From a virus, in the IMG/VR virus record IMGVR_UViG_3300037493_001765, positions 1 through 42,109 of that record: a DNA stretch of 42,109 nt; one strand, written 5' to 3'. A program made the translations under genes and the position numbers. The notes beneath the pieces were generated by a model, which made no database searches, was not told the DNA's origin, and saw only the letters and a list, made by a program, of their open reading frames with translations. Positions 1 through 42,109 of this stretch are shown here, one piece after another (within the stretch, counting starts at the first letter, position 1; each line of letters opens with the position of its first letter).

Positions 1-3000
1 TTTCACCTCTTTCAAAAGGATCTAATAAAGCTTTTTTCATTAAAGCCATATCTGCATTTCCTTGTTCTCCTTTGCCGTAAAACTTATAAAGCATACCAGC
101 AAAATCTTCAGCATTAGCTGGAATAAAAAATTCAAAGTTACCTTTCTTTCTACCAAGAAGTGAAGCTTTAGCAGCGGAGATTTCTTCGCCAGCAGGAATT
201 CCTTTTTTGCGTTCTATCATTTTGCTAAGATCTTCAGCAAGGTTTTTAGAAGCCATTGTATTAGTTAATTCACCTTCCATTTTATTCTCAACAAGAGTTT
301 CCCAAGCGTTTTTACCTGTAGTCCAATCTAATACATTTTCAAGCAGTTCTTTTGGGTTTGCGCCTATCCCTACATTCATTAATTGCGGTATACCAAGTTT
401 TAAAAAAAACGCATCTTTTGGAGTCCTGCCTAATAGAGTATCTCCAAGCAATTGACCTTGTTTATTTCCCATTAAGCTCTGATAAGAATCTACTAGTTCT
501 TTTGATTTACTTTCGTTTAAAGTGCCATCTAATAAATGTTTCAACACCTCCGCTGCAAATTCAGCTTTAGCCATTAGGTGTTCATTTTTAGGCTCTCCTA
601 ATATGTCTGAATTGCTTATATCCACCCATCTTTCAGAGGAGTAACTTCTAGCGCCGAGGCCATCGTTGTTTAACAATATAACCCCAAAGTTTCTAGCAAA
701 AACTTCCCTATCTTTTGGATCGGTTAATTTTGCAATTTTTTCTGCTGCTAAATCTAAAACTATATTTATAAATCGGCTTTTAAGGTTTAAATCAACAATA
801 GCTTCTTGCCTACCTTCTATCTGATTCAGAATTATGTCTTTTTTTAGCGCAGAATCAACACCTGGTAAACGACTAGTGGAGTCAGCCATTCTTAAGTATT
901 CGGATAAGTTTTTCTTTATAGTTATACCTTTTCCTTTTACATTAGCCTTTTCAGCGTCTGCGAACCATTCTTCAAATCTATTGTTTAATTTTTCGCTTAT
1001 ATCTGAATTTTTATTACCAAATTCCACACCTTTTACCACGTCTTTTTCAAAATTAGCTCTACTGAACTCGTATTTTTTATTTTTGCTTTTTCTTCCTGTA
1101 TGAGAACCTAGTTGCGATAAAACACTATTGTCCACTCTCGCACTATTAGCAAGTGTTAATTCTTTAAGTCCTTCAGGAGTTCCTTTTAGTAAGTCTTTTA
1201 AAAAGGTATGATATTCTGTAATTCTTTCTGGCGATAGATTTTCTATGTCTACAAATTCATTAAGGTCAATCTCTTTTGGATCAACACCTTTCTCAATTAA
1301 TTTTTGTCTTGTATCAGAATTAACTTTTGCATTTGCAATCACTGTACTAAGATTTTTTCTATAGTCTCTGTCAGCAAAAGCTGCAGATTTACCATAGTAT
1401 ACCATACCTAGTGGGTCTTTTATAATTTCCTCCGATGGTTTTAGCTTACCATCATTGTCATAAATAACCGATCTTAATCTATTTCTAGCCTCGTCTTTTG
1501 TTAAATCTAATTGTATTGCAACTTCCTCTATTATTTTAGAAGCCATTGAGTTTTGCACATCACGATCTATTTGTTTCGCAATAACAGCGACATAGTTATC
1601 AACCAACCCTGTACTAAGGTCTTCTTGTCTAGACTCTATTTGCTTACGCATTTCTTCTTTACCCAATACATTCATTGTGGCATCAAAACCTAATTCAGTA
1701 GCTAAAGCTTCTATAATAGATCTTCTCTTACCATCAATACGTTGTGTTCCGTCTCCTAAGAAATATTTTCTCCATTCAGCTAGGCTAACATTTTTCTTTG
1801 TGAAAATTGGATTTCCAGCTGCTGTTTTCTCTCTTGCTTGCTTACCAGTCGCTTTGTCTATAAAAGGCTCCTTAAACTCAGCAAAACGCTTGTTCACGGC
1901 CGACTGACTTATATAGTCCTTCAACAATGGAAATGCGTTATCGATAAAAGCTTCATATTCGGGTGTGGCTTTCTTATTATCGATTATATTACCTGCATGT
2001 TTAGAAAGATCATTAAACAATGAATTTTTAAAGTCTTCAGCTAAGCTTTCTTTAAAATTAAAATCTTTTTCAAATGATTTATCTGGAGCTCCTAAATGTT
2101 GCTCAACTAACTTAGGCGATCTTGCTTTAATAGTTTCAACTCTACCGTCAGGATATGTTATTCTAGCTTTATCGCTTTCAAGCATTGCTACTTTAGCTTT
2201 CCCCCCGTCTTTTAATGGAACTGTACCAATCGCTTTTGCGTCTAAGTTTTCTAGCTTTTGTGAATTTAAAAGCTTATTTGCGTCTTTATTTACTTTTTCT
2301 ACAAATTCAGCAGGTAATTGCAATATTGTTTCTGCTTTCTTTTGAGATACCCTTGTGTATTGTTCTGGCGAGGATGTGTCTATATATCCTTCAGCACTAC
2401 TACTAGATGCTCCACTAATCCCAACGCTCTCTTCTAATTTATCGATGTTCTGTACATCTTCTATTGAGAATGTATTAAAAGAATCAGCAAACTCAGATTT
2501 TTGTAAAGTTTGTAATATACGTTTAGGCAAGTTACCAAATATATAAGAAGTTAGCTGAGCTTGCTCGGTTTCTCCTTTAGCCATTTTAATATACTTATCA
2601 ATTGTACTAGAGTCACTTCCTGCAGAAGTTCTATCTTGTATACGTAATTCTTTTGCTTTACTGTTTATTGCTTCTCTACTAGGGTTTTCTGTTTTTATAA
2701 ATTCAATAAGAGATTGCCCTTTTGCCCATCCTTCTGTTAGATTTGGTATTCCAAATGTAGCTTGACCAGAATCAGTAGTTAACGAATCTACAATATCCTG
2801 AATACGATCTCGAGACATTGTTATACCTTTCGCAGTAAGATAGCCTTCAACTTGTTTTCTAACAAGCGGCTCCATTTCATAACCAACCATAAGTCCAGCT
2901 ATTTCCGGAGAGCTGCCTGACTTTATAGCTTCTTCGTAAGCACGGGTTGCTTTTGAAAATATATCTTTTTTCTCTGCTTCGTTTATTCCTTTTGAAGCAA

Positions 3001-6000
3001 AACTTTCTATATTGCTTAATTCTGTTGCTTCTGTAGCTATTTCTTTACCGGTTTCAATGTTTATCATCTTCTCCCCGTCAATAGCTATATTCTTAAACTT
3101 TTCAAATTTATTTTTTAACGCACTAGAACTTTTACCTTCTGCTGCATTACCTAAATCATATAAGAATTCTAATAAGTCAGATGCTCTATTAAGATTTTTT
3201 TCGCCTATTTCTAATGGCTTGTTTGAAGTTAAGTCTAATCCTATTTTATTACCCAATTCACCAACAGCTCTTTTAAGTGTAGGTAAAAACTTATTGTTTA
3301 ATAAAACGTCTCTATATTTAGGATTCTGCAAAAATTCCATAACATTCATTACGTACTCTTCTGCAGGTTGATTTTTACCGTAAGCCTCATTAATAGCCTC
3401 CTCAAATGTTTTACCATCAGCAAATGTTTTTCCAGCAAATGCAGATTCAACTTTTGACTTTATAGTTTCTTTAAACTTTTCAGCTATTTCAGGATTATTT
3501 TTAAAAGCAGCTTTCATCATTGAGTGACCAACTTCATGCCCTAATACTCCTTTTTTATATTGGTTTATATCAATGTTTACTGTATTAGTGGCTGGATCAA
3601 ACTCAGCTTTATTTCCTTCCGCAATTTTTGTATTACCTTCTGCGTCAGTTTTTCCGTCTAATATATTTAAACTTACACCATCAGCGAAAGCTCCTTTAGC
3701 AGAAGCGGCTTTAAAGTCTCTTTCTATATTTCTTTTTACAGCAACAATATGAGCTTGTCCTTTAGCTACTTGATCTTCTGCTTCAATTAATTCTTTTTCG
3801 TTTAATTTTCCGCTTTCAATTTGAGCTTGAGCTTCAGTCATCTGCTTTTTTAAAGACCCAATATCCTGATTGATAAAATTTCTATCAGCTACCTGTATTT
3901 CTCTATCTAATAAAGCTAAAGTATTTTTCTTTTGCTCAATTTTTCTTTTATTAGTGGGATTGTTTTCTTCTTGCAAGGTAACAATTTCATCATAAGTCTT
4001 ATCGAACATGGATCGTTTTTCAGACATAGATTTGAAATCATTGCCCTTCAAGTTATGTGTTCCAATAAGAGCACCAACAAAACCATTAACTACTAATCTA
4101 TCTGCCCATTCTGAATCTTCACCATATAACTCTTCCATCGAAGTTTTAAAAGATTCTTTACCTCTTAAATCTTTATATGCTGCTTCAGTAAATGCGGCGG
4201 CTTCAGAACCCGCAACCATACCAGGACCAGCTAATACAACTTTTTCTATAATAGGGTTAAACCTAGCCATAGCTCCGGCAAATCTAAAAGGTATAAGCTT
4301 ATTCATAGCGGCTCCTCCTAAGTAAAAACCGGCTCCGCCTCCTGTTTGAGATTCTCCAAGTGTTGCTGTTTTAAAAGTAACCTCTTCTTTTAGAGCGTTA
4401 AAGCCTAAATGCAGCAATCTATCAGTAAGAAGTTTTGATCGCCCTAAAGCAGCTACTCTAGCTCCAAATCCAGTTGTTCCAAGTATACCTCCGGTTACTG
4501 CATTTACGGCAGCAAACTTAACTAATTCAGGTACAAAAGATCCAACACCCTCTGCCACTTTCATTGATGTGCTTCTTTTAAAAGCTTCTTTTTGTTCTTT
4601 GGACGGAGCTATACCTACATCTGTAAATACTTTTTCTATTTCGTCTAACTGTACTCTTTCCGTATCTTTCTCACCAAATGTTTTGTTAAGCTTTCTTCTA
4701 TTTTCCTCACCAATTGTGGCATCGAGAGCAGCTTCCGCAAATCTATCAATTGTTCCTAAAGCTGTTTGTTTAAGGCTTTTAGGATCTATATTCATTAAAT
4801 AAGAAGTTTTGTAAGCCTCTCTTTCTACACCTAATCTTGATTGCTCTTTAACAAGGTCTTTTAAATAAGGTACCATTGCTCCTTTTAATTGAGCTCCTTT
4901 GCCAGTTGGGGTTGCGTCTGCAAACGCTTGTTCTATTGAACGGTTATAGTTATCGCTGTCTAAAAATGGTATTACATCTTTTAATTTAACCCCAGTAAAA
5001 GTATTAGTTCCTGGTTTAAATTTATATCCTCTAGCTGCTAATGAATTACGTAATACAATGTCATTAGGGTTTAAATCGTATGTAGCGTTTACTCTTCTAT
5101 TGTAATTATTATATTTATTAATATGTGTAAAATAACCTCGCTCTAAAGATTCCATATCTTGATCTTTATGTAAAGCTTTCATCGACTTAATCTCGGCTTC
5201 ACGATCTGACATTGTTCCAGTCTCGCCGGTATTTTTTCTATTATCTACTTCTGCTTTGGATAATCTACGTCCGGTTTTATTATCAAACATGTACGAGTAA
5301 TCAGTGTCGTATTTTTTTAATTGGGCATCAAGGGTACCTCCTAGTTTTTCAAGATCTAAAGCGGCTTTATTTCTCTTTTCATAAGGAGCATTAGCATCAT
5401 CCATTATTTTTTGTAATGCACGCGCTGTTTTTATATTACCAGAGATAGCTTGTTCCATTGGATCAATTTCACTGATATGTTGACTAATACCCGCCTTTAA
5501 TATTGGTACGTAATTGCCTCTTTCGCGCTCTTGCTTAACAAATAAATTGTCTTCTATTTTTTTGTCTTTTTTTTCTTGTGCTATACGCGTTTTAACTACA
5601 TCCTGTACCATCATGTCAACAAAGTAATCATCAACTCTTTCGTTAGGATGCAATTGTTTAAAATTAGAAACCGCGCGGTCTCTTAATTTAGCCACAATGT
5701 CCGGGTTAGATAGCAATTCCTCTTGCGTATCTAAATTTTCTTTTTGAGATATAGGTTCACCATATTCTGCGCCAAAAAAATCATCACGCATTTGGTATAC
5801 TTCATTAGAATCAATTATATCTGTAACAAAGTGTTTAAAGCCAGGAATTCTTTCTTCTCCTGGCTGCATTACTTTTTCAGTTATAGTTCTTTCTACTGGC
5901 TCTTCGTCAACAAACTTTTTATTAGGATATATTTTTTTCTCTTCTTGTCTTTTTATTTTTTTCTCTAATACACCACCTAAGCTAACTTCAGGTACACCTG

Positions 6001-6175
6001 TAAATTTTCTTTGTCTTGGGACTTCAATTGTTTTAACATCTGGAGCGTTCTTTAATAAACGATCCAAAAACGCTTTATCATTTTCACCGTCCTCTTGTTT
6101 GATGATTTTAGGGCTAACGGATTCTTTTGCTTTGCGTTTTTTTTCTAGTTCTTGTTTCGTTAAAAATGGAGTCAT
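1..6175 (-). CDS. Giant internal/ejection-type virion protein with HEVGH metallopeptidase motif (3' end off window)
   Basis: Open frame from ATG at 6175 to the left edge, at least 2058 codons with no stop; the C-terminus lies outside the window. The N-terminus is highly charged. Residues about 539-590 form a hydrophobic Gly/Ala-rich stretch (SFVPELVKFAAVNAVTGG) that could insert in membrane. Residues 880-884 read HEVGH in the context GVLGHEVGHSMMKAAF, the HExxH zinc-binding motif of zincin metallopeptidases; a following EE in PAEEYVMNVMEF may hold a third ligand. Long helical, lysine/glutamate-rich segments dominate the rest. It is last in a run of internal-protein-like genes, 27 nt after the 412-aa gene. 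Size and position fit large polyvalent or ejection proteins of short-tailed phages that are delivered into the host. A virion RNA polymerase is less likely because I see no polymerase motif in the visible part. The frame is certain; the function is inferred. Confidence 0.75.
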   Translation of the reverse strand, partial: MTPFLTKQELEKKRKAKESVSPKIIKQEDGENDKAFLDRLLKNAPDVKTIEVPRQRKFTGVPEVSLGGVLEKKIKRQEEKKIYPNKKFVDEEPVERTITEKVMQPGEERIPGFKHFVTDIIDSNEVYQMRDDFFGAEYGEPISQKENLDTQEELLSNPDIVAKLRDRAVSNFKQLHPNERVDDYFVDMMVQDVVKTRIAQEKKDKKIEDNLFVKQERERGNYVPILKAGISQHISEIDPMEQAISGNIKTARALQKIMDDANAPYEKRNKAALDLEKLGGTLDAQLKKYDTDYSYMFDNKTGRRLSKAEVDNRKNTGETGTMSDREAEIKSMKALHKDQDMESLERGYFTHINKYNNYNRRVNATYDLNPNDIVLRNSLAARGYKFKPGTNTFTGVKLKDVIPFLDSDNYNRSIEQAFADATPTGKGAQLKGAMVPYLKDLVKEQSRLGVEREAYKTSYLMNIDPKSLKQTALGTIDRFAEAALDATIGEENRRKLNKTFGEKDTERVQLDEIEKVFTDVGIAPSKEQKEAFKRSTSMKVAEGVGSFVPELVKFAAVNAVTGGILGTTGFGARVAALGRSKLLTDRLLHLGFNALKEEVTFKTATLGESQTGGGAGFYLGGAAMNKLIPFRFAGAMARFNPIIEKVVLAGPGMVAGSEAAAFTEAAYKDLRGKESFKTSMEELYGEDSEWADRLVVNGFVGALIGTHNLKGNDFKSMSEKRSMFDKTYDEIVTLQEENNPTNKRKIEQKKNTLALLDREIQVADRNFINQDIGSLKKQMTEAQAQIESGKLNEKELIEAEDQVAKGQAHIVAVKRNIERDFKAASAKGAFADGVSLNILDGKTDAEGNTKIAEGNKAEFDPATNTVNIDINQYKKGVLGHEVGHSMMKAAFKNNPEIAEKFKETIKSKVESAFAGKTFADGKTFEEAINEAYGKNQPAEEYVMNVMEFLQNPKYRDVLLNNKFLPTLKRAVGELGNKIGLDLTSNKPLEIGEKNLNRASDLLEFLYDLGNAAEGKSSSALKNKFEKFKNIAIDGEKMINIETGKEIATEATELSNIESFASKGINEAEKKDIFSKATRAYEEAIKSGSSPEIAGLMVGYEMEPLVRKQVEGYLTAKGITMSRDRIQDIVDSLTTDSGQATFGIPNLTEGWAKGQSLIEFIKTENPSREAINSKAKELRIQDRTSAGSDSSTIDKYIKMAKGETEQAQLTSYIFGNLPKRILQTLQKSEFADSFNTFSIEDVQNIDKLEESVGISGASSSSAEGYIDTSSPEQYTRVSQKKAETILQLPAEFVEKVNKDANKLLNSQKLENLDAKAIGTVPLKDGGKAKVAMLESDKARITYPDGRVETIKARSPKLVEQHLGAPDKSFEKDFNFKESLAEDFKNSLFNDLSKHAGNIIDNKKATPEYEAFIDNAFPLLKDYISQSAVNKRFAEFKEPFIDKATGKQAREKTAAGNPIFTKKNVSLAEWRKYFLGDGTQRIDGKRRSIIEALATELGFDATMNVLGKEEMRKQIESRQEDLSTGLVDNYVAVIAKQIDRDVQNSMASKIIEEVAIQLDLTKDEARNRLRSVIYDNDGKLKPSEEIIKDPLGMVYYGKSAAFADRDYRKNLSTVIANAKVNSDTRQKLIEKGVDPKEIDLNEFVDIENLSPERITEYHTFLKDLLKGTPEGLKELTLANSARVDNSVLSQLGSHTGRKSKNKKYEFSRANFEKDVVKGVEFGNKNSDISEKLNNRFEEWFADAEKANVKGKGITIKKNLSEYLRMADSTSRLPGVDSALKKDIILNQIEGRQEAIVDLNLKSRFINIVLDLAAEKIAKLTDPKDREVFARNFGVILLNNDGLGARSYSSERWVDISNSDILGEPKNEHLMAKAEFAAEVLKHLLDGTLNESKSKELVDSYQSLMGNKQGQLLGDTLLGRTPKDAFFLKLGIPQLMNVGIGANPKELLENVLDWTTGKNAWETLVENKMEGELTNTMASKNLAEDLSKMIERKKGIPAGEEISAAKASLLGRKKGNFEFFIPANAEDFAGMLYKFYGKGEQGNADMALMKKALLDPFERGE

Positions 6176-6202
6176 ATTATCCTGTTTTTATTCTTATTTA
6201 AT

Positions 6203-7441
6203 TTACTTTTTACCAAGCCAGTATTCTCTAGAGAAAAACCCAGGGCTTTCTTTTTCAGCCTCTTTCTTAGTTGTTTTTGCAGGAGCAGCTTTTGTAGTAG
6301 GAGCAGCTGCTTGTCCAGCAGGAGCAGGCACTTCAAATTTTTGTCCATCTGCTAATCCATTTTTGCCTATCTTATATGAGTACCATTTTCCATCTGTTCC
6401 TTTTGTAGGTGGAGCATAATCTGCTTGCCCTCCGCTAGTGCTTCCTCCCTCGCTAGATCTTCCTGATGATTTTTTAGATGCTGCTTTTTTTCTTTCTCTT
6501 TCAGCTGCTCCTTCACTAGCTACATCAACACGGGCTTTGAGCAATCTGTTAATAACCATCGACCTAACTTCTTCAACAGCCCCGTCTTTATTCTTATTAG
6601 AATCCCACATATTACCGATGTCTCTCATACCAAGTTCACTATCAAAGTCATATACAACTGATCTTAATGAATTAGGATCTTGTAATGCTTCTTCTAATTG
6701 TAAACGGTACATATCAGATTCAGTCTTAGTCATTGGTTGACCACTTTTATAAACAGATTCGTTTGTTTTTAATATTGAATTAGCTAATTTATAATCTTTG
6801 TATATAGGAGCAGGAACCTCATTATAAGGAACAACTTTTCCGTCAATACTAAAACCTAAATTACCCTTATCAAGAATTTGAAAGGGTACATCATAAGCTG
6901 CATCTGATTTTTTATCTTTGTTTGCGTCATAAAATCCATACATAATCATAGCTTGACGATTTTGTTCTGGATCCATTCCTTTAGACAAAGAGTTATTTAA
7001 TTGATCAGTAGCGTATTCTACTTTATTTTTTTTATATGCTTGTAATTGTTTTGACAAATTAACAAAGCTATTGTTAACACTATTCATTGTATCAACAAGA
7101 GATAAATATTCTTCAGAAGATCTATCGTCTATTTTAGCTATATTTTTAGCGGCTTCAGCATATTTACTTCTTTCTGCTAATAGAAAATTACGTATAGAAG
7201 CCGTTTCAGCATCAGAAAACGAAGTAAGATCCATATCGGTCTTCATATCGTTCATGCGCTTATTAACGATCTCCTGATACTTGTCGTTATCTCTAACGGT
7301 ACTAGGAACGGCTCCCCAGGAACTATCTCCTCCTCTTGCTCTTCTTGGAGCTGTCTTAAACCCTTGGCCTAAAGATTCTCCTGCATCTGTGTATTTGTCT
7401 TGCATATCTCCAGCCCCTCTTATTAATGTATTATTTCCCAT
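6203..7441 (-). CDS. Putative internal virion protein, 412 aa
   Basis: Not assigned to a named family. It is a charged, largely helical protein with a low-complexity C-terminal tail (Ser/Gly-rich near residues 315-340, then Pro/Ala/Lys-rich) ending in SPGFFSREYWLGKK. Residues 3-12 (NNTLIRGAGD) closely match residues 74-83 of the 104-aa protein encoded at 28496-28810, suggesting a shared docking or packaging element. It begins 6 nt after the 217-aa internal-protein gene and ends 27 nt before the giant protein gene, so the three are probably co-transcribed. Position and composition suggest a capsid-internal or ejected component. The start ATG at 7441 is preceded by the AT-rich leader seen across this window. 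Gene certain; function inferred from position. Confidence 0.8.
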   Translation of the reverse strand: MGNNTLIRGAGDMQDKYTDAGESLGQGFKTAPRRARGGDSSWGAVPSTVRDNDKYQEIVNKRMNDMKTDMDLTSFSDAETASIRNFLLAERSKYAEAAKNIAKIDDRSSEEYLSLVDTMNSVNNSFVNLSKQLQAYKKNKVEYATDQLNNSLSKGMDPEQNRQAMIMYGFYDANKDKKSDAAYDVPFQILDKGNLGFSIDGKVVPYNEVPAPIYKDYKLANSILKTNESVYKSGQPMTKTESDMYRLQLEEALQDPNSLRSVVYDFDSELGMRDIGNMWDSNKNKDGAVEEVRSMVINRLLKARVDVASEGAAERERKKAASKKSSGRSSEGGSTSGGQADYAPPTKGTDGKWYSYKIGKNGLADGQKFEVPAPAGQAAAPTTKAAPAKTTKKEAEKESPGFFSREYWLGKK

Positions 7442-7447
7442 ATTATA

Positions 7448-8101
7448 TTAGTTTCCAGTTCCAGTAGGAGCCATATTTGCCGCATTATTTTCAGCATTAG
7501 CGTCCATATAACTTGCTCCAGCGCCAACTAAATTTCCAACACCACCTACAATTGATTTAGTAGCTGCTGCTCTTGCTGCATTAGCCGCACCAAGCCTTTG
7601 TTGCGACATACCTAATAATGTTTCTGTTTTATCTTTTTCCGCATCTCTTGAAGCTTGCTCGCCCTCTCTTTCCATCACATCTAGTTTTGCAGCCATTCCA
7701 CGCTCAGCCATTTGATTACCCGCTTCTTGACTACCAATAGACACAGCCGCTTGTTGTGCATTCTGTGATTGTTGGTTAGCTAATGATTGAGCTAACGCAG
7801 CAATACCAGATCCTCCGGCAGCGCCCTGCATAGACCCCATGATATTAGCCATGCCTTGGTTTTGTTGTTGAGAAACAAATTCGGCTTCTCTTTGGTTCAC
7901 GGTCAAATCCTCATAAACATTTTCCATGTTTTTATATAGATTTGATGTGTCCATCATTTCATATTGTGCTTTCCTTGTATTAAATTCTTCTTGCGCTGCG
8001 GCTTGTTCTCTTTTTCTTTTACCGCTACCGATTATACCGCCAGCAATGCCTGTTAAACCTTGTACGCCGCCAGCAATCATACCTCCTAAACCTGGTACCA
8101 T
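7448..8101 (-). CDS. Gly/Ala/Gln-rich internal core protein candidate, 217 aa
   Basis: The N-terminus is a Gly/Ile-rich hydrophobic stretch (residues about 2-26, GLGGMIAGGVQGLTGIAGG) followed by a basic KRKR cluster. The centre carries a helical, glutamine-rich segment with GSGIAALAQSLANQQSQN, and the C-terminus is Ala/Asn-rich. This architecture, a short membrane-active N-terminus plus long Ala/Gln helices, is typical of small internal virion (ejection) proteins in short-tailed phages, analogous to T7 gp14 in role, although I cannot show homology. I recall very similar proteins from marine Bacteroidetes phages. It is transcribed after the 109-aa structural gene and before two larger internal-type proteins. 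The ATG at 8101 is the first in frame and follows an AT-rich leader. Confidence 0.8.
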   Translation of the reverse strand: MVPGLGGMIAGGVQGLTGIAGGIIGSGKRKREQAAAQEEFNTRKAQYEMMDTSNLYKNMENVYEDLTVNQREAEFVSQQQNQGMANIMGSMQGAAGGSGIAALAQSLANQQSQNAQQAAVSIGSQEAGNQMAERGMAAKLDVMEREGEQASRDAEKDKTETLLGMSQQRLGAANAARAAATKSIVGGVGNLVGAGASYMDANAENNAANMAPTGTGN

Positions 8102-8133
8102 AATTGTATTGTTTTATAAATTATTATTACGTA

Positions 8134-8463
8134 TTATTTGCTACTCTCAAAGATTTCAGAACCTACAGAGAACAACTCAGCATTAGACGCGGAGTTATTT
8201 CTAAATTGAGCCTCAGCATAATACCCTTTCAATTGTCCTAAATATCCTATTGGATTCTTTACATAGAATACAAAATCATTAGGTCCAGGAGGAGAAACGC
8301 CTGCCCCAGCGTTTATAACTATAACCGTTGGGTTGTTCGTTATTGAAATTATTGGGCCCATTTCTATATTCATATTAGTTGTTACGTTTAAGTACCAAGC
8401 AATATCTCCAACTTGTATTCCTTCTGGTAAAGGATCCGCAAATGTTAATGTTATAAGTGCCAT
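8134..8463 (-). CDS. Small structural protein, 109 aa
   Basis: A compact, beta-predicted protein beginning MALITLTFADPLPEG. The C-terminal part, with GYYAEAQFRNNSASNAELFS and GSEIFESSK, matches a family I recall from marine phages in which a motif of the form GYYAE.KF.N.S...AELF.V.SE..ESSK ends the protein; these are encoded in virion structural blocks and function is unknown. It starts 12 nt after the 678-aa gene and ends 32 nt before the internal-protein gene, so it is likely expressed with the tail and nozzle proteins. A role as a tail accessory or internal-tail plug protein is possible but not shown by sequence. Confidence 0.75.
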   Translation of the reverse strand: MALITLTFADPLPEGIQVGDIAWYLNVTTNMNIEMGPIISITNNPTVIVINAGAGVSPPGPNDFVFYVKNPIGYLGQLKGYYAEAQFRNNSASNAELFSVGSEIFESSK

Positions 8464-8475
8464 ATTATTTTTGTT

Positions 8476-10512
8476 TTATGAAGGTATACAATTACTATCT
8501 GGACAACATACTCTTAATACATTCCATAGAGTGCCGGTGGTTCCGGTTATTCTGAGAGTTGCTATTGGGTTAGCTGTATAATCAGCCGCTGTATAAGCCC
8601 ACCATATAATTTGTTGGTACGCTATGCCTCCAATTATCATATTATTTATTGTATATCCTGTATTGTCTGTAAATTCAATTTGTGCGCTAGGGACAACGCC
8701 TTTGTCTGTACCAATAAATTGATCTATTGTTGCAATTTGATAAGCCTCAGGGATTACATTAGAAGTTTCAGTACCATACACATTATCAAAAGGACCATAA
8801 TTTCCGCCAGGTGTCATGCTAGAAGTAGACACTTTTGTGCCACTTGCGTTACCGTGGATTATTTCAAACTTATCAGCAGTTCCTTGTCCGTCTAATAAAA
8901 ACGTAAGTAATCCGCCAGCAGGATCAAGAGGTATAGTTAAATCTGTAATACCTTCGGTTCCGCTATTTACTGTAGATCCGCAGGTCACAACAGGTATAAC
9001 ATATTCTATTATTTCATCAAGGTTAAGGGTAAATGTAATATCTTCATTACCAAATTGTATCACTTGTATACTTAAACTTAAATTAATAGTCGATGGGTCT
9101 ATAACTGAAGCCGTAGCGGTTATATTATTTATAATGTTACCGTTTGTTCTATATACAGATAGTATATCGCCAGAGGCCGCGGTAATGTTATTTGATAACG
9201 TTAATGTGTTGCCTACTATATTTGTTATTTCGTAAGCAAAAGGTGCTAAATTTATATTTTGATTTGGAGTATTAAATTTGTCTCCTATCGCTAAGCCGGT
9301 CGCATCTGTAATATTAATTGTAGCCGAGTTTGTTACGCTAGCTGTTACAACTGTATTAGCTCCAACTTCTTGTGTAAATTCAAAATCTGGTAATCCAGGG
9401 TTGCCTAGGTAATTTATTTCGCTAGTTGCAGATGTTAATGTCCAGTTAGCATTTATAAATAAACTTGATGGAGTACTAAAAGCTAATCCTTGTGCATTTA
9501 CAACATTAAATCCTGTTATATCGTTTGATGAATATCCTGTTATACTTATAGTAGGGTATATAGAAGCTTGATATATTTCTATAGGGTTTGGTTGTTGGAA
9601 ATTAGGATCTATATCCCCTGTTAATTCTATTTCGTAGTATGCATCAGGATGGATGTCATAAAAATTAGGGAATACAACTTGCGCTATATATTCTCCAGAA
9701 GAACCTAAAGTAACATCAGTGGCTATAGTATAGGTAGCACCAAAAGAATCAGTCATTACTATACTAAATACTGCTCCTGGACTACCGTATATATATAAAT
9801 CACGTGTTTCTCCGTTTATACTAACGTAACTAACGTCAAACAAGTATGATGTAACCAATTCCGGCGCAACGTATATCTCAGATCCAGACACTTTTAATGT
9901 CCACTCGTCATCAGCAGCATCGTAGTTAGGGTATAAGTAATAAGCATTCCATGTAATGTTCGTTAAGTTACCCTCTATATCGTAAGTAGGCAAACTTTCA
10001 ATAGTATAATTTCTTTCATTGCCTTCCGTCATGAAAATTTGTGCAGATAAGTAATAACCCGCCGGAGCATTAAATGTTTTCGTAAATAATAATTCAGTTT
10101 CGTTTAGATTACCAGAGTTAGAATAATAAGTATAAAAATGGTTCTCGATAGGATCCACATCACCTGTTACATTGGCCCCTATAATATTGTATACTCTTCC
10201 CTCAACCATACTAGGTTTTACTGTTCCTTCTCCTATAACACATAATGGTATAGAAAAATTATTTGGAGGCATTACAAAGTTAGTCGCAAAAACAGCCGTG
10301 CAAGTTACATTTAGCCCTGACTGAGCAAACGATACAGACTGTAATTGTGGATAAAATACGCTTGTGTCAAGCGCAAATGTATTTGCGTCTAAAACATATC
10401 CGTCGTTTGGCGTTAATGTTATAACAGCAGTAGGATATAACCCAGAAACATTTGAATTTTCTAGTATTGTATACGATACATTTGAAAAGGTATAATTATT
10501 TATTGTTGGCAT
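8476..10512 (-). CDS. Beta-rich structural (tail or head surface) protein, 678 aa
   Basis: Low in charge and rich in Thr, Asn, Ile, Val and Tyr, with alternating hydrophobic residues throughout: an all-beta, multi-domain virion protein. Several segments look like immunoglobulin-like sandwiches (for example around residues 10-75 and 220-310), and TNIVGNTLTLSNNITAASG near residue 430 resembles beta strands found in adhesins. It ends in two Cys-containing strands (RVCCPDSNC). It lies 26 nt downstream of the 1680-aa gene and 12 nt upstream of the 109-aa gene, inside the tail block. It could be a tail-nozzle component, adhesin or decoration protein; I do not recognise a specific family. Start ATG at 10512 follows an AT-rich leader. 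Confidence 0.78.
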   Translation of the reverse strand: MPTINNYTFSNVSYTILENSNVSGLYPTAVITLTPNDGYVLDANTFALDTSVFYPQLQSVSFAQSGLNVTCTAVFATNFVMPPNNFSIPLCVIGEGTVKPSMVEGRVYNIIGANVTGDVDPIENHFYTYYSNSGNLNETELLFTKTFNAPAGYYLSAQIFMTEGNERNYTIESLPTYDIEGNLTNITWNAYYLYPNYDAADDEWTLKVSGSEIYVAPELVTSYLFDVSYVSINGETRDLYIYGSPGAVFSIVMTDSFGATYTIATDVTLGSSGEYIAQVVFPNFYDIHPDAYYEIELTGDIDPNFQQPNPIEIYQASIYPTISITGYSSNDITGFNVVNAQGLAFSTPSSLFINANWTLTSATSEINYLGNPGLPDFEFTQEVGANTVVTASVTNSATINITDATGLAIGDKFNTPNQNINLAPFAYEITNIVGNTLTLSNNITAASGDILSVYRTNGNIINNITATASVIDPSTINLSLSIQVIQFGNEDITFTLNLDEIIEYVIPVVTCGSTVNSGTEGITDLTIPLDPAGGLLTFLLDGQGTADKFEIIHGNASGTKVSTSSMTPGGNYGPFDNVYGTETSNVIPEAYQIATIDQFIGTDKGVVPSAQIEFTDNTGYTINNMIIGGIAYQQIIWWAYTAADYTANPIATLRITGTTGTLWNVLRVCCPDSNCIPS

Positions 10513-10538
10513 ATTATATTATTTTAATAATTGATTGA

Positions 10539-13500
10539 TTACGGACAAGATAATGTGTTATATTGAGTTATATCTGTTATGATACCATTTGCTAATGTGA
10601 TCATATACCAATCATTTGGTATTACATACGCTGTATTAGTTGGGTCAAGATACCATTCTGGATTAGTAACAGGTGTTGGTGTATATAAATACCAACCACT
10701 ATTTCCATTAGGCGTTTGACTTTCTATATTATAAAACTGTGTTCCTATGCTTATCCCTTGGTTTGAATAATAAGAATAGCTTAAAATAAAAGGGCAATTG
10801 CCAAGGCTATAGTCGCCGTTCATATTTGCAAAATAAGTTCCTGCTCCACAAGCAGCGTCATCGGCCGTAGGAAAAGGATCATTAAAGTTATTGTAGCGGA
10901 ACATATTATTATAATAATTTGCACAAAAATACCAGCCACCATAAGTATCTATTCTAGCATCAGGGCCGGTTGGCTCTTCACTGCCAACACTACACGATTC
11001 GTCTATATAAACTGATAGCACATAATTCTGCGGCGTTGAAATAATTTCAATTGGATTACCAATACCTATCCCTTTAGGATCGCAACCTATTAATGTGCCT
11101 TTTATATAATTAAAGTATTTGCCTTCTTTGTTTTGAAACTCTTTAACTTCTCCGGCTTCAAGGTCAGTTCTAATAAAACTTGTATACCACCCAGGTGTCT
11201 TTTGAGACATAGCTGTAGGTATTGTTTGATTAGCATTTATTTCAGCAATAGAATACCATTTAGTTCCTACTTGATATTCAAAATATCTAGATTTGCTACC
11301 TGTGTAATTTAGAGTGCTAAAACCTTTAACTAATTGAGGCTCTTCATTAATTAAAACATTAAATGAGCTATCGTATTGTATGTTATAAAAATTATTATAT
11401 AATTGGTTAGCCCCGTGCTCCCATACTAATCCGTTTTTAAAAGTATAATAAATGTTATTTAAAGTAATTCCGCCTTCTTGAATAAAGTCTTTACGGCTTG
11501 TCCAACCATCCACAGATTCCTTATATGATATAGTGGTCTTTGTTGTATATAATGTTGGTCTAATTTCACAGTCTGGATCAAGTTGATAAATAGGATCGTT
11601 ACTAAGGATTAATTCCCAATTTCTAGCTAAGTTATTTAGTGTTATATTATACAAATCTTCACCATCATCATAGCTACCAATAACAGTTGTAGAGGTTCTT
11701 AAGTTATCGGCAAAGAAAGAAGACATCCCACTTTCAGCAATATTTGTAATACCGTCCATTGATAATCTTATAACAGCACCTCTGTTTCTATCAGAGAAGT
11801 ATACTCTATAACCGTAAGAAGCAAATGATTCTGGATTTTTAGATATACCATATTCTCCATCGTATGGAACAGCTTGTCCTAATACAGCTTGATTCGATGT
11901 TACATTTGTATTACCATCTGCATTAAACAAAGCATCTTTATTAGCTAATATTCTTAAACACTTATCTTCACATAAAGTTAATAAATCTGTATTTCTAGAA
12001 TGAAGTTTTTGTATTGTACCATATATAGGATTAAGATCTTTTGTTATTGGTTCAGCTTGTATAAATTGATTCAGCCTATTTATTCCCGATGTAGAATTAT
12101 ATATTTGCGAAAATATATATCCACTACCCCTTCTTTCTGCTGCATAAGGCTCGTCTAATACTGTAGAAACTTTTGGACCTTTGTCTATAGTAACAGCGTT
12201 AAAGTCATCTCTAATACGATTTGATTCAACACCTTGTCCGTAAGAATAACAATTAAACCAAGTTAAAGATTGATTAGGTACATTATAATTAGCTATTGGA
12301 ATAGAATTAGAAGCTTCATAATAAAGTTCAAGATCTACTTTTTCCTTAGGTTCTGTTTCAAAAATTGCAGGATTACTAGAGCTTAATAATTTGTTTCCAC
12401 CGTCTGTTACAGGCTCTAAAATCTCTATTGATATTTGATTATTAGCCAGCATTCCCCAGTCGTTAGTTGTAGGAATCCATAGTTCTGTTATACCCTTGTT
12501 TAGTTCAACATATATTGCATATCTACGGTCACTATCATAGTTTCCTGGATCACAACTGTTTATACCAGGTGCTTGTACTCTACCTCTAGCAGATTGCATG
12601 GCTACTGCGTATCGTATCTGGTACACTTGAGACTTTACTCCGGCATAAGGCCCTGTCGCGGCATTACACTGAAAACGTATATATGCTCCTTGCGAAAACT
12701 TACCATCAGGTGATGCAGCAGAACCAGACCAATCAGATATTTCTTGAGATCTTACACGTCCAAAAAATGGGTTTATGTAATGACCATAATCTCCTACGTC
12801 TAGCACTTGTACGCCAAACTTTATACTACCTCTAGTTGGAGGTTGATAACCTGGAAATTTTGCAGCTATAGTAGGATCAACAAGTAAGTCACCTCCGACT
12901 CCACCTCCCCATCCTATTAATCTACAATTAAATTTATTATTATCACAACCCCAAAACGAATCAGGTTGAGCATCTTGTCCTTCGTCACTCCAATAAATAG
13001 CATGATTACCAGGAAAATTGTTTGTATTTGTATATGGGTTTGGCCTTATTTCCGTTACTATACCATAACGTTGTGTCATTGCTGCAAACGACGCTATAAT
13101 ATTTGTATCAAATGCAAAATCTCTATTAATTTTTACAAAAAATCTACCTTCAAATTCAGGTTTGTTTTGTACATCTTCCTCAAATATTGTTAGATCTATG
13201 GAAGCTAATCCTGCTGATTGCAAAAAACCAACATCAGAACCCATAAATCTTTCAAGAGTAACTTCATAATTTGAGGAATCACCTGCCGTGCTTAATATTT
13301 TTGCTTCAGCAACATTATAAGTATCAGATGTGGCTCCTCCTATACTTAATGTTATTTTATTTCCATTAAGCTTTGGTCCAAATTCAGGATTTGTAGTAGG
13401 AGATGGCCCTGTAAACACTATGGTTATATATCCTATCTCTATTGGCTCTAATAACTGTACTCTTGCGCTTGAAACTACTTTATTAAACGTAGCTACAAAT

Positions 13501-15581
13501 TCTGGAGCTTCATTCTCAATAGCAATTATTTTATACCTATTTAAGGTTGTTACAGCTACATTAGTATCATGCTGCTTTTTTAGTATCAAATATGTTTCTT
13601 CATCTACTTTGTTTCTTTCAGACGAAGGAAAAGACAACCAAACATTACCGTCTTCGGCGTCGTAAAATTTATCTAACGCTAAATTATAATACTCGTTTGA
13701 ATTTTCTTTTATAAAGAATTTATAGTGAGTAGCCCAATCAGGTGGTGCTCCTATTGTTGATATTGTAAGCTTATTTGCTTTATCAGAATTAGCTATATCA
13801 ACTTTTGTACTACCAAGCTTACTTGTGAATACTGGCGTTTCTCTACCGTATTGATCAATAAAAACTACACCAGCTTGATAAGTTCTTATGGACTTAACAG
13901 AAGGTACAGGATAACGAACAGCTGCAAGTGTACTATGCAATACCGGCGTTAAAGATAAATTTATATTAACCGTAGGAGTATTATAGTTTTGAAGATAATT
14001 TCCATATACTATTCTATTGCCAACTATTTCCTGGGCTTTAGCTCTTCTAGGGACATTATCCCATGGTCTTAGCAATTGATTTGATTCCACAATCGCTCCA
14101 ATTAATTCAGTTTCTATTTGAAAACTGCTTGGAGGCGTTATAAAAGGTTCTCTTTTTAATGTATCAACAATATATACTGCTGGTGAATGTGATTCTTTAT
14201 ATAAAATGTCTATTTCTTGTACTTCTTGATTACCCCAATTTAAGTTATTGATAATCAAGCGTCTAATCCTGTTAGTCATACCAACATTATATCCGTCTGA
14301 TGCTAAATATTCAAATTCACCACCTTCAAACGCAACATCTGAAAACGGTGAGTAACAAGAGTATTCATTGTCTATATATTTCCATCGATATGCAAATCTT
14401 GGAAATACGTACTCAAACATTGGAGCTTCTTCCACCAATAAACATTCCCAAGTGAAAACTTGAATTTGATTGGCTGCGCTTATAAATCTGCCAATATCAC
14501 TAGAGATCGCTTGTATTTGTCCTGTTATTGTTGTGTTTACTATGGATGTTACTTTGATACTTATTTGATAATTATGTCTTTCAAGAAATTCATCTGTAAA
14601 ATCTACCTTCAATATTATAAGATTACCAGCAATCCATTGCGGTATTGTATTTACGGTAAACGTAATTTCGCCTGTCCAGATATTTCCAGCCACATAATTA
14701 GGTAAAGTATTGTCATTTAAACTAGTGTTTACGTAAAAGCCGGGAGTTTGAATGTTAACTAAGTATTCTCCGTAAGTGTCTAACGGTATAGCTGTATCAG
14801 GCGAATTTATAACATCAGGTATATAAGTAAAGTTTATTACATCTAAAGTAGATAATTGAGTTGTTACCGGAGTTAATCCTGTACCTGGAATATTGTCTCC
14901 AAATTTACTTGCTGAAAAATCTAAAGTCGGCGCTGCTAACGGTGATTTTTTTATCACTGTAACGTCTGCTTCAATAAAATCTGGCTGGCCTGTTAAGTTG
15001 GTTTGATATGATTCTGGAACTAATCCAGAGGCTGGTATATATAAAGGAACCTTTGTATGTGTTACAAAGTCAACCGAACCTGTTTTAAATTTTTCTATAT
15101 TGATTTTCTTTGGTTCAGTTTGATCATCTGTCCAAAATAAAAATCTGTCTATAATATTAATCCCCGTAATTAAGTAATTCGGGGTAAAGTTTAATATATC
15201 GTGTGTGTCAATTAATATAGGGCTTATCACCTCGTTAATTTGATCGTATTCGGCTATTGCACTTATTCTTACGCCTGTTATAGGATTTGGATCTGAAGCA
15301 ATAAACCAATATATTCTTTCGTTTATATCGTTTCTATATACTCCAATACAAACAGGATTTGTCATTGCATCTATATAAGAGCCTGTCCAGGTATTACCTG
15401 TACCAAGTTTACCTCTAAGTTGTAAATTTCCTGGTACATTCTGTAGGGATCCTACATCACTAGCGTCGGAATTGGCTAGATTAAGATTTAAAGCGTCTCT
15501 ATATTGTCCGTTTGGTACAAGACGTTCATCCAAATCTTTGTTCATTTTACCCGACGTAAAGGTGTGTATAAACTCTGCCAT
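10539..15581 (-). CDS. Giant tail nozzle / stabilisation-type structural protein, 1680 aa
   Basis: The N-terminus (GKMNKDLDERLVPNG, residues 11-25, followed by QYRDALNLNLAN and later LQNVPGN) is a hallmark I recall in large structural proteins of marine short-tailed and crAss-like phages, where a similar N-terminus starts tail stabilisation, tubular or muzzle proteins. The remainder is beta-rich with many Asn/Tyr/Thr strands. Near residue 1350 the motif YKESVDGWTSRKDF is followed by YTFKNGLVWEHG, also recurring in that family. It sits directly downstream (6 nt) of two connector candidates, as expected for the tail tube or nozzle of a podovirus. It is likely the largest external part of the tail. 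The general structural assignment is strong; the exact location in the tail is inference. Confidence 0.85.
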   Translation of the reverse strand: MAEFIHTFTSGKMNKDLDERLVPNGQYRDALNLNLANSDASDVGSLQNVPGNLQLRGKLGTGNTWTGSYIDAMTNPVCIGVYRNDINERIYWFIASDPNPITGVRISAIAEYDQINEVISPILIDTHDILNFTPNYLITGINIIDRFLFWTDDQTEPKKINIEKFKTGSVDFVTHTKVPLYIPASGLVPESYQTNLTGQPDFIEADVTVIKKSPLAAPTLDFSASKFGDNIPGTGLTPVTTQLSTLDVINFTYIPDVINSPDTAIPLDTYGEYLVNIQTPGFYVNTSLNDNTLPNYVAGNIWTGEITFTVNTIPQWIAGNLIILKVDFTDEFLERHNYQISIKVTSIVNTTITGQIQAISSDIGRFISAANQIQVFTWECLLVEEAPMFEYVFPRFAYRWKYIDNEYSCYSPFSDVAFEGGEFEYLASDGYNVGMTNRIRRLIINNLNWGNQEVQEIDILYKESHSPAVYIVDTLKREPFITPPSSFQIETELIGAIVESNQLLRPWDNVPRRAKAQEIVGNRIVYGNYLQNYNTPTVNINLSLTPVLHSTLAAVRYPVPSVKSIRTYQAGVVFIDQYGRETPVFTSKLGSTKVDIANSDKANKLTISTIGAPPDWATHYKFFIKENSNEYYNLALDKFYDAEDGNVWLSFPSSERNKVDEETYLILKKQHDTNVAVTTLNRYKIIAIENEAPEFVATFNKVVSSARVQLLEPIEIGYITIVFTGPSPTTNPEFGPKLNGNKITLSIGGATSDTYNVAEAKILSTAGDSSNYEVTLERFMGSDVGFLQSAGLASIDLTIFEEDVQNKPEFEGRFFVKINRDFAFDTNIIASFAAMTQRYGIVTEIRPNPYTNTNNFPGNHAIYWSDEGQDAQPDSFWGCDNNKFNCRLIGWGGGVGGDLLVDPTIAAKFPGYQPPTRGSIKFGVQVLDVGDYGHYINPFFGRVRSQEISDWSGSAASPDGKFSQGAYIRFQCNAATGPYAGVKSQVYQIRYAVAMQSARGRVQAPGINSCDPGNYDSDRRYAIYVELNKGITELWIPTTNDWGMLANNQISIEILEPVTDGGNKLLSSSNPAIFETEPKEKVDLELYYEASNSIPIANYNVPNQSLTWFNCYSYGQGVESNRIRDDFNAVTIDKGPKVSTVLDEPYAAERRGSGYIFSQIYNSTSGINRLNQFIQAEPITKDLNPIYGTIQKLHSRNTDLLTLCEDKCLRILANKDALFNADGNTNVTSNQAVLGQAVPYDGEYGISKNPESFASYGYRVYFSDRNRGAVIRLSMDGITNIAESGMSSFFADNLRTSTTVIGSYDDGEDLYNITLNNLARNWELILSNDPIYQLDPDCEIRPTLYTTKTTISYKESVDGWTSRKDFIQEGGITLNNIYYTFKNGLVWEHGANQLYNNFYNIQYDSSFNVLINEEPQLVKGFSTLNYTGSKSRYFEYQVGTKWYSIAEINANQTIPTAMSQKTPGWYTSFIRTDLEAGEVKEFQNKEGKYFNYIKGTLIGCDPKGIGIGNPIEIISTPQNYVLSVYIDESCSVGSEEPTGPDARIDTYGGWYFCANYYNNMFRYNNFNDPFPTADDAACGAGTYFANMNGDYSLGNCPFILSYSYYSNQGISIGTQFYNIESQTPNGNSGWYLYTPTPVTNPEWYLDPTNTAYVIPNDWYMITLANGIITDITQYNTLSCP

Positions 15582-15586
15582 ATATA

Positions 15587-16513
15587 TTAATGTTTAATCC
15601 ATTTGGATTGATTTTTCATAATTTGTCCTATCAATGCGCTTTTGATATTTGATAATCTAATTTTCGCATTTCTTTTAGCCGCTGTTAATTCTTTTCTATA
15701 TCTGGCTATTAAGTATTCTTGGGTATTTGCTCTTGTAGATAATATTGCGTGAATGATATATTTGTATATTGCATCAATAGCAAACTTGTGTACGGTCATA
15801 TCAGAGTCTACAGCTAGTCCATCACTTATGTATCTCAAAGTAACTATTCTATCCCTTAAGTCTGAGCTAAACCTGATAACACCGTTTAATTTGTCTATGT
15901 AGAATGTACCATTAGCTTGTGCCATTTCTGGATCAAGGCCATATCTACGCCCATAAGCATACATACCTATTAAGTCAGGATTATTATTCCAAGTCCATCC
16001 TCCATTTTGAGGCAATGGTGTATTTGTAGAATAAGCTGATCTGTCCCATCTTTTTAATGTTTCAGATTCGTTAGCTTGTGGAACATTACCATTTGAATCA
16101 AAAGTATATTGATATTGTGAATCCTGTATATAAGCACTTGGATTGCTTGTTATGTCCGTTCTATATATTGGTCTTTCAATACCGTTTTGATCTGTCCATG
16201 ATACTTTAGTATAATTAACATAATCTTGTGGTAATATCATATATAGTCCAGGCGGAACTTCTATTTCGATTGCTTTGTCTTGTGGTAAAAGATCGAAACT
16301 AAATTCTTGTATTGCGCGCATTGCGTGGAACTGTACATCAGTTCTTTTTATTTTTGTAATTATTTTATCCTCTCCAACAAACATTATCATAAAATTATTT
16401 ATAATATCATTTATCGATACGAATTGATAACTGCCATAGTCTTCGTCGTTACTATTCCATAGTCCGTCGGGACCTAAGTAGTACTCTTCTGGTGTTTGAT
16501 CTAATAATCCCAT
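15587..16513 (-). CDS. Tail connector / ring protein candidate, 308 aa
   Basis: Helical ends surround a beta-containing centre. Segments such as DVQFHAMRAIQEFSFD and VPPGLYMILPQDYVNYTKVS resemble head-tail connector (tail tubular A or gp4-like ring) proteins, which have an N-terminal helix pair, a beta domain that lists solvent-exposed loops, and C-terminal helices. Here the C-terminal helices are basic (ARYRKELTAAKRNAKIRL). The gene starts 3 nt after the 250-aa gene stop and ends 5 nt before the 1680-aa tail gene, the position of ring proteins between portal/capsid and tail nozzle. Homology to a named ring protein is inferred from pattern and position, not from an alignment. Confidence 0.8.
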   Translation of the reverse strand: MGLLDQTPEEYYLGPDGLWNSNDEDYGSYQFVSINDIINNFMIMFVGEDKIITKIKRTDVQFHAMRAIQEFSFDLLPQDKAIEIEVPPGLYMILPQDYVNYTKVSWTDQNGIERPIYRTDITSNPSAYIQDSQYQYTFDSNGNVPQANESETLKRWDRSAYSTNTPLPQNGGWTWNNNPDLIGMYAYGRRYGLDPEMAQANGTFYIDKLNGVIRFSSDLRDRIVTLRYISDGLAVDSDMTVHKFAIDAIYKYIIHAILSTRANTQEYLIARYRKELTAAKRNAKIRLSNIKSALIGQIMKNQSKWIKH

Positions 16514-16516
16514 TTA

Positions 16517-17269
16517 TTAAGATTTTTCTTGTTGAATAGTTTGTTGTTCTTCAGAGTTAGCCACTTGGTACATTTGGTAATCTTTAATTAATAATCCTGA
16601 AAGCTCAAGTATTTTTATTACCAATTCCGTTTCTTCTGACGGATGTAATTCAAAATTAACTGAGTTTGCAGCATTATATAAAGGCTCCTGGAACACAATT
16701 GTGTATGCCCATTGTACTTTTGCAGGCTTCTTAATATAATTACACGAAACGCCTTGTGTTAAAGCCGTATTGCCATATACTTTATAGCCTTTGTCGTTAG
16801 CTATAAATACAGGTCTTGTGCTTGAGGGCTTGGTATATGGAGATTGATTTATGTATAGAAGTTCATTATGATTTACTCTTTCCGCTTCTACTAAAGTTGT
16901 AGTTGTTACCGTTGTGTTTGGAACAGGATATAGAGATAAACTTGTAGTTACGTTTGCATATACTATTGTACCCATACGATAAAGATTAGCAGGCGGTTGC
17001 CAGTAACCTGTTAAGGTATTATAAGTCATAGGTGCGTTTGCCTCAAATATATTTATTTTTTCATTAAGGATATTAAGCATGTCAGAGAATTCGGTATCGT
17101 TTCCATGCAATCTACCAAATTGATTAATATCATAAAAGTATTGCTCAAATATATCTAGTTGAGCTTGATTTGCATATAAGTTAAATTCCTGTGCGGTAAC
17201 ATAACCTCTTTGCTCTTTGTTGAGTATACCTAATACTCTTTGATAAACTGTATCTACGCTTACGGCCAT
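16517..17269 (-). CDS. Tail connector / ring protein candidate, 250 aa
   Basis: The N-terminal helical segment (VYQRVLGILNKEQRGYVT, then AQEFNLYANQAQLDIFEQYF) is typical of phage head-tail adaptor or ring proteins and recurs in marine phage structural blocks. The middle is beta-rich, and the C-terminal region has HPSEETELVIKILELSGLLI, an amphipathic helix, ending with a Glu/Gln tail. It follows the 283-aa gene after a 76-base gap holding a possible hairpin and is almost contiguous with the 308-aa gene. It probably forms one ring between portal and tail. The ATG at 17269 is preceded by an A-rich leader. Specific ring identity not determined. Confidence 0.78.
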   Translation of the reverse strand: MAVSVDTVYQRVLGILNKEQRGYVTAQEFNLYANQAQLDIFEQYFYDINQFGRLHGNDTEFSDMLNILNEKINIFEANAPMTYNTLTGYWQPPANLYRMGTIVYANVTTSLSLYPVPNTTVTTTTLVEAERVNHNELLYINQSPYTKPSSTRPVFIANDKGYKVYGNTALTQGVSCNYIKKPAKVQWAYTIVFQEPLYNAANSVNFELHPSEETELVIKILELSGLLIKDYQMYQVANSEEQQTIQQEKS

Positions 17270-17299
17270 AATGTGTTATTTTGGTTTATTATTTATAGT

Positions 17300-17340
17300 A
17301 AAAAGGCCACCCATAAGGCAGCCTAACTACTATAATGGGT
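17300..17340 (-). terminator. Possible hairpin/terminator after the 283-aa gene
   Basis: Read on the minus strand just downstream of the stop at 17346, ACCCAT pairs with ATGGGT across a 20-nt loop that itself contains AGGC/GCCT complementarity, followed by GGCCTTTTTAC. The T run fits an intrinsic terminator or 3'-end processing signal, but the stem is only six pairs and the loop is long, so the call is weak. It lies in one of the few true gaps of the block. Confidence 0.35.
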
Positions 17341-17345
17341 AATCT

Positions 17346-18197
17346 TTAAAGTCTTTTTTGTATTGCTTTAAACACTTCCATTCCTTCGTCAGTCTTAAAG
17401 AAAGCTGACAATGCAGAATAAGGGTGTTCGTCAAAAGGAACTGTCATAAGTTTTCTTCCTCCTACCCCATAAGTAAATGTACGTTGGTCTGGCGTTAATG
17501 CGATGATTCCCATCTCTGTAGCCTTAATACCTACATTTCTTAAATGTGTATTTTCATCTTGCGCTAGTTGCATAAATTGTTCAGGATAATTTCTAGCAAA
17601 TACTAGTAAGTCTCTTTTTAATTCTTTAGATGATAACTCAGAAACTTTTGATCCTAATTCCACTCTCATGATTGCTTCAGCTTCGTCAATATCCATTGAT
17701 TTAGCCATATTTAAAGCTTCTAATTCAAATTCAATCCACTCAACTTGATTTGTTGCAATAGCTTCTGGTTTGTATTCTCTAATGATACCGCTATGCACTG
17801 CTGGATGATATAATGATAATAATTTTTGTAATACTACTTGCTCTTTTGGGACTCTTAATTCACCGTTTTTAAATACGATTCTTCCTAAAATTGCTTGTCC
17901 TTCTTGCTCGTCAACGAAACAAGATCTTTGATTTGTGCAGTATCTTAATTCTCTTTGATATTGTTTTTCAGTATCAAACCATAATAAAGATCTCACTTCA
18001 CTATGTCTTGTTGGTAATGTAAAGATTAACGGTTTTTTACCGGTTGTCAATTCATATAACCTATCTTTTACAACCCACTCGTCTTTTTTAGGAGCTGCTT
18101 TCACAGTCTCTCTTACTTCTTGCGTTGGTGTTGGTACTTCATATTGTACGTTTTCTTCTACAGTTTCCACTGCAGGTTTTTTTGTAGCTGTTGCCAT
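17346..18197 (-). CDS. Conserved virion-block protein of unknown function, 283 aa
   Basis: The N-terminal 40 residues are Thr/Pro/Glu/Lys-rich and look disordered. The folded part includes LTTGKKPLIFTLPTRHS, two cysteines in RYCTNQRSCFVD, and a helical region with SSKELKRDLLVFARNYPEQF, then VGGRKLMTVPFDEHPYSAL near the C-terminus. I recall similar proteins after the capsid gene in marine phages but know no function. It is isolated by hairpins on both sides: the strong one between the capsid gene and this start, the weaker one after its stop. It could be an auxiliary capsid or head-completion protein, inferred from position only. Start ATG at 18197 is preceded by AT-rich sequence. Confidence 0.78.
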   Translation of the reverse strand: MATATKKPAVETVEENVQYEVPTPTQEVRETVKAAPKKDEWVVKDRLYELTTGKKPLIFTLPTRHSEVRSLLWFDTEKQYQRELRYCTNQRSCFVDEQEGQAILGRIVFKNGELRVPKEQVVLQKLLSLYHPAVHSGIIREYKPEAIATNQVEWIEFELEALNMAKSMDIDEAEAIMRVELGSKVSELSSKELKRDLLVFARNYPEQFMQLAQDENTHLRNVGIKATEMGIIALTPDQRTFTYGVGGRKLMTVPFDEHPYSALSAFFKTDEGMEVFKAIQKRL

Positions 18198-18221
18198 GAT
18201 ATAATATAATTAAAAAGTTTA

Positions 18222-18242
18222 TAAAGGTAATAAAAGGTAATA
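18222..18242. repeat. Two-copy 10-bp tandem repeat in capsid/283-aa gap
   Basis: The plus strand carries AAAGGTAATA twice in tandem between the capsid terminator hairpin and the start of the 283-aa gene. Read in the transcribed direction this is a T-rich stretch (TATTACCTTTTATTACC) directly after the hairpin, so it may simply supply the terminator T tract, or it could be a protein-binding site. Confidence 0.5.
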
Positions 18243-18243
18243 A

Positions 18244-18270
18244 TTACCCTCGTAAATTCAACGAGGGTAA
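18244..18270 (-). terminator. Strong hairpin downstream of the major capsid gene
   Basis: A perfect 10-bp inverted repeat (TTACCCTCGT, 7-nt loop, ACGAGGGTAA) lies 22 nt after the capsid stop codon. On the minus strand it is followed by a T-rich stretch. This fits an intrinsic or attenuating terminator, or a 3' stabiliser, that would make capsid transcripts more abundant than the genes downstream. Confidence 0.72.
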
Positions 18271-18291
18271 CTACTACTCTAAAAAGTAATA

Positions 18292-19773
18292 CTAGGTTGC
18301 TTTGAACAATACGAAGTTGTTCGCTGCTTGAGTACACATAGTTCTTTCAGATAAGAAATGAACATTCATTTTATCAGAATCACTTGTGTAGTTTCCTCCA
18401 ACTGAACCAGTAACCCAAGATTTTAAACGTCTGTCATCAGCTTCAGAAGCACGGTAACGGATGTGTAAGAAAGGTCTTGAGATATTTTGTCCTAATTGTT
18501 GGTCATAAACTGTAGAAGTTCCAGCAGGAACTAACACTCCTTTAATATCATTGATAAGTCCACGAGTTGTAGAATCATTCAAATATTTCCAGTCAGTTTT
18601 GTAGAAATCATAAGCACCTCTACGGAATCCTGAGAATCCTAAGTTTAATGCCATATCTTCAGAGTTGTCAAATACACCATAAGATGTACCACCAGCTCCG
18701 TAAGAATTTTGAGCAGCTAACATATTGTCAATAGAAAGAGAAGTTGCTCTGTCTAAGAATAACATATTTTCTTCAATTGCTCCTTGTTTGTCTAACTCAG
18801 AAAGGATAGTATCAAACTCAGCAAGACCTACACCTAATGCAGCTCCAAAGTTAGGGTCATTGTAAACAAGGCCTCTTTCTTCTAATGCAGAGAATAATCC
18901 TTGAGTTCCTTCGATAGTTCCACCACCAGGGTTTTGAGAAGCGTTAGCAGCAAACGGAGTTGCAGCTTTTTCAGCCTCAACCATAGACATTTCTAAGTAG
19001 TCTTCGAAACGAATACGAGCTTCGTGCTCTGATTTTAAATACCATAAGTAACCACCAGTTCCAATCTCAGTAGTAACTTCTACCCATCCGATTTGAGCTA
19101 CGTCAGAACCGTTAACAGTATACTTGTCTCTTAAGATGATTGGTTGATTTGAGTATGGTGTGAAAGAAGCGTCAACTGAGTTTCCAGCAGCTTCAGATCC
19201 TTTTAAGTACTCAGAACCATATACGAAACAGCTAAGTGGCGCAGAACTAATAGCTCCTTGTAAAGCAGCTGTTAAGTTTGTGTTAGTGTTGTCATATACA
19301 GAAATAGCATAAGTAGTATAACCACCAGCTACAGTTCCATTATCTTTAACGTAAGCTTTGTTAGTTACGTTTCCTTTTGCAATAACAAGAGTCATACCAG
19401 CTCCTAAAATAGGTGCTTTACCATCTGCTCCTGGGTTAGGAATTTTGATAGTTTGTCCACCAGTTCCAACAGGAGAGTTAGACTCAACTGTATCATAAGC
19501 GATGTGTAATCTTCCTTGTTCTGACCAAACAACTTGGTCTGATGCCATAGGCATTTCTGCTCCTACCATACGTAAGAAACCAGAGATTGTACGATTACCG
19601 TAACGCTCTACTTCTTTCTCATATACTTCAGGTAAAAATTGTGATGCCCAATCCATATCGGATAAAGACAAATAGTTGTCACCAAATAAACCTTTTACTG
19701 GTCTTGGTGTTAAGTGTGCTAAATTCGCCAATGTTGCAGGCGCGGTCGCGAAACCTGGTACAGGTGCTGCCAT
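18292..19773 (-). CDS. Major capsid protein (HK97-fold candidate), 493 aa
   Basis: Position after portal and scaffold-like genes, length near 500 aa and composition identify this as the main shell protein. The N-terminal part (residues 29-70) holds LFGDNYLSLSDMDWASQFLP and a basic segment leading to SGFLRMVGAEMP; an extended N-arm and a long helix with Glu/Ala (EDYLEMSMVEAEKAATPFA) are compatible with HK97-fold capsid proteins, and the C-terminus is rich in beta strands (HIRYRASEADDRRLKSW). Codon and base use look less AT-rich than the neighbours, as expected for the most highly expressed virion gene. A strong hairpin follows its stop. No protease gene is visible between portal and capsid. 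The ATG at 19773 is the first in-frame start. Confidence 0.88.
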   Translation of the reverse strand: MAAPVPGFATAPATLANLAHLTPRPVKGLFGDNYLSLSDMDWASQFLPEVYEKEVERYGNRTISGFLRMVGAEMPMASDQVVWSEQGRLHIAYDTVESNSPVGTGGQTIKIPNPGADGKAPILGAGMTLVIAKGNVTNKAYVKDNGTVAGGYTTYAISVYDNTNTNLTAALQGAISSAPLSCFVYGSEYLKGSEAAGNSVDASFTPYSNQPIILRDKYTVNGSDVAQIGWVEVTTEIGTGGYLWYLKSEHEARIRFEDYLEMSMVEAEKAATPFAANASQNPGGGTIEGTQGLFSALEERGLVYNDPNFGAALGVGLAEFDTILSELDKQGAIEENMLFLDRATSLSIDNMLAAQNSYGAGGTSYGVFDNSEDMALNLGFSGFRRGAYDFYKTDWKYLNDSTTRGLINDIKGVLVPAGTSTVYDQQLGQNISRPFLHIRYRASEADDRRLKSWVTGSVGGNYTSDSDKMNVHFLSERTMCTQAANNFVLFKAT

Positions 19774-19785
19774 AATCTATTAGTT

Positions 19786-20967
19786 TTAAATTTGTTTAAA
19801 AGTTTTTATTTTTAATTTAGAATCTGAAGCCCCTGAGTCTACTGATCGTACTTGCCAGCCATTAGCTGTTTTAACATCTTGATGTACACCACGTGTGCCC
19901 ATATCAATGTTTTTAGCTTTGACTGTACTATCTTTTATTGCATCAGCTTTACCTTGCTCATAAAAGTGTTGTGCGACAGCATCCGCGTTCATAGCTGTAA
20001 ACAAGCTCTTGTGATAACCACTAGCATCTGACATTTCATTCTTTTCGTTCAAGAACTTCTTGATAAAATTATGAATATCGCTTTGTGAGTTTTTCACTTC
20101 AGCAGCATTCTTAACATTAAACCTATACTTTTTGTCTCCTACATTGAAATCAAAACCTTTGAAATCATTAGAAAAAACTTGATCTGTTTTCTGTAAAAAT
20201 GTTTGTTGTTGTTTTTCAGCTAATTTGGTAGCTTCTTCGTTCTCTTTGTTATAACGGTTAAAGAACTCAACCGCTTTTTGTTGTTCAGGAGCCAATTTAG
20301 TTCCAGCTTTAATTTCACTATAATATTGTGATTTTAAACCTTCTAAATGTTTCCTTGCTTTTTGTAATTCTTCTTTTTGAGCAATTTTCTTTTTTCTTAT
20401 TTCTCGCTCATCATCAATGTCCTCATCAAATGCAAAATTTTCTTCCATTAAGAAATCAATTTCGTCATTTTCTAAATGTGGTTTTGTATTTTGATAGTAT
20501 TCTTTTAAAAGATTGTAATTATCTAACTTACTATAATCAGTATTTAATTTAACGTAATCCTCTAATGATCCTCCGGTCTCACTCATAAAGTCTATTACTT
20601 TTTGAATGTTTTCCGGTAGCTCAATACCGTTTTGTTTACTTTCAACAATTGCCTCTCTTACTTCATCTTGTAAATTAACAACTTCAGTAGGAGTATTGTT
20701 TGGTAAAATTTCTTCAATTATTTCTTCAATAATGGGCCCTTCATTTTGAAAGGACTCTTCCCGTTGTGGTATTCCTTCATCCAACGTTTCGCTATCTCCG
20801 GCTGGTTCTGGAACATCCACTTCATTTGTTTCTTGCTCTTGAATGGCATCGGCTTGGGGTTTGTTTATTTGTCCAAAGTCTAACTTAATAGTACCGTCTT
20901 TGTCAACAGAAGCGCCGTTATTAATAACAACCTCTTCTTTTGGATCTAATTCATTGTTTTCTTCCAT
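19786..20967 (-). CDS. Scaffold-like acidic protein, 393 aa
   Basis: The N-terminal 120 residues are strongly acidic and Pro/Asn-rich (MEENNELDPKEEVVINNG, IIEEIIEEILPNN), followed by long charged helices (EIRKKKIAQKEELQKARKHL) and a basic C-terminus (SDSKLKIKTFKQI). Acidic, helical, disordered proteins with a short basic C-terminal capsid-binding segment, encoded between portal and major capsid genes, are the usual scaffolding proteins. The gene ends 12 nt before the capsid start and begins 32 nt after the portal stop. A protease domain is not evident. Scaffold assignment rests on position and composition. Confidence 0.75.
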   Translation of the reverse strand: MEENNELDPKEEVVINNGASVDKDGTIKLDFGQINKPQADAIQEQETNEVDVPEPAGDSETLDEGIPQREESFQNEGPIIEEIIEEILPNNTPTEVVNLQDEVREAIVESKQNGIELPENIQKVIDFMSETGGSLEDYVKLNTDYSKLDNYNLLKEYYQNTKPHLENDEIDFLMEENFAFDEDIDDEREIRKKKIAQKEELQKARKHLEGLKSQYYSEIKAGTKLAPEQQKAVEFFNRYNKENEEATKLAEKQQQTFLQKTDQVFSNDFKGFDFNVGDKKYRFNVKNAAEVKNSQSDIHNFIKKFLNEKNEMSDASGYHKSLFTAMNADAVAQHFYEQGKADAIKDSTVKAKNIDMGTRGVHQDVKTANGWQVRSVDSGASDSKLKIKTFKQI

Positions 20968-20999
20968 GATAAAATATTATATAAATGTTAGTATTATTA

Positions 21000-23429
21000 T
21001 TACCTAGGCTCGAAGGAACCTAAGTCAAATCCACTGCCCATTACGTCATTACCTGACGATTCAAAATCTTTAGGTCCAGTATTATTTTGTCTCTGGTCTA
21101 TTAATTCACTTTGTAATGTGCCTTGAATTTTTGCTCTTTCGTCTTTTCTGTCTTGATCTTCTTTTATTTTTGTCTTAGCAGCATCAACTTCAATACCTTT
21201 TAATTGCATATTATATTGGAACTCTAATTCCATAAGTTGCTTCTTAGCATCAACCTCAACTTGAATTCTTTGTTGTTCTAATTGACCTTTTAATTTTTCT
21301 AATTCCGATTTTGTTTGGAATAAAGCTTGATCTTTTTGAACTTCCATTTGAGCAGCAGATTGTTGCATCTGAATATTTGCTTGCGATTGCGCTTGAATGT
21401 TTGCTTGTTGTTCTGCTTGTAATCTTTCTTGTCTTTTCTTTTGTCTTAATTTAAGTAATTGATTAGCTAGTTTAATATTTCTAACTTCTCTAATATCGAT
21501 TGCATCAGATAAATCAATTAATCCCGCTGACAATGCTACTTGAATATTGTTTTCCAACATAGCTCTTTCCTCATCATCTGGGGTAAGTTCTAAGTTGATA
21601 GCAAAATCATGTAAGTATAAATCATTAAGTTCCTCTAATGTTCCTACATTGAATCCCCCAATTTTTTGTATAAATGCTTCTTTAGCTGGGTGAAATTCTA
21701 ATATATCAGAAATTCTAAGTGATAAACACTCTGCTGTTTCTCTAGTTAAGAATAACCCTGCATCTAATATGTGTCTTGTTGCTGTGTTTGAATTCGCTGC
21801 AGCAAGCTTTTGTACACCAACTAATGCTCTAGAATCTGGCGTACTACCATCTCTAGCTTCATTAAGACCGGTAACATCTCTTATCATTTGTAGATAATAG
21901 TTGTAAGTCTGAATTAATGTTTGTAATTTTGCTCCACCGTTTCCTGTATGTACTTCTTGAATAGGCACTTTACCAGGATTCATATCCCCGTCTTGTGTAA
22001 ACGATCTACCAATTATCGATCCAGTTTGGAAAAACATATTTAATGCTTCTTGTGGATTATAATTTGTACCGTTACCTAAGTCTACTTCATTGATACCATC
22101 CGCGTCTAAATAAACTCCATCAGGTATCATTCTTTGTAATACTTGTTGCATTTTTAAATGCGTTAGTTGTACCATATCGGCAAACCCAGTACACTTGCTA
22201 ACTAATGATTCAATTCTACCTTGATACATTCTAGGGGCTGTGATACTATAGTTCATTTTAACTTTAGTTTCGTCGCTTTTAGGACGCATCATGTTTTTAG
22301 CTAGTTCCCATTTTAATAATATGTCAGTACCTAAAACTAATACACCTTCATATAATACCTCAAGTGATCTTGACATTTTACCAAACTGAGCTTCATAAGC
22401 TTCAACAGGTGGATCAAATTGATCGTCTCTTAATATTATTTTAGAAGCCCCAGTAGCTGTCTCTTTAACCTTGTAAACTTCATTCATATAAGTTTTAAAA
22501 TTAAAGTACAACACTTGCACTACATTTGAGTCTCTATTATTATTATAATTACTTACATTATTATCCCATACACCATAATTTTGAGATCCTTGCTTTTGGA
22601 TTTGCTCCATTGTAGCTTGATCTAAGTGCGGGAATTGCTTTTTAAGCTCATTTAAAGGAACGAATTTAACTTCTCCTACATAATATATATCTTGAAAATA
22701 TGGATCCTCTGTATAAGAATAAACCATATAAGCAGGATCTACATATTCTACCTTTACGCCTTCTGATTCTGTAAAACTATTTTTAATTGCTCCAATACCT
22801 AATGTTGCAATATCATAATAAGTTCTTCTTTTAGTAAGATCGTATTTATTACCGTCAAATATTGTGTTAATTGCAATCTCTTCAGCAATTTCAATTCCTT
22901 GCTTGTAAGATAATTGCATGTGCAAATCTAGTTCTTCTTGTGAATCAGGTAATCTTTCTTGCGGGTTTTCAAATAAATTAATACCAAAGTTTTCTTTGGC
23001 AAAATTATTTAATTCTGCCGTTTGCAAATCTCTAATAACGGACTCTAAATACTTTGTTCTTTTACTTACTCCATAAGGATCTTGTGAATAGGCTTTTAAA
23101 TCAAAAGTTCTATCTGCAATACCATTAACTACTATGTCTACAAATTTAGATAAAATAGGCACTGGCTTCCAATCAAGGTTTAAATAAGATAAGTCACCGT
23201 TTATAGATAATTCATCTTTGTATTTTTGTGTCGGCTGCTCACCACGCGCATATAACCTTAAAGCGTGGAATGTATTTTGATTACTTCTATATCTAGTCGT
23301 TCCTGAGTTAGCTGAGAACCACTCATTAGTGATTGCTCTACCAACTTGAAGTCCATAATCTTGTGACATTTTTTCTTGATCACTAACTACTTGACTTGGG
23401 AAAAAACTATTTACTACTCCTTTAGCCAT
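21000..23429 (-). CDS. Portal protein, 809 aa
   Basis: Forms the dodecameric DNA entry channel at one capsid vertex and the docking site for terminase and tail. The gene follows TerL by 1 nt. The body includes the wing/stem-type segments KPVPILSKFVDIVVNGIADR (residues about 87-106), DITLL-like helices around WELAKNMMRPKSDETK, and MIRDVTGLNEARDGSTPDSR, a phrase typical of P22-like portal proteins. The C-terminal region, about residues 655-770, is a very long Gln/Lys/Glu-rich coiled coil (RQKKRQERLQAEQQANIQAQ), which fits the barrel or crown extension of large portals. At 809 aa it is longer than T7-type portals and comparable to large crAss-like ones. Confidence high from context and motifs. 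Confidence 0.88.
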   Translation of the reverse strand: MAKGVVNSFFPSQVVSDQEKMSQDYGLQVGRAITNEWFSANSGTTRYRSNQNTFHALRLYARGEQPTQKYKDELSINGDLSYLNLDWKPVPILSKFVDIVVNGIADRTFDLKAYSQDPYGVSKRTKYLESVIRDLQTAELNNFAKENFGINLFENPQERLPDSQEELDLHMQLSYKQGIEIAEEIAINTIFDGNKYDLTKRRTYYDIATLGIGAIKNSFTESEGVKVEYVDPAYMVYSYTEDPYFQDIYYVGEVKFVPLNELKKQFPHLDQATMEQIQKQGSQNYGVWDNNVSNYNNNRDSNVVQVLYFNFKTYMNEVYKVKETATGASKIILRDDQFDPPVEAYEAQFGKMSRSLEVLYEGVLVLGTDILLKWELAKNMMRPKSDETKVKMNYSITAPRMYQGRIESLVSKCTGFADMVQLTHLKMQQVLQRMIPDGVYLDADGINEVDLGNGTNYNPQEALNMFFQTGSIIGRSFTQDGDMNPGKVPIQEVHTGNGGAKLQTLIQTYNYYLQMIRDVTGLNEARDGSTPDSRALVGVQKLAAANSNTATRHILDAGLFLTRETAECLSLRISDILEFHPAKEAFIQKIGGFNVGTLEELNDLYLHDFAINLELTPDDEERAMLENNIQVALSAGLIDLSDAIDIREVRNIKLANQLLKLRQKKRQERLQAEQQANIQAQSQANIQMQQSAAQMEVQKDQALFQTKSELEKLKGQLEQQRIQVEVDAKKQLMELEFQYNMQLKGIEVDAAKTKIKEDQDRKDERAKIQGTLQSELIDQRQNNTGPKDFESSGNDVMGSGFDLGSFEPR

Positions 23430-23430
23430 A

Positions 23431-25644
23431 TTATCTTTTTATTATTTCTGATATTAATCCGCTCTGCGAATATTTTGCAATATTTAAGTTTATTGGTGCT
23501 TTTTGTACTATTGCGTTAGGCCTATATAATTCTTTATTACAAGCCATAATAGCTAACCCAGAACTAATAGCAGCATCATATTTTGTTCTATTATTTATAT
23601 CAAATTTTGCCCAGTCATTTAAAGTGTCAGTAAAGTACATTGTTCCGTAATCTCCATCTTCTTTTAAACCAACATATCTGTCTATATACATTTCTATAGC
23701 AGCAGCGTGAGCTTGTTTCATATCTTCACTTGAGTTTGGTACTCCTCCAATTTCTTTTTCTGTAACTGAAAGCTTATTCCAAACTTTGTCTGGCCTATTA
23801 ATTGAGTAACCTCTATATCCTCTTCTTTTAAAATAATATAAAAGCCTCGGCTTATTATTCTCTGCTAATATTGGCATACCGTAAAATACGCAAGCCATTA
23901 ATACATCTTCAAAAAATATTTCAGCTGTCGGAGGTCTAGATACATATTCTAAAAAGAACGTGCTTGGTGGTGCATCTTCAAGACTAAATTTAGTTAATCC
24001 GTGCAAAGCTCCTTTAGACCCTCTGTTGTCTGTCGTTCCTGAAATGTCATAACTGTCACAACCAAATGCTCCAATGTGCTCATTACCAGGGTATTTTAAT
24101 CCGTTCTTATAAATTTGTTTATTCTGTAATTGTGCAGGAGGTGTCCAAGTAATTAAAAATCTTCCTTGTGGGTTTGGCGAAAATATAACTCTTGTATCTT
24201 TTACACCATTTTCCCACTGAAAACTTCCTTTTGTTATAACAGAACTATTTTTAAGATCTGAATTATAATCTACCTGCTCGTATATTTTAGCAAGATTGAA
24301 AATACTGTTTTGAGTTTCATCTCTAAAAGCGTGTTCTTCTGTTCTTGGAAACTGTCTGTAGTATTCATTTAAAGCATCTTGATCTCCTTTTAAACCATCA
24401 GCTTCATTATTCCAATGCTCTATAACACCTATTTCAATAACATCCCCTTGTGGACCAATTGTTGGTTCTTTTGGTGTATTAAATACGGGATGTCCATATT
24501 GGTCAATAAAACCTTCATAGTTCCATTCCATTGGTATAAACAAAGAATATAAACCTGATCTTGTTTGACCATTTGCGTTTCTCTTTGTTACATTAGAATC
24601 GTTATATAATGTTCTAAAATTATCTCCCCCTTTATCTAAAGAGTTTGACGTTGATCCCATCATACACTTACCAATAATTCTACTACCTAATCTAACACAC
24701 GTTTTTGTAACGCGCCAGTTATTTAATATATTATTAGGTCTTTCCCATTTACCGCTTTCATCGTGAACTAATAGTTTTAATTTTTCACCATCATAACTAT
24801 TGTCTCCGGTATTCTTCCAGTCAATGGTTGTATCTAATCCAGTAAGTATTTCTGCCTTATTATTATCGCCTAGTTTTTTCCTAGTTAATTTTGATGCAGG
24901 TACTCGATAAGCTAATTCTGTTTTTGGACGGTCCATACCGTCTTGAATTGGTTTAAAGAAAAAAGGATAGTTAACCGATATTGGTACTACCTTGTCTGTA
25001 AACATTTTTTTAGCATCTGCTCCTGACTTAGACAATATACCGTAACGTGAATCACTTGATATTGTGGCTAAGTTAACAATTTCACCAGAAGCCATAAATG
25101 AAAATCCAGAACGTCTGTTCTTAAGATAAGCCATTCCATAACATCTTGTATCAGCTTTACAAGCTTCCCAAAATATAAAGAACAATCTATTTGATTCTCT
25201 AAAGTCTGGTTGTCCAACATCAATCTTAGACCATTGTAGGTACATATAATGTGATCCAGTTATATAAGTTGGCTTTCCGTTATTGTTAAACCAGTGTCCG
25301 CTTTCGCGTCTATTAAACTGTTCATCTATATAAAGTCCCCATTTGTCCTTAAACGAGTCTGGATAATCTCTCCAATCAAATATACTATCTATTGATTTTA
25401 ACTCCTTAGGATAGTCCTCAGGCGTCCATTTATCATTAGTTGTGTCTATATTTGCCGGAGCTTTTGGTAAAGCTATCCTTAAACCTTGTATTTCGTATAT
25501 TTCACCAATCTGTCCGGTCTTGCTTATTACAACAACGTCGTATTCTTTATTATACCCATAACCCCACTTTTTAGACTTATTAAGCCTTATTATAGTGTTT
25601 TCTCGTATAGGTGTAATTATTTTATATAATGATTGCTCGTACAT
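23431..25644 (-). CDS. terL: Terminase large subunit (TerL), 737 aa
   Basis: Packaging motor ATPase and nuclease. The ATPase domain shows a non-classical Walker A region KNRRSGFSFMASG (residues 175-187), Walker B LLVHDES with D295 and E296, and the coupling motif GSTSN (330-334). The phrase RQFPRTEEHAF (430-440) is a widespread TerL signature between ATPase and nuclease. The nuclease domain begins with GAFGCDSYDISG, giving acidic residues D530 and D533. The ATG overlaps the stop of the preceding gene by 1 nt (TAATG), and the portal gene starts 1 nt after the TerL stop, so the three are translated as a unit. Family assignment is secure; headful versus cos packaging cannot be told from the sequence by eye. 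Confidence 0.93.
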   Translation of the reverse strand: MYEQSLYKIITPIRENTIIRLNKSKKWGYGYNKEYDVVVISKTGQIGEIYEIQGLRIALPKAPANIDTTNDKWTPEDYPKELKSIDSIFDWRDYPDSFKDKWGLYIDEQFNRRESGHWFNNNGKPTYITGSHYMYLQWSKIDVGQPDFRESNRLFFIFWEACKADTRCYGMAYLKNRRSGFSFMASGEIVNLATISSDSRYGILSKSGADAKKMFTDKVVPISVNYPFFFKPIQDGMDRPKTELAYRVPASKLTRKKLGDNNKAEILTGLDTTIDWKNTGDNSYDGEKLKLLVHDESGKWERPNNILNNWRVTKTCVRLGSRIIGKCMMGSTSNSLDKGGDNFRTLYNDSNVTKRNANGQTRSGLYSLFIPMEWNYEGFIDQYGHPVFNTPKEPTIGPQGDVIEIGVIEHWNNEADGLKGDQDALNEYYRQFPRTEEHAFRDETQNSIFNLAKIYEQVDYNSDLKNSSVITKGSFQWENGVKDTRVIFSPNPQGRFLITWTPPAQLQNKQIYKNGLKYPGNEHIGAFGCDSYDISGTTDNRGSKGALHGLTKFSLEDAPPSTFFLEYVSRPPTAEIFFEDVLMACVFYGMPILAENNKPRLLYYFKRRGYRGYSINRPDKVWNKLSVTEKEIGGVPNSSEDMKQAHAAAIEMYIDRYVGLKEDGDYGTMYFTDTLNDWAKFDINNRTKYDAAISSGLAIMACNKELYRPNAIVQKAPINLNIAKYSQSGLISEIIKR

Positions 25645-25919
25645 TACTTAGATCTTTTTTCAGCAAAGCCGGTGAATTTCTTCTCTTCTTTGTCTTCTTT
25701 TGGTCTGTCTTCTAATATACGCTCTTCTTCTTCAATTCTAGTTAGGATTTCAAAGGCATCGAATATGGCAAGTTTTTTTGTGGCAGCAGCATTTTTAAGT
25801 CTATCAGCGCTTATATCATCTCCTGAGTCTACAATCTTTTCTTGTGCTACCTTTATTAATTCCTCGACTGCTTTATGTCCAGCCAGGATTATATTCCTCT
25901 TCGTCTCCTTGATATTCAT
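25644..25919 (-). CDS. Terminase small subunit candidate, 91 aa
   Basis: Small, charged, all-helical protein encoded immediately before TerL; its TAA stop overlaps the TerL ATG by one base. Residues 10-25 (NIILAGHKAVEELIKVA) and 39-66 (ADRLKNAAATKKLAIFDAFE) form helices; the tail is Lys/Glu-rich and ends FAEKRSK. I recall near-identical proteins directly upstream of TerL in marine flavophages. Length, helical content and adjacency fit a small terminase (DNA recognition) subunit, but no clear HTH can be pointed out, so the role is inferred. The start at 25919 makes it overlap the 193-aa gene by 47 nt in a different frame; no later ATG would keep the conserved first helix. Confidence 0.7.
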   Translation of the reverse strand: MNIKETKRNIILAGHKAVEELIKVAQEKIVDSGDDISADRLKNAAATKKLAIFDAFEILTRIEEEERILEDRPKEDKEEKKFTGFAEKRSK

Positions 25920-26454
25920 ATTTAATTGTAATTAAATTGGCGGGTACTCGGTATAACCTCTGCCCTTCTATAATGAATTCATATTCCATACCAGGTTTGA
26001 ATCCAACTAAAGTTCCGTTCTCAATAATTTCATTACCGTATTTTACAATACCAATTAATGGAATTTCTTTATCGAGAGAAAACATATTTTTTGATTTTAA
26101 TGGTTTTACAAAACAGAAACCATCTAGTGCTTTCCATTTACCATTTCTTTTATAAGCATAAACTTGATCAGGTTGTACTGTGTACAAATCTTCTGTTATA
26201 AAGTTTTTACTATCTTTTTCTTTACCTTTAATATCTCTAAACCTTCTAAAAATATTGTGATGTACTATAACATCATCACCGGGTTCTATAACAGTGTCTC
26301 CAACAAATGGCACACTTAAAACTTTTCCTATGCGGTTCGTATATTCGTGATTTTGTAATTCAGTATTTAAAAGTAATTCATTACCGTTAATATTTATCTC
26401 ACCTGTTGTTCTTTTGCCATTAGGTGAGACTAAGTAGCCAAAAACACTTCTCAT
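25873..26454 (-). CDS. Possible tandem GroES-like beta-barrel protein, 193 aa
   Basis: Two successive beta-rich halves each resemble the co-chaperonin fold by eye. First half: IGKVLSVPF then IEPGDDVIVHHNIFRR and VQPDQVYAYKRNG, echoing the GroES order GxVxxVG, vGDxV, then a final strand. Second half: DGFCFVKPL, LIGIVKYGNE, ENGTLVGFKPGMEYEFII, LYRVPANLITIKYE. A T4 gp31-like or dual-barrel co-chaperonin, or an unrelated capsid protein with an SH3-like barrel, are both possible. The gene lies 2 nt after the 73-aa gene and overlaps the terminase-small candidate, within 4 kb of groES/groEL. Gene certain; fold hypothesis moderate to weak. Confidence 0.6.
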   Translation of the reverse strand: MRSVFGYLVSPNGKRTTGEININGNELLLNTELQNHEYTNRIGKVLSVPFVGDTVIEPGDDVIVHHNIFRRFRDIKGKEKDSKNFITEDLYTVQPDQVYAYKRNGKWKALDGFCFVKPLKSKNMFSLDKEIPLIGIVKYGNEIIENGTLVGFKPGMEYEFIIEGQRLYRVPANLITIKYEYQGDEEEYNPGWT

Positions 26455-26456
26455 TG

Positions 26457-26678
26457 TTAGTATGATAAATCGTATTCAACCGATATAGACATATTTTTAT
26501 TAAAGTCTTTCCAAGGCATAATAGTGTCGCCTTTAGCAATATAGATAGAGTACTTATCTTCCTCCTCTATTATGTTAACTATAGTATGACCGCCATACAC
26601 TTCCTGGTTTAAGGCATAGTGCATGGCGTCATTTTTATAGTCTTTTCCTATACTAATTTTCCTGATTATCTGAGACAT
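26457..26678 (-). CDS. Conserved phage protein of unknown function, 73 aa
   Basis: Begins MSQIIRKISIGKDYKNDAMH and contains YGGHTIVNIIEEEDKYSIYI, then a WKDF segment; predicted mixed alpha/beta. I recall proteins with the same IRKIS.G.DYK..AMHY opening in marine phage genomes, always without assigned function. Its start overlaps the end of the 88-aa gene by 26 nt in another frame and it stops 2 nt before the 193-aa gene, so it is in the same transcript. No membrane segment or signal peptide. ATG at 26678. Confidence 0.7.
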   Translation of the reverse strand: MSQIIRKISIGKDYKNDAMHYALNQEVYGGHTIVNIIEEEDKYSIYIAKGDTIMPWKDFNKNMSISVEYDLSY

Positions 26679-26919
26679 AAGTAATTTCGCCTGTAGCTAA
26701 GTCAATATTAACAGCTCCGTATTTAGCCTCAAGCTCTTTCTGAATTGCTTGCATACCAGTATTTAATCCTGATAAAGCGGTAAGCATATCGTGCTTATGC
26801 GCTTCTAAACCACCGATCTGAATCTGCAATTTGTTCATTGCATTGATCTTTTCGTTTAACGCGTTTAATTCTTCTGTTGTTACTTTTTCAACTCCTGTTG
26901 TTTCTTCTACTTTTTTCAT
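26653..26919 (-). CDS. Small coiled-coil protein, 88 aa
   Basis: Residues 14-67 are a heptad-like helical segment rich in Leu, Glu, Asn and Gln (LNALNEKINAMNKLQIQIGG, then LEAHKHDMLTALSG), followed by a short tail YGAVNIDLATGEITYV. This arrangement, a helical hairpin plus a small beta tail, is shared by a family I recall from marine phages; the function is unknown. It could be a chaperone, scaffold helper or regulator. It ends overlapping the next gene and starts 15 nt after the 54-aa gene. ATG at 26919 preceded by AT-rich leader. Confidence 0.72.
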   Translation of the reverse strand: MKKVEETTGVEKVTTEELNALNEKINAMNKLQIQIGGLEAHKHDMLTALSGLNTGMQAIQKELEAKYGAVNIDLATGEITYVSDNQEN

Positions 26920-26934
26920 TTTGATTTGATTTAA

Positions 26935-27099
26935 TTAATTATTCTTTTTTTGTTTATATGGAAATGCCTTATTTAGCATATCTTTTCTTTCTGGACAACC
27001 GCAATCAATTTCCATTATTTTTGCGATTGTTGTAACCGCTTTTTTAATACCGGTTATTGTTGTTATTTTTTCTATTGTATCGCCTAATCCTTTATCCAT
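26935..27099 (-). CDS. Small Cys-motif protein (GLGDTIEK / DCGCPERK), 54 aa
   Basis: I chose ATG at 27099 (MDKGLGDTIEKI) over an upstream GTG at 27132, since the former starts 4 nt after the previous stop and matches the conserved beginning of a family I recall in Bacteroidetes phages. The signature is GLGDTIEKITTITGIKKAV, a helical linker, then DCGCPERKDMLNKAFPYK. Two cysteines spaced CxC next to ERK could bind metal or form a disulphide. Function unknown. It sits among small virion-module proteins. Confidence 0.72.
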   Translation of the reverse strand: MDKGLGDTIEKITTITGIKKAVTTIAKIMEIDCGCPERKDMLNKAFPYKQKKNN

Positions 27100-27103
27100 A
27101 ATA

Positions 27104-27391
27104 TTAACATTTCCATCTGCGTCTTGCAGCACATATTCTTTTATCTGGTGTTTTAGAACAATCTATATTATGCATCTCTTGTTGGCCTTTTGATCTAGCA
27201 CAGTATGAGTCTCTTCGTGATCCGCCTCCTGGTTGAGGTGCTTTTAAATCTCCACCTGTTTCCTTATTATATGCGTTTCTTCCTGCTTGCGTCATACCAG
27301 CACCCTCCTTTGCGGATAAGAAATGACGGCCTTTACCTTTAGTGGTATGTTTTAGTTTCTTAAAAGGAGAGTTTGGTTGATCGTATGCCAT
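27104..27391 (-). CDS. DUF6321-type small basic phage protein, 95 aa
   Basis: Residues about 30-70 (EGAGMTQAGRNAYNKETGGD, LKAPQPGGGSRRDSYCARSK) match the phage family in which a motif of the form GL..KGR..YN.ETGG.LK.P......R..FCAR is conserved, known as DUF6321; function is unknown. The N-terminus has NSPFKKLKHTTKGKG, a variant of the SPxK motif of the neighbouring proteins, and the C-terminus ends ICAARRRWKC. Very basic, four cysteines. The ATG overlaps the TAA of the 363-aa gene by one base (TAATG). A DNA-binding or capsid-internal role is possible. Confidence 0.8.
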   Translation of the reverse strand: MAYDQPNSPFKKLKHTTKGKGRHFLSAKEGAGMTQAGRNAYNKETGGDLKAPQPGGGSRRDSYCARSKGQQEMHNIDCSKTPDKRICAARRRWKC

Positions 27392-28482
27392 TATTTAAAG
27401 TATTTCATTTTTAAAGGTGATCTCTTAGCGAAGAATCCTTTTGCTGTTTTCTCAAGAGGAGTATCGTCTTCTGTCATTTGTGACGTTGGCGTTTTTTTCT
27501 CAACCGTAATTTCAGGACCTAATTTTTCAGCAGCTTTAACTTCAACGCTTTTTGTATTAGCCATTCCTCCAGCTGGTTCATTAGTTGCTGGATTTGTAAT
27601 CTGTGTTTTTGGTGCTTCAGAAATGTCAAATCCCTCAATAGCTTTACCCTGAGTTCTTGCATCTGATTCGCTGGTATACCCTTTTTTATTACCTACTTGA
27701 GAAGCCTGTAACACTTGCTGCCCTTTTTCGTCCAAGTTTACACCTTTTATTGTATCATGTATTGTAGTCGACTGCTGACTTTGTTTAACAGCAGCGTCTC
27801 TACTTCCTTGATAACCGGCTTGTCTAGATTCCCACATTTCTTTTTTCGCTTTAGTTTTAGCGTTATTAATGTAGTCTCTTCTTTCTTTACCAGATAATCC
27901 TTTTTCTTCAGCTTCAAGCTTAGACAATTGAATATCAGCTCTTTTCTTTTTTCTTGAGGTATGTGTTACACTTCTGTCATCCTGACGTCTCCAAAAAGAA
28001 GTCTTTGCTGAACCTTCGTTAAAAATTTTTAAAGGTTCTTTTGTTTCTGTAGGTGCTCCTTTTTCAATTTTATCCGGTTCTTGTACGGTTTTTGATTGAT
28101 ACTTTGGATCATTTGCAATTTCCTCTTTTTTCTTTTTATTATGAGCTGCTTTTTGTTCTGGAGTTCTTGATTTCCACCAAGCGTTTTCTCTTGGAACATA
28201 CTTTTCTCCTGGAACAGTTTTTGTACCACCTTTTACAACCTTATCAACACCAGGAGAAGAACTTTTTACGCTAGCTTGCCCTTTTAAAATTTTATCACCA
28301 GCACCTTCTGATTTAACTTGTTTTAAAGGTGACTTCATCATCATCTTTGCAGGTGACGGATCTCCTTTAGTAACATTGTTGCCGTATACTCCGGCTTGGC
28401 CTACATTTAATACAGGCTCTGTTGCTTTCTGCCCAAATAAGCCTTTGCTTACTCTAGCCGTAATTGGAATGTTTTTTGCCAT
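27391..28482 (-). CDS. Basic low-complexity SPxK protein, 363 aa
   Basis: Chosen start is ATG at 28482 (MAKNIPITARVSKGLFG), since the longer frame from 28566 lies inside the upstream gene and is not preceded by an initiation leader. The protein is Lys/Glu/Thr/Gln-rich and probably disordered throughout. It has SPAK at 43-46, SPLK at 51-54 with GAGD shortly after (60-63), and ends in SPLKMKYFK (355-363). A charged middle region includes KAAHNKKKKEEIAN and KEMWESRQAGYQGSRDAA. No enzymatic motif. Neighbours are other short SPxK proteins. Could be capsid-internal, DNA-binding or scaffold; not known. Confidence 0.75.
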   Translation of the reverse strand: MAKNIPITARVSKGLFGQKATEPVLNVGQAGVYGNNVTKGDPSPAKMMMKSPLKQVKSEGAGDKILKGQASVKSSSPGVDKVVKGGTKTVPGEKYVPRENAWWKSRTPEQKAAHNKKKKEEIANDPKYQSKTVQEPDKIEKGAPTETKEPLKIFNEGSAKTSFWRRQDDRSVTHTSRKKKRADIQLSKLEAEEKGLSGKERRDYINNAKTKAKKEMWESRQAGYQGSRDAAVKQSQQSTTIHDTIKGVNLDEKGQQVLQASQVGNKKGYTSESDARTQGKAIEGFDISEAPKTQITNPATNEPAGGMANTKSVEVKAAEKLGPEITVEKKTPTSQMTEDDTPLEKTAKGFFAKRSPLKMKYFK

Positions 28483-28495
28483 TTCTTTTTTTTGT

Positions 28496-28810
28496 TTAAT
28501 TATATGTTTCACTAATACCTTTACCCATAGCTCCACGAACATCAACAAATCTTGCTGCCGCATCACCAGCGCCTTGCACTAATGTGTTATTTATTTTTAA
28601 TGGAGAAGCTTTCTGAGTTATAGGTGTACATTTTTTTGTAGTACTCTCAGATCTATTAGCAGCCATTTTTTCGGCTTCTAACAAAGATACACTTTGCCCT
28701 CCAACACCTTGTCTAGGACCTGGTGCGGAAACTTCTTGAAAACCATTTTTGTTTTCTACTTTGCTAGCTTTATTTAAAGCGCCAACTGAACCTCTAATTG
28801 TAAATGCCAT
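28496..28810 (-). CDS. Small SPLK / NNTL-GAGD motif protein, 104 aa
   Basis: Begins MAFTIRGSVGALNKASK and ends with SPLKINNTLVQGAGDAAARF (residues 69-88) then VDVRGAMGKGISETYN. The segment NNTLVQGAGD is near-identical to the start of the 412-aa internal-protein candidate at 6203-7441, some 21 kb away. The first two thirds are polar and probably disordered. It lies 5 nt after the 120-aa HEKVH gene and 13 nt before the 363-aa gene. Small phage proteins with this ending recur in marine flavophages, as far as I recall. Function unknown; a virion-docking role is inferred. Confidence 0.72.
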   Translation of the reverse strand: MAFTIRGSVGALNKASKVENKNGFQEVSAPGPRQGVGGQSVSLLEAEKMAANRSESTTKKCTPITQKASPLKINNTLVQGAGDAAARFVDVRGAMGKGISETYN

Positions 28811-28815
28811 AGTCT

Positions 28816-29178
28816 TTATTTTTTATATGCTTCTTTTTCCCATTCGAAATCAGGATGTCCTTCATTCATATCTGCTCTTCTATAAACCTTAGCCGGTGAC
28901 TTTGTGTCTCTTTTCCATATAACAGAACTATCTGAGTACTGTAATCTTCCTTGTGCCATTTGGTTTAAATGAACTTTTTCGTGTTCAACAGCCTCTTTTA
29001 CTTTGCTGTCTGATAATTTATCATTTACAAATATTGTACCATCCCTATTAGCTTCTGCTTCTATGCCTGGTCCTAAATCATTCTTCTTTATTACTGGTGT
29101 TCCAAAATCTGATGCGGCGTCATGTAATCCAAACAGAACACTTTTTGGAGACATAATAAAGCCTTTTTTATTCGCCAT
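28816..29178 (-). CDS. Small HExxH metallopeptidase-like protein, 120 aa
   Basis: Start taken at ATG 29178 (MANKKGFIMSPK), because a longer frame back to 29265 lies wholly inside the 114-aa gene. Residues 66-70 are HEKVH, flanked as AVEHEKVHLNQMAQG; this is the HExxH zinc-binding motif. Glu114 or Glu116 in EWEKEAYKK near the C-terminus could be the third ligand, the spacing being that of small gluzincin-like proteins (HExxH ... E) such as DUF4157-like domains. It also carries SPAK (94-97). Active catalysis is not certain. It may act as a virion or host-wall peptidase, or be a folded structural relative. Overlaps the 114-aa gene by 11 nt. Confidence 0.72.
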   Translation of the reverse strand: MANKKGFIMSPKSVLFGLHDAASDFGTPVIKKNDLGPGIEAEANRDGTIFVNDKLSDSKVKEAVEHEKVHLNQMAQGRLQYSDSSVIWKRDTKSPAKVYRRADMNEGHPDFEWEKEAYKK

Positions 29179-29512
29179 AGTAACTATCTTCGTCTTCTGT
29201 ATAGAATTTTGGTTTTGTTTTTTCTTTAGCTGGCTTTTCTGATGAACCACCTTTAGCTTTCCCAAGCATATTCATAATTTTACCAGCTTCTCCAGCGCCT
29301 CCTGCACCTCCAGCGGCAGCAGCACCTCCACCAGCAGCGGCAGCAGCACCTCCGCCAGCAACAGCGGCTCCACCAGCAGCAGCAGCACCTCCACCCATAA
29401 GAGCAGGCAATGCAGCAGCAATTAAAGGAGCAAATTTAGCAGGACTTGTTACCGTATTAAAATTACCTGTATTCTTTAATAGATCTGACTTAGGGTTTAA
29501 TATAAAAGCCAT
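29168..29512 (-). CDS. Ala/Gly-rich low-complexity protein, 114 aa
   Basis: After a polar N-terminus with SPAK (23-26), residues about 31-78 are almost only Ala and Gly (ALPALMGGGAAAAGGAAVAG), a hydrophobic low-complexity domain encoded by GC-rich trinucleotide-like repeats. The C-terminal 35 residues are highly charged (GSSEKPAKEKTKPKFYTEDE) and end SYYGE. The Ala/Gly core could insert in membrane or act as a flexible spacer. The gene starts 1 nt after the 49-aa gene stop and overlaps the next gene by 11 nt. It is a real gene by position and start context, though composition is unusual. Function unknown. Confidence 0.7.
   Translation of the reverse strand: MAFILNPKSDLLKNTGNFNTVTSPAKFAPLIAAALPALMGGGAAAAGGAAVAGGGAAAAAGGGAAAAGGAGGAGEAGKIMNMLGKAKGGSSEKPAKEKTKPKFYTEDEDSYYGE
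29311..29392. repeat. GC-rich tandem 19-mer repeats inside the Ala/Gly gene
   Basis: The 19-mer CAGCGGCAGCAGCACCTCC occurs exactly at 29311-29329 and 29335-29353 and with one change at 29374-29392. Spacings are multiples of three (24 and 39), so the repeats encode Ala/Gly runs. Local GC is far above the surrounding AT-rich DNA. Confidence 0.75.
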
Positions 29513-29513
29513 A

Positions 29514-29663
29514 TTAGCATTTTTTCATTTTAGCAGGAGCTCTTTTAACTTTCCCGTATTCTTTCATTTGCTCAGCTTTGCCTTCTTTTTTCTCGTGCTT
29601 AGCCATTGCTGCTTTTGATTTGTATTTTTCTCCAGTAGCTTTTTCGATAACTTTCTTAGCCAT
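29514..29663 (-). CDS. Very small basic protein, 49 aa
   Basis: ATG at 29663 gives MAKKVIEKATGEKYKSKAAM followed by AKHEKKEGKAEQMKEYGK, VKRAPAKMKKC and a TAA stop at 29514-29516. It is Lys-rich (over 30 percent), ends in APAK (42-45), a variant of the SPxK motif, and a terminal Cys. The stop is 1 nt before the start of the 114-aa gene and the start is 23 nt after the winged-helix gene, so it fills the otherwise empty space between two genes. Basic and short, it could bind DNA or RNA. Supported by spacing and codon pattern only. Confidence 0.7.
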   Translation of the reverse strand: MAKKVIEKATGEKYKSKAAMAKHEKKEGKAEQMKEYGKVKRAPAKMKKC

Positions 29664-29686
29664 AATATTCTATTTTAAAATGTTAA

Positions 29687-30127
29687 TTATCTTTCGTTGT
29701 CTTTAATCATATCATCGATAGCTTTATTAAATACTCTATCTGTATATGTTTTGTTTTTATAAAATGTACTTCTAGTTGATGTAGGTAAATCTTCTTTGCC
29801 TAATAATATATTGTATATTCTTGTTATTAATCTTTTGCTTTTCTGAGAAGTTTGATAAATGTTGTATTTCATTGTCGTTCTATTTCTAGCTCTCCATATA
29901 TCAATCCATCCTTCTTTCCTTAATCTTTCCCATCTAGCTTTATCCCAAGAATATGTATAACTTCCATCTATAAAATCATTACGTGTAAAATGCACTTTGC
30001 AATCTAAATAAATCAATAATTCCAAATCAGCATCCGTAAGATCATAAGTTTTACAAGCCCACTTGCGTGCAAGCCTATAATACTTGAATAGATTCATATC
30101 TCTTAAGTCGCCTGGTGTGATTCTCAT
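29687..30127 (-). CDS. Winged-helix-like DNA-binding protein candidate, 146 aa
   Basis: The sequence reads as helix, helix, helix, wing: TYDLTDADLELLIYL, then FTRNDFIDGSYTYSWDKARW, RLRKEGWIDIWRARN as the putative recognition and wing region, and a C-terminal helical segment KRLITRIYNILLGKEDLP. The DLTDADLELL start and basic wing resemble MarR-type winged helices; I recall relatives in marine phage genomes. Its ATG overlaps the GroES stop (ATGA, 4 nt), so it is translated together with the chaperonin pair. It may regulate late or chaperonin expression, or act on packaging. DNA binding is inferred; no direct target is known. Confidence 0.68.
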   Translation of the reverse strand: MRITPGDLRDMNLFKYYRLARKWACKTYDLTDADLELLIYLDCKVHFTRNDFIDGSYTYSWDKARWERLRKEGWIDIWRARNRTTMKYNIYQTSQKSKRLITRIYNILLGKEDLPTSTRSTFYKNKTYTDRVFNKAIDDMIKDNER

Positions 30128-30381
30128 AGCACAATTACGACATCATTGATAGTTATAACAAAATAGTGTTCTTCTTTCCAAGTAATACCGTGTCCTGCGT
30201 GTTTATCATACATAACAGTATCACCTTCTTTTAAAAAATCTATTTTATTTCCTACACTTATTACTTTACCCTTTAAGTACCTAACGTCATTGTTTTGACT
30301 TTCAGTAATTTCAAGACCTCCAATATTCTTAGGGGCCTCTTTAATTTTTTCTATAACTATAAAATGGTTTACCGCTTGCAT
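30124..30381 (-). CDS. groES: GroES-like co-chaperonin, 85 aa
   Basis: Caps the phage GroEL cavity. The start is taken at ATG 30381 (MQAVNHFIVIEKIKEAP), which overlaps the groEL stop (TAATG), giving 85 aa versus about 95 usual; nine more in-frame residues would lie inside groEL. KEAPKNIGGLEITES is the mobile loop, where IGGLEI corresponds to the hydrophobic GGIVL motif that docks to GroEL. GKVISVGNKIDFLKEGDTVM is the central barrel and the final strands are YFVITINDVVIVL. The roof hairpin between VGN and GD is much shorter than in E. coli. It ends with an ATGA overlap to the winged-helix gene. Confidence 0.9.
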   Translation of the reverse strand: MQAVNHFIVIEKIKEAPKNIGGLEITESQNNDVRYLKGKVISVGNKIDFLKEGDTVMYDKHAGHGITWKEEHYFVITINDVVIVL

Positions 30382-31973
30382 TATCCTCTCATGTTTGAAA
30401 TTATACAATCAGCCGAAGTTATTGTAGTAGCTACACTAATTGCATTTTTTAATGCAGACTTTGTAACTAATACCGGATCTATAATTCCATTTTCAACCAT
30501 ATTCTTATAACAACCACAAGTTGCATCAACACCAACACCAACCCAATCTCTATCTTCTAATTCTGGATTAGACTCAACGAACTCTTTTGGGTTTGGAGTA
30601 TCTTCATATCCAGCGTTTTGTAATATTGTGTAATAAGGTGCTTGGATAGATTTTAATAATATCTCGTAACCTGCATTATGCTGGTAAATAGTTTGAGAAG
30701 CATTTAACAAAGCTACACCACCTCCAGGAACAATACCCTCAGCTAAAGCAGCTTTTGTAGCGTGTAACGCATCATCAACTCTATCTTTCTTTTCTTTTAA
30801 TTCAACGGCAGAATCAGCTCCAACATATATAACACCAACTTTACCAGTTAGCATTGACAAACGTTGTTCTAATTTCTTTTTAATATAACCGTTCGTTTCT
30901 TTTGCAATTTTTGTCTCAACATCTTTTATTCTCTCGTCAAGAACTTCATTAACTTCTTCTATTTGCAAAACAGTCTTTTTAGAGTCTGTAACTGATTTAA
31001 TTACTTCTCCTAACACTTCTATATCAATCAAGTCTAAATCGTCTCCTAATTCTTCATTAATTACTTTAGCCCCTGTTAAGATAGCTAAGTCCTCAATTGA
31101 ATCTTGCTTGGTTGGACCAAAGCCTGGTAAATCAACGATGTTAACTTTGATGTTTCCTTTAACTTTATTCGCTAATAATGTAGCGTATGGTTGTTGTTCA
31201 ACTGAAGCTATAATTAATAAACTACGCTTTGTTTTTACAACGTGTTCTAATATTCCTTGTATTCTTCTTATGTTCGGTATTGGAGAACTAACTATTAATA
31301 CGTATGGATTATCTAGTACAGCTGTTCCTTTGTCTTTGTCAGTTATTAAATGCGATGATTTTAATCCAGACTCAAACTGAGTTCCCTCAACAAAATCAAC
31401 ATAAGTTTCATTTGTATCAGAGTCTTCCATTAATACCACGCCATTGTGCCCAACTTTCTCAAAAGCTTCTCCAATTTTATCTCCTAATTCTTTATCGTTA
31501 TTACAACTAATATAAGCAACTTGTTTTAACATATCTCCCTCAACAGGAACGCTAATGCTTTGTAAGTAAGTCATAATCTCTTCAGAACAGTTTGATATAC
31601 CTTTTCTTATATCTCTTGCTTTTTCTTCACCTTCGTAATCATTTATATTTTTCAATAAAGAATAAGCTAATACTGTAGCTGTTGTAGTACCGTCTCCGGC
31701 TTCTCTAACTGTATTTGCGGCAGCCTCTTTAATTAAAGTTGCTCCTATATTTTCGACCGGGTCTATTAAGACTACGCTTTCTGCAACGGTTACACCGTCT
31801 TTTGTTATCACCGGTCTACCCATAGCGTCCTCGTATATTACGCATTTACCAGACGCACCTAATGTGCTCTTTACTGCGTTTGCTAATTTTTCGACGCCAT
31901 TCATTATTTTGCTTTTCGCCTCGTCACCGAAGTTTAAGTCTTTTACAATTTGACTTGGTAAATTGAATTCCAT
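30381..31973 (-). CDS. groEL: Phage-encoded GroEL-like chaperonin, 530 aa
   Basis: ATP-driven folding chamber. The equatorial domain keeps ITKDGVTVAE (D59, equivalent to E. coli D52), the nucleotide loop GDGTTTATVL (93-102), and RVDDALHATKAALAEG, holding the equivalent of catalytic D398. The apical domain is recognisable (VEGTQFESGLK, KVKGNIKVNIVDLPGFG) but positions used for substrate and GroES contact differ: E. coli Y199, Y203, F204, L234 and L259 align by eye with Leu, His, Leu, Gln and Tyr. The C-terminus ends CIISNMRG without the GGM-repeat tail. Length 530 versus 548 in E. coli. It is upstream of groES, the reverse of the bacterial order. Probably folds phage capsid or tail proteins. 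Confidence 0.93.
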   Translation of the reverse strand: MEFNLPSQIVKDLNFGDEAKSKIMNGVEKLANAVKSTLGASGKCVIYEDAMGRPVITKDGVTVAESVVLIDPVENIGATLIKEAAANTVREAGDGTTTATVLAYSLLKNINDYEGEEKARDIRKGISNCSEEIMTYLQSISVPVEGDMLKQVAYISCNNDKELGDKIGEAFEKVGHNGVVLMEDSDTNETYVDFVEGTQFESGLKSSHLITDKDKGTAVLDNPYVLIVSSPIPNIRRIQGILEHVVKTKRSLLIIASVEQQPYATLLANKVKGNIKVNIVDLPGFGPTKQDSIEDLAILTGAKVINEELGDDLDLIDIEVLGEVIKSVTDSKKTVLQIEEVNEVLDERIKDVETKIAKETNGYIKKKLEQRLSMLTGKVGVIYVGADSAVELKEKKDRVDDALHATKAALAEGIVPGGGVALLNASQTIYQHNAGYEILLKSIQAPYYTILQNAGYEDTPNPKEFVESNPELEDRDWVGVGVDATCGCYKNMVENGIIDPVLVTKSALKNAISVATTITSADCIISNMRG

Positions 31974-32045
31974 TTTATTTGATTTAAGTATATTTGATTT
32001 TTATAATTACATTATTACGTAGTAAGTAACTATATTTAATTTTAA

Positions 32046-32177
32046 TTATCCTTGACCCTTATAAGGTTTCTTATAAAGTTTTGAATTTTTCATTTTTGAA
32101 GTTTTGGTTTTAGCATGCACTCCAGGTCTTGATACATTCTTTACAACCCTGTTAGTAACCGTCGTCTGTTTCGCCAT
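32046..32177 (-). CDS. Small basic peptide SRPGVHAKTKT family, 43 aa
   Basis: ATG at 32177 gives MAKQTTVTNRVVKNV, then SRPGVHAKTKTSKMKNSK and LYKKPYKGQG, ending at TAA 32046-32048. I recall near-identical short peptides in several marine phage genomes, with SRPGVH.KTKTSK...SKNYKK.Y.GQG as the core; function unknown. It overlaps the 3' end of the spanin gene by 37 nt in another frame. Very basic (pI high). It is the last gene before groEL. Its conservation and the AT-rich leader support it as real despite small size. Confidence 0.68.
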   Translation of the reverse strand: MAKQTTVTNRVVKNVSRPGVHAKTKTSKMKNSKLYKKPYKGQG

Positions 32178-32629
32178 AGTACGTATAATATGAATATTAA
32201 TAAAAGTAACCAAATAATCCAGCTGTAACTAGCTGACTTGTGAATATGTTTTGATTTTGATTCAGATTGTTCTGTTTTAACAGCCTTAATGGTCGCCACA
32301 GAGTCTTTTAGCTTTGTTTCTGACTCTCTCTTTTTATTTGTATATAAAGTATTAACTCTACTTTTTTTTATTCTTAAAACAACGTTTTTATAACTTTTAC
32401 CATCAACTATAATTGTTTTACTTGAATCAATAGGAGTTATAACAATTTCACTACTGTCAGTAGTTATATTTATATTTGTAGAATCTGTTTTTTCTTTGTT
32501 TTCTAAAGTTATAACAGATACTTTTGTTTCAACAACGCTATCTTTTTTTACACTTGATCTTTCAATGGCTACTTTACGTGCTCCACAGCTCGTAAGTATT
32601 AATAACAAGATTAATAATACTTTTTTCAT
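32141..32629 (-). CDS. Unimolecular spanin candidate (lipoprotein with C-terminal TM), 162 aa
   Basis: A u-spanin connects the outer and inner membranes and disrupts the outer membrane in the last step of lysis. Residues 1-15 are a lipoprotein signal (MKKVLLILLLILTSC) with lipobox LTSC and acylated C15. Residues 16-134 are a polar periplasmic linker rich in Ser, Lys, Thr and Val. Residues 137-152 (WIIWLLLLIFILYVLW) are a membrane segment followed by the basic cytoplasmic tail RNRRRLLTGL. This order (lipoprotein plus C-terminal TM) is the u-spanin design, as in phage T1 gp11. Its ATG overlaps the holin stop by 1 nt (TAATG). Not verified by alignment, but topology and context agree. Confidence 0.72.
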   Translation of the reverse strand: MKKVLLILLLILTSCGARKVAIERSSVKKDSVVETKVSVITLENKEKTDSTNINITTDSSEIVITPIDSSKTIIVDGKSYKNVVLRIKKSRVNTLYTNKKRESETKLKDSVATIKAVKTEQSESKSKHIHKSASYSWIIWLLLLIFILYVLWRNRRRLLTGL

Positions 32630-32829
32630 TATTGTTGTGATTTAGCTTTCATTAAACGTTCTACAATTGAAGTTGCTCCTTCTACAGCGATATACATCGT
32701 GGCAACTATTGTCCAATTGTCACCGTCAAGCTTAGCTGAAAATAAACCAGCAGATGCAATTGCAAATACCGTTAGTTTTCTGCTTACCCACTTGCTAAGA
32801 AATAAATCTACTTTTTCTCTATTACTCAT
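32629..32829 (-). CDS. Holin candidate, two TM segments, 66 aa
   Basis: Residues 1-18 are charged (MSNREKVDLFLSKWVSRK). Residues 19-32 (LTVFAIASAGLFSA) and 39-56 (WTIVATMYIAVEGATSIV) are hydrophobic, separated by a short polar loop with LDGDN, and the C-terminus is basic. Small size, two membrane segments and a charged tail are typical of class II holins; the family with FAIA...GK.DG.NW is one I recall near lysis genes. The stop overlaps the spanin ATG (TAATG), giving translational coupling. Other small membrane proteins cannot be excluded. Confidence 0.62.
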   Translation of the reverse strand: MSNREKVDLFLSKWVSRKLTVFAIASAGLFSAKLDGDNWTIVATMYIAVEGATSIVERLMKAKSQQ

Positions 32830-32842
32830 TATAATATTTTAT

Positions 32843-33304
32843 TTACATTTTACACCATTCTAAAAATTTGCCATCAAACCCATTCCCGTCCCAGAATCTA
32901 ATTACAGATCCGTCTGATACATATATAGGAGACTGATAAAGATCTTTCATATCCTCGCTATATGCCATTCTTGTAGCTTCGCTTAAGCTTTCTGCATCTA
33001 TGAATAAAACTTTAACCATACCGTATGCATGATTAGAACAAGCATTCATAGGGTCATTCTCGTCTAGTCCAAACTTAACACTAGAGTTTAACGCGTTTTC
33101 AAGTTTAGTTGCTTGGTTTATTGTTACGGTGTCGTACTCTGTTAGTTCAGGCGAATTATATATTCTATTCATTTGATCTTTTAATAAATCATCAAGATAT
33201 ATTATTTGATCAAAAATTTCTTTATTTGCATTTATTAGCTCCCTTTTTTTTCTTGTTATAGAGTCCGCCGTCTTTAACGCTCTGTCTATTTCTTTTCTTG
33301 ACAT
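32843..33304 (-). CDS. Protein with coiled coil and SDG-WDG tail motif, 153 aa
   Basis: Start taken at ATG 33304 (MSRKEIDRALKTADSITR) rather than the TTG at 33322. Residues 1-50 are helical and charged. The centre (NACSNHAYGMVKVLFIDAES) is folded, and the C-terminus ends VSDGSVIRFWDGNGFDGKFL then EWCKM. That tail resembles the C-terminus of the preceding 123-aa protein (YSDGFQSRYWDGLVFSG). The gene lies directly before the holin candidate, where an endolysin could be expected, but no lysozyme, amidase or transglycosylase catalytic pattern is visible. It may be a tail-tip or accessory protein rather than a lysin. Confidence 0.68.
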   Translation of the reverse strand: MSRKEIDRALKTADSITRKKRELINANKEIFDQIIYLDDLLKDQMNRIYNSPELTEYDTVTINQATKLENALNSSVKFGLDENDPMNACSNHAYGMVKVLFIDAESLSEATRMAYSEDMKDLYQSPIYVSDGSVIRFWDGNGFDGKFLEWCKM

Positions 33305-33315
33305 ATTGTATATAT

Positions 33316-33687
33316 TTAACAAAGTGTTGATAATCCACTAAAAACTAAGCCATCCCAGTATCTTGACTGAAAACCATCTGAATACCATCCAGCTAAAGCT
33401 GGTATATTGCCGCTAGAATCTACATATAATGCTGTAGCGTCGTACAAGCTAGCACTGTCACTATAGTAACCACCAGGTGCGCTTCCGCATGCCAAAAAGT
33501 ATCTCCTAGCATTGTAACCTAAACTTATTAGCGAAAGCCCGCCACTGTACCCATAAAACTCGCTAACATTGTCTGGCGTTGAGAAGCCAGCGGTACTAGA
33601 CATATTTCTTAATGAGTACGGCGTACCAGCTCCGAGCTCGCCAGCTATCATTGAGAAGCTTAGTGGCCCGTCAATTGGTAATGCCAT
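33316..33687 (-). CDS. Small structural/tail accessory protein, 123 aa
   Basis: The N-terminus reads MALPIDGPLSFSMIAGELG followed by TPYSLRNMSS and VSEFYGYSG. Phage structural proteins with the start PxxGPIS..DI..ELG....S...S....V.EWYGY are familiar to me from tail or neck genes. The C-terminal part contains two YxSDG-like strands and ends WYSDGFQSRYWDGLVFSG, LSTLC, shared with the next protein. It is Gly/Ser/Tyr-rich, beta-predicted and low in charge, as expected for a surface protein. It follows the 118-aa gene by 4 nt and precedes the 153-aa gene by 11 nt. Confidence 0.72.
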   Translation of the reverse strand: MALPIDGPLSFSMIAGELGAGTPYSLRNMSSTAGFSTPDNVSEFYGYSGGLSLISLGYNARRYFLACGSAPGGYYSDSASLYDATALYVDSSGNIPALAGWYSDGFQSRYWDGLVFSGLSTLC

Positions 33688-33691
33688 AATG

Positions 33692-34048
33692 TTATTTTAC
33701 TGGCTCTGGTGGAACAACAGGTGTTGGGGGGGTTCCCCAAGGTAAACCTGGATCTTGAATATTACTAGCTAATATTTGTTTTTCAATTTGATCGTTAACG
33801 TGCTCTTCATAAGCCCCTACCACAACCGCTTGAATCCATCCAAGTACAATTTCTTCTGTTAATTGATCATAAGGAATAAAATCAGCAGGATCAATTGATG
33901 ATGCTTTAAAAGGCGTTGCTCCAGAAAATGTTCCTTGGGCTCCTTTGTCGTCTGTTCCTGTTTTTTTCCAATAAGTTTGGATTACTGCATTTTCAACACC
34001 ATCTGTGTCAATAGTTTTCATGTCTGTTACTTCCCAAGTGTATACCAT
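33692..34048 (-). CDS. DUF7936-like fibre-region protein, 118 aa
   Basis: Begins MVYTWEVTDMKTIDTDGVEN and continues AVIQTYWKKTGTDDKGAQGT, FSGATPF, ILGWIQ-type helix and a proline-rich tail ending PPEPVK. The YTWK....KT.DTDG..N.I...YW...GTD..G..G.FSGATPF pattern is one I recall from small proteins encoded near tail-fibre genes in cyanophages and other marine phages (DUF7936). It is often considered a fibre-associated or chaperone-like factor without proof. It starts 4 nt after the S74 fibre stop. Family recollection is moderate; function unproven. Confidence 0.72.
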   Translation of the reverse strand: MVYTWEVTDMKTIDTDGVENAVIQTYWKKTGTDDKGAQGTFSGATPFKASSIDPADFIPYDQLTEEIVLGWIQAVVVGAYEEHVNDQIEKQILASNIQDPGLPWGTPPTPVVPPEPVK

Positions 34049-34052
34049 CGGT

Positions 34053-37000
34053 TTATTTATTTATTAATTTGTTTACTAATTCTTTTAATTCGTCTATTTG
34101 TGTTTGTTGTTCTTTTATTGCTTCTATTAATAATGGTGTTAATCTTCCATAATCTAAAGTCTTATAATCACCTCCAATTGGAGCATCTTTAATTATTTCT
34201 GGCAAAATTGCTTGAACTTCTTGTGCAGATACACCAACTTCTAATTTCTTTTTATATCCTAAAGCTTGCGCCGTCTCATTTGGCTCATAGTAGAAACCAT
34301 TCAAAGATAATACTTTATCTAAAGCGTTTTCTATATTTCCTTTTCTATCTTTAAGTCTTTCGTCAGAGTAGTAAGCAACTATATCTCCTGCTACTCTAAT
34401 CGAATCACCTGTATCGGAGCCATCAAAGTAATAAGCAGAATTGGCTGAATCGTAATATACAGGGCTAGACATTGCGGTTCCAGACGTAACGCCACCTGTA
34501 AAGTAAGCGCCTTCGCCACCAAATGCAAGCCTAGCGTAAGTTGTTCCATTTGCTTTAAGAGATAAGCTGTGCGCATAAGTGCCATCATACTCGTAAGCTA
34601 AACCATACATATTGCCTAATGGCCAGCTCTCCCCAATGGTCCATATACACTTAGCAGCTGTACCTGAAATATTGTAATCACCCATTAATCCGCCTGAGTT
34701 ATTACTAACTAAATAATTAGAGTATTTCCATCTACCTGCTAAATTACCGGTATTTAAGTTACTACCTGACGCTGGGTCTAAATAATATGCCGAGTTATTT
34801 CTGTCATAAAAAATACTAAAGTATGCGTAATTACCAGAAAGGTTGTTACCGGTACTTGCAGGATTACCTATATAAAAATCCCCTGATGTATGTAATACAC
34901 CATAATAAGTATTTATAGACATAGTACCATAAGTACCAGTGGCTTCAAATACTGGAGTTCCACTTGAGGAACCTACATTTACCGTTAGTTTGCCTGCTAC
35001 ATTAAGGGACTTTGTTGTATTATTTGGATCTAAGTAATAAGTTGTGTCGTTGGAGTCATAAAATATAGGTGCTCTAAAATCACCAGATGTTTGATACGTT
35101 CCTGTACCACCTGTTTTAGAAATTAAAGAATCAAATGTAACAGATATATTTGATGTTGTAACAACAGGAGCATTAGCCCAATATAATATACCGTCAGTTC
35201 TCATTTCTAAGAACTTACCTACTAATCCACTAATATGAAACGCAATACCTGTTGTTGTTGTGCTATAAGATTCAGTCCATATAGCTGCCGTTGTATAATC
35301 GTTGTTTGTTTGCGCTTTTCTAGACTTTATTGTATTATCAGCTATTATTAAACTTAAGCTACTTGTCCCGTTGGGGTTTACATAGTATGCAGTATTGTCT
35401 AAATCATAGTATATTGGAGAACGCATATCAGTTGTACCATATACTCTAAGAAGATAAGCTGTGTCAGTTCCGTAATAATATGATCCTTGATTATTCAAGT
35501 ACATATTACCACCTGTAACTTTCCGCACATCCCAACTGCTCCATTCCGCGCTTAAAAACCCATATTCCGTTCCATTATAGCCATAAAGCTGAAACCTAAA
35601 TGCGCCAGAACTACTTTTCCCTACAATTCCCATTTCTGCAGAGTTTGCCGCTGTTCTTATTAATATATTGCTAGAATTACTGCTTCCATAATAATGGCCA
35701 GCAATATAAGAGCTAGCTAAATTAGAAGTACTCGCGGGATCAGTATAATAAGCTGTATTGTCACTGTCGTAGAATATAGGCGCTCTAAAATCACCAGAAG
35801 TCTGATACGTTCCTGTGCCGCTTGATTTATTTGTCAAGTTGTTGAAATCAACACTTCCTGCAGAAGTAGCACTATCGGCTATTCTAGCACTGTCTACTCT
35901 TACTCCGTAAGTGTTAGTGCCATTCCAACCCATTAATGTAGGGAATGTAGCTTGCCAGTATACTGTAGGATTTGTACTACTACAGCCCGTTCCGCTTGGT
36001 GTGGTAGATGCAGAAGCATCAAATATTACGTGCCCATTACCATAGTTTTTCCAACCTAATAACCCTACAACATTGTCTGGTGTTGGCGTGCTTGCCCAGT
36101 TACTTTGATAACTAAGAAGACTCCCTGCTGTGCCGGATATATTGCCTGTTATTGTATTGGCTACCGTTAAACCTACAATATTACTTGTGCTTGCAGGATC
36201 TAAATAATATCCAGTATTGTTTGTATCGTAAAATATCGGTCCTCTTACAGAGCTATTTGATTGCAATATCCCTTCTACTGTTGCGTCACCAGGAATACTA
36301 ACTATTGCAGATCCCGGAAAAGCAACTGATTGCCAGCTTCCCCATGTTACCGAACTCCAACCAAATGAAGGAGAGCCTTCTAATTTAGCGACAACCGCAT
36401 TAGAATTTGAACTATAAATAGGTATGCATATATTACCACCGTCAATAACAGGGTTGCCAATACCTAAATTATTTCTGGCTTGACCCGTTGCTGATGTTAT
36501 TGTTGTTGTTGCCGAATTTAGATTTGTGCCATCAAAGTAAAATGAAACGTCAGCTGTAATATATCCAAAACCTGGAGCCCAATTCCAAGTTGTACTAATC
36601 ATTATTTTAAATGACATTATACTAGAGCCGCTAGCTGTAGGCCATACATTTAAGTATACACGACCATTTCCAAAATTAGCAGCAGGACTTCCGACTGTGG
36701 TAGCATATTGTGTATACCCTCCAGTAAGGTATATTGCTTTTAATGAAGAAGAGCTTGCTGGATCAACATAAAAGTTTGTATCATTATAATCATAATATAT
36801 AGGAGCACGCATAGAATCAGGCGTTTCAACATAATTTCTAAACCATGTTGTACCGTTGTCCCTCATTATTACATTGTTGTAATTACCGGAAGAATCGTTC
36901 CATCTGAAGCCGTTTGTGCCGCTTCTAAAATAACCATTAGATGTCACATAGCTTAAAGCATCAACTGTTATTCCCCCATTAAATGTAGACATAATATTGG

Positions 37001-37721
37001 TACTTGCTCCTCTTGATGTTACTGTTTGTAATGTATCGGTTTCTGTTACAGATACTGTCCAGCTTCGGTTAGCTGACAAATCGTATGTAACTCCATTAAT
37101 AGTAAGCGTTCTTGATGTAGGCACATAACCAGTTAACGATGGCCCAGTTGATACACTACCATCTGCCATTAAATATTGAGCGGATGTTCCGCCAGACTTT
37201 ACGAATGTGTTCGCTGTTATGTCATATAAGTTTGAAAAAGCAGCAGGGTTTAAATAATATGCGGTATTGTCCTTATCGGTAAAAGATGTTGCTCTTACAT
37301 TTGCACTAAAAATACCATTACCAGATTGATCTAAAGTAAGCAAGTTAGAAATCCCGCCGCCAGAATAGCCATTAAATAAATAACCAAAACTACCGAATGT
37401 TGTAAATTGTGTAAATGTTGTATTTATTGTAATCTCCGCTGTAGTTGTTGCGCCTGTTGTAAAAGCCAACGTAGAACCAGTTGCATTGCTGAATGTTGTA
37501 TTTCCTTGTGTGAATGTTTTTATACCTGCTATTGATTCATTGCCGGTTTTATGGACTACATTAGCATCATTAGCAGGAGTATAACCTACAATATCTGATA
37601 GCATCTGCGATCCGGTTCTAAACTTGATAGTACCACTATCAGACACAAGAAATTGATCTGTGTCCGTAGTGGCATTATTTAAAGCTTGTAAAGTTATTTC
37701 GGTTAAAAACTTTTGAGCCAT
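34053..37721 (-). CDS. Tail fibre/spike with repeated YYDxxNTxYYxDP units and S74 chaperone domain, 1222 aa
   Basis: Host-recognition fibre. Residues about 155-1110 hold eight copies of a short unit of the form PIFYDxxNTxYYLDPAS (near residues 155, 313, 500, 653, 773, 893, 977 and 1097), each a beta hairpin between longer Asn/Ser/Thr-rich stretches. The C-terminus has the Peptidase S74 intramolecular chaperone: SDERLK at 1119-1124 (S1119 the predicted self-cleavage residue), VGVSAQEVQAILPEII, YGRLTPLLIEAIKEQQTQID and a trimeric coiled coil. Self-cleavage would release the last 104 residues after folding. The N-terminus (TDTDQFLVSDSG) resembles the starts of the neighbouring fibre proteins, probably for docking. 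Confidence 0.88.
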   Translation of the reverse strand: MAQKFLTEITLQALNNATTDTDQFLVSDSGTIKFRTGSQMLSDIVGYTPANDANVVHKTGNESIAGIKTFTQGNTTFSNATGSTLAFTTGATTTAEITINTTFTQFTTFGSFGYLFNGYSGGGISNLLTLDQSGNGIFSANVRATSFTDKDNTAYYLNPAAFSNLYDITANTFVKSGGTSAQYLMADGSVSTGPSLTGYVPTSRTLTINGVTYDLSANRSWTVSVTETDTLQTVTSRGASTNIMSTFNGGITVDALSYVTSNGYFRSGTNGFRWNDSSGNYNNVIMRDNGTTWFRNYVETPDSMRAPIYYDYNDTNFYVDPASSSSLKAIYLTGGYTQYATTVGSPAANFGNGRVYLNVWPTASGSSIMSFKIMISTTWNWAPGFGYITADVSFYFDGTNLNSATTTITSATGQARNNLGIGNPVIDGGNICIPIYSSNSNAVVAKLEGSPSFGWSSVTWGSWQSVAFPGSAIVSIPGDATVEGILQSNSSVRGPIFYDTNNTGYYLDPASTSNIVGLTVANTITGNISGTAGSLLSYQSNWASTPTPDNVVGLLGWKNYGNGHVIFDASASTTPSGTGCSSTNPTVYWQATFPTLMGWNGTNTYGVRVDSARIADSATSAGSVDFNNLTNKSSGTGTYQTSGDFRAPIFYDSDNTAYYTDPASTSNLASSYIAGHYYGSSNSSNILIRTAANSAEMGIVGKSSSGAFRFQLYGYNGTEYGFLSAEWSSWDVRKVTGGNMYLNNQGSYYYGTDTAYLLRVYGTTDMRSPIYYDLDNTAYYVNPNGTSSLSLIIADNTIKSRKAQTNNDYTTAAIWTESYSTTTTGIAFHISGLVGKFLEMRTDGILYWANAPVVTTSNISVTFDSLISKTGGTGTYQTSGDFRAPIFYDSNDTTYYLDPNNTTKSLNVAGKLTVNVGSSSGTPVFEATGTYGTMSINTYYGVLHTSGDFYIGNPASTGNNLSGNYAYFSIFYDRNNSAYYLDPASGSNLNTGNLAGRWKYSNYLVSNNSGGLMGDYNISGTAAKCIWTIGESWPLGNMYGLAYEYDGTYAHSLSLKANGTTYARLAFGGEGAYFTGGVTSGTAMSSPVYYDSANSAYYFDGSDTGDSIRVAGDIVAYYSDERLKDRKGNIENALDKVLSLNGFYYEPNETAQALGYKKKLEVGVSAQEVQAILPEIIKDAPIGGDYKTLDYGRLTPLLIEAIKEQQTQIDELKELVNKLINK
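34420..37290 (-). repeat. Eight dispersed YYD-NT-YYxDP coding repeats in the tail fibre
   Basis: Within the fibre gene, eight short coding repeats encode a PIFYD then NTAYYLDP pattern, at intervals of roughly 84-190 codons. They differ in sequence and are not exact DNA repeats, so recombination among them is possible but not shown. Confidence 0.7.
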
Positions 37722-37738
37722 ATTAAAATTTTATTAGA

Positions 37739-39274
37739 TTATCCAATCTTTTGTAACAGCGCTCTTATTGAGTTTGCTGTTTGCGCAGTTGAAAATGTTA
37801 TAGTTATTAAACCAGATGCTCCTCTTGTAACATCACTAAATACTGTTTCACCAGTAGACACTTGAACAAGCTGTACCATTATGACAGATGAGTCAGTTCC
37901 TAGTCCGTGAGTCGCAGAGTTTATTGTATAAGATGTGCTTGATGTAGCTGGTCCTGTGTTTGAAAATGATCTACCAGCCTGAGATGTCGTAATTGTTACA
38001 GTGTCTGTACCTGCATCTGTAGTAAGTGTTATACCTGAACCGGCCGCTAATGTTAAAGTATCATTATTCGTGTCAGCAGATACAGTTGATTGACCTGCAA
38101 CAGCAATATTTTTAAATATAGGTTGTGAAGAACCTGGGTCTGTGTTTGATACAGTAGCAGTACCAGCCGCATAAGAAACTCCAATTCCAGTACCTGCATT
38201 TACATTACCAATACCAATTTGAGTTAAACTAGCTAGGTCAATATTATTTTGTACAGTAGTCCAATCCGCCAATGTAGTAGGTGCATCAATTTCTGCAATT
38301 AATACATCTCCAACTCTAACTTGTTCTGTAAAGAATGTACCGTCAGCTGTAACTGTATATGTCCATCCTTTTTTAATACCTGCAATTGTAGGTGGCGAAT
38401 CCAAGTTGGGAGTGTTTGTCGCTGCGTTATATCCACCTTGGTAAATTAATCCTCCAGCAACAGAAGCATCCACATAAGCTTTAACCGCCGCACTTGTTGG
38501 TAATGTTGTATCGTTATTATTATTTGCAATTCCCTCAGAAGCTGTTACAATCGTAGCTAGTGTAAAGTTATCAATATCTAAAACATTGTTTGATACAGTA
38601 GTTGAAATTGAAGTTGTTCCTGATCCAGTTACCTCTCCAGTCAATGTTATTGTAGCAGCCGTAGGTGTTGGTAATGTAACAGTTTTTAAATTTAAAGAAG
38701 TAATGTGACCTTCTGTTGTGCTTGTTACACTATCAACGACTGTAAACGTTCCGCCAAAAGCAGGGGATGCAGATGAAGTTGAATCTGATCTTGATACTGA
38801 ATCATGGTTTATTGTTAAAGTATTAGGAGAGCTACCAACTGTTCCAATTAATGTACCTCCAACAAATTTTACAGTTTCGCCAGAGATTACATTTTCAGGA
38901 AGACCTGTGTCTCCTTCAAAGCTCCAGTCGTATATACCAGATATTGCAGACCAAGTATTATCTCCTCTTAAATATTTAGTGTTATCAGGAGTACCTGTTG
39001 CACTCAATGAAGCTGTAAGAGATGGGTTAGCTGCGGTACCTACATTTGCAAGATTAATGAATGTACTGTTATTTGTAGACACGGTTAATACACCGCCACC
39101 TACTTCAGTCCATACACCATTTGCCCATACCTTTAATACATCTAATGTTGTATCATAATAAAGCTGTCCTTCTACTCCGGTACCAGCTGCCGTGTTATTT
39201 GGTTGGTTCTCAACTCTAGCTTTTATTAGCTCGTTCTGGTTGAGATTAACACTGTTTAAGAAATTAATTGCCAT
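37739..39274 (-). CDS. Tail fibre-type structural protein, 511 aa
   Basis: The N-terminus (AINFLNSVNLNQNELIKARV) followed by GVEGQLYYDTTLDVLKVWAN and GVWTEVGG is a beta-rich docking module I recall at the start of phage tail and fibre proteins. The remainder is Thr/Asn/Ser-rich and includes TLPTSAAVKAYVDASVAGGL, QVRVGDVLIAEID and TLADWTTVQNNIDLAS, all phrases seen in phage structural proteins of aquatic phages. No enzymatic motif. The gene is between the 236-aa and S74 fibre genes, in the adhesion module. Likely a fibre shaft or baseplate-like spacer. Start ATG at 39274 follows a T-rich stretch on the plus strand, A-rich on the coding strand. Confidence 0.8.
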   Translation of the reverse strand: MAINFLNSVNLNQNELIKARVENQPNNTAAGTGVEGQLYYDTTLDVLKVWANGVWTEVGGGVLTVSTNNSTFINLANVGTAANPSLTASLSATGTPDNTKYLRGDNTWSAISGIYDWSFEGDTGLPENVISGETVKFVGGTLIGTVGSSPNTLTINHDSVSRSDSTSSASPAFGGTFTVVDSVTSTTEGHITSLNLKTVTLPTPTAATITLTGEVTGSGTTSISTTVSNNVLDIDNFTLATIVTASEGIANNNNDTTLPTSAAVKAYVDASVAGGLIYQGGYNAATNTPNLDSPPTIAGIKKGWTYTVTADGTFFTEQVRVGDVLIAEIDAPTTLADWTTVQNNIDLASLTQIGIGNVNAGTGIGVSYAAGTATVSNTDPGSSQPIFKNIAVAGQSTVSADTNNDTLTLAAGSGITLTTDAGTDTVTITTSQAGRSFSNTGPATSSTSYTINSATHGLGTDSSVIMVQLVQVSTGETVFSDVTRGASGLITITFSTAQTANSIRALLQKIG

Positions 39275-39297
39275 TTTTTATTTTTTTGTTTGGTTAC

Positions 39298-40008
39298 TTA
39301 GTTCATGTATGCTTTGCCGGAAAAACCAGCTGAAAATTCTATTTGTAATGTATTTTCTGTTAAGTAAGTAACATTACCATACATGGTAACATTATTTATA
39401 TTTACAACACTTACCGATGGGAATTTACCAAGGTTATGTGCTATTGTCCATAAGACGGAAGGTACCGATTGTACAAACACATAGTTCTTGTCAGCGTTGT
39501 CGTCACTTGCGTGTAGAGACATGCCATAAAACTTATCAAGTTCCAAAGATCCGTGTCCTTCTATGTATTCTAATATCACGTTAAAAAACGTCGTCTCAAC
39601 TAAATCTCTTTCAATACTTACAACTTTATATATACCGAAGTTATTTAGGTTGTCTAGCTGAGCAATCATAGTTTCGCTACCTACTAAAACAGGTAACCAA
39701 TCTTCTAATGTATACCCAGATAATGCTTCCTCTGCTAACTTAAAAGTTGTAATTGCAGAAAAGTTTGTCCCTACACCTCCGAACAAATTAAAACTTATTG
39801 TTCCCTGTGATCTGCCGGTATCGGTTGGTACACTTTGAAAAAAGTAATTGTTTTGCCCATTTATAGCTACGGCTCCTGTAGAGTTAAACCAAGCAACGAT
39901 GCCATCAAACGTATAGTTCTTTGTGATGAAGCCTTCGCTGTTAGATCCAAGCACTTTGTCCTGCCCATCTATATTGTTGTCTATCGCATACGTGCTTATT
40001 CTTGCCAT
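39298..40008 (-). CDS. Fibre-module structural protein, 236 aa
   Basis: The N-terminus MARISTYAIDNNIDGQDKVL closely resembles that of the 492-aa gene upstream (MARIRTYGTDSVIQDTDILL), so the two share a docking element; both continue LGSxS. The C-terminal half holds SVPSVLWTIAHNLGKFPSVS and YLTENTLQIEFSAGFSGKAY, the typical tail-protein module WTI.HNLG..P.V.V......V.......N...I.FS....G.A. It could be a small fibre or a fibre adaptor. Four nt separate it from the 492-aa gene. Function by family pattern only. Confidence 0.8.
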   Translation of the reverse strand: MARISTYAIDNNIDGQDKVLGSNSEGFITKNYTFDGIVAWFNSTGAVAINGQNNYFFQSVPTDTGRSQGTISFNLFGGVGTNFSAITTFKLAEEALSGYTLEDWLPVLVGSETMIAQLDNLNNFGIYKVVSIERDLVETTFFNVILEYIEGHGSLELDKFYGMSLHASDDNADKNYVFVQSVPSVLWTIAHNLGKFPSVSVVNINNVTMYGNVTYLTENTLQIEFSAGFSGKAYMN

Positions 40009-40012
40009 TTAA

Positions 40013-41491
40013 TTACTCTTTTATATATGTTCCTGAAATGTGGAAAAAATCGTTTAAATCTAATACTTTTGGTGAGTTGTGATCAAAAGCAGCTAACTGT
40101 GAATTTGATGCAATATAGTATAGCCACATAACATTTGAGCCAGCAGTTATTTCGCCTGACAATTGGTAATTGTCATTAGCTGAATTGTCCTGTAAGTGGC
40201 CAGATGAAACTATCATATCGTATTTTGAATCAAACGGTAAAGTAACATAATATTGTCCCGTTCCGAAACTAGTAATGTTCGACATGTCTACATTAATACG
40301 GAAAAATACCAAATCTCCAGTTTGTACATAACTCGCTGTAAATAACGGCTGCCCATTAAACGTAGGTTGTATACCACTTGTTCCCCCTTGTACAAGATAC
40401 GTTGTATCAACAGGTACAGTGGCAATTGCTGGTTTATTTAATATAAACGCTTTACTAGCTGTATTTGTTTCGTTCCAATCTGAATTCACCTGTGCTGCCG
40501 GAATATCGGCTGTTAAAGCAATTGTTCCTGAAGCATTTGGTAAAATATAATTGCGGGTAGCAGTTAATGTATTAGCGCTAATTTCAGCCTCAATTGTAGG
40601 GTTTTTTGATAAAGCAAATATTCCTTCTTTAAAATACAATACCTGATTACCAGCAGTATTGTTTATAGTAAAAGCATCATTAGAGATACTCATTGTTGAG
40701 TATGCGGAATTAGCTACATCCCATAATCCAATGGACCTAACATAAGCATCCTGCAAAGAATCATTACCAGCATTAAGAACATCATCTAAATTAGGTGTTG
40801 TTATTGGGCCAGGTGGAATATCATCCATATAGGCAACAACCCCGTCTTTATCTTGGAACTTAACCGTTCTATGTCCAGTTGAAGTATCGGGCCCTTTTAT
40901 ATATAATTGCCACCCGCCGGCTGGCGAAACAAAAGATAAAGTATTTCGTCCAATATATCCTAGATACCCAAAGGTAGATCCATAAAAATTAATTCTACTT
41001 TTTTCACCATTAATACCACTATAAGCATTGCCATTAAATGCGTCTGCTAATCCTAGTTCCCCAATATTTGCGTTAAGCAAAGAAACGTTGCCATTTGTAA
41101 GGACATCGTTTAAAGTATTAGCGGCATCAATATCGCTCAACAAAGCTATTGTACCGGATTGATTTGGTAATACCCAGTTTCTAGTTGCGGTAACAGAAGC
41201 ACTTACGTATGAGTTTGACGCCCCAGCAAATTGAAAAGTCACCCCTTCAACTGTGCCATCATCCCATAGCTTTGCCCCGCCGGTTGTATATATAGCGTTA
41301 GCACCAATGTTTATATCACCCGTTGCACCAGTATAAGGAACGTACGACAATGCTACCGATGTGAGCACGTGTGTTTTGATTGCACCAACCGCAAAGTTGG
41401 CTGTCTCAAATTGGTATAATGAATCAGACCCTAATAATATGTCTGTATCTTGTATTACGGAGTCAGTACCGTAAGTTCTTATTCTTGCCAT
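40013..41491 (-). CDS. Fibre-module structural protein with internal duplication, 492 aa
   Basis: N-terminus MARIRTYGTDSVIQDTDILL, then the shared LGSDS element. The body contains a repeated module: TATRNWVLPNQSGTIALLSD and TATRNYILPNASGTIALTAD, and likewise TLNDVLTNGNVSLLNANI and NLDDVLNAGNDSLQDAYV, so about 170 residues are duplicated. These LPN.SGTIAL strands are common in Bacteroidetes phage tail proteins. The C-terminus has VFFRINVDMSNITSFGTGQY and a beta region. It starts 3 nt after the 81-aa gene. Likely tail-fibre shaft or adaptor; exact role unknown. Confidence 0.8.
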   Translation of the reverse strand: MARIRTYGTDSVIQDTDILLGSDSLYQFETANFAVGAIKTHVLTSVALSYVPYTGATGDINIGANAIYTTGGAKLWDDGTVEGVTFQFAGASNSYVSASVTATRNWVLPNQSGTIALLSDIDAANTLNDVLTNGNVSLLNANIGELGLADAFNGNAYSGINGEKSRINFYGSTFGYLGYIGRNTLSFVSPAGGWQLYIKGPDTSTGHRTVKFQDKDGVVAYMDDIPPGPITTPNLDDVLNAGNDSLQDAYVRSIGLWDVANSAYSTMSISNDAFTINNTAGNQVLYFKEGIFALSKNPTIEAEISANTLTATRNYILPNASGTIALTADIPAAQVNSDWNETNTASKAFILNKPAIATVPVDTTYLVQGGTSGIQPTFNGQPLFTASYVQTGDLVFFRINVDMSNITSFGTGQYYVTLPFDSKYDMIVSSGHLQDNSANDNYQLSGEITAGSNVMWLYYIASNSQLAAFDHNSPKVLDLNDFFHISGTYIKE

Positions 41492-41494
41492 CTT

Positions 41495-41740
41495 TTATTT
41501 TGTTTTATAGTTGTTACCTGATTCTCTTTTTGTACCTTGTCCGTCGTTACCTCTGTTTTGTTTTGGTGATTCCCATCTTTGATCGTTGTGATCCCAATCC
41601 TTACCATTGGCTGCAGATCCAGCTGCTCTTCTTCTACGCTGTGAATCAGCCTTCTTAGCTTTACGTGCAGGTGTTTTAGCGAAAGCCAAATCCCTTGCTG
41701 CTTTATCTCTTCTTGCGGTGGCGGATAATTTTTGTGGCAT
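41495..41740 (-). CDS. Small highly basic protein, 81 aa
   Basis: Arg/Lys-rich with a helical N-terminus (MPQKLSATARRDKAARDL, AFAKTPARKAKKADSQ), then RRRRAAGSAANGKDW and a polar tail QRWESPKQNRGNDGQGTKR. TPARK and SPK resemble the [ST]PxK elements of the other small basic genes. The composition suggests nucleic-acid binding, maybe inside the capsid. I recall similar short ARDLAFAKTPARK-type proteins from marine phages, function unknown. Five nt downstream of the partial gene at the right edge and 3 nt before the 492-aa gene. Confidence 0.72.
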   Translation of the reverse strand: MPQKLSATARRDKAARDLAFAKTPARKAKKADSQRRRRAAGSAANGKDWDHNDQRWESPKQNRGNDGQGTKRESGNNYKTK

Positions 41741-41745
41741 ATTTT

Positions 41746-42109
41746 TTATTTTTTTCTACAGCTACCTTGCGCACCTTTTTTTGTACCAGGCACGCGTTCG
41801 TAACCTGACCAGCACGCTTTAGCTGGAGACGTTATTTTTTTTCGTAAACTATAAGCAGTAACACTACCATCATTACTTTGTGTATATTTTGTTGCGGTAG
41901 GTTGCTTGCCATTAAACCTTAAATATGTTTCATCACTAGCGCCTTCCATTGCTGCAGTAATATGGGGACCTCTACGCATAGTCACAGTATCAGTAGTCTG
42001 ATTAAATTCTTCAAACTTATCTGTAGCATCTTTATACGTCTGCTTCTTTTGTTTCGCAGGGGATCCAATCCAGAATCCGTTATGGGATTTATTACCCAAC
42101 CCTTGTGGG
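41746..42109 (-). CDS. Small SPAK-motif basic protein, 5' end off window
   Basis: The frame stays open through the right edge (three further codons upstream of a TTG at 42099), so the true start is outside. Visible residues include FWIGSPAKQKKQTYKDATDK and, near the end, KKITSPAKACWSGYERVPGT followed by KKGAQGSCRKK. The CW.GY.RVPGTK...GSC ending recurs in small phage proteins that I recall from marine viruses. Two SPAK tetrapeptides link it to the small-protein set at 27-30 kb. Function unknown; basic, so nucleic-acid contact is possible. Confidence 0.72.
   Translation of the reverse strand, partial: PQGLGNKSHNGFWIGSPAKQKKQTYKDATDKFEEFNQTTDTVTMRRGPHITAAMEGASDETYLRFNGKQPTATKYTQSNDGSVTAYSLRKKITSPAKACWSGYERVPGTKKGAQGSCRKK

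Follow-up and report, generated by a model that had tools for sequence, protein, structure and literature searches.

Small proteins encoded in the window, the whole 42,109-base stretch of viral DNA analysed here, carry the tetrapeptide SP[ALF]K far more often than their amino acid composition predicts, and the tag carriers form a group of uncultured marine phages. In its extended form, SP[ALFM]K, mostly with Gln, Met, Ile or Lys as the next residue, the tag may serve as a short head-entry signal on small late proteins, similar to that of the T4 internal proteins. This is the reading that we tentatively prefer, with somewhat less than even confidence. The window is a linear record with a GC content of about 35% and nearly all of its genes on the minus strand. 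Its terminase and capsid protein match those of the Flavobacterium elemo phages, Cellulophaga phi38:1-type phages, Maribacter phage Panino and the Manatee Spring phage ctfjg026, the last of which (circular, 60.9 kb) is the closest by these matches. On this basis a host among the Bacteroidota is probable, and flavobacterial hosts are suggested by relatives for the tag-rich clade described below.

Recurrence and distribution of the tag

Six window proteins contain nine copies of SP[ALF]K. When residues were shuffled within each protein across the whole predicted proteome, 0.41 copies were expected, and none of 500 shuffles reached the observed count. For the small-protein subset the expectation was 0.08, and the observed count was reached in none of 3000 shuffles. 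Composition-matched control orders (K[ALF]PS, S[ALF]PK, PS[ALF]K and SPK[ALF]), scored with [ST] in place of S, occurred zero or one time each against approximately 0.8 expected. As the definition of the motif was post hoc, a second test used six relatives selected through TerL, independently of the motif, and these contained 34 copies compared with 0.77 expected and a maximum of 4 in 300 shuffles. A preliminary description of this DNA had claimed that the tetrapeptide recurs on unrelated proteins and had proposed profiling it across relatives with shuffled controls; the recurrence proved stronger than claimed, and the profiling placed the motif far beyond the composition-based expectation. 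All of the copies named there are present, namely three in the 363-aa protein, one each in the 104-, 120- and 114-aa proteins, two in the right-edge protein, the SPFK of the DUF6321 protein and the APAK of the 49-aa protein.

Approximately 300 related IMG/VR loci were gathered through the terminase, the 104-aa protein, the 363-aa protein, the zincin and DUF6321, and the tag is carried by about a dozen multi-member protein families in the related loci. When all 24 orders of S, P, [ALF] and K were compared, SP[ALF]K alone stood out, with 182 unique contexts in the loci selected by the 363-aa protein and 170 in those selected by the zincin. The runner-up, KSP[ALF], which overlaps the tag, gave 55 and 48, and the remaining orders gave 0–16 and 0–9, respectively. 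Loci chosen by tag-bearing families favor the tag, and the terminase-selected set is therefore the fairer one; in this set SP[ALF]K was found 53 times compared with 1–23 for the other orders. The 80 loci selected by DUF6321, which are mostly other phages, showed no enrichment (17 vs 3–16), and a host- or composition-wide bias was rejected on these grounds. In the TerL tree the 43 tag-rich rows form one clade, the purity of which is partly selected because many rows were fetched through tagged families, and there are two separate gains (L022 and L082). The tag was acquired mainly within one TerL clade.

Three near-complete relatives (61–67 kb) have 26 tags, every one of them on the late strand, and approximately 19,000 early-strand residues contain none. 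The tag is absent from the small late proteins of phi38:1, elemo, Panino and the metagenomic ctfjg026, and the cultured relatives were therefore rejected as a source of direct evidence. Some of the nearest cultured relatives without the tag have annotated structural proteins. No homologues of the 104-aa and 363-aa proteins were found in the phage collection searched.

A lineage-specific tag would also fit a host group, and it may be that the tag is a host-directed motif that binds, or is modified by, a host factor after injection; the homologous cyanophage proteins described below are in virions and could be ejected. However, there is no enrichment in other phages carrying DUF6321, and none of the results points to a host partner. 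We consider this reading rather improbable.

Tagged proteins and the residues of the tag

All of the tagged genes described here lie on the minus strand. The 363-aa basic protein (27391–28482), which is mostly non-conserved, has three tags: SPAK at 28345–28356, SPLK at 28321–28332, and a C-terminal SPLK at 27409–27420 that lies nine residues from the C-terminus, as the protein ends in SPLKMKYFK. S-P-x-K of the first copy does not vary across 11 relatives, most relatives retain the C-terminal K-[ST]-P-[LM]-K-x-x-YFK while the middle of the protein diverges, and 48 of 48 family members are tagged. The 104-aa protein (28496–28810) has SPLK at 28595–28606; Ser69, Pro70 and Lys72 are invariant in 10 sequences, and all 51 members of the family are tagged. 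In key copies of these two families, Ser, Pro and Lys are invariant while the flanks diverge.

The 120-aa protein (28816–29178; HEKVH...EWEKEAY) carries SPAK at 28888–28899 and is a mini-zincin (SprT/IrrE-like) as judged from its conserved HExxH and downstream Glu ligand, with His66, Glu67, His70, Glu114 and Glu116 invariant. In an AlphaFold model of fair confidence (mean pLDDT 80) the tag occupies a hairpin loop (residues 89–96) between strands 85–88 and 97–100, and two clearly untagged homologues have a short turn (WKGKKYSR) at this site. The predicted fold resembles SprT- and IrrE-like phage proteins, and solved metallopeptidases match it weakly (abylysin, E 0.22, prob 0.91).

The remaining tagged proteins include the 114-aa Ala/Gly-rich protein (29168–29512; SPAK at 29435–29446) and the 49-aa Lys-rich protein (29514–29663), the C-terminal variant of which (APAK, 29529–29540) is APAK, TPAK or SPAK in relatives. 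The protein at 27104–27391 contains DUF6321 (PF19846; 56.4 bits compared with a Pfam gathering cut-off of 28.5) and has SPFK at 27359–27370 in its N-terminal leader; in a tagged DUF6321 relative, residues 11–48, which hold the tag, are predicted to be disordered and the domain is predicted to be folded. The right-edge protein (41746–42108), which is cut by the window end, has SPAK at 42052–42063 and a second SPAK at 41818–41829, immediately ahead of a CWxGY domain. Its position is outside the range given in the preliminary description, and a full-length relative (MGKNGIGPQGLGNKSHNGFWIGSPAKQ..) is found where the late strand starts.

Overall, the tag is found in N-terminal disordered leaders, C-termini, linkers and the exposed zincin loop, is kept at fixed sites in four families, and has been added to domains whose homologues elsewhere do not have it. 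Several tags may be present in one protein, with a maximum of five SP-x-K in 59 aa, and tagged segments are often fused. Segments bearing the tag have also been duplicated locally in tandem (L087 vs L086). Such duplication and fusions would be expected if the recurrence reflected only shared ancestry, through duplication and recombination of low-complexity linkers without a selected function. This explanation is highly improbable, as the flanks are unrelated between families, Ser, Pro and Lys are invariant where the flanks diverge, other residue orders remain low, and both a nested reading frame and a loop of the folded protease have retained the tag. The earlier statement that the tagged proteins share little else was broadly right; the flanks are nevertheless constrained, with Gln, Met and Ile enriched 4- to 8-fold after the tag Lys.

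The third position of the tag is Ala, Leu, Phe, Ser or Met. The tag shares with the SPKK motif of histone H1 and sperm H2B its S/T-P start and the Lys at position 4, and S-P-x-K may form the same turn as SPKK. A DNA-binding turn of the SPXX/SPKK type that condenses the AT-rich DNA in the head would also suit the low GC content of the genome and the very high Lys content of several tagged proteins. However, SPKK has basic residues (Lys/Arg) at both positions 3 and 4, whereas the tag has Ala, Leu, Phe or Met at position 3, and Lys was found there in only 1 of 324 contexts compared with approximately 50 expected. In addition, the tagged families do not exceed other small late families in basicity (p = 0.15), one of them, the zincin family, is slightly acidic, and the tag is limited to one lineage even though AT-rich phage DNA is found everywhere. 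The minor-groove DNA condensation suggested earlier was therefore not borne out; SPKK/H1-like binding was rejected on the position-3 and charge tests, and a DNA-binding role for the tag is improbable.

Scaffold tail, domain boundaries and possible entry into the head

SP[ALF]K is absent from the scaffold, portal and capsid protein of the window. Portal proteins contain an S-P-T-K (SDIIEYSPTKDAF) that seems to be folded and is distinct from the tag; it is also present in untagged lineages and was excluded from the tag counts. A P-x-P-x-K/Q segment at the N-terminus of the MCP was rejected because it is not tag-specific.

The scaffold-like protein (393 aa; 19786–20967, minus strand) was named from its position between the portal and the major capsid protein, as it has no family match, and it ends in SKLKIKTFKQI. 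Among all 9-mers of the window proteome, the tail of the 363-aa protein (SPLKMKYFK) is the best non-scaffold match to scaffold tails (SKLKIKTFK), a resemblance that was noticed post hoc; among 1016 protein C-termini, the 363-aa family also tops the non-scaffold proteins for resemblance to scaffold tails. Outside this C-terminus, residues 5–6 of the tags are only weakly scaffold-like (26 of 500 random draws were as good), and mimicry of the scaffold tail by tags in general did not reach significance.

The scaffold gene also contains a nested gene in its +1 frame (20718–20849, minus strand), which encodes a 43-aa KSKxQ-type peptide with SPFK at 20745–20756, a copy that the preliminary description had missed. 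Of 76 distinct scaffold genes, 48 had a +1-frame ORF of at least 28 codons, usually located within the acidic N-terminal region, and many of the nested peptides carry SPFK, TPFK or SPHK. Of the 63 pairs that could be aligned, 61 showed higher conservation of the nested protein than of the scaffold frame over the same bases (means 0.77 vs 0.64); the pairs are not independent because they share ancestry. Between the window and L093, for example, the nested frame is 95% and the scaffold frame 74% conserved, and differences in the overlap fall most often at nested third positions. These comparisons point to a conserved and often tagged +1-frame gene inside the scaffold gene.

Two of the tagged domain types, DUF6321 and CWxGY, have homologues in virion proteins of the distant cyanophage S-CREM2, gp137 and gp160, which were detected in virions by mass spectrometry at the whole-protein level (PMC10665884, Table 3). 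The C-terminal end of gp137 is a DUF6321 domain that is 52% identical to that of the window, and gp160 has CWxGY and DACY domains; the CWxGY homology is short (E = 0.007). The string proteins of cyanophages contain the same small Cys-containing domains. In cyanophages these lie within longer polypeptides with [ILV]xE boundaries, whereas in the window-type phages they are encoded by separate small genes or short fusions and are preceded by SPxK. In 75 cyanophage-type proteins, [ILV]xE, a T4 gp21-type site, was counted within 14 residues upstream of each domain. It was found ahead of CWxGY in 40 of 55 cases, DACY in 40 of 55 and DUF6321 in 39 of 50, with approximately 9 expected for each; pooled, this gives 119 of 160 compared with approximately 28, mostly at a distance of 1–5 residues. 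In the window-type phages, SPxK marks the DUF6321 boundary in essentially all tagged members. Exact SPxK precedes CWxGY in 1 of 8 and DACY in 1 of 2 cases, which are small numbers, and Ser-Pro precedes CWxGY in 8 of 8.

Because of the cyanophage boundary sites, proteolytic processing is the main rival to head entry. SPxK would then be a head-maturation cleavage site, with a protease cutting at or after the Lys and freeing small basic domains inside the head, in the way that T4 gp21 cuts at [LI]xE sites. At the DUF6321 boundary the tag stands where cyanophages have [ILV]xE; the excess of these sites upstream of the three domain types, the strong preference for the residue after the Lys and the putative zinc protease in the same gene block also agree with cleavage. 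However, the scaffold, portal and capsid protein, which are the usual substrates, are untagged, and neither Pfam nor PHROGs identified a prohead protease among the proteins that were scanned from the incomplete window. It would make little sense to cut a 59-aa peptide five times, to cut within the zincin fold, or to cut the 363-aa protein at its last nine residues. Processing had been raised earlier as one possible role and gained support from the protease-type sites at the same domain boundaries in cyanophages, but on balance it is unlikely.

Capsid targeting, another of the roles first suggested, also gained support, from the restriction of tags to the late strand and from the two tagged domain types in cyanophage virion proteins. 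If the tag is a head-entry signal, the lineage would have added it to many small late proteins that enter the head during assembly. The tag would dock on a partner in head assembly, with the capsid protein and the scaffold as the likeliest candidates, rather than on DNA, and the tagged proteins would be carried in the virion. The presence of several tags in one protein would suit avidity binding. A more specific form of this proposal, which we consider doubtful, is that SP[ALFM]K[QMIK] is a portable label of 4–5 residues that brings any carrier into the head by binding at the docking site of the scaffold tail, while T4-like cyanophages instead join the domains in a polyprotein that the prohead protease cuts. 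If true, the cargo would include peptides, a zinc protease and Cys-rich basic domains.

Relation to known systems and implications

The capsid-targeting sequence (CTS) of T4 directs its carriers, the internal proteins IPI–III and Alt, into the prohead and is processed by gp21 (PMC9026906). As with the tag described here, it is a short peptide common to several unrelated small late proteins. In contrast, the T4 CTS is an N-terminal propeptide of approximately 10 residues that is cleaved off, whereas SPxK is found at N-termini, C-termini, linkers and loops, often in multiple copies; the N-terminal position defines the T4 CTS, and SPxK was therefore not classed as a member. The T4 CTS is also paired with gp21, and no gp21-like protease was recognised among the proteins scanned here. 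In giant phages, head propeptides and the AXE sites of SPN3US gp245 (PMC10052503) similarly show one short motif that recurs across many head proteins of a phage. However, AXE is a proven cleavage motif that is also present in the capsid and portal proteins, whereas SPxK is absent from these and is only a putative site. The cargo proteins of crassviruses, which are phages of Bacteroidota, are likewise late-encoded and stored in the virion; they are large, and the available part of that account describes no shared short tag (PMC10172136). We found no earlier report of the SPxK tag in the open-licence literature, which held nothing relevant on SPAK or SPLK with phage and no papers on DUF6321.

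For most of the small "hypothetical" genes that neighbor phage terminase genes there is no handle. With a shared address label, such genes could be sorted by destination from sequence alone, and the unannotated domains DUF6321, CWxGY, DACY and KSKxQ could be tied to the interior of the virion across marine phages. Such a label would also be a minimal tag for packaging, with which proteins could be loaded into phage heads, and the tag allows a direct test of whether a portable head-entry signal exists in phages besides T4.

A gene nested within the scaffold gene

On the minus strand, the scaffold gene (19786-20967, named from its position) carries in its acidic N-terminal part a +1-frame ORF (20718-20849) that, as judged from its sequence, is a predicted overprinted gene. 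Of 76 scaffold homologues, 48 have such an ORF. In 61 of the 63 alignable pairs, which share common ancestry and so are not independent, conservation was higher in the nested frame than in the scaffold frame. The products of the nested ORFs are KSKxQ-type or other basic peptides in which the SPxK tag is frequent; no annotation of a nested gene was seen in the isolate records viewed. A KSKAQ-type 42-aa ORF of Flavobacterium phage elemoA (MPFKSKAQMKACYSQDNPKW..; L004:41135-41263), located out of frame within the giant structural gene, is perhaps another nested copy.

Other proteins of the window

The capsid protein (18292-19773, minus strand) and its relatives have a conserved N-terminal P-x-P-x-[KQ] segment (HLTPRPVKGLFGDNY in the window, PAPQKQTL..NY elsewhere) that loosely resembles the tag. 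A giant late protein, 3700-3860 aa long in relatives, is truncated at the edge of the window; the 2058-aa fragment present (2-6175, minus strand) had no Pfam match and contains HEVGH, a possible zinc-protease signature. A 193-aa GroES-like protein (25873-26454, minus strand; PHROG 13932), with the terminase gene directly downstream, is additional to a phage GroEL (30381-31973) and a GroES-sized 94-aa ORF (30124-30408).

Joined domains

The fusion at L293:6530-7063, in which a mini-zincin is joined via SPLKK to a DACY-type domain of the type common in cyanophage strings, represents two tagged modules naturally joined. In cyanophages L300-L304 and L308-L387, the small CWxGY, DACY and DUF6321 domains, all of which contain Cys, are joined in longer polypeptides. 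Because a T4-type [ILV]xE site immediately precedes each domain, this arrangement suggests that the strings are head proteins that the prohead protease cuts to domain-sized pieces.
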